44,585 nucleotides of DNA from contig JAJYMC010000038.1 of assembly GCA_021787335.1 (NCBI GenBank), positions 1 through 44,585 on the forward strand, in the 5' to 3' direction. The DNA is from Bacillota bacterium (GTDB taxonomy: Bacteria > Bacillota > Sulfobacillia > JAJYWN01 > JAJZPE01). The translations under genes were made by a program, and so were the position numbers. Numbering within the stretch: position 1 is the stretch's first letter; each line of letters opens with the position of its first letter. The notes below the pieces were generated by a model that saw only the letters and a program-made list of their open reading frames with translations, did not search any database and was not told where the DNA came from. Below, piece after piece: positions 1 to 44,585 of this stretch.

Positions 1-274
1 TGGCCGTGGTCGCGGCTTTGACCGAGGAGGCCGGGGGGCGGCTCGGGCTTTTCGCCTCAATGTGGATGACCGGCGAGACCGATGTCCGGGAAGAGGAGGG
101 CCGCCACGGGGAGGAGGGCCAGGATGGAGAGGCCGACCTCTTCCATCTTGACCAGAGCATCCTCGATCGCCTACGGAGCGAGGCGACGCCTGACATGATG
201 CCGGCCTTCGAATGGGTGACTGACGGACTACCCAGCGTCTGGCGGTGAGCGCGGGTCGGGTGGGGCGATGAAGA
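1..274. other. No supported gene at left edge
   Basis: I see no convincing gene here. A plus-strand open frame at 6-248 has no family resemblance, no ribosome site and a composition expected of an antisense frame in GC-rich DNA. On the minus strand a 29-codon frame at 57-146 starts with ATG and encodes one hydrophobic stretch, but its ribosome site is poorly spaced, so I do not call it. Confidence 0.5.
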
Positions 275-300
275 GGGCGGGGACCCGGAGGTCCCCGCCC
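275..300 (-). terminator. Hairpin downstream of the ArsA operon
   Basis: A perfect 11-bp GC stem (GGGCGGGGACC pairing with GGTCCCCGCCC, loop CGGA) lies about 50 nt beyond the stop of the minus-strand ArsA-type gene. There is no strong T-run on either side, so it may be a transcript-end or mRNA-stabilising hairpin rather than a classical terminator. Confidence 0.5.
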
Positions 301-350
301 CCTATTATGCCCAGCCTGAGAACCCGCGATGCTGGACCGGACCGCCGGCC

Positions 351-1373
351 CTAGATCCCGGGAAAGAGGTCTCCGGCCACCCGTTTCAACATTTCCGGCC
401 CCCGCACCTCGGTCTCATAGAGTGGGACGACCGCCCGGACCTCCGTGAAGGTGTCGAAGATCTGGTCCAGATAGCCCTTCTGCATCTCGATGCGGTTGAC
501 GACGAACTGGGACAGTTCGCCCGGCCCTGCACCGCTGGCGCCGGCGGCCATCCCCGTGTCCACGTTGATGACCCCGTTGACGACGACCCCGCCGACGGGG
601 ATGCCGAAGTCGTGGAACCAGCCGATGAACCGGCGGATGACCGCGATGGGCAGGGCCTCCGGAAGGGTGACGAAGAAGAAGGCCGTCTTGGCGTCATCGG
701 TGAGGAGCTTCTTGGCCTCGCCGATGCGGTCCTGGAAGGACAGCAGGTAGTCGAGGAGCGGGTCCTTCTCCTGCTTCTTGCGGAAGGACAGCGACAGGCG
801 CACGGCCTGAGCCTCCTTGCGGCTGTCGAGCATCTTCCCGACCCACAGGGTGTAGACCTTGGACATGCCCAGGAGGCGCCGGGCGTTGGCCGTCGGCGCG
901 GTGTCGAAGACGTAGACGTCGTACTTGTCCTCGAACATGATGTTGACCATGTTCTCGAACATGGCCGACTCCTCGAAGGCCGGGTTCATCGTGGCCGTCT
1001 CGACGAAGGCGTCGGCCTGGGTGGGGATATCGGCGAACTTCAGGAACCACTTTATCTTCTCGGCGATGTCGCGCTTCGACTTCTCGATGGTCTCGGTGGT
1101 GTCGATCTCGTAGGCCCAGAGGTTCGGCACCCCGTTGACCGGCGTCTCGGTCCCGAAGACGTTCTGGGCCAGGAGGCTCGACAGGCTGTGGACCGGGTTG
1201 GTCGAGGCCAACAGGGTCTTCCGGCCCTGCGAGGCGAACCACAGCGCGGCCGCCCCGGCCATGACCGTCTTCCCCACCCCGCCCTTCCCGCCGAAGAAGA
1301 TGTACTTCAGGTCGGGCTTCAGTTTGAGAAAGTCCTCCATCGGCTTCAGCTGCTCAGCCACGGCGACGCTCAC
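351..1373 (-). CDS. ArsA/Get3-family ATPase, second copy with altered active site
   Basis: A 340-aa SIMIBI-class ATPase of the ArsA/Get3 family, which couples ATP hydrolysis to metalloid export or to chaperoning of membrane proteins. The deviant Walker A loop GGKGGVGKT is at residues 28-36, followed by V where the family normally has T. The A-loop, usually DPAHSLSD, reads NPVHSLSS, so the Asp known to promote hydrolysis in Get3 is Asn. It starts at GTG 1373, overlapping the stop of the upstream paralogue by 4 bp (GTGA), so translation is probably coupled. No arsB, arsR or arsD lies nearby, so arsenite export is not supported. I infer a regulatory or heterodimer half rather than an independent pump ATPase. 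Confidence 0.85.
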   Translation of the reverse strand: MSVAVAEQLKPMEDFLKLKPDLKYIFFGGKGGVGKTVMAGAAALWFASQGRKTLLASTNPVHSLSSLLAQNVFGTETPVNGVPNLWAYEIDTTETIEKSKRDIAEKIKWFLKFADIPTQADAFVETATMNPAFEESAMFENMVNIMFEDKYDVYVFDTAPTANARRLLGMSKVYTLWVGKMLDSRKEAQAVRLSLSFRKKQEKDPLLDYLLSFQDRIGEAKKLLTDDAKTAFFFVTLPEALPIAVIRRFIGWFHDFGIPVGGVVVNGVINVDTGMAAGASGAGPGELSQFVVNRIEMQKGYLDQIFDTFTEVRAVVPLYETEVRGPEMLKRVAGDLFPGI

Positions 1374-2386
1374 CGGCCCTCACCCCCACTCGCGGCCGCC
1401 GCCTCGTCGGCGAACATCCGCTCGGCCATGCGCTCGATCATCCGCAGGCCGCGGATGTCGCTCTCGAACTCCGGCACGCGGCTGAGGACCCTGCCGGCAA
1501 AGGTCGTGTCGATCTTGGCCAGGTAGTCCTTCTGCATGGCGATGCGGTTCCTCAGGTACTCGGGGATGTTCTGGTTGACCAGCTCGGGCGGCACCACCCG
1601 GTTGACGATGTAGCCGCGGATGGGCACGGCGAACTTGCCGAACAGCTCGGCCGCCTTGACCGTGTCGAGGATGATCATCTCCTCAGGGGTCAGGACGAAG
1701 AAGAAGGCCGTCTGCTTGGAGTCCGTCAGGACGCCCGAGGACTTGTTGATCCGGTCCTTGATGTACAGGAGCTCCCCGAGGATCTTGTCCTCGTCGGTGG
1801 TCTTCTGGCGCCGGACCGCCGCGACCACCTGGTCGTACTCCTTCATCTGCTCGCGGAGCTTGGTTATCTTATCGATCCAGGCGTCGTAGACCGAGGCCAT
1901 CGACAGGTAGTAAAGGGCGTGGCCGAGCGGCACCAGGTCGTAGATGTAGTAATCGTAGCCGCCCTTGACGACGATGTTGACGACCTCGTCGAAGATGGCC
2001 GACTCCTCCATGGCCGGCTCGGCCGAGGCCGCCTGGATGTAGTTCTCGATCTCGTCGGGGATGGCTTCGAGGCCGTACATGTCGAGGATCTTCTTCTTGA
2101 CCTCTTCCTGGTAGGCCTTGATCCGGCGGTCGGCGTCGATCTCGCAGGCGTAGAGGTTGTCCATGATCTTGACCTCGCCCTGCCCGAAGATGTTGCGCTC
2201 GAAGATGTCGGACAGCGAGGCCTGCGGGTCCACCGAGAAGACGAGGACCTTGTAGCCTTTCTGGGCGAGGTAGTAGGCGGTCGCCGCGGAGAAGGTCGTC
2301 TTGCCGAGGCCGCCCTTGCCGCCGTACATGATGTATCGCACGTCCGGATATTCCCGGAAGAAGCTGGCGAGTGACGTGGGTCTCAC
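1370..2386 (-). CDS. ArsA/Get3-family ATPase, first copy
   Basis: A 338-aa ArsA/Get3-type ATPase. The deviant Walker A loop GGKGGLGKTT is at residues 22-31 and the A-loop reads DPQASLSD, keeping the Asp but replacing the usual His. It is the middle gene of a three-gene operon: 22 nt after a 126-aa protein and overlapping the second ATPase by 4 bp. ArsA proper is one chain with two homologous halves; here two single-domain proteins are made from adjacent genes, which suggests an obligate heterodimer. The cargo is unknown. A role with tail-anchored or other membrane proteins is possible, but nothing in the neighbourhood proves it. Confidence 0.87.
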   Translation of the reverse strand: MRPTSLASFFREYPDVRYIMYGGKGGLGKTTFSAATAYYLAQKGYKVLVFSVDPQASLSDIFERNIFGQGEVKIMDNLYACEIDADRRIKAYQEEVKKKILDMYGLEAIPDEIENYIQAASAEPAMEESAIFDEVVNIVVKGGYDYYIYDLVPLGHALYYLSMASVYDAWIDKITKLREQMKEYDQVVAAVRRQKTTDEDKILGELLYIKDRINKSSGVLTDSKQTAFFFVLTPEEMIILDTVKAAELFGKFAVPIRGYIVNRVVPPELVNQNIPEYLRNRIAMQKDYLAKIDTTFAGRVLSRVPEFESDIRGLRMIERMAERMFADEAAAASGGEGR

Positions 2387-2408
2387 CCCCTATGGTCTCT
2401 AGCGGGCG

Positions 2409-2789
2409 CTAGAACAGCGCGTCGGTGATGTCCTTCTCGCGGAGCATGCGTCGTTTCCAGGTGGCGATCTGGGGCACCACGTACGGAAGCAGGCGCAGCG
2501 AGTAATAGGGCGGCAGGATCGGCACGCCGAGCAGGTCGCCCATGGTTATCAGGATGAACAGGTGCTCCATGCTGGACCTGGTCTTCAGGGCGTAACGGGT
2601 CATGTCGTGGGCGGCCATGCCGTACACGAACTCGCGGACGACGCTTCCGGCCGATTGATGCTCGGCGGCGTCCTGAGTCCCGCCGGTGGCCTCAGGCTGA
2701 GCCTCGGCGGGCTTGCCCGCGGCCGCCTTGCCCGCGGCCGCCTTGCCCGCGTCACCCTTGGCGCCCTTACCTTTTCCCCAGAACAGCAA
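2409..2789 (-). CDS. Small protein with Ala/Gly/Lys linker, partner of the ArsA pair
   Basis: A 126-aa protein I cannot assign to a named family. It starts at TTG 2789 behind a good AAGGAGG site. Residues 1-45 are a low-complexity K/G/A/P/E-rich tail with repeated GKAAA units. Residues 48-126 look folded, with a hydrophobic stretch around ILITMGDLLGVPILPPYYSL and a basic C-terminal segment (WKRRMLREKD) that could lie along a membrane. It leads the operon with both ArsA-type ATPases, so it may be an adaptor or substrate for them; that is inference from position only. Confidence 0.7.
   Translation of the reverse strand: MLFWGKGKGAKGDAGKAAAGKAAAGKPAEAQPEATGGTQDAAEHQSAGSVVREFVYGMAAHDMTRYALKTRSSMEHLFILITMGDLLGVPILPPYYSLRLLPYVVPQIATWKRRMLREKDITDALF
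2712..2751. repeat. 15-bp tandem repeat inside the 126-aa gene
   Basis: The unit CTTGCCCGCGGCCGC occurs at 2712-2726 and 2727-2741, with a partial third copy at 2742-2751. It encodes the GKAAA repeats of the linker, so copy-number change would alter linker length without shifting the frame. Confidence 0.85.
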
Positions 2790-2959
2790 CGGTCCTCCCT
2801 CCTTAGAAGGGACAGGGGTAGGGGCCGGCCCGGCGGTGCCAAAGTTGCGTTTTCCGCCTATGGGCCTCTAAGTCGGCCATAACTGACCGCGGACCGGCCC
2901 CAAGCCTATACGTTGGTCGAACGAAGCGGGTCGCGGCGAACTGCGGTCCGGCCGTGGGC

Positions 2960-4672
2960 TCAGTCGTCGCCCGGCGCGGCCTGGGCCGCTGGAGCCTTGG
3001 GCGCCTGGGTCTCCCCGCGCACCTTGAAGTACATCTTCAGGCCGTCGTAGATGAGGATGAGCGCGGCGACCATCAGGAAGATGGCGATGGCCGCGGCCAC
3101 CGCGTTCCCGCCGATGGCCAGCCCGATCGTCTGCCCGGCGGCCGGCTTGAGGGTACCGGCCTGCAGCTTCCCGACGTTGAGAATCAGGCTGCGGGCGGTC
3201 AGGCCCAGGGCGACGATGGTCGTGACGAACATGAAGAGGGCCGGATAGAAGGTCCAGGCGTGGCTCTTCTTCTGCCCGGCCAGCCAGATGGAGGCCATGA
3301 GGAGGGCCAGGGAGGCCATGAGCTGGTTGGACCCGCCGAAGAGGGTCCAGATGTAGGACCACGTGTTGGTATAGATGAGACCGAAGACGATGAGGCAGGT
3401 GACGATGGCCCCAACATGCTGGTTGCGGAAGGCCGGCACGGCGTCGCCGACCAGTTCGGCCGTGGCGATGCGGGCGAACCGCACGACCAGCTGCATGACG
3501 GTGATGGCGAGGATGACGAACATGGCCCCGGCGAAGACCGTCCCGAAGGACTCGGAGATGCCGATGAAGCCGAAGAACTTGGCCATGCCGACGGAGAAGA
3601 CCGTCGCCGGGCCGCCCTTGAGGGCCGCCTTGTAGGCGTCGAAGTTGGCGAAGGCCGCGCCGGCGATGATCAGGGCGATGGTCGCCAGGACCATCTCGAG
3701 GAACATCGAGCCGCCGGCGACGTAGCGGGTATCGGCCTCGTTCTCGAGCTGACGGGCCGTGCCGGAGCTGGACACCAGGCTATGCCACCCGGAGATGGCG
3801 CCGCAGGCGATGGTCACGAAGAGGATCGGCCACAGCGGCCCGGCGCCGATGGTGTAGGTGGTGAAGACCGGGGCGGTGAAGTTCGGGTGTCCGACCAGGA
3901 TGCCGATGATCGCCCCGAGCATGCCCAGAAAGACCAGGTAGAACGAGATGTAGTTGATGGGCTGGGTGTAACTCCAGATGGGCAGGACCGCCCCCAGGTA
4001 ACTGAAAAGCAGCGCGAACACCACCCAGACCAACTTTTGGGCCGGGATGGGAACCACGCTGCCGAGCCAGATGGCGAACAGGGCCAGGACGACCATGACC
4101 GCCGTGGTGACCAGGATGTCGATCTTCTTCTTGTAGATCATCCAGCCGGAGAGCATGCCCACGGCCATCAGGGCGATGATGGCCAGCGGCACGCTGGGGA
4201 GTTTGGCCATCATCGAGGCGACCATGTCGCCGAAGGCCGCGACGATGAGGATCAGGTAGAAGTAGATGAAGGCCAAGAGAGTCAAACGCCCGCGCGGCGA
4301 GATCAGCCGGTAGCTCAAGGCCCCGAAGCTCTGACCGTCGTTGCGCAGGCCGACAATGGCGCTCACATAGTCCTGGACCCAACCGATGAAAAACGTCCCA
4401 AAGACAATCCAGAGCAAGCCGGGCAGCCAGCCCCACTGCATGGCCACGATCGGGCCGGTGACGGGGCCGAGGGCGGCGATGGACTTGAACTGGTAGCCGA
4501 AGAGGACGTGCTTCCCGGTCGGCATGAAATCGACGCCGTCCATGTACATCTTGGCCGGGGTCGCCTTTTTCGGGTCCACTTTGATGATTTTTTCGTCGAC
4601 GTAGCGAGCGTAGACGTAGTACCCGAGAATTGCAGCGACGACCGCCAGCACAAGAGCGAGAACTGAGTTCAC
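2960..4672 (-). CDS. cstA: Carbon starvation protein A (CstA) family transporter
   Basis: A 570-aa polytopic membrane protein of the CstA family, which imports peptides or pyruvate during carbon limitation in the bacteria where it has been tested. The N-terminal YYVYARYVDEKI segment, the DGVDFMPT and LFGYQFKSIAALGPVTGPI stretches, and repeated hydrophobic helices throughout are typical. The chain is shorter than the roughly 700-aa E. coli protein but matches the compact form found in many other bacteria. The start is GTG 4672 behind an AGGAGGAGGGGG site. It has about 170 nt of its own upstream space, so it is probably a separate unit from the ArsA operon. No yjiX-type partner follows it. Confidence 0.93.
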   Translation of the reverse strand: MNSVLALVLAVVAAILGYYVYARYVDEKIIKVDPKKATPAKMYMDGVDFMPTGKHVLFGYQFKSIAALGPVTGPIVAMQWGWLPGLLWIVFGTFFIGWVQDYVSAIVGLRNDGQSFGALSYRLISPRGRLTLLAFIYFYLILIVAAFGDMVASMMAKLPSVPLAIIALMAVGMLSGWMIYKKKIDILVTTAVMVVLALFAIWLGSVVPIPAQKLVWVVFALLFSYLGAVLPIWSYTQPINYISFYLVFLGMLGAIIGILVGHPNFTAPVFTTYTIGAGPLWPILFVTIACGAISGWHSLVSSSGTARQLENEADTRYVAGGSMFLEMVLATIALIIAGAAFANFDAYKAALKGGPATVFSVGMAKFFGFIGISESFGTVFAGAMFVILAITVMQLVVRFARIATAELVGDAVPAFRNQHVGAIVTCLIVFGLIYTNTWSYIWTLFGGSNQLMASLALLMASIWLAGQKKSHAWTFYPALFMFVTTIVALGLTARSLILNVGKLQAGTLKPAAGQTIGLAIGGNAVAAAIAIFLMVAALILIYDGLKMYFKVRGETQAPKAPAAQAAPGDD

Positions 4673-4942
4673 AGTCCCCCTCCTCCTGGGTTCTTTCTTG
4701 GTCGCGAGGTCGCGGTTCGGGAACGCCGTTTGGCAACGCGCTATGCCGTCTTGTCTTTCAAAGACTTAGCTCCCGGACTCAGGGTCCTTCTCATCCGGGC
4801 TGCTCGGTGGCGACCGCCCCCTTTCAATAAGGTATATACCGACGGTCCGGCCGACTGAACGGCCGGACCGCTGTTTACGCGGCCTGTGGCAAAGGGGTTC
4901 GACGAAAGGGTGAGCGTTCCTGCCTCAAAATGGAACGGCAGC
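4673..4942. other. Intergenic region upstream of cstA
   Basis: No gene is visible. It must contain the cstA promoter, but I cannot pick one with confidence. It holds the strong hairpin listed separately and a short inverted repeat, GTCTTTGAAAGAC (on the minus strand), around 4755. I found no match to a riboswitch consensus that I know. Confidence 0.5.
4843..4870 (-). terminator. Hairpin between the GNAT/DUF190 unit and cstA
   Basis: A perfect 11-bp stem, CGGTCCGGCCG with CGGCCGGACCG, closes a 6-nt loop about 70 nt after the GNAT stop in the minus direction. It is followed on the minus strand by an AT-rich stretch (TATATACCTTATT) rather than a T-run. A terminator is the likeliest role. Confidence 0.55.
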
Positions 4943-5470
4943 CTATTTCCGGGCTAACCATTCGTGGGCCAGGGTGCTCATGAGGTAGCCGTTGGTCCAC
5001 CGCCCGCCGCGGAAGGTCTGCTCGCGGACGACCCCTTCGCGGACAAAGCCGCACTTCTCGTAGGCCTTGATGGCCCGTGCGTTGTCCTCGTGGACGTGGA
5101 GCTGGATGCGGTGGAAACGCATCTCCTCGAAGGCGAACCGGAGCATGGTCCGGACGGCGTCGGTCCCGTAGCCTTTGCCCCAGCACTCCTTGTCGCAGAT
5201 GACGATGCCCAGCTCGGCGCTGCCGTTGCGGGTGTTGATGCCGTGCAGGCCCAGGGTGCCGATGAGCTTGCCACCGGTCGTACAGACGGCGAAAACCTTG
5301 TCTGTCTCGCTCTTCGTCACGCGCTCGAACCAGGCCTCCTCCTCGGCCATCGAGAAGGGCCAGTGCGGGATGATGTACGACATTATCTCCTCGTCGCCGA
5401 ACCAGCGGACGAAGGTCGGCAGGTCCTCCCGTTCAATCGGGCGCAGGTGGATGAGCTGGCCACGGATCAC
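4943..5470 (-). CDS. GNAT acetyltransferase, RimJ/RimL-like (copy 1)
   Basis: A 175-aa GNAT-fold N-acetyltransferase. The acetyl-CoA site motif is seen as GKGYGTDAVRTML near residues 98-110, followed by the conserved HVHEDNARAIKAYEKCGFVREGVVRE block typical of RimJ/RimL-type enzymes that acetylate protein N-termini or small amines. It starts at GTG 5470, overlapping the DUF190 stop by 4 bp (GTGA). It is clearly paralogous to the gene at 6047-6574 and the same length, so the two copies flank DUF190 and the putative crcB remnant. The substrate is unknown. Confidence 0.88.
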   Translation of the reverse strand: MIRGQLIHLRPIEREDLPTFVRWFGDEEIMSYIIPHWPFSMAEEEAWFERVTKSETDKVFAVCTTGGKLIGTLGLHGINTRNGSAELGIVICDKECWGKGYGTDAVRTMLRFAFEEMRFHRIQLHVHEDNARAIKAYEKCGFVREGVVREQTFRGGRWTNGYLMSTLAHEWLARK

Positions 5471-5889
5471 AGAGCCTTCCCCCCTTCAGGACTTCCCTCA
5501 GACTTCGCCGATGGCTCCATCACCTTTGGCTCCACGGTCGTCCTGGAGCCCTCCGTCTTCGAGTGGGTGTACTTGATGACCTCGACATCATGAATGGTGA
5601 TGAGACCTTCGGTCACCATCTCGTTGAGGCGGGGCAGGACGCGGTCGATGTACTCCTGGGAGTCCACGGCCACGACGACCACCGGTAGGTCCTCCGACAG
5701 CCGGAGGACGTTCGCCGTGTGGATCCGGCTGTTGGCGCCGAAGCCCTCGACGCCGCGCATGACGGTGGCCCCCGCCAGGCCCTCGGCCTTGAGCATCTCG
5801 ACGATGGCATGGTGGAGCGGTCGCCCCTTGTACTGGTCGCTCTCGCCGATATAGATGCGCAGTTCCCGCCCGGGGCCGGTGATCTTCAC
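5467..5889 (-). CDS. DUF190 domain protein
   Basis: A protein of about 140 aa of the DUF190 family, small PII-like ferredoxin-fold proteins often encoded beside crcB fluoride channels. The opening MKITGPGRELRIYIGE is typical. I place the start at GTG 5889, 8 nt after a GGAGG site; the upstream GTG at 5898 abuts that site. Residues after about 108 form a polar Ser/Pro/Lys/Glu-rich tail beyond the usual domain. It is translationally coupled to the GNAT gene downstream. Immediately upstream is a short frame that resembles the end of CrcB, so this protein may have lost its usual partner. Confidence 0.85.
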   Translation of the reverse strand: MKITGPGRELRIYIGESDQYKGRPLHHAIVEMLKAEGLAGATVMRGVEGFGANSRIHTANVLRLSEDLPVVVVAVDSQEYIDRVLPRLNEMVTEGLITIHDVEVIKYTHSKTEGSRTTVEPKVMEPSAKSEGSPEGGKAL

Positions 5890-5908
5890 AGTCCGCACCT
5901 CCGCTCGG

Positions 5909-6046
5909 TCAAACCATTCGAGCAGCGACGACGCCGAAGAACACGGCTAACAACCCTGCCAGGACATTCAGAGCTAGGAGCCGTTTCAGCCCGATCACTC
6001 CTCGAATGTTCTGCGTCTGGTAGTAGTATTGGCGCCGGCCGAAGGG
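5909..6046 (-). pseudogene. Putative crcB (fluoride channel) C-terminal remnant
   Basis: A minus-strand frame of 45 codons between the stop of the GNAT gene (6047-6049) and DUF190 has no ATG start and ends in a single transmembrane helix, LALNVLAGLLAVFFGVVAA. This resembles the last helix of CrcB/Fluc fluoride channels, whose genes commonly sit directly upstream of DUF190. The rest of crcB is absent, so I read it as a remnant left when the GNAT/TOPRIM/AAA block replaced the 5' part. It is also in frame with the GNAT gene across that gene's TGA. The family match is from memory of the helix pattern and is modest. Confidence 0.42.
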
Positions 6047-6574
6047 TCAGTCGTCCGGTCGGAACTCGTCCGCGAGGACGGCCATCACCAGCGAGGCGGT
6101 GTAGCGGCCGCCGCGGAAGTTCTCGTCGCGCAGCCGCCCCTCCCTGACGAAGCCGAGCTTCTCGTAGACGTGGATGGCCCGTTCGTTGTCCTCATGGACG
6201 AGGAGCTGGACCCGATGGAAGCTCATCTGCTCGAAAAGGAACCGGAGCAGCGTCCGCAGCGCGTCGGTCCCGTAGCCCCGATTCCAATCGGGCTCGTCGA
6301 AGATGGCGATGACCAGCTCGGCGCTGCGGTTGCGGTGGTGGATGCGGTCCAGGGCGAGTTCCCCGACCATCTTACCGTCGCGATCGCAGATGGCGAAGAT
6401 CTTGCTGTCCTCGTTGGTGCTGACGCGTTCGAGCCAGGCCTCGGCCTCTCTGTCGCTAATCGGCAGATGCGGGCCGAGGTGCCACATGACTTCTTCAGCG
6501 TTCATGCCGTCGATGAACCGCGGCAGATCGGACCTTTCGAGCGGGCGCAAGCTGGTCAGGCGACCTTTCAGCAT
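6047..6574 (-). CDS. GNAT acetyltransferase, RimJ/RimL-like (copy 2)
   Basis: A 175-aa GNAT protein paralogous to the one at 4943-5470. It shares RGYGTDALRTLLRFLFEQM (acetyl-CoA loop) and HVYEKLGFVREG. Its ATG (6574) lies only 2 nt after the stop of the TOPRIM-like gene, so it is probably co-transcribed with the ATPase/TOPRIM pair. Whether it belongs functionally to that module or is just a downstream housekeeping acetyltransferase cannot be decided here. Its GC content is closer to the flanking DNA than to the ATPase gene. Confidence 0.87.
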   Translation of the reverse strand: MLKGRLTSLRPLERSDLPRFIDGMNAEEVMWHLGPHLPISDREAEAWLERVSTNEDSKIFAICDRDGKMVGELALDRIHHRNRSAELVIAIFDEPDWNRGYGTDALRTLLRFLFEQMSFHRVQLLVHEDNERAIHVYEKLGFVREGRLRDENFRGGRYTASLVMAVLADEFRPDD

Positions 6575-6576
6575 GG

Positions 6577-7188
6577 TCAGTCAGGTCCTTTGTAGTTTGA
6601 TAGCATCCTACGCAGACATTTAAGGGATCGGCGCAAACTATCTGCATTTGAGGCTGCCACATGTGGGCGCCAGGGGCCTCGGGCAAAATCCGCAAGGATT
6701 GAGTCATACTCCCGGCCAGTATGACGTTCACTCTTGGGGTCCGGAACCATGCCCTTGCGAATTGATCGGTCTGCCGATGCCTTGGCGAGCTCTATCATGA
6801 CCTTTTTGGGGTCAGCCTGAGCTTCTGGGTTCAGCGGGACCTGCTCCAAGGGCACTGAAAGGTAGTTCGAAAGCTCCTCCCTGTCGGCCAACAGCCAAGC
6901 CTCAACCTCCCGGACTGCTATTCGAAAGCACATGAATTCCGCAGTGGTGGGCAGCAACTTGGTGCGGAGAGACGGTGCGCACGACTCTGCAGTATCCAGG
7001 TCGATCAAGACCAACCACGGAAACCGCACAGCTGCCCTGTTATATGCCTTTACCTTCGAGTGTAAGCGGGCATTGCCCGTCTTGCCATAGATGGTGGAAA
7101 CGCTCCCGCCGCAGTCCAAGACGAGTCGCTGCGCGACTGCCTCATCGATAATACCTTCCACGGCAACGCTTACGTATACGCTGGTCAC
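6577..7188 (-). CDS. TOPRIM-like protein (DUF4276/OLD-partner type), candidate defence effector
   Basis: A 203-aa protein with a TOPRIM-like arrangement: a Glu in VEG at residue 11, then the DxD pair at 63 and 65 (IDLDT). An REVEAWLLAD helix follows near residue 92, as in proteins that accompany ABC/SMC-type ATPases. In OLD, Gabija, PARIS and AbiL-type systems such domains act as nucleases or toxins controlled by the ATPase. It starts at GTG 7188, overlapping the ATPase stop by 4 bp, so the two are made together. Codon use is less GC-rich than its neighbours, suggesting transfer. Family placement is by motif only; nuclease activity is inference. Confidence 0.7.
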   Translation of the reverse strand: MTSVYVSVAVEGIIDEAVAQRLVLDCGGSVSTIYGKTGNARLHSKVKAYNRAAVRFPWLVLIDLDTAESCAPSLRTKLLPTTAEFMCFRIAVREVEAWLLADREELSNYLSVPLEQVPLNPEAQADPKKVMIELAKASADRSIRKGMVPDPKSERHTGREYDSILADFARGPWRPHVAASNADSLRRSLKCLRRMLSNYKGPD

Positions 7189-8345
7189 TCTTTATCACCA
7201 AACAGGTAGAGTTGCTCTGCTCTCTCGGGCCTCGTATGGGGCAGCACTGCCTCCCCTACACTCAGCCCTCCGTCAACCAGCTCTTTTATCTCCCAGGAAT
7301 CAGCGGCGGGACTGACGACTGTTCCTTCTCGGCTGGGGGTTAAGATAAACACCTCATCGAGGCCGATTCCGGTGTCCAAAAGCAAATCGGTTGAGTGCGT
7401 GCTAACAACAATCTGTCGGCCCGACCGCCCCTGAATCCTGGCGAACATCTGAGGGATGTACCGGACGACACCGGCGTTAAGGGAGAGCTCTGGCTCCTCA
7501 AGGAGAAGGGGACCTTTGTCAATAGACGTAGCCCAGAGCAGACCCATGAGTCTAAGCGTCCCATCAGAAAATTGCTCCTCTGTTTGCCACGCTCCTTGCG
7601 GTCTCCAGTGTTCGTACTTGCCTCGAAGGTGAGGAGTTCCTCTCGCGTCTCGCCATAGCTTTAGCTCCTTGAGTTGGGGCACCGCTATCCGGAGGGTATC
7701 ACGTATTTTCTTGAGCTGGGCGGTATAGAACTTCTCACTGGTTCGGGCAATTTGCTCAAGGAAGTCCCCGCCATACGGATCGTTCTTGCGGCCTACGGAT
7801 CGGTCCGGTTCCCTGACAAGCTGCGGAACTATGTGAAGATAATTAATCGTACCGAGGAATTCTGCGATATTCCTGAAGCGCCGGTTTGCATTGACCTGCT
7901 CCAGGAAAGTCTGAGTAAGTCGTTCCCTGTCCTCGGCATCGTCTGAGTCTGGCCGGTCAAGGATGACTTCACCATCCCGCAATACTCTTTCCCGGGTGAT
8001 AACAGGCCTCTTCTCCTGTGAGTTGAGCTGAACAAAGGAAAGCTCATAGCCCCATGCGTTGGGATGTGTTGTATTACCTATATGGACGCCTATATGCACT
8101 TCAGTCTGAGAGCGCGCAGCTAAGCACCTAATCGCTGATACTCCGCCTCGCTGGTGGACGGCGGATTGTAGGCCACCGCCAACAGCTACGACATCGCGCA
8201 AGAATCTAAGGGCATCGAGGAAGTTTGATTTCCCAGATGCATTTGGGCCGACCAGGAAAACCCTAATGGGCAAAGCTGCATTCACTTCCCGGAAATTCTT
8301 CCAGTTCTTAAGGCTTATCTTGGTGAACCGAAGGGGCTCGCCCAT
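7185..8345 (-). CDS. AAA ATPase, ABC/SMC-head type (AAA_21/COG4637-like)
   Basis: A 386-aa ATPase from ATG 8345, which sits 8 nt after GGAGAGG; the in-frame GTG 8354 abuts that site. Walker A is GPNASGKS (residues 33-40), an ABC-type signature QFSDGTLRLM is at 258-267, Walker B LLLEEPE is at 280-286, and the H-loop is VVSTHSTD (His about 317). The middle (about 130-250) is the variable insertion seen in OLD-like ATPases. Such proteins dimerise to sense invasion and license a TOPRIM or nuclease partner, and the next gene is one. The gene is noticeably AT-richer than the flanks and lies next to a tRNA gene, consistent with horizontal acquisition. Confidence 0.82.
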   Translation of the reverse strand: MGEPLRFTKISLKNWKNFREVNAALPIRVFLVGPNASGKSNFLDALRFLRDVVAVGGGLQSAVHQRGGVSAIRCLAARSQTEVHIGVHIGNTTHPNAWGYELSFVQLNSQEKRPVITRERVLRDGEVILDRPDSDDAEDRERLTQTFLEQVNANRRFRNIAEFLGTINYLHIVPQLVREPDRSVGRKNDPYGGDFLEQIARTSEKFYTAQLKKIRDTLRIAVPQLKELKLWRDARGTPHLRGKYEHWRPQGAWQTEEQFSDGTLRLMGLLWATSIDKGPLLLEEPELSLNAGVVRYIPQMFARIQGRSGRQIVVSTHSTDLLLDTGIGLDEVFILTPSREGTVVSPAADSWEIKELVDGGLSVGEAVLPHTRPERAEQLYLFGDKE

Positions 8346-8354
8346 CGCTGTCAC

Positions 8355-8480
8355 CTCTCCATATTTTAGAACTCAAACCTGGCACTAACGGAAGTTTACG
8401 CCCAATTGGCCAAAGTCCCTTCCGATTGAGTGGGAAAGTATTGGGTTTAGTACATTTGTTGATCGGCAGCGGAAGCGGCA
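8355..8480. promoter_or_regulatory. Upstream region of the ATPase/TOPRIM module
   Basis: This AT-richer 126-bp stretch between the tRNA terminator and the ATPase start must carry the module's promoter. The GGAGAGG ribosome site is at 8355-8361. I see several AT-rich hexamers but no convincing -35/-10 pair, so no promoter is assigned. Confidence 0.35.
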
Positions 8481-8481
8481 C

Positions 8482-8515
8482 AAAAAAAGCGGTCCGTTCA
8501 CATGAACGGACCGCT
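8482..8515 (-). terminator. Intrinsic terminator after tRNA-Leu(CAG)
   Basis: A perfect 13-bp stem, AGCGGTCCGTTCA with TGAACGGACCGCT, and a run of seven T on the minus strand follow the tRNA by only a few bases. It is a textbook Rho-independent terminator and isolates the tRNA from the ATPase module. Confidence 0.95.
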
Positions 8516-8520
8516 TCCTG

Positions 8521-8605
8521 TGCCGAAGGTGGGATTTGAACCCACACAGGCGTTACGCCCACGGCGCCCTGAACACCGCGTGTCTGCCAGTTCCACCACT
8601 TCGGC
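8521..8605 (-). tRNA. tRNA-Leu (anticodon CAG)
   Basis: An 85-nt type II tRNA. The acceptor arms GCCGAAG and CTTCGGC pair, the D-arm is GTGGAACTGGCAGAC, the anticodon stem CGGTG/CGCCG closes the loop TTCAGGG giving CAG, there is a long variable arm (TGGGCGTAACGCC), and the T-arm contains GGTTCAAATCC. CCA is not encoded. It has its own promoter and terminator. The adjacent foreign-looking ATPase module suggests the tRNA locus may have served as an insertion point, although no att repeat is seen. Confidence 0.97.
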
Positions 8606-8623
8606 GTCTCTTTTGCGTAGTTT

Positions 8624-8652
8624 ATTATACTACGAAGGTCGACGAAATGCAA
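8624..8652 (-). promoter_or_regulatory. Sigma-A promoter of tRNA-Leu(CAG)
   Basis: On the minus strand, -35 TTGCAT (8647-8652) and -10 TATAAT (8624-8629) are 17 bp apart, placing the start a few bases before the mature tRNA. Confidence 0.75.
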
Positions 8653-8889
8653 AACAAGTCGACCCGCTCGCGGTCATCGTCTTGTGCCGTTTTGAGGCCG
8701 CGGAAAACATCATAGCACACAAGAAGGTCAGGTTCAAAGGCGAAATCCAAAGGTGTGGGGCGATGGCAGTGAACGGGCGGCCGCCTGTTTCTAAGCAAAC
8801 CTACATCATTATTCGCCGGTCTTGCGCGCGGCAGGAGATTGGAGTCCGACCGTGTAATTTCCTCTCAGATTGAGCCTTTGCGCACAAAG
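8653..8889. other. Intergenic region upstream of the sulfur island
   Basis: No gene is supported in this stretch. A TTG at 8839 opens the transporter frame early but sits 1 nt after its AGGAG and would add an atypical soluble leader. I see no clear promoter. Confidence 0.4.
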
Positions 8890-9492
8890 ATGGGGCTGGC
8901 GCCGATGTCTGTCTTCGTCAAGTTGATCGTCGCTTTGATCGTCGGGCTGCTCGTCGGCTTCGCCGTCCAGCGCTCGCGGTTCTGCTTCGTCGGCGCCTTT
9001 CAGGACGCCTACCTCTTCGGCCTCAACGGGCTGGCCGCGGCTGCGGTCATCCTCACCGCGCTAGCCAGCGCTGGTTACGCGGCCGTCCGGCTGGCGGCGT
9101 TGTCGCCCGCCGCCGGCGGCCCGTTGGGCGCGTCCATGGGCAATGTCTTCCCGGTTGGCTGGCACACCGTCGTCGGGGGGCTTCTCTTCGGCCTGGGGAT
9201 GGTCCTGGCCGGGAGCTGCGCCCTGACCACCCTGACCCGCGTCGGCGAGGGAGCCACCGTCGGTCTCTTCGCCCTCGGCGGGCTCGCCGCCGGCGGCTTC
9301 ATCGGCCGCGATCTGGCCGGCTGGTGGACAGCCCACGTCGGGACCGGCGTGGTCGTCCACCTCCCCACCGCTCTGGGCTGGCCGTTGGCCTTGGTCATCC
9401 AGGCGGCCCTGCTGGGTGCCCCGCTCTATCTGCTCACCCGCCGCATCTCGCAGTCCCGTGCAAGCAAGACCGAGGGGATGGACGATGCCTGA
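8890..9492 (+). CDS. YeeE/YedE-family (sulfur transport) half-protein A
   Basis: An inner-membrane protein of about 200 aa of the YeeE/YedE (DUF395) family, whose characterised members (TsuA) import thiosulfate through conserved cysteines. I see QRSRFCFVGA with Cys at about residue 32 and AGSCALTTLTRVGEG with Cys at about 110, plus five or six hydrophobic segments. It corresponds to one half of the full-length transporter; the other half is encoded at 9733, with tusA between. The start is uncertain (ATG 8890, or ATG 8905); none has a good ribosome site. Its stop overlaps the tusA start by 8 bp. Confidence 0.87.
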   Translation: MGLAPMSVFVKLIVALIVGLLVGFAVQRSRFCFVGAFQDAYLFGLNGLAAAAVILTALASAGYAAVRLAALSPAAGGPLGASMGNVFPVGWHTVVGGLLFGLGMVLAGSCALTTLTRVGEGATVGLFALGGLAAGGFIGRDLAGWWTAHVGTGVVVHLPTALGWPLALVIQAALLGAPLYLLTRRISQSRASKTEGMDDA

Positions 9493-9736
9493 GTTTCTCC
9501 TGGACACCGTCGGCGACGTCTGCCCGGTGCCACTGCTCAAAGTGCAAAAGGAAGCCCGCCGCCTCGGCCCCGGCGACCTCCTGGTCATCGAGATCGGCCA
9601 ACCCAGGACGGTCCGGAACATCATCGAATGGGCGGCCAAGAACGGCTACGCGACCGAGGTCAGCCCGGAGGCCCACGGGATGTGGCGTCTGGGCCTGCGG
9701 CTCGGCGCCGGCGGCGCGCGCAAGGCCGGGCGATGA
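9485..9736 (+). CDS. tusA: TusA-family sulfurtransferase
   Basis: An 83-aa sulfur-carrier protein. The signature DVCPVPLLKVQKE carries the persulfide-forming Cys at residue 13 in a CPxP context. TusA-like proteins relay sulfane sulfur in tRNA thiolation and in dissimilatory sulfur metabolism. It overlaps the YeeE-type half A by 8 bp upstream, and its stop overlaps the half-B start by 4 bp (ATGA), so stoichiometric coupled synthesis is likely. The position suggests that it accepts sulfur from imported thiosulfate. Confidence 0.93.
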   Translation: MPEFLLDTVGDVCPVPLLKVQKEARRLGPGDLLVIEIGQPRTVRNIIEWAAKNGYATEVSPEAHGMWRLGLRLGAGGARKAGR

Positions 9737-10224
9737 CCCGCCCGGCCCGGCTGCGCGAATGGAGCTATCTCGCCGGAGCGACGGCTCTGGCGGCCGCCGA
9801 GGCGGCTTTCCTGCTGACCTTCGGCTCGGCCATCGGGCTCACGGCGCCGCTGGCCGGCATCGTGCCGACCTGGGCGAGGGGCCTCCCGCGCGGCGCGGCC
9901 ATCGCCTTCGACGGGGCCATCGTCGCCGGGGCCTTCCTCGGCGCCGTGCTTTCCGGAGAGTTCCGACCACGCCTCCGCGCCTACGGTTCAAGGGTGCTGA
10001 CCCTGGCCCTCCTGGGCGGCCTGTTGATGGGCATCGGCGCCCGCCTCGCCCCGGGCTGCAACATCGGCGGGGTCCTCGGCGGCATCGCCTCGTTCTCCCT
10101 GCAGGGATGGGTGGAGGCTCTCTTCGTGGTCGCCGGGGCCTACCTTGGCACCCGGTACCTTATCGGCCGGAACGCTTCGGACCGCCCGCTCAACAGTAGA
10201 CCGAACGGGTCAGGAACCTCATGA
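9733..10224 (+). CDS. YeeE/YedE-family half-protein B
   Basis: A 163-aa membrane protein, the second half of the split YeeE/YedE transporter. The family motif is ARLAPGCNIGGVLGG, with Cys at about residue 109, and there are about four hydrophobic segments. It starts at ATG 9733 inside the tusA stop. Its 3' end overlaps the end of the convergent LysR gene by 35 bp. With half A it probably assembles a heteromeric thiosulfate or sulfur-species channel, as proposed for PmpAB-type split proteins. Confidence 0.87.
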   Translation: MTRPARLREWSYLAGATALAAAEAAFLLTFGSAIGLTAPLAGIVPTWARGLPRGAAIAFDGAIVAGAFLGAVLSGEFRPRLRAYGSRVLTLALLGGLLMGIGARLAPGCNIGGVLGGIASFSLQGWVEALFVVAGAYLGTRYLIGRNASDRPLNSRPNGSGTS

Positions 10225-11071
10225 ACTGGCCGGCGGACCGGCTGTGCTGCTTGTCCTCGCGGTAGACGAGATGAATGTCCATGGTCAGGTCAAGGCCCTC
10301 GATGCTGAGGGCCTTTAACAATCCCCGCCGGACCTCCCGTTGCACCGCCAGGACGGGTAGGATGGCCGCGCCGAAGCCGGACTCGACGGCCGACTTGATG
10401 GCGTCCGTCGTGCTCATCTCGGCGGCCACCTTGAGCCGGTCGAACCCGATGCCGACGTGGTTCAGGCAGGCCTCGATCGCCTCGCGCAGGCCGGAGCCGC
10501 GCTCGTGGGTCAGGAGCCCCCGCTCGGCGAGCTCCTCCGGGGACACGCTCTCGCGGCCCGGCCAGGCCCCCGGGGCGCACACCGCGACGAGCTGCTCGGC
10601 CTGCATCGGCACGGCCTTCAGGCCCGCCAGTTCGGCCGGCCCCTCGATGACTCCCAGGTCGAAGACGTTCTCCAGGACCTTCTTCTGGACCGCCTGGGTC
10701 GTCTCGATCTCCAGGCGCAGCACGCAGGCGGGGTACTTCTGCTTGAAGGCCCACAGGGTGCAGGGCAAGGCGTAATTGCCCACGGTCGGGCTGGCCCCGA
10801 TGACGATCTCGCTGTCCGCCTCGAGCGCGCCGACCTCGCGCTCCATGGACTCGACGAGGTCGTTTATCTTTTCCGCGTAGTCGAAGACGACGTGGCCGGC
10901 GCGGGTCAGTTCCACGCCGTGGCTGTACCGGTCGAACAGGCGCACGCCGAAACGGCGCTCGACCGTGGCCACCTGCGCGCTCACCGCCGGCTGCGACAGG
11001 TGCAGCAGTTTGGCCGCTTTCGAAAAGCTCTTGATCCTGGCCACGGTGACAAAGGCCTGAAGCTGCTCCAG
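10190..11071 (-). CDS. LysR-family transcriptional regulator
   Basis: A LysR-type activator/repressor: an N-terminal winged helix (KSFSKAAKLLHLSQPAVSAQV) and a periplasmic-binding-like effector domain starting at SEIVIGASPTVGNYALP. The only ordinary start, GTG 11044, would cut off the first helix; the frame continues sensibly upstream as LEQLQAFVTVA, the usual beginning of the family. The best start is therefore the rare CTG at 11071, since no ATG, GTG or TTG occurs in frame before the stop at 11162-11164. It is divergent from the cytochrome gene, with a dyad between them, and convergent with the YeeE/TusA genes, so it probably regulates the sulfur island. Confidence 0.85.
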   Translation of the reverse strand: MEQLQAFVTVARIKSFSKAAKLLHLSQPAVSAQVATVERRFGVRLFDRYSHGVELTRAGHVVFDYAEKINDLVESMEREVGALEADSEIVIGASPTVGNYALPCTLWAFKQKYPACVLRLEIETTQAVQKKVLENVFDLGVIEGPAELAGLKAVPMQAEQLVAVCAPGAWPGRESVSPEELAERGLLTHERGSGLREAIEACLNHVGIGFDRLKVAAEMSTTDAIKSAVESGFGAAILPVLAVQREVRRGLLKALSIEGLDLTMDIHLVYREDKQHSRSAGQFMRFLTRSVYC

Positions 11072-11173
11072 TTGCGTGACCCACCACCCCTGCCTGAGGG
11101 TCCCTTGGCGCCGACCCCCGGGATTAGACTTTCGCTTTCAGACCATCTTCTCCTGTCCCTCTAGTGGGTTGTC

Positions 11174-11190
11174 TATAAGCTTTTCTTATA
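11174..11190. promoter_or_regulatory. Candidate LysR operator
   Basis: TATAAG-N5-CTTATA is a perfect interrupted dyad containing the T-N11-A spacing typical of LysR-family sites. It lies between the divergent LysR and cytochrome genes. A second dyad, CCCTGC-TAC-GCAGGG, sits at 11210-11224. Confidence 0.6.
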
Positions 11191-11247
11191 CCCTATCACA
11201 AAGTCCAATCCCTGCTACGCAGGGGTTAATGGGGGCGGCGGATAAGC

Positions 11248-11276
11248 TTGTGCCTGTTTGCACGATTACATAATAT
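11248..11276 (+). promoter_or_regulatory. Candidate promoter for the cytochrome-rhodanese operon
   Basis: -35 TTGTGC (11248-11253) and -10 TAATAT (11271-11276) are separated by 17 bp. It would give a very short leader ahead of the AAAAAGGAGGAG ribosome site at 11284-11295. The LysR-like dyad lies about 60 bp upstream of the -35. Confidence 0.5.
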
Positions 11277-11299
11277 TCCATACAAAAAGGAGGAGAAAC

Positions 11300-12685
11300 T
11301 TGCAAAACGACCGTGCCCAGAGGAGACTCGGGTTCGCCCTGTTGTTCCTGGTCATCGCCGTGACCGCGGCGGCCATGGTGACCGGGACGGCCGGCTGCGG
11401 ACGCAGCTACACCTGCATCGATTGCCACACCGACCGAGAACGGCTGCTGGCCGACCTGAAGGCCGACCCCATCAAGGCCCCGCCGAAGTCGACCGAGCAA
11501 TCGGGGGAAGGCTGAGGCGGATCGCTGCCTCCGTTGGAGGCGCAAGACAAGGTCCTCGTAGCCAAGGGGTTCACGGGCACTAGTCACGGCGACGTCAAGT
11601 GCACCGAGTGCCATGGCGGCACCGAGCCGGCCGGCAACCGGGCCGACGCCCACCGCCACGTGACCCCGCACCCGTCCGCCGTGCCCGTCACCGCCGGCGA
11701 CCCGGGCAGGAACGTCTGCTCGTCGTGCCATTCCGGGATCACCAAGGCCTTCGCCGCCTCACTGCACCGGACGACCGCCGCGGTCTCCGACCCACGGACG
11801 GCCGTGGTCCTGGCCCGCGCCAAGGCCGAAGACCTGACCGCGCTGAAGCCGGCCCTCGAGAACCACTGCTCAGCCTGCCACATCACCGGCTGCGGCGACT
11901 GCCACATCAGCCGTCCTGAATGGAGCGGCGGCGGCTTCGTCGACGGCCACAACCTGCAACGGACGCCGAACTCCATCACCAACTGCACGGCCTGCCACGG
12001 CAGCCGCATCGAGAAGGAGATGATGGCCGAGGCGCCGGAGACGGTCGAGCCCCGTCCGAAGCCGGACGTCCACTGGTCGCCCAAGGGGATGCAGTGCGTC
12101 GCCTGTCACAAGGAGAGCGCCCTGCACGGGACCGGCGCGACGGTGCCCGCCAACCGCTACGCCGACCCGCTCGAGCCGACGTGCCAGGGGTGTCATGACG
12201 TCGCGAAGGACGGCGTGGCCGCCCACCGGCAGCACGGGCAGAGCGGGAGCAGCCGGGTCCTCCTGCAGTGCCAGGTCTGCCACGCCCAGCCGTACAACAA
12301 CTGCTACGGCTGTCACGTCGGCAAGGACGACAAGGGCCTGGCCTACTTCAAGACCGACAAGTCCGTCTTCGACTTCAAGATCGGGCGCAACCCGGTCAAG
12401 ACCAAGGAGCGTCCCTACGACTATGTGGTCGTCCGCCACGTGCCGGTGGCCCGCGACACCTTCGCCTACTACGGGCAGGACCTCCTGAAGAACTTCGACG
12501 CGGCCCCGACCTTCAAGTATGCGACGCCCCACTCCATCGCCCTGAAGACGGCCCAGAACGCCAGTTGCGCCGCCTGCCACGACAACCCGGGCCTCTTCCT
12601 GCAGGAGAAGGACGTGGCTCCGGACGAGCGGGCGGCCAACAAGGACGTCATCGTCAGGCGACTGCCTTTCAGCATGGGCCGCTAG
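11300..12685 (+). CDS. 11-heme cytochrome c, candidate selenoprotein (in-frame TGA at codon 72)
   Basis: Reading from TTG 11300, 7 nt after AAAGGAGGAG, one frame runs to 12685 and encodes 461 residues, interrupted only by TGA at 11513-11515 (codon 72). The N-terminus is a hydrophobic export signal with a possible lipobox Cys at 33. Eleven CxxCH heme sites start at residues 39, 101, 140, 190, 198, 229, 266, 295, 324, 335 and 423. Both sides of the TGA belong to the same cytochrome: one heme before, ten after. The TGA follows SGEG and precedes GGSLPPLE, and a SECIS-like hairpin begins 11 nt later, so insertion of selenocysteine is plausible. It would be an extracytoplasmic electron carrier or sulfur-compound reductase, co-transcribed with the rhodanese lipoprotein. 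The alternative is a nonsense mutation giving a 71-aa fragment. Confidence 0.72.
11513..11541 (+). promoter_or_regulatory. UGA codon plus SECIS-like hairpin
   Basis: After the TGA come 11 nt, then GCCTCC-GTT-GGAGGC (11527-11541), a perfect 6-bp stem with a 3-nt loop whose first bases are G and U. Known bacterial SECIS elements are hairpins inside the reading frame just downstream of UGA, with a small loop carrying an early G some 16-37 nt from the UGA; here that G is 18 nt away. The fit is good, but short GC hairpins are not rare in such DNA. Confidence 0.55.
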
Positions 12686-12746
12686 ACCGCCGACGGACGA
12701 ACGCTCTTTCAGACCCACCAAGACCCAATCATGAGGAGGGTTAACG

Positions 12747-13730
12747 ATGAACCGCCGAGCGCTCCGGCTCACCGCCCTGGCCCTGGCCCTGGCCTTGACC
12801 CTGGTCACGGTCCTGGCCGGTTGCTCCAAGGGCCCGAGCGAGTTCGACCAGCTCGCGGCCCAGGCCGACAAGTACCTGAGCCTTGGCCGCGCCCCGACCA
12901 TCTCCGCCGAGGATGTCCAGAACAAGATCATCATCGGCAAGGACCCGAGCTACTTCCTGCTCAGCGTGAGGAAGCCCGAGGACGACGCCAAGGGGCACGT
13001 CCCGGGGGCCATCACCATCCCCTTCAACCAGATCTACAAGGCTGAGAACCTGGCCAAGCTGCCCAAGGACAAAAAGATCGTGGTCATCTGTTACACCGGC
13101 CACACCGCCAGCCAGACGGTCGCCCTCCTGAACCTCCTGGGCTATGAGGCCTACGCGATGAAGTTCGGGATGTCCGCCTGGACCGACAACAAGGACATCC
13201 TGGGCATGGCCGTGCCCGCCCTCAACCCGGGTAACTACCCGATGGACACGGCGGTGAACAACGGCAAACCGGACAACACCCCGCCGGTGCTGAAGACCGG
13301 GAAGAAGGGCCTCAACGAGATCATCCTCGCCCGGGCCGAAGCCTACCTGACCGCCGGTAAGCCGGCGACCATCGCCGCCGAGGAGGTCTACAACAAGGCC
13401 ATCGTCGGCAAGGACCCGTCGTACTTCGTCGTGAGCATCCGCAGCAACGAGCATGACGCCAAGGGCCACGTGCCCGGGGCCATCACCATCCCCTTCAAGG
13501 AGATCGCCAAGCCTGACAACCTGAAGAAGCTGCCGACGAATAAGAAGATCGTCGTCGTCTGCTACACCGGCCACACGGCCAGCCAGGCGGCAATGATCCT
13601 GCAACTCCTCGGCTATGACGCGTACGCCATGAAGTTCGGGATGTCGGCCTGGACCGACAACAAGGACGTCCTCGCCGTAAAGCCCTACGACGGCAAGCCG
13701 CTGAATTACGCAACCGAGCCCGGCAAGTGA
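12747..13730 (+). CDS. Tandem rhodanese-domain lipoprotein
   Basis: A 327-aa exported lipoprotein: signal peptide with lipobox LAGC (Cys 26), then two rhodanese domains. Each has the loop CYTGHTASQ with its catalytic Cys (residues 115 and 272), and each ends in a near-identical AYAMKFGMSAWTDNKD block, so the domains arose by internal duplication and both appear active. Rhodaneses move sulfane sulfur from thiosulfate or polysulfide to a thiol or cyanide. The ATG follows GAGGAGGG, and the gene lies 61 nt after the multiheme cytochrome. Together they suggest sulfur transfer and electron delivery outside the cytoplasmic membrane. Confidence 0.92.
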   Translation: MNRRALRLTALALALALTLVTVLAGCSKGPSEFDQLAAQADKYLSLGRAPTISAEDVQNKIIIGKDPSYFLLSVRKPEDDAKGHVPGAITIPFNQIYKAENLAKLPKDKKIVVICYTGHTASQTVALLNLLGYEAYAMKFGMSAWTDNKDILGMAVPALNPGNYPMDTAVNNGKPDNTPPVLKTGKKGLNEIILARAEAYLTAGKPATIAAEEVYNKAIVGKDPSYFVVSIRSNEHDAKGHVPGAITIPFKEIAKPDNLKKLPTNKKIVVVCYTGHTASQAAMILQLLGYDAYAMKFGMSAWTDNKDVLAVKPYDGKPLNYATEPGK

Positions 13731-13781
13731 GCCGGGCCGGCCGCGGTCGATGATCGCGCCAGCCGCTGAGCCCCAAATATG

Positions 13782-13813
13782 GAGAGCCCCGGCCAGGCAG
13801 GGCCGGGGCTCTC
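13782..13813 (+). terminator. Terminator after the rhodanese gene
   Basis: A 13-bp perfect stem, GAGAGCCCCGGCC with GGCCGGGGCTCTC, has a 6-nt loop and is followed by TTTGTG. It closes the cytochrome-rhodanese operon and lies 50 nt before the end of the convergent gene. Confidence 0.85.
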
Positions 13814-13865
13814 TTTGTGACTGGAGGGTGGTCGGCGAGGCGCCGGGCTCGGGCGGGGCAGCGGC

Positions 13866-15536
13866 TCAGCGACCGAGTCGCCACTCCCCGATGTTCCAGA
13901 GGGCGCCGAAGGGGCCGGGGGCGGCCCCGCGAAGGCCGCGCGGGACGGCGTAGTAGCTCTGCTCGCCCCAGAGGAAGACGGCCGGCGGGTCGGCCGCCAG
14001 GGCGGCGGCAAGGTCCGTGTAGGCCCCCTGGAGGGCGGCCGGGTCGGTGGTCCGGCCGGCTTTGGACAGGATGGCGTCGACGTGCGGGTCGCTGTAGGAG
14101 GAGAAGTTAGCCCCGCCGGTCAGTAACCCGTCGGGCTCGACCCCCGGGATGCGGTCGGAGGCGAAGACGTCGATGACGTCCGGGTCCGGGGCGATGACGA
14201 ACCGGCTGAGCATGGCCTCGTATGCGAACGGGGGGGCCATCGCCGCGAAGAGGTCGGCCAGGGGCGCGACCTTGACGTTGGCGACCACGCCCAGGCGGCT
14301 CCATTGCCGGGCGACCTCCTGGGCGGCAGCCGGGCGGTCCAGCCCGGGCGCGGGCTCCTTGGGGGCCAGGAGGGTGAACCTGAAGGGCCGCCCGTCGCGG
14401 TCGAGGACCCCGTCGCCGTCGCTGTCCTGCCAGCCGGCGGCGGTCAGGAGGGCCCTCGCCCGGTCGAGGTCGGGGGCCGCGACCCGGCCACCCGGGCCCT
14501 GGCCGCCCGGGTCCCGCGCGGCGGCCGGCCAGAGGCCCGGAAGGAAAGGCGACGACAGCGGGTACGCCTTGACCCCGACCGCTTCGATGACCTTGCCGCG
14601 GTCGAGGCTCGTCGCCAGCGCCTCGCGCACCCGAGAATCGCCGAAGAGGGCGGCTCCAGGCGTTCCGGCGCGCTGGTTGAGAGCAATGAGGAAATACGAT
14701 GGCCCGGGGTGGGCGATGACCTCGAAGCGGCGGTCCTTGCCGAGCGCGACGGCCTTCGCCGCGTCCACGACGCCCGCCCCCACCTCGCGCCCGTCGAGGG
14801 GCGTGAAGCGGACCTCCACCCGGCTGAAGCCGGGTGCCCCGCCCCAGTAGTCCGGGTTGGCCCTGGCCGTCAGGCTGCGGCCGGCCTTCCAGTCCTCGAG
14901 GATGAAGGGTCCGGTGCCCACCGGCTGGCGGGCCGTGGCGTGGCCCGGCCAGAGGTGGTAGGGAATCCCCTCGAGCTGGGCCCGGGGCAGGATGGGGACG
15001 GTCAGGCGCCACGGGAAGAAGGCGTCGGCGGCGGGCAGGGTGAAGCGGACGGTCAGGGCATCGAGCTTGGCCACTTTGTAGCCGCACCAGAAGCCGCCGG
15101 CGTTGAAATCGAACTCGGGCGAGGTCAGGGTCGTATAAGTGAAGGTCACGTCGTCGGCCGTCAGCCGCCGGCCGTCGGACCAGGTGACGGCGTCGCGAAG
15201 GCGGACGGTCCAGGTGGCCCCGCCGTCCGGCGACGTCCAGGCGGTGGCGAGGGCGGGCACGGTCCTCCCCGCCGCGTCGACCCGGACAAGCGGGTCGTAG
15301 AAGAGGTCGGCGAGCTCGGTCGCGGTCGGATCGGCCAGCACCAGCGGGTTGAGCCCGGGCGGCTCCCGGCCGGTGAAGATGGTCAGGGTCGGCCGCTCCT
15401 TCGACCATCGCCCCACGTACTTCGCGCCGACGTAACTGGCGGCCGCGCCGAGGACGAAAAGAGCGGCCAGAAGCGCGATGAACTTCCATCGCCTCCTGGT
15501 CCGCCTGGTTTCGGTGGGCCGTTGGTGCTTTCCCAT
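13866..15536 (-). CDS. ABC transporter substrate-binding protein, family 5 (peptide/nickel type)
   Basis: A 556-aa solute-binding protein of the DppA/OppA class. After a basic N-terminus and one membrane anchor (about residues 18-42) come the typical PPGLNPLVLADPTATELADLFYDPL start, TWSDGRRLTADDVTFTY and PVGTGPFILEDW segments. There is no permease or ATPase gene beside it, so it either serves a transporter elsewhere or has another envelope role. It follows the lytic transglycosylase by 29 nt in the same direction, suggesting a link with cell-wall peptide recovery; this is inference. The ribosome site is weak. Confidence 0.88.
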   Translation of the reverse strand: MGKHQRPTETRRTRRRWKFIALLAALFVLGAAASYVGAKYVGRWSKERPTLTIFTGREPPGLNPLVLADPTATELADLFYDPLVRVDAAGRTVPALATAWTSPDGGATWTVRLRDAVTWSDGRRLTADDVTFTYTTLTSPEFDFNAGGFWCGYKVAKLDALTVRFTLPAADAFFPWRLTVPILPRAQLEGIPYHLWPGHATARQPVGTGPFILEDWKAGRSLTARANPDYWGGAPGFSRVEVRFTPLDGREVGAGVVDAAKAVALGKDRRFEVIAHPGPSYFLIALNQRAGTPGAALFGDSRVREALATSLDRGKVIEAVGVKAYPLSSPFLPGLWPAAARDPGGQGPGGRVAAPDLDRARALLTAAGWQDSDGDGVLDRDGRPFRFTLLAPKEPAPGLDRPAAAQEVARQWSRLGVVANVKVAPLADLFAAMAPPFAYEAMLSRFVIAPDPDVIDVFASDRIPGVEPDGLLTGGANFSSYSDPHVDAILSKAGRTTDPAALQGAYTDLAAALAADPPAVFLWGEQSYYAVPRGLRGAAPGPFGALWNIGEWRLGR

Positions 15537-15565
15537 GCCTTACTGGTGACGCTGCCTTTCGTGGT

Positions 15566-16222
15566 TCACCTGACGCCCCGCTCGTGGTCTTCGCCCTTGG
15601 TGCCGTAGATGAGGCGATAGCGGCCGTGACCGTCGAGGACCCCGCGGACGAAGAGCCTCGTTTCGCTGAAGGGGATGGCCTCGACCTTGACGTTGCCGGG
15701 CTCGATGACCTTCCCGGCGACCCACTCGCGGACGTTGCGGATGCCGCCGTTGTACGCCGCCAGGGCCAGGACCATGTCGCCGCCGAACTCGTCGCGGAGT
15801 TCGGCCAGGTACCACGTGCCGAGGCGGATGTTGGTGTCCGGGTCGTTGAGGTGGGCCACGTCGAAGTCGTCAAGCCCCAGCCGCCCGGCCGCCCAGCGGG
15901 CCGTGTCCGGCATCAGTTGCATCAGCCCGACGGCCCCCCGGTGGGAGACGGCGTTGGGGTCGAACTTGCTTTCCGTGCGGATCAGCGAGGCCACGAGGTA
16001 TGGGTCGAGGTCATGGACGGTCGAGTAGGACCGGATGAGGTCCGAGTAGGGCATGGGATAGGCCAGACGCCAGACCCAACGGCTGGCCCCCAGGGCCAGG
16101 AGGCCGATGATGACCAGGACGACGGCCAGGTCGCGGAAGCGCCCGGGCCGCCCGAGGCTATGGACACGCGGCGCGCGCACCGCCGGGTACCGCGAGCCGT
16201 GAAAACGTTCGCTGAGCGTCAT
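15566..16222 (-). CDS. Lytic transglycosylase, SLT domain
   Basis: A 218-aa membrane-anchored murein transglycosylase. One transmembrane helix (about 31-52) is followed by an SLT domain with catalytic Glu 84 in LIRTESKFDPNAVS, then GAVGLMQLMPDTA and ALAAYNGG, the standard motifs. The ATG follows GGAGGCC. It sits 54 nt after coaE, an arrangement common in Bacillota next to polA and mutM. Confidence 0.94.
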   Translation of the reverse strand: MTLSERFHGSRYPAVRAPRVHSLGRPGRFRDLAVVLVIIGLLALGASRWVWRLAYPMPYSDLIRSYSTVHDLDPYLVASLIRTESKFDPNAVSHRGAVGLMQLMPDTARWAAGRLGLDDFDVAHLNDPDTNIRLGTWYLAELRDEFGGDMVLALAAYNGGIRNVREWVAGKVIEPGNVKVEAIPFSETRLFVRGVLDGHGRYRLIYGTKGEDHERGVR

Positions 16223-16276
16223 GGGGCCTCCGAGACCGCGAGTTTGTCAAAGCCAGTGTATGTCTGCGGGAGAACG

Positions 16277-16927
16277 TCAATGCGACGAGAGCTGCCTCCA
16301 GAGTTCCTCGATCGCGGCCTTGGTCGTCTCGAAGCTGCCCGAGTTATCGATGATCCGGTCGGCATACTTCTTCTTGACGTCCAGCGGAAGTTGGGCCCGC
16401 ATCCGGCTCTCGGCCTCGTGCTGGCTGAAATGGTCACGGGCCATCAGCCGGGTGACCTGAGTCTCCTTGTCCACGCTGACCACCCAGACCTGATCGACGA
16501 GGTCGGTCATCCCGGCCTCGATGAGCAGCGGGGCATCGATGACGACGACCCGGCCCGACTTCACCGCCCTGGCCATCTCTCTTTTGATGGCGCCGATGAT
16601 GCGCGGATGGGTGATGGCGTTCAGCCGCTTCAGGGCCTCGGAGTCGTCGAAGGCCTTGCCGCCGAGCTTGCGCCGGTTGATGGTCCGGTCGGGGTTGAGG
16701 ATGTCCTCGCCAAAGGCGTCGACCAGCTCGCGCCAGGCCGCTGTCCCCGGGCGCGTGACCCGCTTGGAGACGGCGTCGGCGTCGATGACCACCGCGCCCA
16801 GATTGCGCAGAATCGACGAAACCGTGCTCTTGCCGCTGGCGATCCCGCCGGTCAAGCCGATCGTGGTCGTGGCCTTCACCCCCTTCGCCAAGCCCAAGCT
16901 GCGTGACAGCTGGCGACCTTTCCACAA
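16277..16927 (-). CDS. coaE: Dephospho-CoA kinase
   Basis: The last step of coenzyme A synthesis: ATP-dependent phosphorylation of dephospho-CoA. The P-loop GGIASGKS is at 27-34; the family blocks VIDADAVSKRVTRPG, THPRI and VVVIDAPLLIEAGM are all present. The open frame begins at TTG 16927, giving a leader about 20 aa longer than usual; an internal GTG just before KATTTIGLTGG would match the family length better. It heads the coaE-transglycosylase-binding protein string. Confidence 0.95.
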   Translation of the reverse strand: MWKGRQLSRSLGLAKGVKATTTIGLTGGIASGKSTVSSILRNLGAVVIDADAVSKRVTRPGTAAWRELVDAFGEDILNPDRTINRRKLGGKAFDDSEALKRLNAITHPRIIGAIKREMARAVKSGRVVVIDAPLLIEAGMTDLVDQVWVVSVDKETQVTRLMARDHFSQHEAESRMRAQLPLDVKKKYADRIIDNSGSFETTKAAIEELWRQLSSH

Positions 16928-17029
16928 TTGTAACGCCCGTGTCCCTGGGCCGTCAATTTGAACCGACAGGAAGCTGGGCGATCAGGCCCGAATATTGAGT
17001 GGTCCGCGCGGACGCCGGAGGTGTCTGAC

Positions 17030-18292
17030 ATGACCAGGTTCGGCCGCCCGCGGTTCCTGGATAGCTGGTACGCCGTGCCCGGTCACATCCGGGCGCTGCT
17101 CTGGCCGGAACCGCTCTGGGCCATCCCCTATACCCTCTATGGCCCCTACGCCTCCATCTATCAGGAGCGCCTGGGGCTGACGCCGGCCCAGATCGGCTTG
17201 ATCGGGTCGGCCGCCATGGCTTTGAACGTGGCCGCGTCGTTCTTCGGGGCTTACTTCACCGACCGCCTCGGGCGTAAGCGGACCATGCTTTACGCGGATG
17301 TCCTGGCTTGGTCCGTGGCCACGCTGGTCTGGGCGCTGTCCCGCGACTTCTGGTGGTTCCTGGCCGCGGGCACCCTGAACAGTCTCGGGGCCATCTCGGG
17401 CATCGCCTGGAGCTGCCTTCTCGTTGAGGACACGGCCAAGGACGAGCGGATGCCCATCTTCACCTGGCTGCAACTGCTGCAGCTGGCATCGGGGTTCTTC
17501 GTCCCGCTGGCCGGGCTGATCGTCGCCCGGTTCGACGTGGTCCTCGGAACGCGCATCCTCTACGGCCTGGCCTTCGTCAGCATGAGCTTTATGTTCTACA
17601 TCCGGAACCGGTACGTCCGGGAATCCTCGGTCGGCCTGGCCCGGATGTCGCACGTGCGGGCCATCGACTGGCGGCAGGTCGGCCGCGAGTATCGCCGCGC
17701 AATCGGTTTCCTGGTTCGCCACCGGGAGTTCCGAGCCCTCTTCCTCGGCTCCCTGGCCTTCAACCTGAACTTCGTCATCTCCGGCCTGTACCTCGGCCTG
17801 TTCTACACCGATCACCTGGGGCTGGCCCCGGCGGTCATCTCCATCTTCCCGACGGTGACGGCGGCGGTCATGCTCCTGGTCACCGTCTGGCTTCCGCGGA
17901 TTCCGGCCGAGCGGGCCAGAAGGTATCTGGCCTTCGGCTACGGGTTCGGCGTGGCCGGGCTGGCCCTGCTGGTCACCGCGCCGAGCCACAACCTGGCCTG
18001 GGTGGCCGTCTCGGTGGCTTTGACCGCGGCCGGCAACGCGCTGGTGAACCCGTTCTTCGGGGTCATCTGGAACGGACTCATCGAGGACACCGACCGGGCC
18101 AACGTCTTCTCGGCCACCTTCGTCATCCGGACACTGCTCCTGACGCCGGCCGGGGCCATCGGCGGCTGGCTCTTTTCGATGCACGCCGGCCTGCCGTTGG
18201 CGGTCGTGGCCGTCGCCCTGGTCGTCGGCATCGCCGTGTATCTACCCTTCGCCTTCCCGCGGGCGCCGCGTCCGACCTCGTCTGAGCTCTAG
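17030..18292 (+). CDS. MFS transporter
   Basis: A 420-aa major facilitator with about 12 transmembrane helices. The cytoplasmic loop motif DRLGRKRTM between helices 2 and 3 is clear. I prefer ATG 17030, 6-9 nt after GGAGGTG, over an upstream ATG at 16958 that would add a polar leader. The substrate cannot be told; drug or metabolite efflux is the usual guess. It stands on the plus strand between two halves of an otherwise minus-strand housekeeping cluster. Confidence 0.88.
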   Translation: MTRFGRPRFLDSWYAVPGHIRALLWPEPLWAIPYTLYGPYASIYQERLGLTPAQIGLIGSAAMALNVAASFFGAYFTDRLGRKRTMLYADVLAWSVATLVWALSRDFWWFLAAGTLNSLGAISGIAWSCLLVEDTAKDERMPIFTWLQLLQLASGFFVPLAGLIVARFDVVLGTRILYGLAFVSMSFMFYIRNRYVRESSVGLARMSHVRAIDWRQVGREYRRAIGFLVRHREFRALFLGSLAFNLNFVISGLYLGLFYTDHLGLAPAVISIFPTVTAAVMLLVTVWLPRIPAERARRYLAFGYGFGVAGLALLVTAPSHNLAWVAVSVALTAAGNALVNPFFGVIWNGLIEDTDRANVFSATFVIRTLLLTPAGAIGGWLFSMHAGLPLAVVAVALVVGIAVYLPFAFPRAPRPTSSEL

Positions 18293-18362
18293 GCCGCTGG
18301 CCGCAAGTGGCCGGCCTGATTTCGGCCCGCGACCGGACAGGTCATGAATTGGGCCGGATGGC

Positions 18363-18391
18363 TTGTGCGCTTACGGCCAGTGTGTTATGGT
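18363..18391 (+). promoter_or_regulatory. Candidate promoter for the hemolysin-III gene
   Basis: -35 TTGTGC (18363-18368) and -10 TATGGT (18386-18391) with a 17-bp spacer, about 45 bp before the chosen TTG start. Confidence 0.45.
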
Positions 18392-18435
18392 TGCTTCACT
18401 GGCACCTCGTGAGTCAAGACCAAGGGGGTTTTTCG

Positions 18436-19110
18436 TTGGATCTGGCAAAGGAACGCGGTGGACTGGGTCTGGTCATCAAGGACCCGGTCAGCGCCTTGAC
18501 CCACATGAGCGGGGCCCTATTGGCGACGGTCGGCCTGGTGGCTCTCCTGCGGGCGGCCGCCGGCAACCCCTGGCGTCTCGTCTCCTTCGCCGTCTTCGGA
18601 GCCAGCCTTATTTTGCTTTACACGGCCAGCGCGGTCTATCACTGGCTGCGCCTGCCCGAGCTGACGACGGCGGCTTTGCGGCGAGTCGATCACACGATGA
18701 TCTTCGTCCTCATCGCCGGGACGTACACTCCGTTCTGCCTGGGCCCGTTGCGCGGGCCATGGGGCTGGAGCCTCTTCGGCGTGGTCTGGGGGCTGGCCGC
18801 GGCCGGTCTGCTCATGAAACTGTTCTGGCTGCACGCCCCGCGTTGGCTATCCACGGCCATCTACGTTGGCATGGGCTGGCTGGTGGTGACGGCCACGGCC
18901 CCGCTCCTTAAGACGGTCCCGGCCGGCGGCCTGGTCTGGCTACTCATCGGCGGGCTCTTCTATACGGTCGGGGCGGTGTTCTACGCCCTCAAATGGCCCG
19001 GCCGCAACGCCCGCGTCTTCGGGTTCCACGAGCTGTTCCACCTGTTCGTGATGGCCGGCAGCATCAGTCACTTCTGGGTGGTCTACCGCTATCTGAGCCA
19101 CCTGGGGTGA
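18436..19110 (+). CDS. Hemolysin III / PAQR-family membrane protein
   Basis: A 224-aa seven-helix membrane protein of the hemolysin-III/YqfA/PAQR family. Family marks are DPVSALTHMSGALLA at the start, ASAVYHWL, RRVDHTMIFVLIAGTYTPF, and the C-terminal GFHELFHLFVMAGSISHF with its conserved histidines, which bind zinc in PAQR relatives. I set the start at TTG 18436, 8 nt after AAGGGGG; the open frame reaches back to 18307 but that part is untypical. The function in bacteria is not settled. Confidence 0.9.
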   Translation: MDLAKERGGLGLVIKDPVSALTHMSGALLATVGLVALLRAAAGNPWRLVSFAVFGASLILLYTASAVYHWLRLPELTTAALRRVDHTMIFVLIAGTYTPFCLGPLRGPWGWSLFGVVWGLAAAGLLMKLFWLHAPRWLSTAIYVGMGWLVVTATAPLLKTVPAGGLVWLLIGGLFYTVGAVFYALKWPGRNARVFGFHELFHLFVMAGSISHFWVVYRYLSHLG

Positions 19111-19142
19111 GACCCGGCGACAGGCACGCGAGAAAGATGAAA

Positions 19143-19175
19143 AGACCGCCGCGGCCGTATCGGCTGCGGCGGTCT
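19143..19175 (+). terminator. Terminator after the hemolysin-III gene
   Basis: An 11-bp stem, AGACCGCCGC(G) with (T)GCGGCGGTCT, with further GCCG/CGGC pairing in the apex, followed by CTTTGTTC. It lies between two convergent genes and may work for both. Confidence 0.75.
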
Positions 19176-19199
19176 CTTTGTTCTATCCTGCCTTGCTGG

Positions 19200-19397
19200 T
19201 TACCCTTCGATGACGCGGCCCCGGAACTTGGCCACGGTCGCCTCGCCCAGATCCCGTTCAGCGACGATCTCAAGGCGCCACTTGTCGGCGGCGGGCTTGA
19301 TTCCGAACTCGCCGGTGAGGCCCATCTTCTGCGTCAGACGCTTGAACTCTTCGCGGACGTCGCTTTCGTTGTCGTACTCAAGGGCGATTGAACGCAA
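19200..19397 (-). CDS. Conserved-looking 65-aa protein, unknown
   Basis: A 65-aa protein that I do not recognise. It starts at TTG 19397, 10 nt after AGAGGAGG. It is a compact alpha/beta-like chain rich in charged residues (SDVREEFKRLTQKMGLTGEFGIKPAADKWRLEIVAERDLGEATVAKFRG) without signal or membrane segment. The good ribosome site and the position 50 nt downstream of mutM suggest that it is real and in the polA-mutM operon. Confidence 0.65.
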   Translation of the reverse strand: MRSIALEYDNESDVREEFKRLTQKMGLTGEFGIKPAADKWRLEIVAERDLGEATVAKFRGRVIEG

Positions 19398-19447
19398 GCG
19401 GCTTCGTCCTCCTCTGGCGCGGGGTGTGTTGAGCTTTCTCTCGTTAC

Positions 19448-20461
19448 CTATTGTACCACTTTTTGGTCCCGGCGAACAGTCGTTCTGGCAACTTTTTTCC
19501 GCGGAGCGACGCGCCTCTTGGCCCCTGGGAGCTTCTGGCACTTGGGGCAGAAGTGCGTGCTGCGGCCACCGAGGACGATGCGCTCGATGGGAGTCCCACA
19601 ACGGGAGCACTTCTCGCCGGTGCGCCCGTAGGCGAGCAGCATGGCCGCGAACTCCCCGCGTCGGCCCTCCCCGTCGACATAGGTGGCGATGGTCGTCCCG
19701 CGATGGGCGATGGCCTCGGCGATGATCCCCTGGATGGCCTCGAAAAGGGCCCGCACCTCGCGCGGCTTCAGCTCGTTGGCCCGCCGTTCGGGGTGGATGC
19801 GGGCGCGGTAGAGGCTCTCGTCGGCGTAGATGTTGCCGAGGCCGGCTACAAAAGACTGGTCCAGGAGGAGCGGCTTGATCTTGGTCTTCCGGCGGGCCAG
19901 TCCGGCCTTCAGATGCTCGTAGGTGAAGTCCGGGCTGAGCGGCTCGGGGCCCAACGCAGCCAGGCCCTTCAGCTTCGGGTGGGCGGCGTAGCCAGCGCGG
20001 TCACGGGCCCCGGCGACATAGGAGACCCGGCCGAAGTGGCGCAGATCGATGTGGCGCAGCTCCTCGTCGCCCTCAAGGCGGAAGACGACGTGGGTGTGCT
20101 TCTCGAGCTTCGGCTCGAGGACCTCGCCGGTCCGGCAGACCAGCAGGCGGCCGGCCATCTTGAGGTGGATGATTATCTCCCCGGCGGGCTTAGCTTTCGC
20201 CCCGGCTCCGTTGGCTTTTGCCCCGCCGCTGCCCGCCCTGGCCCCGCCGGGCGCCCCGTCCTCGGTCAGCCGAAGGATGAGGTACTTCCCGCGGCGGTCG
20301 ACCTCGGCGATGCGCCGGCCGGTCACCCGCTGGGCGAACTCCTCAGGGGTCAGGGGCTCGACAAACTTAGGCCGCCTGACCTCGACCGCCTCGATGCGGC
20401 GGCCGGCGACCCTGGCGGCGACGGTGCGGCGGACAGTCTCTACTTCGGGCATCTCAGGCAC
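19448..20461 (-). CDS. mutM: Formamidopyrimidine-DNA glycosylase
   Basis: Removes 8-oxoguanine and ring-opened purines, with AP lyase activity. The chain begins MPEMPEVETVRR, giving the catalytic Pro 2 and Glu 3; GTG 20461 is 9 nt after AAGGAG. The C-terminal zinc finger CxxC...CxxC (CSRCGTPIERIVLGG...HFCPKC) is intact, as is SFVAGLGNIYADE. At 337 aa it is longer than the usual 270-300: a Gly/Ala/Lys-rich insert of about 25 residues sits near residues 70-95, and a basic tail follows the zinc finger. It is 48 nt downstream of polA. Confidence 0.96.
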   Translation of the reverse strand: MPEMPEVETVRRTVAARVAGRRIEAVEVRRPKFVEPLTPEEFAQRVTGRRIAEVDRRGKYLILRLTEDGAPGGARAGSGGAKANGAGAKAKPAGEIIIHLKMAGRLLVCRTGEVLEPKLEKHTHVVFRLEGDEELRHIDLRHFGRVSYVAGARDRAGYAAHPKLKGLAALGPEPLSPDFTYEHLKAGLARRKTKIKPLLLDQSFVAGLGNIYADESLYRARIHPERRANELKPREVRALFEAIQGIIAEAIAHRGTTIATYVDGEGRRGEFAAMLLAYGRTGEKCSRCGTPIERIVLGGRSTHFCPKCQKLPGAKRRVAPRKKVARTTVRRDQKVVQ

Positions 20462-20509
20462 GGCTGGTGGCTCCTTGTCGTGGTGTGGAGGCGGGGCGGA
20501 CCCGCCAGC

Positions 20510-23326
20510 TCAGTCGATGTCTTCGACGTCGTACCAGTTGGGCCCGACCTTCAGGTCGACCTTGACCGGGACGGCGAGGGCGTAGGCCGACTCCATCTCG
20601 CGGCGGATGAGGTCGGTCATCATCGCCAATTCGTCGGGCGGGACCTCGAAGATGAGCTCGTCGTGCACCTGGAGGATCATCTTGCTGCGGGCGCGCTTCT
20701 CCTCCAGGCGCCGCTGCACGTTGAGCATAGCCAGCTTGATGATGTCGGCCGCGCTTCCCTGGATGGGCGTGTTCATCGCCGTCCGTTCGGCGAAGGCCCG
20801 CATGTTGTGGTTGCGGGCGTTGATGTCCGGGAGATAGCGGCGACGGTTGAGGACGGTCGTCACGTAGCCCTTCTCACGGGCCTCGGCGACGACCCGGTCG
20901 AGGAAAGCCTTGACCCCGCTGTACCGGGCGAAGTAGCTCTCGATGAAGGCCTTAGCGTCGCGGCGGCCGACCCCGGTGTTGCGCGACAGGCCATAGTCGC
21001 TGATGCCGTAGACGATGCCGAAGTTGACCGCCTTGGCCCGGTCGCGGGCCTCCGGGCTGACCGCGTCCATCGGCAGGCCGAAGATCTCGGCCGCCGTCCG
21101 GCGGTGGACGTCCTCGCCCTTGTGGAAGGCGTCGCAGAGGACGGGGTCGGCCGAGAGGTGGGCCAGGATGCGCAGCTCGATCTGGGAGTAATCGGCCGCC
21201 AGCATGACCCAGCCCGGCTCGGTCGGGACGAAGACCTTGCGGATCTTGCGCCCGAGTTCCTCGCGGACGGGGATGTTCTGGAGGTTCGGGTCGCTCGAGG
21301 AGAGGCGCCCGGTGGCCGTGACCATCTGGTTGAAGGTCGTGTGGATGCGCCCGGTGTCCGGGTTGACCAGGGTCCGCAGGCCGTCGATATAGGTCCCCTT
21401 GAGCTTCACCAGGGTCCGGTGCTGGAGGATCTTGGCGACGATGGGGTGTTCCTCGGCCAGAGCCTCGAGGGCCTCGGCGTCCGTGGACGGCTGGCCCTTG
21501 GGCGTCTTCTTGACCGGCTGCAGGCGCAGCTTCTCGAAGAGAATGCGGCCTAGCTGCTGGGTCGAGTTGATGTTGAACTCCTCGTCGGCGAGGGTGTAGA
21601 TCTCGTGGGTCAACGCGTCGAGGGAGTTCCCGAACTCGATGGACATCTGCTCGAGGCCGGCCACGTCGAGGCCGACGCCGGTCAGCTCCATCTCGGCCAG
21701 GACTCGCAGGAGGGGCATCTCGACGTCCTCGAAGAGGTGGGTCAGGCCGCGCTCCTCGAGGGCTTCGCGGAGGAGCGGGACCAGGCGGCGGACGGCCTCG
21801 GCCCGGGCGCAGTAGGCCAGCGTCTGAGCGGGCTCGTCGAGGGCCGCCCCGCGCGGGCCTTCGAGCGGCGGCAACTCGGCCCCAAAGCGTTCCTTGGTCA
21901 GGCTCTCCAGCGAGTAGTTGCCGCGCGTGGCGTCGATGAGATAGGCCCCGAGGGCCGTGTCGAAGGCCAATCCGGCCGGCCTGTAGCCGGCCCGGCGCAG
22001 GAGGACGTGGGTCGCCTTGAGGTCGTGTCCGTGCTTGGCCACGCCCGCGGCTTCAAAGGCCAGGGCCAGCGGTGGCGGGAACAGTTCGTCGGCGGCGAAG
22101 AGACCGTCACCGGAGGCCGCGGGGACATGGGCGGCCTCGCCGTCGATGGCCAGGCCGAAGCCCTTGGGCCGGGCGACCGTGGGCCGCGCGGCGTCGACCG
22201 CCGCGAAGAAGGCGAACCCGCGGGCGGCGGTCAGCTTGGCGGCTAGGGCGGGCAACCCGTCGGCCCTGACCATGGCGGTCTGGGCTGGCGGGGCGAAGGC
22301 GGGCGCGGCAAAGGTGGGCACGGCCGACTCCGGCGCGACTGAGGCGAGTGACGCGGCTGTCGCGGACGGCGAGGGCGTCCCATCGCCCGTGACCGCCCCT
22401 GCCCAACCCTTCCCGGCCATCTTCTCCAGCCGCGGGACGAGGGTCTTGAATTCGAGCTTGCGACACCAGTCGATGAAGGCCGGCCAATCGGGCCCACGGC
22501 GGGCCATGGCCTCGAGGTCCGCGTCGATGGGCACCTTGCGGTCGATGGTCGCCAGCCGCTTGCTCAGCCGGGCCTGGTCGGCGAAGGTCTTGAGGAGTTC
22601 GCGCAGCTTCGGCCCGGAGACCTCGTCGGCGTGGGCCAGGACCTCCTCCAGGTTGCCGTACTGGGAGATCAGCTTGGTCGCCGTCTTCTCGCCGACCCCG
22701 GGGATGCCGGGGATGTTGTCGGAAGTGTCGCCCATGAGGCCCTTGACGTCGACGAACTGGTCGGGGCGGACGCCGTAGCGCTCTGAGACCGCAGCCGCGT
22801 CGAAGACTTTCGTCTCCGAAATCCCCTTGATGGTCAGGATGGCCTTCGTCTGGTCGTCGACCAGCTGCAGCGAGTCGCGGTCGCCGGTGAAGATGAGGGT
22901 CTCGAGGCCGGCCGCTTCGGCCCGCTCGGCCATCGTCCCAAGGATGTCGTCGGCCTCGTAGCCCTCCAGTTCGAGGAGGGGGACGTTGAAGGCGCGGAGG
23001 ACGTCCTTGAGGATGGGGAACTGGGTCCGCAGGTCGTCGGGGGCGCCGGTGCGGTTGGCCTTGTACTGGTCGTAGGTCTGATGGCGGAAGGTCGGGGTAC
23101 TCTTGTCGAAGGCCACCGCCAGGTAGTCCGGGCGCTCCTCGTCGAGGAGGCGGAGGAGCATGGTCAGGAAGCCGTAGACGCCGCCGGTCGGCGTGCCCTC
23201 GGCCGTATTCAGCGAGGGCAACGCGAAGAAGGCCCGGTTGGCCAGGCTGTTCCCGTCGATGAAGACGGCTTTCTTGGGCCGCTCGGCCACGTTCGCCTGT
23301 TCGGCCGGCTTGGCTTGCTCGCTCAC
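20510..23326 (-). CDS. polA: DNA polymerase I
   Basis: A 938-aa family A polymerase for Okazaki-fragment processing and repair. The N-terminal 5'-nuclease (about 1-310) includes FDKSTPTFRHQTYDQYKA and KGLMGDTSDNIPGIPGVGEKTA. The middle 3'-5' exonuclease region is degenerate: the DxE of motif I is missing (FFAAVDAA) and motif II lacks its Asp, so it should not proofread, as in many Bacillota. The polymerase motifs are intact: DYSQIELRILAHLS (A), RDRAKAVNFGIVYG (B) and LQVHDELIFE (C). The start is GTG 23326 after GAGGGAGGGA. An Ala/Pro-rich linker joins the nuclease and middle domains. Confidence 0.98.
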   Translation of the reverse strand: MSEQAKPAEQANVAERPKKAVFIDGNSLANRAFFALPSLNTAEGTPTGGVYGFLTMLLRLLDEERPDYLAVAFDKSTPTFRHQTYDQYKANRTGAPDDLRTQFPILKDVLRAFNVPLLELEGYEADDILGTMAERAEAAGLETLIFTGDRDSLQLVDDQTKAILTIKGISETKVFDAAAVSERYGVRPDQFVDVKGLMGDTSDNIPGIPGVGEKTATKLISQYGNLEEVLAHADEVSGPKLRELLKTFADQARLSKRLATIDRKVPIDADLEAMARRGPDWPAFIDWCRKLEFKTLVPRLEKMAGKGWAGAVTGDGTPSPSATAASLASVAPESAVPTFAAPAFAPPAQTAMVRADGLPALAAKLTAARGFAFFAAVDAARPTVARPKGFGLAIDGEAAHVPAASGDGLFAADELFPPPLALAFEAAGVAKHGHDLKATHVLLRRAGYRPAGLAFDTALGAYLIDATRGNYSLESLTKERFGAELPPLEGPRGAALDEPAQTLAYCARAEAVRRLVPLLREALEERGLTHLFEDVEMPLLRVLAEMELTGVGLDVAGLEQMSIEFGNSLDALTHEIYTLADEEFNINSTQQLGRILFEKLRLQPVKKTPKGQPSTDAEALEALAEEHPIVAKILQHRTLVKLKGTYIDGLRTLVNPDTGRIHTTFNQMVTATGRLSSSDPNLQNIPVREELGRKIRKVFVPTEPGWVMLAADYSQIELRILAHLSADPVLCDAFHKGEDVHRRTAAEIFGLPMDAVSPEARDRAKAVNFGIVYGISDYGLSRNTGVGRRDAKAFIESYFARYSGVKAFLDRVVAEAREKGYVTTVLNRRRYLPDINARNHNMRAFAERTAMNTPIQGSAADIIKLAMLNVQRRLEEKRARSKMILQVHDELIFEVPPDELAMMTDLIRREMESAYALAVPVKVDLKVGPNWYDVEDID

Positions 23327-23463
23327 CGCGCTCCCTCCCTCTTGGGCCGCCTGGTTTATTCACCGCCCGTAGGCGAATCCCTGCCACATAGCATCCCCAA
23401 TGGCGGCCTGGACCGTTTACCGCGCGCCCCCCGGCGTGGTAGGATGGGTTGGGGGTGGGCGCC

Positions 23464-23952
23464 ATGGGTGATGAAGTGAAGCAGATTGTCGTCAACGGGA
23501 ACATGATCGGGCTGGTCGGATTGGACGGCGTCATCGGCGAGTTGAAGGCGGCCGACCCCAGGGACGACGCGGCCCGCGCCGACTTCCTCCTGCGCCGGGT
23601 GAAGAATCGCAACTACGTGCCGGACTCGGTGGCCGCCGCCTACCGCGCCGCCCTCCTCGAGGAGTACAAGGTGGCCGTGGGCGAGTTGGCCGAGCGTAGC
23701 GACAAGGGGCCGCTCGAGGTCAAGGTCCTGGGGGCCGGCTGCATCAACTGCCAGACCCTCTACAAGCGGACGATGGAAACGGCGGCCCAGATGAACCTGG
23801 CCACCGACATCGAGTACATCACCGACTTCAAGACCATCGCCACTTACGGCATCATGAACCCGCCGGCCCTGGTCATCCGGGGCAAGGTGGTCGTCGCCGG
23901 GCGGGTGCCGAGCCGCGAGGAGATCAAGAAGCTATTGGAGGCCGTGGTTTGA
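23464..23952 (+). CDS. Thioredoxin-fold protein with N-terminal helper domain
   Basis: A 162-aa protein. The C-terminal half (from about 83) is a small redox-disulfide domain: VKVLGAGCINCQTLYK with Cys 93 and Cys 96, then the cis-Pro segment NPPALVIRGKVVVAGRVPS. The N-terminal 75 residues (VNGNMIGLVGLDGVIGELK ... NYVPDSVAAAYRAALLEEY) are a helical module I have seen attached to such domains but cannot name. It starts at ATG 23464 after GGGGGTGG and is divergent from polA. The redox partner is unknown; it overlaps the next gene by 4 bp. Confidence 0.85.
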   Translation: MGDEVKQIVVNGNMIGLVGLDGVIGELKAADPRDDAARADFLLRRVKNRNYVPDSVAAAYRAALLEEYKVAVGELAERSDKGPLEVKVLGAGCINCQTLYKRTMETAAQMNLATDIEYITDFKTIATYGIMNPPALVIRGKVVVAGRVPSREEIKKLLEAVV

Positions 23953-24764
23953 CCTCGTCCCCCCCGCGACCGACACCGAACCGCGATGTCAACACCGCCG
24001 TACACGCGCTGCTCGCCGGGGCCGAAGAGATCCTGGGCGAGCGCTTCGTCGGCCTGTACCTCCACGGCTCGCTGGCGGCCGGCGACTTCATCCCCGGCCG
24101 GAGTGATATCGACTTCCTCGTCGTCACCGACGGCGATATGTCCGACGAGGCCGTGGCCGCGCTCAAGGCCATGCATGCCGGCCTCCTGGCCTCGGACCTG
24201 CCGATGGCGGCGGAACTGGAAGGTTCCTACATCCCCCGGGCTGCCCTGCGCTGCTATGACGTGGCCCACGCTCGGCACCCCCACATCGAATCAGGCGGCG
24301 GGACCCTCCGCGTGGAGCAGCACGACGCCGACTGGGTCGTTCAGCGCCACGTCCTGCGGGAGCACGGGATAACCGTGGTCGGCCCGCCCATCGACTCTCT
24401 AATCGATGCCGTCGAACCCGACGAGCTGCGCCAGGCCGTCGTCGACCTCGTCCATTCATGGTGGGCGCCGATGCTGGATAACCCGGCCAAGCTGCGCCGC
24501 GGGGACTACCAGGCCTACGCCGTCCTGACCATGGACCGGATTCTCTACACCCTCGAGCACGGCACCGTCGTCTCGAAGCCGGTCGCCGCCCGCTGGGCGC
24601 GGCGGACCGTGGCGCGACACTGGGCAGGCCTCATCGACCGGGCCCTGGCCGGCGACCTTGGCGCGCCCCTCGAGACGCTGGACGAGGCCCGCGACTTCAT
24701 CCGATACACAGCCGAGCAGTGCGAGAGGTGGCGTCGCGCCGGTCAAGGGCCGGAGGGCTCTTAG
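23949..24764 (+). CDS. Nucleotidyltransferase of the aminoglycoside adenylyltransferase (AadA) type
   Basis: A 271-aa two-domain protein. The nucleotidyltransferase core has GS at 40-41 and the DxD metal pair at 53 and 55 (YLHGSLAAGDFIPGRSDIDFLVV). The C-terminal half with AVLTMDRILYTLEHG and VSKPVAARWARR resembles the helical DUF4111 domain of AadA/ANT(3'')-type enzymes. Such proteins adenylylate streptomycin or spectinomycin, but chromosomal homologues in environmental bacteria may act on other substrates, so resistance is not proven. It starts at TTG 23949, overlapping the previous stop. Confidence 0.85.
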   Translation: MTSSPPRPTPNRDVNTAVHALLAGAEEILGERFVGLYLHGSLAAGDFIPGRSDIDFLVVTDGDMSDEAVAALKAMHAGLLASDLPMAAELEGSYIPRAALRCYDVAHARHPHIESGGGTLRVEQHDADWVVQRHVLREHGITVVGPPIDSLIDAVEPDELRQAVVDLVHSWWAPMLDNPAKLRRGDYQAYAVLTMDRILYTLEHGTVVSKPVAARWARRTVARHWAGLIDRALAGDLGAPLETLDEARDFIRYTAEQCERWRRAGQGPEGS

Positions 24765-24801
24765 AAGCAGGGCCATAAACAAGAGGCCGCAAAGAGCGCT
24801 A

Positions 24802-24826
24802 ACGCCCGTCCGCAGAGGACGGGCGT
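24802..24826. terminator. Hairpin between convergent genes
   Basis: A perfect 10-bp stem, ACGCCCGTCC with GGACGGGCGT, lies between the ends of the nucleotidyltransferase and SIMPL genes. T-tracts on both sides are weak; it may serve both directions. Confidence 0.55.
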
Positions 24827-24873
24827 CGTCATTTCGATTGAGCCGATCGGCAATCCCGAAAGCCGGCCCGGAC

Positions 24874-25713
24874 TCAGAAATCGAACTCGGCCGTGATGCT
24901 CACGCTGATGGTGACCGTGCCGTCCGCGTTCAGCGACGGAAGGGTAGGCCGCCACATCGGATAGGCCTCCCCGGAAATCGTCATTGGGAATCCGGGGTTA
25001 GGGGCAACTATGGTCGTATTGCCCGGCTGCGCCCCGGCCGACCCCGCCTGCCCCTGCCCTTCCTTGACGGCCTGGCCGGTCATCGGATCGGGACCCCAGA
25101 CGGCGCCGCGCGGGTCGATGGTCACCGAGCGGACGCCCTTGATCTTCATCCCGCCAACATTGGCCGTCGCGTAGGCCTGATCCCTGGCTATCTTCATGGC
25201 CTTCTCGGTGGCCTGCTGGATGGCCCGGTCCTCGTCCTTCAGAACATAACGGACCACGCCGTACCACCAGCCGTGGGAGCCGATGACCTCCATGGCTTTG
25301 AACGCCACCTTGGGTTCGAGGCCGCCGATGAGCAGGCGCTCGTACATCCTGACCGCGGACGAGGCCTGGCCCTGGGCGGGCACCGGCGCCGACGGGTCCG
25401 GATACGAGACCCCCAGCTGGAACTGGTCGCCGGTGACGCCGGCCTTGACCAGGGCCTCGCGCAGGGCCTTGTCGGCCTTCTGCAGGGCGGCCGAGGCGTC
25501 GGTCGAGTTCTTGCCGGTGGCCCACAGCTCGGCGACCACGTCGACGCCGGCCGGGATGACGGCCATCGTCCCCTGGGCGTGGACGGTGATTATCTTCGGG
25601 CGGTCAGGCGGCACCGCCGTCACAGGCTGCGCCGGTCGGGCGGCAAAAATGCCAATGGCCAGCGCCACTGCCAGCAGCGCGGCCACCACGAGGTAGAACG
25701 GTTTGATGGTCAC
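24874..25713 (-). CDS. SIMPL-domain (DUF541) exported protein
   Basis: A 279-aa protein with an N-terminal membrane anchor or signal (residues about 7-25) and a SIMPL/DUF541 fold: ITVHAQGTMAVIPAGVDVVAELWATG, then ALREALVKAGVTGDQFQLGVS and a C-terminal TVTISVSITAEFDF strand. Members occur in periplasms and outside membranes and have no clear biochemical role. Start GTG 25713 overlaps the stop of the anti-sigma gene by 4 bp, so it is part of the sigma operon and may be part of its sensing apparatus. A Gly/Gln/Ala-rich loop precedes the last strands. Confidence 0.87.
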   Translation of the reverse strand: MTIKPFYLVVAALLAVALAIGIFAARPAQPVTAVPPDRPKIITVHAQGTMAVIPAGVDVVAELWATGKNSTDASAALQKADKALREALVKAGVTGDQFQLGVSYPDPSAPVPAQGQASSAVRMYERLLIGGLEPKVAFKAMEVIGSHGWWYGVVRYVLKDEDRAIQQATEKAMKIARDQAYATANVGGMKIKGVRSVTIDPRGAVWGPDPMTGQAVKEGQGQAGSAGAQPGNTTIVAPNPGFPMTISGEAYPMWRPTLPSLNADGTVTISVSITAEFDF

Positions 25714-27197
25714 CCCTGGCCCCTCCCTCGGGCTCTCTCCGGTCGGGACCGGAGGTAGATGACGTAGGCCAGCCACCCCAGTCCGACGATGATGAGGACC
25801 GGGGCCGCGCCGCCCAGCAGCCCGGCTGCGCGAACGGCGAGGACGCCGAGCCCGCGTGAGGTCAGGAGGAACGACTTACCCGCCTCCTGCCCGGCCTGGC
25901 CCAAGGTCCCACCGGCTGGCGGAGCCGCCGCGGCGGTGGCCGATTGGTTTAACTCGACGCTCACGTCGGAATAGACGGTGGCGTTCCTGAGCAGGTCCAG
26001 CCGCCCTTGCAGGAGCTCGATGTTGGTCCGGACCACGGCCAGCTCGTTCTCGAGCCGGATGACTTCGTCCACGACCTTGGCCCGGGCCAGGATCTCCATG
26101 TAGCGGCTTTCCTGCTGCTTGTAAATCTTCAAACGGGCATCGACGTCGCTGTAATCCGCGCCGGTCTCATGACCGGTGAGGCTCTTGCTCCGGACCACGC
26201 CCATCTTCTCGATCTGGGCGAGGGTGTCCTGGAGACCCGCGGCCGCCACCTTGAAGCGGATGATGGCGTGCTTCTGCCCGCTCACGTCGACGGTGGTCGT
26301 CGACTCCTCGACGTAGCCGGCGCCCTGGCCGTTGTCTCTCTCGGCCAGTTGGCTTATCTTCAGGACCGCATCGTCGACGTTGCGGACTTCGAGAACGACG
26401 GCCGCGCTCTTACCGACGGCGGGTTTCAAGACATTCAGCAGATTGGAGGGGATCTCGGCGCCGCGGGTCTGTCCGGTGGTCCCGGTCGAGTCCCCGGCGG
26501 CCCCGGTGCCCTCGGCCACCTGCTTGGGCGAGCCGGCGGTGAGGGCCTTCATGCCGCTGGTATCGGCCGTCGTGGTCCCTTCCTTGCCGCCCGCCTGAGC
26601 GGTGGTTATCTCGCCGCCGTTCCCGCCGCCCTTGCCGGCGTTTGGATCGGTCACGGGAGCGGTGATGGCGCCACCGGCTCCGCCCTGGCCGGCGCCGTTA
26701 TCCGAGGTGATGGTCAAGGTCTGGCCCGACCCGGGCGCCCCGCTCTTGCCCATCAGCCCGGCCACGTCCTTGCCGCCCTCATTCCCAGCCTGTCCAACCT
26801 GCACCGATGGGGCCGGTGTGGCCAACTCGAGCCACTTGACGACGGACGGGCTCTGGATGCCGGCGCTGACGCCGATGGCAAGAGCCAGGGTGGCGACCGC
26901 GGCCACGGCTCCCCGGTACGGGGAGGTGGCCAGGACGCTCCTGGCTCGGTTGAAGAAGCCGAGGCGCTCCTTGCGCCGCTCGGCGAGGATTCGCTTCTTT
27001 AGCTGGGCCCGAAAATCGGCCGGCGGCTCGACCTCGTCGAGCTGCTGGACCAGGGCCAGGGTCGCCCGGAGGGTGGCCAGCTCAGCGGCACAGTGAGGAC
27101 AACGGCGCAGATGGTCCTCGACCCAGGCGTGTTCGTCCTGGTCGAGGGCGCCGTCAATGTACGTGGAAAGGAGCTCAGATACGTCTTCACAGCGCAC
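25710..27197 (-). CDS. Anti-sigma factor (zinc-finger) fused to DUF4349
   Basis: A 495-aa transmembrane protein. The cytoplasmic N-terminus is a zinc anti-sigma domain with HLRRCPHC (H29, C33, C36). A membrane helix follows at about 94-113, then some 150 residues of Gly/Thr/Ala-rich low-complexity chain, then a DUF4349 domain with a long coiled coil (DARLKIYKQQESRYMEILARA...VIRLENELAVVRTNIELLQGRL), and a C-terminal membrane helix. I chose GTG 27197, 7 nt after AAAGGAGGG; it overlaps the end of the sigma gene by 11 bp. It should hold the sigma factor inactive and release it on an envelope signal sensed by the outer domain. Confidence 0.9.
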   Translation of the reverse strand: MRCEDVSELLSTYIDGALDQDEHAWVEDHLRRCPHCAAELATLRATLALVQQLDEVEPPADFRAQLKKRILAERRKERLGFFNRARSVLATSPYRGAVAAVATLALAIGVSAGIQSPSVVKWLELATPAPSVQVGQAGNEGGKDVAGLMGKSGAPGSGQTLTITSDNGAGQGGAGGAITAPVTDPNAGKGGGNGGEITTAQAGGKEGTTTADTSGMKALTAGSPKQVAEGTGAAGDSTGTTGQTRGAEIPSNLLNVLKPAVGKSAAVVLEVRNVDDAVLKISQLAERDNGQGAGYVEESTTTVDVSGQKHAIIRFKVAAAGLQDTLAQIEKMGVVRSKSLTGHETGADYSDVDARLKIYKQQESRYMEILARAKVVDEVIRLENELAVVRTNIELLQGRLDLLRNATVYSDVSVELNQSATAAAAPPAGGTLGQAGQEAGKSFLLTSRGLGVLAVRAAGLLGGAAPVLIIVGLGWLAYVIYLRSRPERARGRGQG

Positions 27198-27822
27198 CGT
27201 TGTTCCCTCCTTTCGCTGCGGCTCGGCCACCTGTATAGACGACAGGCGATGAGAAAAGTTCCAACTGTGAAAGTTTTTCTTTAAGGGCCAGACGGGCCCG
27301 GTTCAGCCGCGATTTGACGGTGCCCAGGGAGCAGTCGAGGACCTCGGCGATCTCCTGATAGGACAGGTCCCGCAGGTCCCGGAGGACGATGACCACCCGG
27401 TACTCCTCGGACAACTCCCCGATGGCCGCCTGGACGACCTCCCTGACCTCGCGCCGCTCGGCCAGCTCGTCCGGGGGCGGGGCGTTGTCGGCCAGCTGCC
27501 GCTGCATGGTCTCGCCCTTGTCGCTCGACACCGGCTCGTCGATGGAGACGGTCAGGCGGCGGCCACGCTGGCGCAATTCGTCAAGGCACACGTTGGAGAC
27601 GACGCGGTAGAGCCAGGTCGAAAAGCTCGACTGGCCGCGGAAGTCCTTGAGCGATTGGAAGACCCGCAGGAAGGCTTCCTGAGAGAGGTCGTTGGCGTCC
27701 TCGTGATTGCCGCTCATGCGGTAGGCGAGGTTGTAGACCTTCTTCTCGTAGACCCGGACGAGGTCGTCGAAGGCCGCCAGGTCGCCCTTCTGACAACGTC
27801 TTATCAGTTCGTTCTCATCCAC
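27187..27822 (-). CDS. ECF (sigma-70 family group 4) RNA polymerase sigma factor
   Basis: A 211-aa ECF sigma factor of SigW/RpoE type. Region 2 reads ANDLSQEAFLRVFQSLKDF and FSTWLYRVVSNVCLDELR; region 4 reads LSYQEIAEVLDCSLGTVKSRLNRAR. Between them is a charged linker. Start GTG 27822 follows AAGGAGGT. Overlap with the anti-sigma gene makes a sigma/anti-sigma/SIMPL operon; the L,D-transpeptidase just upstream in the same direction could be a target. Confidence 0.95.
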   Translation of the reverse strand: MDENELIRRCQKGDLAAFDDLVRVYEKKVYNLAYRMSGNHEDANDLSQEAFLRVFQSLKDFRGQSSFSTWLYRVVSNVCLDELRQRGRRLTVSIDEPVSSDKGETMQRQLADNAPPPDELAERREVREVVQAAIGELSEEYRVVIVLRDLRDLSYQEIAEVLDCSLGTVKSRLNRARLALKEKLSQLELFSSPVVYTGGRAAAKGGNNGAL

Positions 27823-27953
27823 GCGGCCTGACCTCCTTCCCGCCGACGCCCGAAGGGTGATCTGCGCTCGAACGGTGACGAATCAACGGGGAGAACATAA
27901 TCATATTTGAGTTTCGACACGCGGGCCGGGGAGTCCTTTGTTTTTCACAAGAC

Positions 27954-27978
27954 GTCGGGCCGGGAAACCCGGCCCGAC
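27954..27978 (-). terminator. Strong hairpin between the L,D-transpeptidase and sigma genes
   Basis: GTCGGGCCGGG-AAA-CCCGGCCCGAC, a perfect 11-bp stem about 67 nt after the L,D-transpeptidase stop. It lacks a T-run on the minus strand. It probably separates the two units; the sigma promoter must lie in the 130 bp that follow, where an ECF-like CGAAAC occurs near 27913. Confidence 0.5.
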
Positions 27979-28044
27979 GCGTCCGTCGCGATGTTGCGGC
28001 AATGACCGTCATGTCCGCGTCCGGTGGCCTTCCGGCCGGTCGGT

Positions 28045-29349
28045 TCAGTGTTCTTTGCTCAGGATGATACGCAACGAATGGTCGTCTCGCTGGACCTGAT
28101 AGCCAAGCGAAGCCGTGACCGGGCCGAGGAGGATGTATGGTTCGTAGTCGTGGATGGCTCCGGGGAGATAGTCCCCGCCTACCGCGACCTGGCCCTTGTC
28201 GAAGTCCCACCAACCCCGCAGACCGAGGTCGGCGTTGGCCACCCGCAGTGGGATGAGGAAGTCGTCGCCCACGGCCACGACCTGCCGGGTCAGGAGCGTC
28301 TCGCCCAGGTACAGCCCATAGGTCGCCAGGCTCAGACGGCCCGTCTCGTCGAGGCTCCAGGTGAGCTGGAGGCCCAGGATGGCCTGCAGGTCCCCGACCT
28401 TCACCCGCCACTGGCCGTCGTCGCCGGCGACCCCCGGGACCGGGCGGCCGTCGACCCTGACCTGGCGCTCCTTGGCGTCCCAGACGACCGCGTGCCCGAA
28501 GCCCTCGGCCAGCGGCCGGACCTGGACCCAGAACGCGCCGTCCGCGAAGCGGACCCCGCCCGGGACCTCCCAGCCGTTGAGGTCGGCCCGCCGGCCCAGG
28601 GAGAGCCGCACGGTCTTCCCCTCCGAGGCGGCCAGGGCCTCGAGGACGTCGTCGATGCGGGCGGACCCGGGGCGCCCCGCTTCATCGAGCTTGGCGATGA
28701 TCTCCTCGGGGGTGGCCCGCCCGTGCCGATAGATGTCGGCCCAGATGACCAGGGTGTCCTCGCCGGTCGCGTCGTCGTGGACCACTTCGGCCGTCTCGTA
28801 GATGATCTTGACCGGCGTCCCCAGCTTCACCCGCTCATAGAGCTCTTCGGCGTCGGCGTTGAGGAGGCGGATGCACCCACCTGAACTGGGGTAGCCCAAG
28901 GTCCAGGGGGCGTTGGTCCCATGAATGCCGACGTTGACCCCGCCGAGGCCCATCCAGCGCGTGCCCAGCGGGTTGGCCGGGCCGGGCGGAACGGGCGGGC
29001 GGCCGGTCGGGGGATACCATGTCGGGTTGACGTGTTTGACGACGACGTGGAAGTCGCCCATCGGCGTCTGCTCGAAGGTCCGACCGACCCCGACGCGGTA
29101 CTTCTTGATCAGCCGGCCGTCCTCGAAGTAGTAGAGACTCGTCGAGGCCAGGTTCAAGAGGATATACGGACCTTTGGCCGGGATGGACGGCCCGCCGACC
29201 GGGTTCTGGCCTGCCGTCGCCGCGGGCGGCGTCGTGGTTTCCGTCGGGGCTCCACCCTGCGCCGCTACCAAGGGACTGGTCAAGAAAATGAATAAAATAA
29301 AAAAGACCGTCAGGAAAGCCAATCGTCTACTGCCATCAGTCCACCACAC
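28045..29349 (-). CDS. L,D-transpeptidase (YkuD) with C-terminal copper-amine-oxidase-like domain
   Basis: A 434-aa exported enzyme that forms 3-3 peptidoglycan crosslinks. A signal segment (about 10-30) is followed by a Thr/Pro-rich linker and the YkuD domain (about 60-195): HGTNAPWTLGYPSSGGCIRLLN gives His 143, catalytic Cys 159 and Arg 161. The usual SHGC is SGGC here, a variant also seen in other family members. After about 260 comes a repeated beta segment (GRPVPGV... LGLQLTWSLDETG... LGYQVQRDDHSLRIIL) like the CuAO N-terminal domain often attached to Bacillota wall proteins. GTG 29349 is 8 nt after AAAGGAG. Confidence 0.93.
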   Translation of the reverse strand: MWWTDGSRRLAFLTVFFILFIFLTSPLVAAQGGAPTETTTPPAATAGQNPVGGPSIPAKGPYILLNLASTSLYYFEDGRLIKKYRVGVGRTFEQTPMGDFHVVVKHVNPTWYPPTGRPPVPPGPANPLGTRWMGLGGVNVGIHGTNAPWTLGYPSSGGCIRLLNADAEELYERVKLGTPVKIIYETAEVVHDDATGEDTLVIWADIYRHGRATPEEIIAKLDEAGRPGSARIDDVLEALAASEGKTVRLSLGRRADLNGWEVPGGVRFADGAFWVQVRPLAEGFGHAVVWDAKERQVRVDGRPVPGVAGDDGQWRVKVGDLQAILGLQLTWSLDETGRLSLATYGLYLGETLLTRQVVAVGDDFLIPLRVANADLGLRGWWDFDKGQVAVGGDYLPGAIHDYEPYILLGPVTASLGYQVQRDDHSLRIILSKEH

Positions 29350-29431
29350 GCCACCAGCTCCTTTCCTCCAGGCCGGGCTAAGTATATGCCGGCGGTCGGA
29401 GGGGTATGCGGGAGCCGACGCCCGCTCCGTG

Positions 29432-29466
29432 GTTGCTGCACGGTTGACAGTTGCTGCACGGTTGAC
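29432..29466. repeat. Two 17-bp direct repeats upstream of tRNA-Leu(CAA)
   Basis: GTTGCTGCACGGTTGAC occurs at 29432-29448 and 29450-29466, one base apart, ending at the -35 of the tRNA promoter. It may be a replication-slippage duplication or an activator site. Confidence 0.85.
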
Positions 29467-29495
29467 TTGAACGGCTTCGCGCCGTGTGTTAGAAT
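29467..29495 (+). promoter_or_regulatory. Promoter of tRNA-Leu(CAA)
   Basis: -35 TTGAAC (29467-29472), 17-bp spacer, -10 TAGAAT (29490-29495), about 48 bp before the mature tRNA. Confidence 0.7.
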
Positions 29496-29543
29496 GTCAT
29501 ATGCCAGCAGATTAGCGTTCCGTCGTGATATTGTCCCATCGAT

Positions 29544-29628
29544 GCCGAAGTGGTGGAATTGGCAGACACGCACGACTCAAAATCGTGTCGGGTAACCCCC
29601 GGTGTCGGTTCAAGTCCGACCTTCGGCA
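29544..29628 (+). tRNA. tRNA-Leu (anticodon CAA)
   Basis: An 85-nt type II tRNA: acceptor GCCGAAG/CTTCGGC, D-arm GTGGAATTGGCAGAC, anticodon stem CACGA/TCGTG with loop CTCAAAA giving CAA, long variable arm (TCGGGTAACCCCCGG) and T-arm GGTTCAAGTCC. CCA is not encoded. Its acceptor and D-arm are nearly identical to the tRNA-Leu(CAG) at 8521-8605. Confidence 0.97.
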
Positions 29629-29632
29629 CAGA

Positions 29633-29660
29633 AAAGCCAGCGTCAATTGACGCTGGCTTT
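29633..29660 (+). terminator. Terminator after tRNA-Leu(CAA)
   Basis: A 28-bp perfect palindrome, AAAGCCAGCGTCAA with TTGACGCTGGCTTT, followed by CTTATTTC, 4 nt after the tRNA. Confidence 0.9.
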
Positions 29661-29677
29661 CTTATTTCCTGGTTTGC

Positions 29678-29706
29678 TTGACAGAGTCGGAGGGTTCGGC
29701 TATAAT
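29678..29706 (+). promoter_or_regulatory. Consensus sigma-A promoter of the regulator-membrane protein operon
   Basis: TTGACA (29678-29683) and TATAAT (29701-29706) with exactly 17 bp between them: a full-consensus promoter, the strongest in the window. Such strength usually needs a repressor, and a palindrome follows at once. Confidence 0.92.
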
Positions 29707-29716
29707 GCGCTTGGGC

Positions 29717-29733
29717 TGTTTGCAATGCAAACA
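29717..29733. promoter_or_regulatory. 17-bp palindromic operator
   Basis: TGTTTGCAATGCAAACA is a perfect palindrome about 10 bp after the -10, across the expected transcript start; a further half-site, TGTTTGC, follows at 29734. It is well placed for autorepression by the winged-helix protein encoded just downstream. Confidence 0.8.
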
Positions 29734-29786
29734 TGTTTGCTATCTTGAACGCATGCGCGATCGAACAATGACTGGAGGCCATGGCG

Positions 29787-30158
29787 ATGAACCGCGACGG
29801 ACCCGACCTCGACACCCTCGCCCGCATCGACAAGCTCATCCATGAGCCGGCCAGGCTGGCCATCGTCAGCCTGCTCTCCGCGGTCGACAGCGCCGATTTC
29901 GTCTTCCTGCAGCGACAGACCGGGCTGACCCGCGGCAACCTGTCGTCGCACCTGAGCAAGCTGGAGGAAGCCGGCTACATCGAGGTCAAGAAGGAGTTCG
30001 TCCGGCGGATCCCCCGAACTGTTCTGCGGCTGACGGGCGAGGGCCGAAAGGCCTTCGGTCATTACACCACCAGCCTCAGGCGGGTCCTCGAGAGCCTGCC
30101 GGACGATAAACAGGCGGAGAGCGCGCCCCCCGCACGCACGCCGCGGAAGAAGGAGTGA
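29787..30158 (+). CDS. Winged-helix transcriptional regulator (ArsR/MarR-like)
   Basis: A 123-aa DNA-binding protein. The helix-turn-helix is HEPARLAIVSLLSAV ... LQRQTGLTRGNLSSHLSKLEEAGYIEVKKEF followed by a wing and an LTGEGRKAFGHY helix, as in the single-domain winged-helix proteins often encoded with a membrane partner. I chose ATG 29787, 8 nt after GGAGG, rather than ATG 29781. The operator and consensus promoter upstream suggest that it represses itself. Its stop overlaps the GTG at 30155 and precedes the next start by a few bases. Confidence 0.88.
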   Translation: MNRDGPDLDTLARIDKLIHEPARLAIVSLLSAVDSADFVFLQRQTGLTRGNLSSHLSKLEEAGYIEVKKEFVRRIPRTVLRLTGEGRKAFGHYTTSLRRVLESLPDDKQAESAPPARTPRKKE

Positions 30159-30163
30159 ACACG

Positions 30164-30742
30164 ATGCCCAATCAATCGCCGGCGGAAAAGGCCGAAAGAC
30201 AGGTAGTCCGGTCGTATCAGGAAGACGGCGTGGTTGACATCCAGGCCGGGCTGTCCATCACCCTATTCGGCGTAGGTATGACCGTTGGCATCCCGGAACT
30301 GGTCGGGCTGGCCGGGCTGACCCCCTTCGTCGGGGCCTGGTTGAAGGACAGCTTCACCTACCCCCGCATCGGCTATGCCAGGCTGGCCCCGTCCCGGCCG
30401 CGGCGCCGCGCCTGGCTGACGGCGCTGCTCGGTGTGGCCCTGATCGCCGGCATGCTGCTGTATGGTCGGGCTGAGACATCGCCGTTGACAGCCTGGCTCG
30501 CTCGCAACGGTCTCGCCGTCCTGGGAGTCTTCTTCGCCGCGGTTTACGTGGTCTGGGCGGCGCTCCTCTCGGCCTGGCGCTTCTACCTTTACGCCCTGGC
30601 CGTCCTGGCCCCGTTCGCCCTGCAGTTGACTTCAGGACGGGCGCCGGGTCTACCGCTGCTGGCAATCGGCCTGACCATCCTGGCCATCGGCCTGGTCCTG
30701 CTGGTTCGCTTCATCCGGCGGCATCCGTTGGTCCGGGAGTAG
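30164..30742 (+). CDS. Membrane protein partner of the winged-helix regulator
   Basis: A 192-aa protein with about five or six transmembrane helices: two near residues 30-65, one at about 85-100, one at about 115-140, and two in the last 60 residues. A basic loop (RLAPSRPRRRAW) follows the first pair. I do not recognise a named family. ATG 30164 is 8 nt after AGGAG. Co-transcription with the regulator suggests that it is the controlled function, perhaps a sensor or stress-related membrane component. Confidence 0.8.
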   Translation: MPNQSPAEKAERQVVRSYQEDGVVDIQAGLSITLFGVGMTVGIPELVGLAGLTPFVGAWLKDSFTYPRIGYARLAPSRPRRRAWLTALLGVALIAGMLLYGRAETSPLTAWLARNGLAVLGVFFAAVYVVWAALLSAWRFYLYALAVLAPFALQLTSGRAPGLPLLAIGLTILAIGLVLLVRFIRRHPLVRE

Positions 30743-30780
30743 CTCACGCCCAGGGCGTGGAGACGGCCGGGCGTACAGAG

Positions 30781-30814
30781 AAAGGCGTACACCGCTTGGG
30801 TGCACGCCTTTTTT
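30781..30814 (+). terminator. Terminator after the regulator-membrane protein operon
   Basis: AAAGGCGTACACC pairs with GGTGCACGCCTTT (one mismatch) around a small loop, followed by a run of T. Confidence 0.9.
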
Positions 30815-30851
30815 GTCGTTTGGAAAGGTGCAGACTCCGGCGCCGTCAGAC

Positions 30852-32297
30852 TCAGAACCTGAAGTAGATGAAGGCCGCTTCCTTGCCCTTCATGAAAGTC
30901 GCCACGAGGACCACGGCGGCCGCGTAAAACAGGGCACGGGCCGGGGTCGGGACCAGGCGGCGCCAGACGTCGTGCACTCTGACCTCGTGCTCGCGGACGA
31001 CGCGCTCCAGGGCGTGGCCGATGAACAGCAGGCCGGCGAAGCCGACCATGGCCAGCTCACTGTAGCTGAAGCCGAGCGGCCGCAGGAGGACCATGTGCTT
31101 GATCATCACCAGGGCCTGCGTGATGGTGGGCGCGCGGAAGAACACCCAACCGATGACGGTCAGATGGAACCAGGCGAAGACCGAGGCCGCGCGGTAGACC
31201 CAGCTCGTCACGACGCGCCGACCGAGCCCGGTGCCGGCCACGGGGGTCTCGACGTGCTTGCGGTAGAGCCGCTCGACGGCCGCCAGGACGCCGTGATACA
31301 GGCCCCAGGCGGCGAAGGTCCAGGCGGCGCCGTGCCACAGGCCGGACAGGGTCATCGCCAGGATGAGGTTGAAGAGCTGCCGCGGCACCTTCACCCGTGA
31401 CCCGCCGAGCGGGATGTAGACGTAGTCGCGGATCCACGTCGACAGGGTCACGTGCCAGCGCTGCCAGAACTCGCGCGGCCCGTCGCTGAGATAGGGCGTG
31501 AAGAAGTTCTGGGTCAGTCGGAACCCGAAGAGGTGCCCGATGCCGAGGGCCATGTCGCTGTAGGCGGAGAAATCAAAGTAGATCTGGAAGGTGAAGAGGT
31601 AGGCCGCGACCCAGGCGCTGAGGGCGCCGATGGAGGTCCCGGCGGCGAAGCGGCTGTCGGCCAGCGGGGCGAGCGTGTCGGCCAGGATGACCTTCTTGGC
31701 CATGCCCATCAGGAGCAGATAGAGGCCGTACTTGAACTCGCCGGTGTTGAACCTGACCTGGTCGGCGTTCTCGACCTGCGGCAGGAAGTCTTTGGCCCGC
31801 ATGATGGGGCCGGCGACGAGGTGGGCAAAGAAGGAGATGAAGACCCAGAACTCCAGGAACGAACGGCTCGGCCGCTGCCTGCCCCGTCCCACGTCGACCA
31901 GGTAGGCGATGAGCTGGAAGGTGTAGAAGGAGATGCCGATGGGGAGGATGACCGAGATGAGCTTTGAGTCCGCCGTCAGGTGCAGGTAACGGTTGAGACT
32001 CTGGAAGACGAAGTTGGTGTACTTGAAGAAGCCGAGGTTCAGGAGGTTGGCGGTGACGCCGAGCCAGACCCAGCGCCTCGCCGACGGGCCCAGGTCCGGC
32101 TGCGCCCGCTTCGAGGCCAGGTAGGTCAGGAGGGCCATGGCCACGAAGAGGCCCAGCCAGGGCAGCCCGGCCACGGCGTAGAAGAGGGCGTTGGCCAGGG
32201 CCAGGAGGTACAGGCGGGCCCGCGGGAAGGTATAATAGACGGTGACGGTCACGGCCAGGAGACTGAGGAATTCTGGGCTATGGAAGAGCAACGACAT
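30852..32297 (-). CDS. MBOAT-family O-acyltransferase (AlgI-like)
   Basis: A 481-aa polytopic membrane enzyme that passes acyl groups, usually acetyl, across the membrane to an extracellular polysaccharide. Family marks are FWQRWHVTLSTWIRDYVYIPLGGSR (about 278-301) and the catalytic His 322 in LSGLWHGAAWTFAAWGLYHG. The N-terminal FHSPEFL block is also typical. It overlaps the SGNH gene by 20 bp at its 5' end, so the two are coupled. No polysaccharide synthesis genes are in the window, so the acceptor is unknown. Confidence 0.95.
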   Translation of the reverse strand: MSLLFHSPEFLSLLAVTVTVYYTFPRARLYLLALANALFYAVAGLPWLGLFVAMALLTYLASKRAQPDLGPSARRWVWLGVTANLLNLGFFKYTNFVFQSLNRYLHLTADSKLISVILPIGISFYTFQLIAYLVDVGRGRQRPSRSFLEFWVFISFFAHLVAGPIMRAKDFLPQVENADQVRFNTGEFKYGLYLLLMGMAKKVILADTLAPLADSRFAAGTSIGALSAWVAAYLFTFQIYFDFSAYSDMALGIGHLFGFRLTQNFFTPYLSDGPREFWQRWHVTLSTWIRDYVYIPLGGSRVKVPRQLFNLILAMTLSGLWHGAAWTFAAWGLYHGVLAAVERLYRKHVETPVAGTGLGRRVVTSWVYRAASVFAWFHLTVIGWVFFRAPTITQALVMIKHMVLLRPLGFSYSELAMVGFAGLLFIGHALERVVREHEVRVHDVWRRLVPTPARALFYAAAVVLVATFMKGKEAAFIYFRF

Positions 32298-33399
32298 CCC
32301 CCCTCCCTGCTCGGCCGGTCGGTCCGGGCTGGACCCAGGCCGCGTCCTTCAGCCATTCACGCCACAGGAGCCCGGCCATCTGCCGGTAGCCCTCGGGGAC
32401 CAGGTGCACGTGGTCGGCAAAGAGCCGCGGGCTGATCTGCCCCTCGAGATCGACGAAGCGCACCGGCTTGGCCGCGAAGTACTGGGTGATGCGGCGCAGG
32501 TTGGCCGCGTACCCCGGCTTCGTGACGTTGGTCCGCATCAGTTCCGGGTTGTCCGGGGTCTGGAAGAAGGTCAGGTCGGACCCGTCAGCCTGGGCCCGGG
32601 CGATGAGCCGGTCAAAGAAGTAGACCTGCGGGTTCGACTCGTCCATCACGAACGGCGTGTCGTCGAACAGGCGCTGGTACTCATGGGCCTGCAGCAGCTG
32701 GGGCAGACCGGGCTTCTCGTACCATGGGCGGGTGTCGACCACCTCGTCCGGGCCGGTGCCCGGGATGTAACGGTCGATGACCGCCCGCAGGAAGTCGCGG
32801 TAGCGGAGGATGGAGACGCGCGGGTAGACGACCCGGCGGAACCAGTCGGCGTACCCCGACGGCTTGATCCGGCCGTTGGCCTTCAGGCTGGGCACAGCGT
32901 AAGCGTAGGCCTCGGGGTCGAGGCGCCGCAGGTCGTCCTGGAACCAGGTGGCCGCCGGTGGGTCGGGGTTGCGGGCGACGAACCCCCCGTAGATGAAGTT
33001 GACGGCGACGTGTCGTGTGGAGATGCCGTGCTCATGCAGCTTCAGGTAGGCCGTGTAGATGTCGCCGGCCTGCATCGCCGGCATGGACAGGTTGAAGACC
33101 CGCATCGGACGGCCCTGCGCGCGGCTGATGTCCTCGAGGTAGTAGCCGAGGGACTGCTCCGGGCCGCCGGGCCCGCTGTAACCGACCGAGTCGCCCAGGA
33201 TGACCAGGTAATCGGTGAGTTTCTCGCGCTTTATCTCCCGGCCGACCTGGTCGAGGACAACGTCGTAGTCGGCGGCCGGCGAGTTCTTGACCACGTTGAA
33301 GTCGAGGCGGTAATGGTAGACCAGGCCCACCGGCACGACGAGGCCGAGGACCAGCTGGATGACGAGCAGGTAGATTAGCGTATACGCGAGAGCGCGCAT
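32278..33399 (-). CDS. SGNH/AlgJ-like acetyl-transfer partner protein
   Basis: A 373-aa protein with one N-terminal membrane anchor (about 5-27) and an extracytoplasmic SGNH-type domain. Block I is VILGDSVGYSG with Ser 71, and the DxxH pair is ADHVHLVPEG (Asp 329, His 332). In AlgJ/AlgX or DltD-like systems such proteins take the acyl group from the MBOAT partner and place it on the polymer. It is directly upstream of the MBOAT gene. The start is ATG 33399; the open frame extends further but without a ribosome site. Confidence 0.85.
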   Translation of the reverse strand: MRALAYTLIYLLVIQLVLGLVVPVGLVYHYRLDFNVVKNSPAADYDVVLDQVGREIKREKLTDYLVILGDSVGYSGPGGPEQSLGYYLEDISRAQGRPMRVFNLSMPAMQAGDIYTAYLKLHEHGISTRHVAVNFIYGGFVARNPDPPAATWFQDDLRRLDPEAYAYAVPSLKANGRIKPSGYADWFRRVVYPRVSILRYRDFLRAVIDRYIPGTGPDEVVDTRPWYEKPGLPQLLQAHEYQRLFDDTPFVMDESNPQVYFFDRLIARAQADGSDLTFFQTPDNPELMRTNVTKPGYAANLRRITQYFAAKPVRFVDLEGQISPRLFADHVHLVPEGYRQMAGLLWREWLKDAAWVQPGPTGRAGRGDVVALP

Positions 33400-33492
33400 A
33401 GACGGACCGCCTGACTTTCTGGATCTTTCGCCGCAAGGCGAACTCCACATAAGTATAGAACGCCAGGCCGTGCCCTGGCAAGCGAGGTGCAC

Positions 33493-33885
33493 ATGATGAC
33501 CCTGACCAAGTCTTGGGTGCCGATAGTTTGGGCCGCCGCCGGCGCGCTGTCGGTCGGCGCCGCGCGAGTCTACATCTTCAGTCACTACTACTTCGCGGGC
33601 GGTTACTACATTTACGCGCTCGTCACCGCCGCGGTCGCCGGTGCCTGCGGAGCCGGCGCCATGGCCACGCTGCCGGTGCCGCACTTTGCCGGTCGAGCCT
33701 ACCTGGCCGGGGTGGCCGTGCCGATGATCGTCGTCCTGACCGCCGCGGTGTTCATCGCCCGCGACATCGTCTTCGGCGGGCCGGTCGCGATCGCCGCCAT
33801 CATCTTCGCCTGGGTCGTGGCCACCGTGACCGCTTGGTTGGTCGGCGGCATCGTCCGCTGGCTCCGCACGTTACCCGGCCGTTGA
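33493..33885 (+). CDS. Four-helix membrane protein, unknown
   Basis: A 130-aa hydrophobic protein with four predicted helices (about 8-27, 38-60, 72-92, 98-120) and no motif I recognise. A GAGGTG site precedes ATG 33493. It is divergent from the SGNH/MBOAT pair and may share a promoter region with it. Confidence 0.65.
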   Translation: MMTLTKSWVPIVWAAAGALSVGAARVYIFSHYYFAGGYYIYALVTAAVAGACGAGAMATLPVPHFAGRAYLAGVAVPMIVVLTAAVFIARDIVFGGPVAIAAIIFAWVVATVTAWLVGGIVRWLRTLPGR

Positions 33886-33980
33886 CGTTCGACCCGTCGT
33901 CCGGCATGTCCGTCGCCGCGGCGAACTGCCAGCTACAAGCACTCATTAAGATACCTTTACATAGTTGGTAATATCTCTTA

Positions 33981-34010
33981 TTGACAATTGTTTTCACAAA
34001 GTACTATCCT
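33981..34010 (+). promoter_or_regulatory. Promoter of the DoxX-family gene
   Basis: -35 TTGACA (33981-33986) and -10 TATCCT (34005-34010) with an 18-bp AT-rich spacer, in a locally AT-rich stretch unlike the surrounding DNA. Confidence 0.7.
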
Positions 34011-34051
34011 CAGATTGAGGAAGAAAGCTCAGTTACAAGGAGGTGTCCACA

Positions 34052-34621
34052 ATGCGACTCTTCAAAGACAAGAAGTTCTCGATTGTCTGGTTGCTGGTTC
34101 GGGTGTGGCTTGGCTACCAATGGATCGAGGCCGGCTGGCACAAGGTCACCGACCCCAATCATATCTGGATCGGAGCCAAGGCGGGAACCGCCATCCAGGG
34201 CTTCTGGCTGAAAGCCCTCGCCGCGAAGCTCCAGGACGGCACCCTCGTCGCCCTCACCGGGGCGGACGGCAAGCCGGTTGCTTCAGCCATCAAGTACGGC
34301 TGGTACAAGTCGTTCCTGTCAAGCCTGGTCACCAGCGGCTCGAACGTCTGGTTCAGCTACGTCATCGCCTTCGGCGAACTCGCCATCGGCGTGGGCCTGA
34401 TCCTCGGCCTGCTGACCACCACCGCCGCCGTCTTCGCCGCCCTGATGAACATGAACTTCATGCTCGCCGGCTCGGCCAGCACCAACCCGGTCCTCTACAC
34501 CGTCGCCATCCTCATCGTCATCGCCGGGGCCAACGCTGGTTGGCTCGGAGCCGATCGGTTCGTCCTGCCGATCGTCCGCAAGCTCTCCGGGCGAGGTCAA
34601 GCGGCGAGCTCGGCCGCCTGA
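34052..34621 (+). CDS. DoxX-family membrane protein
   Basis: A 189-aa protein of the DoxX/DoxD superfamily. The LVRVWLGYQWIEAGWHKVTDP start is characteristic, followed by an extracytoplasmic insert (about 30-85) and three more helices with FGELAIGVGLILGLLTT and MNMNFMLAGSASTNP. Archaeal DoxD is a subunit of thiosulfate:quinone oxidoreductase; other members limit oxidative damage or have no known role. ATG 34052 follows AAGGAGGTG. Given the sulfur island 20 kb away, a thiosulfate role is possible but not shown. Confidence 0.88.
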   Translation: MRLFKDKKFSIVWLLVRVWLGYQWIEAGWHKVTDPNHIWIGAKAGTAIQGFWLKALAAKLQDGTLVALTGADGKPVASAIKYGWYKSFLSSLVTSGSNVWFSYVIAFGELAIGVGLILGLLTTTAAVFAALMNMNFMLAGSASTNPVLYTVAILIVIAGANAGWLGADRFVLPIVRKLSGRGQAASSAA

Positions 34622-34708
34622 ACGAGCCAGATGCGCCGGCCGGTCACCGGTCAGCGCGATGCCTCACCTGCATCCTGACTATTGCACTTTTCCTCCAGAT
34701 GTACTCAA

Positions 34709-34741
34709 GCCCGCGGTCTGGCGACCGCGGGCGCTTTTTTT
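34709..34741 (+). terminator. Terminator after the DoxX-family gene
   Basis: GCCCGCGGTC pairs with GACCGCGGGC over a 4-nt loop and is followed shortly by a run of seven T. Confidence 0.95.
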
Positions 34742-34781
34742 GTCTATGGCGCCGAGCCTCGAATGGCCGGGGCGACCGGCG

Positions 34782-35663
34782 TCACCGCGCGGCCCGGCGG
34801 AGCCAGAGAGCCGCCGTCTCGCGCAGCGGCCTGATCCCGGCGGCCAGGGCCACGGCCGCGCCGGATTGGTCAAAGGTCTCCCGCGCGAACTGTAACGCCA
34901 GCCAACGACCGGTGAGGACCTGGCCCATGAAGTCGCCCTTGGCCCCGAAGTAGCGGTCGACGGCCCCGGCCCTGTCGGTCAGGATGTCCTCCGCACAGGA
35001 TCTGGCCAGCTCGCGGCGGTGGGCGGCGCACCAGGCCAGCCGGTCGTTGGCCGAGCTCCGGCCGGCGTTGACCCGGCCGTCCCGGCCCCACAGGTACGTG
35101 GCGTCATCCAGGCCGGGGCAGACCCAGCTCGAGACGAGGCCGGCCAGCCCGTCGAAGACCAAGTTGAACAGGAGATCGTCCTGATAGCGTTGGGTCTCAC
35201 TGAAGCCGATGCCGGCCGCGTTGGCCGCCACGGCGTGAGTGACCTCGTGGGCCAGAGCCAGCCGGACCGACGCGAGGTCTGAGAAGGACTCCAGGGTCAC
35301 CAGGGCCGCCGGTCGGCTGAACACCGGCCAGGACCATGAGGCCGCCCCGAAGACGCCGACGAAGGCGATGACGTCGACCGTGGCCACCGCCGCCAGGAGC
35401 GAGCTGACGTGGACCGAGACCTCGTCGATCGCCGCGTTGAGGCCCCGGGACATGGTCTGGATCCGGTCGAAGACGGCGGGATAGCGGGTCATGGCCTCCT
35501 GCAGGCGGGCCCGCTCGCCCCACCGGGTGAAGTACAGGTCGAAGACCTGGCAATACGGCTCGTAATACGCCTTCTCCCAGGCCAGAGCCTGAAGAGGCGG
35601 AGCCAGAAAGGCCACCTGCTCCCAGAAGGACAGGAAGTCGGGGACGGCGTTGACCTTGGGCAA
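34782..35663 (-). CDS. Putative zinc metalloprotease with HExxH motif (DUF2268-like)
   Basis: A 293-aa protein whose only clear motif is LALAHEVTHAVAAN, an HExxH zinc site at residues 139-143. The region before it (DEVSVHVSSLLAAVATVDVIAFVGVFG) resembles the strand leading to the active site in predicted Zn-dependent proteases of the DUF2268 type. There is no signal peptide, so it is probably cytoplasmic. TTG 35663 lies 8 nt after GAGGAGG. The third zinc ligand may be the Glu/Asp-rich segment near RYQDDLLFNLVFDGL. It is preceded by a structured leader. Confidence 0.68.
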   Translation of the reverse strand: MPKVNAVPDFLSFWEQVAFLAPPLQALAWEKAYYEPYCQVFDLYFTRWGERARLQEAMTRYPAVFDRIQTMSRGLNAAIDEVSVHVSSLLAAVATVDVIAFVGVFGAASWSWPVFSRPAALVTLESFSDLASVRLALAHEVTHAVAANAAGIGFSETQRYQDDLLFNLVFDGLAGLVSSWVCPGLDDATYLWGRDGRVNAGRSSANDRLAWCAAHRRELARSCAEDILTDRAGAVDRYFGAKGDFMGQVLTGRWLALQFARETFDQSGAAVALAAGIRPLRETAALWLRRAAR

Positions 35664-35693
35664 ACAGGGGACCTCCTCAGGACCTTCCTTGCC

Positions 35694-35763
35694 GAGCTCT
35701 GAAGCTCAGCTACCCCGGCAATTTCGCCGGTCCGACCGTCAATCCCTTCCAGCCGTGACGGTC
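35694..35763 (-). promoter_or_regulatory. Structured leader upstream of the metalloprotease-like gene
   Basis: Three inverted repeats follow one another: GAGCT/AGCTC (35694-35707), CCGGC/GCCGG (35715-35730) and GACCGTC/GACGGTC (35734-35763). They would fold in the 5' leader of the minus-strand transcript. I do not recognise a riboswitch class. Confidence 0.4.
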
Positions 35764-35914
35764 CCGTCGCGCCGTCCGCGCCCATGGAGCCGTCGGGCGC
35801 TTTTATTCTAACAATCAGGCCGGCGTCCTTCGATAACTGTTATAGAATGTTGACCAACCGGGGAGCCGCACGAGCCAGACCGCTGTCGTCAAGGGCAAAG
35901 GAAGTGTCTCAGGG

Positions 35915-37351
35915 TTGAGGAGCCCCTTCCGCCAAACCATAGAACGCCGCCCGGGCAGCCATTTCCGCTCCGTGATGCGGCTCGTCGGGGCCGTCGTCGT
36001 GGTCCTCTTCGGGGCCGGTTTCACCGTGGCCTTCTACCTCATCCGCAACGAGGTCGACTGGACGCATCGCGTCTGGATCGGCCTCCTTCTGTTGCCCGGC
36101 ATCCTGTACGTGGCCTGGATCGAGATCTTCGGCCTGAAACGCTACGTCCGCGGGATGTCCGCCCTGGTCGACTCGGCCCGCCAAATCGCCACCGGCGACC
36201 TGTCGCAGCCGGTACCGATCACCAAGGGCAGCCTGACGACCGAGCTCGGGGACGCCCTCGAGAACATGCGCAGCCAGCTCGGTGAGCAACACGAGGAGAT
36301 CATGACCCTCAACAACACCCTCGAGGACCAGGTCCGCCAGCGGACATTGGCTCTGGAGATCCTCAGCGCGGTGGCCATGGGGCTGAACCAGTCCCTGGAC
36401 GTCAGCGTCATCCTCCACAACGCCCTCGAGGCCTTGCTCAGCCTGTTCGGCGGGCAGACGGCAGCCGTCTTCCTGACCGACGCGGCCCGGACCAAGCTGA
36501 CCCTGGCAGCCCACATCGGGCTGCCCGAGGAGCACCTGCCGGCTTTGGAACAGGGCCTCATCGGCGAGGGGCTGGTGGGGCGGGCGGTCACCGGCGAGAA
36601 GACCAGCGTCTGGCAGGCAGCCGGGACGCCCCCACCGCGCTCGGAGGGGCTGGGCGGCGACTGGCTGGCTCGCGGCTCACTGGTCAAGGGGCTGCAGTCG
36701 GTGGTCTTCGTGACCATGAAGAGCAAGGGCCGGGTGCTCGGGGCGCTGGTCGTCGGCACGCGCAACCACCGCCAGTTCACCGACGAGGAGCAGGGCATCC
36801 TTTACGCCGTCGCCTCCGAGATCGGCACCGCCGTGGACCACGCCCAGCTCCACGCGAGGGTCAAGGAGCTGGCCAGCCGCGACTCGGTCACCGGTCTGTT
36901 CAACCACGGCGAGTTCTTCCGCCTGCTGCGCCGCGAGGTCGTCCGGGCGACCAGCCTGCATCGGAAGTTGTCCGTACTGATGCTGGACGTCGACGAGTTC
37001 AAGCGGTTCAACGACACCTACGGCCACCTGTCAGGCGACGCGGCCCTCCGCGACCTCGGCCGCGAGCTGCTGGCGGCGATCCGCGAACGGGACCAGGCGG
37101 CCAGATATGGCGGCGAGGAGTTCGCCGTCATCGCCCCGGACACCGACGCCGAACAGGGCCTGGAGATGGCCCGCCGGATCCGGGACCGGATCTCCGCCCT
37201 GGGGCAGCTCCTCGCCCTGCCCACGATGAGCATCGGCGTCGCCACCTTCCCCGACGACGGCGCGACCGCGGAAGACTTGGTGCATGCCGCCGATGAGCGC
37301 CTCTATCGGGCCAAGGAGTCGGGCCGGAACCGCGTGGTCGGGGCCGGCTAG
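35915..37351 (+). CDS. Diguanylate cyclase: membrane anchor, HAMP-like, GAF, GGDEF
   Basis: A 478-aa signalling protein that makes cyclic di-GMP. Two transmembrane helices (about 22-45 and 51-72), a HAMP-like linker (SALVDSARQIATGDLSQPV), a short coiled coil, a GAF domain (about 150-320) and a C-terminal GGDEF domain (about 325-475). The active-site loop is GGEEF at 399-403, and the inhibitory I-site RERD sits at 390-393, so product feedback is likely. The TTG 35915 start follows AAAGGAAG at 10 nt. No c-di-GMP receptor or phosphodiesterase is nearby. Confidence 0.94.
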   Translation: MRSPFRQTIERRPGSHFRSVMRLVGAVVVVLFGAGFTVAFYLIRNEVDWTHRVWIGLLLLPGILYVAWIEIFGLKRYVRGMSALVDSARQIATGDLSQPVPITKGSLTTELGDALENMRSQLGEQHEEIMTLNNTLEDQVRQRTLALEILSAVAMGLNQSLDVSVILHNALEALLSLFGGQTAAVFLTDAARTKLTLAAHIGLPEEHLPALEQGLIGEGLVGRAVTGEKTSVWQAAGTPPPRSEGLGGDWLARGSLVKGLQSVVFVTMKSKGRVLGALVVGTRNHRQFTDEEQGILYAVASEIGTAVDHAQLHARVKELASRDSVTGLFNHGEFFRLLRREVVRATSLHRKLSVLMLDVDEFKRFNDTYGHLSGDAALRDLGRELLAAIRERDQAARYGGEEFAVIAPDTDAEQGLEMARRIRDRISALGQLLALPTMSIGVATFPDDGATAEDLVHAADERLYRAKESGRNRVVGAG

Positions 37352-37434
37352 GGCTGCGGCGGCCGGGTTGAAGCCGCGGCCGGTCGGGCCGGCGTGGGCC
37401 GGAGTCCCTTCGGGAAAAATTCAGACAATGAATC

Positions 37435-37461
37435 GGCGAGGCCCATCGGGCCTCGCCTTTT
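37435..37461 (+). terminator. Terminator after the diguanylate cyclase
   Basis: GGCGAGGCCC-ATC-GGGCCTCGCC is a perfect 10-bp stem followed by TTTTG. Confidence 0.93.
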
Positions 37462-37538
37462 GCGTACGTCACCGACGGTCACCGATTGGCAACCGGGACG
37501 GACGGCTCATAGCATATGGGCACGAGGGGGAACCGCAT

Positions 37539-37802
37539 GTGCCCGGACTCGAGGCCGACGCCTTCCCGAAGGTGGCCTATGACCGATCGACGGACGTCCT
37601 CTACGTCGCCCTCAGTGGGTGGAGAACCGGCTACGCGCTGACCGATGCCGACCTGCCGGACGTCCGCCTGTGCTTCTCGGAGCCCGACGATGAGCTCTTC
37701 GCCATCCACGTCAGCCACTTCTCGCGGCAGAACCCGGCCCGGCTGTGCCGGCTAGTGGCCGGGGTCATCGACCTCCCTCCGCTGCTCCCCGTGCTGAGCT
37801 GA
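37539..37802 (+). CDS. Small DUF2283-like protein
   Basis: An 87-aa protein. YDRSTDVLYVALSGW followed by a strand pair resembles DUF2283 (a small beta-rich domain beginning YDxxxDxLYI). GTG 37539 is 8 nt after GAGGGGG, which favours it over earlier starts in the same frame. Its last 38 bp overlap the end of the convergent gene. The role is unknown. Confidence 0.6.
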   Translation: MPGLEADAFPKVAYDRSTDVLYVALSGWRTGYALTDADLPDVRLCFSEPDDELFAIHVSHFSRQNPARLCRLVAGVIDLPPLLPVLS

Positions 37803-38340
37803 GGAAAGCCCGGAGAACCTGGAGCGGGTCACCGGACCCGGCATAGCCCAGCCAGTAGACCCGGCGGTCCAGGCGGTAGTAGTAGTTGGTCATCCCCGCG
37901 CCGTCGACCCGGTAGACCGGCAGCCCGTCGACCTGGAACTCGACCCGGCCGGTGAAGGTCTTGTCACCGGGCATCGCCTGGTCCATCGCCGCCAGCAGGG
38001 CCTGGGCGGACGAGGTGTCGGCCGATTCGCTGACCCACAACATGGCTCGGCCGGCGGGGCCCTTGTACTGACCGATGGCCGCGTCATCGATGGCGATGCC
38101 GGTCCCATGGAGCCCGCTGATCTGGGCGGTGGCCTGCCGACCGGTCTGGACCGGACCCTCGAGGGTCAGGTCCGTCACTTTTTTCGGGAGAAGGGCTGCA
38201 CCGGTCGGGGTGCGCTGAGTCAGAAGAATCGCCGTGGCCATCAGGGCCAGGCCGATGACGACGGCGGCCAGTGCCCGGCGGGCCGGGGTTGCGGTTCGGT
38301 TCTGGGTCGGGGCCGAGGCTGAGGTCGGCGTCGCACGCAC
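37765..38340 (-). CDS. Membrane-anchored protein of unknown function
   Basis: About 190 aa: a short cytoplasmic Ser/Thr/Pro/Ala-rich segment, one membrane helix (ALAAVVIGLALMATAILL), then an extracytoplasmic domain with GRVEFQVDGLPVYRVDG and a Tyr-rich TNYYYRLDRRVYWLGYAG strand. I do not recognise it. Starts at GTG 38340, GTG 38349 or ATG 38379 are possible; 38340 is best spaced from GGGGG. It follows the Lgt-like gene closely and is probably co-transcribed with it. Confidence 0.65.
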   Translation of the reverse strand: MRATPTSASAPTQNRTATPARRALAAVVIGLALMATAILLTQRTPTGAALLPKKVTDLTLEGPVQTGRQATAQISGLHGTGIAIDDAAIGQYKGPAGRAMLWVSESADTSSAQALLAAMDQAMPGDKTFTGRVEFQVDGLPVYRVDGAGMTNYYYRLDRRVYWLGYAGSGDPLQVLRAFLSSARGAAEGGR

Positions 38341-38357
38341 GATGGGCACCCCCGTCT

Positions 38358-39230
38358 TTAGGACAGGATACGAGACCACGGGGCCTGTCCCGCGTTAAGC
38401 GCGAAGTAGAGGACCAGAAGGAGCGGGATGAAGAGGGCCCAGCCCCAGAGCGGGAGGCGTTGGACGAGGTCGGGTGCGGGTTCGGGCTTGAGGGCGGGCG
38501 CGGGCAGGCCCTTCCCCGCCCTGACCCAGACGACCGCGGCGCTCGCAGCCGCCACCGAGACCCATTGGGCCGGGGAGAGCCACAGCGCGCCGCGCGGTTC
38601 GCGGGTGAACTCTACCAGGAAGCGCAGGATGGCGTAACCCCCGATGAAGCGGGCCAGTTGCAGACCGGGGCGAATCCGTACCCCGGGACCGGCGGCCCAC
38701 CGCCTGGACCACAGCCAGAGGAAGAGAAGGCCGTCGGTGATTATCTCGTAGGCCTGGGCCGGGTGGACCCACTGACCAGCGATGTTGACCGCCCAGGGGA
38801 GCGTCGTCGGCAGCCCGAAGAGGTCGCAGCCGACTCGGCCGACGGCCAGGCCGGCGGCCATGGCCGGGGCGGCCGCGTCGAGGGCGACGGCCGGTCGGAG
38901 CCTGAGGCCGCGGGCGGTCAGGTAGAGGGCCAGCCCGCCCCCGATCAGCGCCCCGATGAGGGACAGGCCCCCGTCCCAGAGGCGCAGGATGGCCGCCGGC
39001 TCGGCGGCGTAGATGCCCAGGTTCAGCATGACGTAGAGCAGCCTGGCCCCGGCCAGCCCGGCGACCACGGCGATGGTGATGGCCGTGGTGAAGGCGTCTT
39101 CGTCCTCACCCCGGCGACGGGCCTCGCTGAGGGCGATGAACAGTCCGACCAGGAGGCCGGCCCCCATGGCCAGCCCATACAGGTTGATGTGGAACGGCCC
39201 GATGGGCCACATCGGCGGTTGTCTGGACAA
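38358..39230 (-). CDS. Lgt-like membrane protein (prolipoprotein diacylglyceryl transferase family)
   Basis: A 290-aa seven-helix protein of the Lgt family. WDGGLSLIGALIGG (85-98), GRVGCDLFG (131-139), HPAQAYEI (156-163) and GYAILRFLVEFTREPRG match Lgt blocks. The His that is essential in E. coli Lgt (WDGGMSFHGG) is Ile 92 here, and the loop after GRVG lacks the usual acidic residue, so classical transferase activity is doubtful. The start TTG 39230 follows AAGGAGG at 7 nt. A sigma-A promoter and a CsoR/CstR-type operator lie just upstream, hinting at metal- or sulfide-responsive control rather than housekeeping expression. Confidence 0.82.
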   Translation of the reverse strand: MSRQPPMWPIGPFHINLYGLAMGAGLLVGLFIALSEARRRGEDEDAFTTAITIAVVAGLAGARLLYVMLNLGIYAAEPAAILRLWDGGLSLIGALIGGGLALYLTARGLRLRPAVALDAAAPAMAAGLAVGRVGCDLFGLPTTLPWAVNIAGQWVHPAQAYEIITDGLLFLWLWSRRWAAGPGVRIRPGLQLARFIGGYAILRFLVEFTREPRGALWLSPAQWVSVAAASAAVVWVRAGKGLPAPALKPEPAPDLVQRLPLWGWALFIPLLLVLYFALNAGQAPWSRILS

Positions 39231-39248
39231 GCAATGGCCTCCTTGGAG

Positions 39249-39263
39249 TACCCCCGGTGGGTA
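39249..39263. promoter_or_regulatory. CsoR/CstR-like operator
   Basis: TACCC-CCGGT-GGGTA, a GC-tract inverted repeat flanked by A/T, is the general form of operators bound by CsoR-family (copper) and CstR (persulfide) repressors. It lies just downstream of the promoter and 19 bp before the start of the Lgt-like gene. No CsoR-family gene is in the window. Confidence 0.5.
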
Positions 39264-39278
39264 TCACGCTCCAAAGCC

Positions 39279-39307
39279 AGTGTATAGCCTCATCTGGCGC
39301 ATGTCAA
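39279..39307 (-). promoter_or_regulatory. Promoter of the Lgt-like gene
   Basis: On the minus strand, -35 TTGACA (39302-39307), 17-bp spacer, -10 TACACT (39279-39284). The inverted repeat at 39249-39263 covers about +10 to +25. Confidence 0.65.
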
Positions 39308-39368
39308 TGCCCGCGGCGGAGACACGTCCACGGATCGACGGCCGAGCGCACCGGTCAGCTTTCGGCCC

Positions 39369-39383
39369 CAATTCGTCGAATTG
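39369..39383. promoter_or_regulatory. Palindrome upstream of the aminotransferase operon
   Basis: CAATTC-GTC-GAATTG is a perfect 15-bp inverted repeat about 75 bp before the aminotransferase start, a plausible operator. I cannot assign a convincing -35/-10 pair next to it. Confidence 0.4.
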
Positions 39384-39459
39384 TCAGACCTTCCGGCAGG
39401 GAAGCGCCGAGGCGAATAGAATGCTTTCCCAAAATCGTGCACAGGGGGTGCTCAAAGAA

Positions 39460-40746
39460 ATGGCCGCACTTCCCTCCAAAGACCTCGACTCCGACATCGG
39501 GCTGAAGCTGAAACAGCAGGCGCTCAAAGACTACGCCGATTACGTCAACCCGATGAAGGTGCGGACGCTGAAATCGGCCGGCCTCGATATTATCGAGGGC
39601 CGCCGCGACGGGGCCAAGGTCTGGGATCTGTCCGGAAGGATGTACGTCGATTGCATCACCGGGGCCGGCAGCTTCAACAGCGGACGGCGCAATCCGGTCA
39701 TCGTCGAGGCCCTGAAACGGGCCCTCGACGAGATGGACATCGGGGTCTTCCTCATCTGCTCCAAGCTCAAGGCGGACCTGGCCAAGCGGCTGGCCGAGGT
39801 GACCCCGGGCGACCTGAAGTGGTCGATGTTCGCGGTGGGCGGCGGCGAGGCCAACGACTATGCCATCAAGTTGGCCCGCGGCTACACGATGAAGACCGAG
39901 ATCATCTCGGCCCTCAAGTCGTACCACGGGCACACCGGCTTCTCCCTTTCGGCCATCGGTCGTGACGCCTACCAGAAGCCGTTCTTGCCGCTGATGCCGG
40001 GGTTCAAGAAGGTCCCCTTCAACGACGCCCAGGCCATCGCCGACGCCATCACCGACGACACGGCCGCCGTCATGCTCGAACCCATCCAGGGCGAGGGCGG
40101 CATCAATGTCCCCTCCGACGACTACCTCCCGGCCGTCCGCAAGATCTGCGACGAGCACGGCGTCCTGCTCATCCTGGACGAGATCCAGACCGGTCTCGGC
40201 CGGACCGGCAAGATGTGGTGCTCGGAGCACTACGGCATCGTCCCCGACATCATGACCACGGCCAAGTCCCTCGGCGGTTCCCTCTACCCCATCGCCGCCA
40301 CCGTCTTCCGCGAAGAGCTCGGTGACTTCCTCATCACCAACCCCTTCATCCACCTGTCCACCTTCGGCGGCTCCGACCTGGGCTGCGCCGTGGGCCTGGC
40401 GGTCATCGACTACATCGTCGAGCACGACCTGCCGGGGCATGCGGCCCACATGGGAGAGCGCTTCCGGGCCGGCTTCGACGTCCTCGTCAAGCAGTATCCG
40501 AGCATCCTCCGGGAGGTCCGCCAGAAGGGCCTGATGATGGGCCTCCAGTACGCCGAGGACAGCCTTGGGCCGCGGATGAGCTACCAGTTGGCGCAGAACG
40601 GGGTCATGGCCATCTTCACCGGCAACGACACCAGCGTCATGCGGCTCATGCCGACCCTGGTCATCAACGAAGAGGAAGTCGACTTCGTCCTGAACGCGCT
40701 CGACCAATCCATGGCCGCCATCATGAGACAACGGGGAGGCAATTGA
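39460..40746 (+). CDS. Class III PLP aminotransferase
   Basis: A 428-aa fold-type I aminotransferase of the ornithine/putrescine/beta-alanine class. The PLP-binding Lys is 269 in TTAKSLGG, the pyridine-binding Asp is 240 in LILDEIQTGLGRTG, and YHGHTGFS is present. The substrate cannot be told from sequence; omega-amines are typical for the class. It leads a set with two SCP2-like proteins, an amino-acid permease and a 2-oxoacid dehydrogenase E1, which suggests uptake, deamination and oxidative decarboxylation of an amino compound. ATG 39460 or the in-frame GTG 39448 could be the start. Confidence 0.93.
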   Translation: MAALPSKDLDSDIGLKLKQQALKDYADYVNPMKVRTLKSAGLDIIEGRRDGAKVWDLSGRMYVDCITGAGSFNSGRRNPVIVEALKRALDEMDIGVFLICSKLKADLAKRLAEVTPGDLKWSMFAVGGGEANDYAIKLARGYTMKTEIISALKSYHGHTGFSLSAIGRDAYQKPFLPLMPGFKKVPFNDAQAIADAITDDTAAVMLEPIQGEGGINVPSDDYLPAVRKICDEHGVLLILDEIQTGLGRTGKMWCSEHYGIVPDIMTTAKSLGGSLYPIAATVFREELGDFLITNPFIHLSTFGGSDLGCAVGLAVIDYIVEHDLPGHAAHMGERFRAGFDVLVKQYPSILREVRQKGLMMGLQYAEDSLGPRMSYQLAQNGVMAIFTGNDTSVMRLMPTLVINEEEVDFVLNALDQSMAAIMRQRGGN

Positions 40747-40749
40747 GGC

Positions 40750-41109
40750 GTGGCGACGTCATCCGAGATCCTCGAGGCCCTGGCCGACTACCAGGTGCAG
40801 TGCAACAACAACCAGCGCCTGCGGAAGATGCAGCGCGACTGGTCCAAGCTCCTCCACTTCGTGGCCAAAGACACCGGCGACGGCTTCACCATGGACGTGG
40901 TCAGGGGAGAGATCACCGGGGTCCGGTCCGGCCTGGTGGGCACGCCGGACGTGGTCGTCACGGCCGCCAGCGAGGACCTGTGCGATATGTTCTGGGGCGA
41001 CCTCAACCCGAGCCAGAAGTACCTGCGCGGGGAGATTCAGGTCAAGGCGTCGACCGAGGACGTCATGCGGCTCGACGCCATCACCATGATCATCTGGCCG
41101 GAGGCGTGA
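40750..41109 (+). CDS. SCP2 sterol-binding-like protein (copy 1)
   Basis: A 119-aa protein with the SCP2 fold pattern: FTMDVVRGEITGVRSGLVGTPDVVVTAASEDLCDMFWGDLNPSQKYLRGEIQVKASTEDVMRLDAI is condensed here as the typical DVVV-x-ASEDL...F.G.L.P...Y..G.I..KG core. Such domains bind lipids or acyl groups in a hydrophobic tunnel. GTG 40750 follows GGGGAGG; the gene starts 3 nt after the aminotransferase stop and ends 1 nt before the permease ATG. Confidence 0.8.
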   Translation: MATSSEILEALADYQVQCNNNQRLRKMQRDWSKLLHFVAKDTGDGFTMDVVRGEITGVRSGLVGTPDVVVTAASEDLCDMFWGDLNPSQKYLRGEIQVKASTEDVMRLDAITMIIWPEA

Positions 41110-41110
41110 C

Positions 41111-42541
41111 ATGACCGAGCTCAAGAAAAAGATCCGCCTGCGGACGGTGATCTCGGCCGGGGCCGGGCTGGCCCTGGCCACGGTCTCCTATACCTCGAAC
41201 ATGCAGGTGGCCTCGTACATGGCCGGCGACTCGGGCTGGATGGCCATCGTCATCGCCGGCCTCATCTCCTTCCTGGCCGCCTTCTGCTTCGCCGAACTGG
41301 TCGGGATGTTCCCGACGGCGGCCGGGATCAAGCTCTTCATCGAGCGGGCCTTCAACGAGAAGGCCGCCCTGGTCTTCGGGACGGTCTACATGACCATCAG
41401 CGTGGCCGTGGTCGGCGCGGAGACCTTCATCCTCTCGAGCGTCCTGGCGACGGCCTTCCCGGTGCCGCGCGTCTTCTGGATCTTCTTCTTCCTCATCACC
41501 ATCGCCCTCATCAACATCCGCGGCGTCACCATGGCCGGCCTGACCCAGGACATCACAACCTACGCCATGTTCGCCGCCCTCATCGGGCTGTCGGTGTACG
41601 CGCTGGCGAAGAACGACTTCCAGCTGACGACGCCCCTGACTCCGGGGAGCGGGATGGGGATGGCCCAGGCGGTGGCCATCGGGGTCTTTCTGTACCTCGG
41701 CTTCGAGTGGGTGACGCCGTTGGCCGAGGAGACCACCGACTTCAAACTCATCCCCCGCGGGATGTTCGGAGCCATCATCCTCCTGGGCCTGTCCTACGCC
41801 CTCTTCAACATCGCCATGACCTCGACGGTCTCGAAGGCCGTCCTGACCAAGTCGCCCATCCCCCACGTCCTCTTCGGCCAGGCCCTCTTCGGCAAGGCCG
41901 GGATCATGCTGATGATGATCATGAGCATCCTGGCTTCGGTGACTACGTTCAACGCCGGGGTGATGACCGCCTCGCGGTTCATCTACGCCATGGCCCGCGA
42001 CCGGGCCCTGCCGAAGGTCTTCTCGAACCTGCACCCGACCTACGCCACGCCCTGGCCGGCCATCGTCGCCCTGCTGACCGTGGCCACCGCGGTCTCGTTG
42101 GCGGTCAACTTCACCGGGCAGTACAAGGTGCTCATCTTCCTCGGGGCGGCCGTCGAGTGCATGATCTACGTCGTCATGGGGGCGTCGGTGCTGGGGCTGC
42201 GGAAGCGTAACCCGGAAACGGAGCGGGTCTTCAAGGTCCCCTTCGGGCGGCTCATCCCGTGGGCCGTGATCATCGTCTACGGACTGCTCTTCGTGCTCAT
42301 CTTCATCCCCGACCCGGCCAACCCGGGCGACGCCCACGCGCAGCTGTTGGCCCTGATCTCGCTGGTCGTCGTCTTCGCCCTGACCTTCGGTTACGTCTTC
42401 AAGGTCGTCCCAGCCCTGCGGGCCAAGTATGAGGCGGAGGCGCGGAAGCGCCAGAAGCGGCGGCCCGGGCGACCGGCGGCGACGGGCGCGGCGCCTGGCG
42501 GCGGCGGTATGACGCCGGGCGGCAGCGCGGTCCCGCAGTAG
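41111..42541 (+). CDS. APC-family amino acid/polyamine permease
   Basis: A 476-aa transporter with about 12 helices. Recognisable blocks are FCFAELVGMFPTAAGIKLFIERAF in helices 2-3, LGFEWVTPLAEETTDF in helix 6, and ASRFIYAMARDRALPKVFSNLHPTYATPWPAI after helix 8, all typical of the amino acid-polyamine-organocation superfamily. A basic, Gly/Pro-rich tail follows the last helix. It presumably imports the substrate of the adjacent aminotransferase. Confidence 0.93.
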   Translation: MTELKKKIRLRTVISAGAGLALATVSYTSNMQVASYMAGDSGWMAIVIAGLISFLAAFCFAELVGMFPTAAGIKLFIERAFNEKAALVFGTVYMTISVAVVGAETFILSSVLATAFPVPRVFWIFFFLITIALINIRGVTMAGLTQDITTYAMFAALIGLSVYALAKNDFQLTTPLTPGSGMGMAQAVAIGVFLYLGFEWVTPLAEETTDFKLIPRGMFGAIILLGLSYALFNIAMTSTVSKAVLTKSPIPHVLFGQALFGKAGIMLMMIMSILASVTTFNAGVMTASRFIYAMARDRALPKVFSNLHPTYATPWPAIVALLTVATAVSLAVNFTGQYKVLIFLGAAVECMIYVVMGASVLGLRKRNPETERVFKVPFGRLIPWAVIIVYGLLFVLIFIPDPANPGDAHAQLLALISLVVVFALTFGYVFKVVPALRAKYEAEARKRQKRRPGRPAATGAAPGGGGMTPGGSAVPQ

Positions 42542-42571
42542 AGAAGCCCCCCAACCAAGGAGGTCGTCGAC

Positions 42572-43003
42572 ATGGCCACGTTCAAGGATGCCGATGAATT
42601 CTACAGTGTGATGCGGACCTTCTTCGAGAAGGTCCGTTTCGACCCGGCCCTCGGGCCCAAGCTGGCCGGCTCAAAGATGGTCATCCGGTTCATCTATACC
42701 GACCCGGAGGCGGAGATAACCATCGACTTCCTGAACCCGTCGACGACTACGGGCGCCTACGCCGACATCGACTATGGGCCGTCGACCAAGAAGGCCGACG
42801 TGACCATGAAGCAGTCGGCCGACTTCTCCCACAAGTTCTGGCACGGCAAGACCAACGTCGTCGCCTCCCTGGCGACGCGGCAGATCATCGCCTCGGGCTC
42901 GGTCCAGAAGGCCCTGGGCCTGCTGCCACTGCTCCGGCCGCTCTATGCGGTCTACCCGGAGACCATCCGCGAGATGGGCCGCGAGGAGCTGGTCGTGAAG
43001 TGA
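42572..43003 (+). CDS. SCP2 sterol-binding domain protein (copy 2)
   Basis: A 143-aa protein with a clear SCP2 domain: IRFIYTDPEAEITIDFL...ADVTMKQSADFSHKFWHGKTNVVASLATRQIIASG is abbreviated as the D.....SA..F...W.G......A...G..... pattern. A C-terminal LLPLLRPLYAVYPETIREMG helix follows. ATG 42572 is preceded by AAGGAGGTCG. Its stop overlaps the GTG start of the E1 gene by 4 bp, so it is tied to the dehydrogenase. Confidence 0.85.
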   Translation: MATFKDADEFYSVMRTFFEKVRFDPALGPKLAGSKMVIRFIYTDPEAEITIDFLNPSTTTGAYADIDYGPSTKKADVTMKQSADFSHKFWHGKTNVVASLATRQIIASGSVQKALGLLPLLRPLYAVYPETIREMGREELVVK

Positions 43004-44585
43004 GCGGCGCCAACGCGGGCATGGGCGGTTCGGCCGCGGGCACGGGGGCGGCGGCCGGGGAGGCGGCGGACGCCGGGCGCGCCGAAGAGTTCGCGGGCCT
43101 GGACCGTGAGCGCTTGGCCGGGCTCCTCCGGACGATGTGGCTGATAAGGAAGTTCGAGCTGTCGGTGGCCCACGGGGTCGAAGAGGGGACCATCCCCGGG
43201 ATGGCCCACCTGTCGGTCGGCCACGAGGCCATGGCCATCGGGGTCATGGCCGCCCTGGAGCCCGGTGACTACGTCTCATCGACGCACCGGGCCCACGGCC
43301 ACTCCCTGGCCAAGGGGGCGGACCCCAAGGGGATGATGGCCGAGATCTACGGCCGCTCGACCGGCCTGTGCCGGGGCAAGGGCGGGTCGCTCCACGTCAT
43401 CGACGCGTCCAAGGGGCTCATCGGGGCCAACGGCATCGTCGGGGCCTGGAACCTGCTGGCGACCGGGGCCGGCCTGTCGTCCAAGCTGCTCAAGAACAGC
43501 CGGGTGGCGGTGGCCTTCATGGGCGACGACTCGACCAACATCGGCTTCTTCCACGAGGCCATGAACCTGGCCGCCGTCTGGGACCTGCCGGTGGTCTTCG
43601 TCTGCGAGAACAACGGTTATGGGATAACCACGCCGCAGGAGCGGCACACGAAGGTCAAGCGGATCGCCGACCGAGCGGCGGCCTACGCCATGCCGGCCGT
43701 GACCATCGACGGCAACGACGTGGTCGCGGTCTATCGGGCCGCCCGCGAAGCCGTCGACCGGGCCCGCTCGGGCGGCGGGCCGTCCTTCATCGAGGGGCTG
43801 GTCTGGCGCTGGCGCGGGCACTACGAGGGCGACCCGGACGACTACCGGACCGACGAGGCCAAGGCCGTGGGCCAGGCGGGCGATCCCATCGCCGCATACT
43901 CGCGGCGGCTCATCACGGGCCGGGTGCTGAGTGAGGGCGAGGTCGCGGCCGTCGAGGCCGAGGCCGGGCGGGTCATCGAGGAGGCCGTCTTCGCCGCCGA
44001 GGAGGCGCCGTTCCCCGACGAGGGCGAGCTTACGCGCGACGTGTTCGCGCCAGAGGCGGCCGGGGTCTTCACCGACGGTGGGGCGGGGGCGCGGGCCGCG
44101 GCGCGGGCGTTGGCCGACGCTGGTGGACCGGCGACGGCCGGCGACCGTTACGTGACCATGTCGGCGGCCATCCGCGAGGCCCTGGCCCAGGAGATGCGGC
44201 GTGACCCGCGGGTCATCGTCATGGGCGAGGACGTCGCCTTCGGGTTCTTCGGCGTCACCAGCGGACTTTCCGACGAGTTCGGGCGCGACCGCGTCCGCGA
44301 CACGCCCATCAGCGAGAACGCCATCGTTGGGGCGGCGGTGGGGGCGGCCATGACCGGGCTCCGGCCGGTGGCCGAGTTGATGTTCGAGGACTTCATCACC
44401 GCCGGCATCGACCCCATCGTCAACCAGGCGGCCAAGCTCCGCTATATGTCGGGCGGGCAGTACCGCATCCCGCTGGTGGTCCGGACGCCGGGCGGGACCG
44501 GGCTGGCCTTCGCCGCCCAGCACTCGCAGAGCCTGGAGGCCCTATTCATGCATGTCCCGGGGCTGAAGGTGGTCGTCGCCTCGAG
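43000..44585 (+). CDS. Fused E1 alpha/beta of a 2-oxoacid (pyruvate/acetoin-type) dehydrogenase, partial
   Basis: The frame runs off the window; 528 codons are visible. After an Ala/Gly-rich leader (about 1-30), the alpha part has GMAHLSVGHEAMAIGV, the phosphorylation-loop-like STHRAHGHSLAKG, and the thiamine diphosphate motif GDD (175-177) ... ENNGYG. The beta part begins near residue 383 with YVTMSAAIREALAQEM, GEDVAFGFFGVTSGL and FGRDRVRDTPISENAIVGAA. Alpha and beta are separate in most complexes; fusion occurs in some 2-oxoisovalerate and acetoin-type enzymes. GTG 43000 overlaps the SCP2 stop (GTGA). E2 and E3 genes would be expected beyond 44585. Confidence 0.93.
   Translation, partial: MSGANAGMGGSAAGTGAAAGEAADAGRAEEFAGLDRERLAGLLRTMWLIRKFELSVAHGVEEGTIPGMAHLSVGHEAMAIGVMAALEPGDYVSSTHRAHGHSLAKGADPKGMMAEIYGRSTGLCRGKGGSLHVIDASKGLIGANGIVGAWNLLATGAGLSSKLLKNSRVAVAFMGDDSTNIGFFHEAMNLAAVWDLPVVFVCENNGYGITTPQERHTKVKRIADRAAAYAMPAVTIDGNDVVAVYRAAREAVDRARSGGGPSFIEGLVWRWRGHYEGDPDDYRTDEAKAVGQAGDPIAAYSRRLITGRVLSEGEVAAVEAEAGRVIEEAVFAAEEAPFPDEGELTRDVFAPEAAGVFTDGGAGARAAARALADAGGPATAGDRYVTMSAAIREALAQEMRRDPRVIVMGEDVAFGFFGVTSGLSDEFGRDRVRDTPISENAIVGAAVGAAMTGLRPVAELMFEDFITAGIDPIVNQAAKLRYMSGGQYRIPLVVRTPGGTGLAFAAQHSQSLEALFMHVPGLKVVVAS

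Follow-up and report, generated by a model that had tools for sequence, protein, structure and literature searches.

A candidate selenocysteine-containing 11-heme cytochrome c paired with an exported rhodanese in Bacillota

The window (the whole stretch of 44 585 nt of Bacillota DNA analysed here) carries the gene for an 11-heme cytochrome c that is exported and probably anchored by a lipid; judging from comparative sequence data, the UGA at its residue 72 is very probably decoded as selenocysteine (Sec). We base this reading on the occurrence of TGA at one and the same column in 20 genomes and on the Cys found there in relatives without Sec machinery. As a rhodanese gene stands beside the cytochrome gene wherever the flank is readable, the protein looks like a hitherto unlisted selenoprotein family for sulfur handling. 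The best explanation as a whole, i.e. a Sec cytochrome taking part in a sulfur mechanism, is assigned a probability of roughly 0.8.

Results

The cytochrome frame spans positions 11300–12685 of the forward strand and translates into 461 residues followed by a terminal TAG, with a TGA as its single internal stop (Table 1). It contains 11 CxxCH motifs: CIDCH at residue 39 precedes the TGA, the other ten (CTECH, CSSCH, CSACH, CGDCH, CTACH, CVACH, CQGCH, CQVCH, CYGCH and CAACH) follow it. Translation thereby confirmed what an earlier, sequence-only reading had claimed, namely a single frame with 11 heme motifs and a lone TGA at 11513–11515. The start codon is a TTG with a Shine-Dalgarno-like AAAGGAGGAGAAAC directly upstream, which is common to the two nearest relatives, and the N-terminus forms a hydrophobic helix (residues 5–28), an export signal that ends in the lipobox VTGTAGC. 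The protein thus shows both the export signal and the CxxCH motifs of a multiheme cytochrome c, and the 11 CxxCH are kept across the family. Residue 72 is found in the context SGEG-U-GGSLPPLEAQDK; the Gly-rich setting pointed out by the sequence-only reading is part of a loop, between hemes 1 and 2, whose Gly-rich motif recurs in the homologues with a TGA. For residues 60–90 around the TGA we obtained a dN/dS of ~0.04 against each of the two nearest relatives; purifying selection thus extends across the site, which indicates that the frame is translated through it.

Table 1. Positions in the window of the cytochrome gene, its recoding elements and neighbouring genes
Feature	Position	Strand	Remark
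11-heme c-type cytochrome, lipoprotein signal, one UGA read through (predicted)	11300..12685	+	from translation
Putative selenocysteine codon, in-frame TGA, residue 72	11513..11515	+	from homologue alignment
SECIS-like hairpin just 3' of UGA	11524..11543	+	stem GCCTCC (11527–11532)/GGAGGC (11536–11541), loop GTT
Tandem rhodanese lipoprotein	12747..13730	+	two CYTGHTAS active-site loops (Cys115, Cys272); conserved partner of the cytochrome
LysR regulator, divergent	10190..11044	-	closest to NF040786; true start probably slightly upstream
YeeE/YedE (Sulf_transp) half-transporter 1	8839..9492	+	
TusA-like sulfurtransferase	9485..9736	+	
YeeE/YedE (Sulf_transp) half-transporter 2	9733..10224	+	open frame from 9628

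The cytochrome gene is present in 7 of 154 genomes of the class (the own genome counted). A phylum-wide sample of 398 genomes yielded 11 further homologues, each with one internal TGA, and two Nitrospinota genomes also have a homologue with a TGA, so that the total amounts to 20 genomes from two phyla, with identities to the window protein of 31–86%. All 20 of these homologues contain exactly one internal stop; it is always TGA, always in the same column and always within a Gly-rich pattern, GEG-U-GG..P. The sequence-only reading had held that Cys or TGA at this column of a homologue alignment would support Sec, and that another residue or a gap would argue against it. Among the homologues bearing the Gly-rich loop we counted Sec in 20 genomes, Cys in 2 and Ser in 1, and never a gap. 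The Cys forms (L014 and L016; GGGCGGPPP) belong to Ignavibacteriota and Bacteroidota, while the Ser (TCA) occurs in one partial homologue (L039, 1354–2304) from a genome that is 72% complete. Four more distant homologues with 10–12 hemes (L040–L043) are devoid of the Gly-rich segment. In the tree, the Nitrospinota pair and the pair of Cys forms are separate and each well supported; the deep branching is uncertain due to long branches.

The sequence-only reading had also proposed a search of the genome for selA, selB, selC and selD, and the full set was recovered. The genome to which the window belongs as contig C11 (G000) has a size of 3.55 Mb and is 97% complete; in it we found SelA (C21:24561–25943), SelB immediately downstream of it (TIGR00475, 349 bits), a tRNA-Sec with UCA anticodon (C21:44259–44351) and SelD (C14:31302–32264, L049). 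This SelD has an in-frame TGA of its own near its start (KAGUGCK), where selenophosphate synthetases have their catalytic Cys or Sec, and the genome therefore holds a second, textbook case of UGA as Sec. Each of the 19 Sec-form genomes examined for SelA has it above cut-off; SelD likewise exceeds its cut-off in the Sec-form genomes tested for it, except for the Nitrospinota genome, in which SelA is present and SelD was not found above cut-off. In the two Cys-form genomes (L014, L016) neither SelA nor SelD was detected above cut-off. SelA is also encoded in the genomes of the Ser form and of the loop-less homologues, and hence does not discriminate inside this phylum. A tie of the Sec cytochrome to selenium genes comes from genome G057 (L050, G057:C86:8000–26000), where selA, selB, tusA, lysR, the Sec cytochrome, the rhodanese and selD follow each other within ~11 kb; in another genome (G143) the Sec cytochrome shares a contig with selB, selA and selD at a distance of about 12 to 16 kb.

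A hairpin begins about 14 nt past the UGA, with the sequence GCCTCC-GTT-GGAGGC in the window, TCCCCC-GGTC-GGGGGA in Nitrospinota and CCCGC-AGTTA-GCGGG in L033. Over the six pairs of an ungapped alignment we counted 13 doubly compensated cells versus 5.6 ± 1.8 in shuffles, and slid controls all stayed below the hairpin register. When the stability of the hairpin region is ranked against other windows of its own gene, it is among the more stable ones in the Sec genes, with a mean rank of 0.16 (n = 19; KS P = 1.5e-8, a significance that is overstated because the rows are related), unlike in the two Cys forms (0.54 and 0.85), from which the hairpin is absent, as expected of a bacterial SECIS. The hairpin of the window itself is marginal (P = 0.08 versus synonymous shuffles) and L035 has no clear hairpin 3' of the UGA. 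RNAalifold predicted no common structure on the alignment, since loop length and register differ among the rows. The Ser form L039 retains a strong hairpin, possibly as a fossil SECIS after a recent loss of Sec; a sequence error is another possible origin of this combination.

The rhodanese adjoins the cytochrome in every loop-bearing locus for which the flank can be read (22 of 22; L022, at a contig edge, is omitted), the Cys forms and Nitrospinota included; the flanks, mostly ~1.5 kb, were searched by sequence similarity. This partner is usually tandem-domain. That of the window retains the active-site Cys of both domains, and for Desulfitobacterium hafniense a tandem rhodanese having two active sites is reported according to a citation in PMC6148476. 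None of the four loop-less homologues has an adjacent rhodanese. Loop and partner thus seem to have been gained or lost together. On the other side of the cytochrome gene, the LysR regulator reaches 203 bits with the selenium-metabolism-associated model NF040786, which is under the 250-bit cut-off, and the LysR of one relative exceeds it. Also upstream, the two YedE genes and tusA make up a YedE-TusA-YedE set for sulfur transport. Some matches of the YedE proteins are to thiosulfate (TsuA) models and others to selenium models, all of them under the cut-offs. YedE pair and LysR are likewise present in the sister species, and a distant, single-contig genome (G266) combines LysR, YedE-TusA-YedE, a cytochrome b561-like protein, a second multiheme cytochrome, the Sec cytochrome and the rhodanese. 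Elsewhere in the window, inspection of the translations revealed two adjoining ArsA-like anion ATPase genes (351–2386, reverse strand) and, upstream of this pair, a CstA-like transporter (2960–4672, reverse strand).

The loop-bearing homologues keep all 11 heme-binding (proximal) His and have 9 other invariant His, which leaves two hemes without an invariant distal His. Outside the heme motifs, residue 72 is the sole invariant Cys/Sec column. An AlphaFold model of the cytochrome reached a pLDDT of 73 and a pTM of 0.69; the Sec loop (residues 61–75, pLDDT <50) is among its least confident stretches and is probably a mobile arm, with which the low values are consistent, if not proof. Fold comparison of the model gave weak matches to octaheme HAO (Z 4.0, rmsd 5.9 over 208 residues), and a sequence search of the PDB with the cytochrome returned nothing useful.

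Discussion

Sec-containing multiheme cytochromes are known as a kind. A prediction of 2007 for Geobacter (PMC1914089) concerned the protein that later received the name ExtKL and was investigated together with the rhodanese ExtH and the porin ExtI (PMC5877670, PMC6148476), and a 2026 inventory of Sec-containing cytochromes comprises ExtKL and the octaheme family TIGR04315 (PMC13188914). The guess of the sequence-only reading that such a protein is little or not described consequently has to be narrowed: it does not hold for Sec multiheme cytochromes in general, but it may still apply to the present family, which differs from ExtKL. ExtKL of Geobacter sulfurreducens (NF040886) resembles the window protein in that it, too, is a multiheme c-type cytochrome with a predicted Sec and has a rhodanese lipoprotein encoded alongside it (PMC1914089, PMC5877670, PMC6148476), yet it has 5 hemes with the Sec after the heme domain, whereas in the window protein, with its 11 hemes, the Sec follows the first heme and precedes the second. 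NF040886 (cut-off 250 bits) does not match the window protein and is not among the models matched by 24 family members; ExtKL was looked for in 299 genomes from the phylum without a match, but as the control was also silent, absence is not to be inferred from it. The tetrathionate reductase family TIGR04315 is likewise multiheme, carries a sulfur-related name and has one GenBank-annotated Sec member (PMC13188914); it is octaheme, however, and is matched weakly by 1 of 24 family members (E = 7.5e-4) and not by the window protein. Weak similarity of the window protein to ExtN and ExtM (NF040967 and NF040943; 36.8 and 34.6 bits) is far under the cut-offs of 200 and 800 bits, and no Sec is reported for these proteins in the literature searched. 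In the sulfur- and iron-respiring Dethiobacter alkaliphilus, clusters 5-T and 4 combine the multiheme cytochrome DealDRAFT_1917 with rhodanese-domain proteins (PMC10376724); this cytochrome, called octaheme and likened here by description only, possibly belongs to the same family. None of the 18 950 models of NCBIfam release 20 matches the window protein at its cut-off, and the open literature searched contained no account of an 11-heme cytochrome with Sec. Within that literature, the family, its heme number, the Sec position and the loop–rhodanese rule appear to be new.

From the conservation of the partner and general selenol chemistry we infer a path of sulfur from rhodanese to selenol to heme, for which we see about even chances. 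The adjacent exported rhodanese would draw sulfane sulfur from a donor such as thiosulfate or polysulfide, hold it as a Cys persulfide and pass it on to Sec72, giving a selenenyl sulfide, which the heme chain would reduce with release of sulfide; in the alternative direction, the heme chain would take electrons from sulfide or persulfide. Sec in place of Cys would be the better nucleophile and leaving group. With somewhat less confidence, at a little under even odds, we propose a specific form of it, a rhodanese–selenocysteine–heme relay: in this exported sulfur oxidoreductase the swinging selenol of the Gly loop would receive the sulfane sulfur, and the redox step would fall to one heme of the 11-heme wire, either penta-coordinate or Sec-bound. 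We know of no described enzyme with such an arrangement.

The main rival to the sulfur relay is selenite reduction, as suggested for Geobacter ext: the protein would still be a selenoprotein, with the rhodanese–cytochrome pair reducing or detoxifying selenium or tellurium oxyanions instead of acting on sulfur. This is a serious, if rather unlikely, alternative. The Geobacter cluster runs from extH, the rhodanese lipoprotein, to extKL, the Sec cytochrome, and deletion of extI impairs selenite/tellurite reduction (PMC5877670); the likeness of the neighbouring LysR to NF040786, exceeding the cut-off in one relative, and the putative selenium transporters among YedE proteins point in the same direction. 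The YedE matches in question are, however, split between thiosulfate and selenium without reaching any cut-off, and the Cys-form relatives retain the rhodanese pairing in genomes without SelA or SelD above cut-off. We judge it less probable still that the main role of Sec is to ligate a heme and so tune an electron conduit, the rhodanese then acting in maturation or repair. Such a role would suit the two hemes without an invariant distal His and the uniqueness of residue 72 among Cys/Sec columns beyond the heme motifs, but the Gly-rich loop with its low confidence in the model is more like a swinging nucleophile, and nothing places it at a heme.

Readings without Sec fare worse. That the UGA is read as some other residue, by a changed code or generic readthrough, could be argued from the Ser of one homologue; it is very improbable given that the genome encodes tRNA-Sec, SelA, SelB and a Sec-type SelD and that Cys occupies this column where SelA is missing above cut-off. 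A nonsense mutation or base-call error, which the sequence-only reading had named as competing explanations, is excluded by the conservation of the TGA across families and two phyla. Taken together with an assembly error or a truncated protein that restarts at TTG 11534, where a listed open frame begins 21 nt past the TGA, we regard the chance of this group of explanations as negligible: the TGA is shared by 20 independent genomes, the low dN/dS across the site, the hairpin and the exchange of Sec for Cys all speak against it, and a restarted protein would be devoid of the export signal that heme attachment requires.

The Sec cytochrome adds a selenoprotein family, very probably with a Sec form in two phyla and a Cys form in an Ignavibacteriota/Bacteroidota lineage. 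Ordinary gene calling would break such a gene up, annotating a short peptide and, devoid of its export signal, a truncated cytochrome, so that databases probably lack both the gene and its function. That Sec/Cys loop and rhodanese are strictly paired suggests, in concrete and testable form, how a heme wire might cooperate with selenium and sulfane sulfur, and the pairing may also bear on ExtH and ExtKL of Geobacter.
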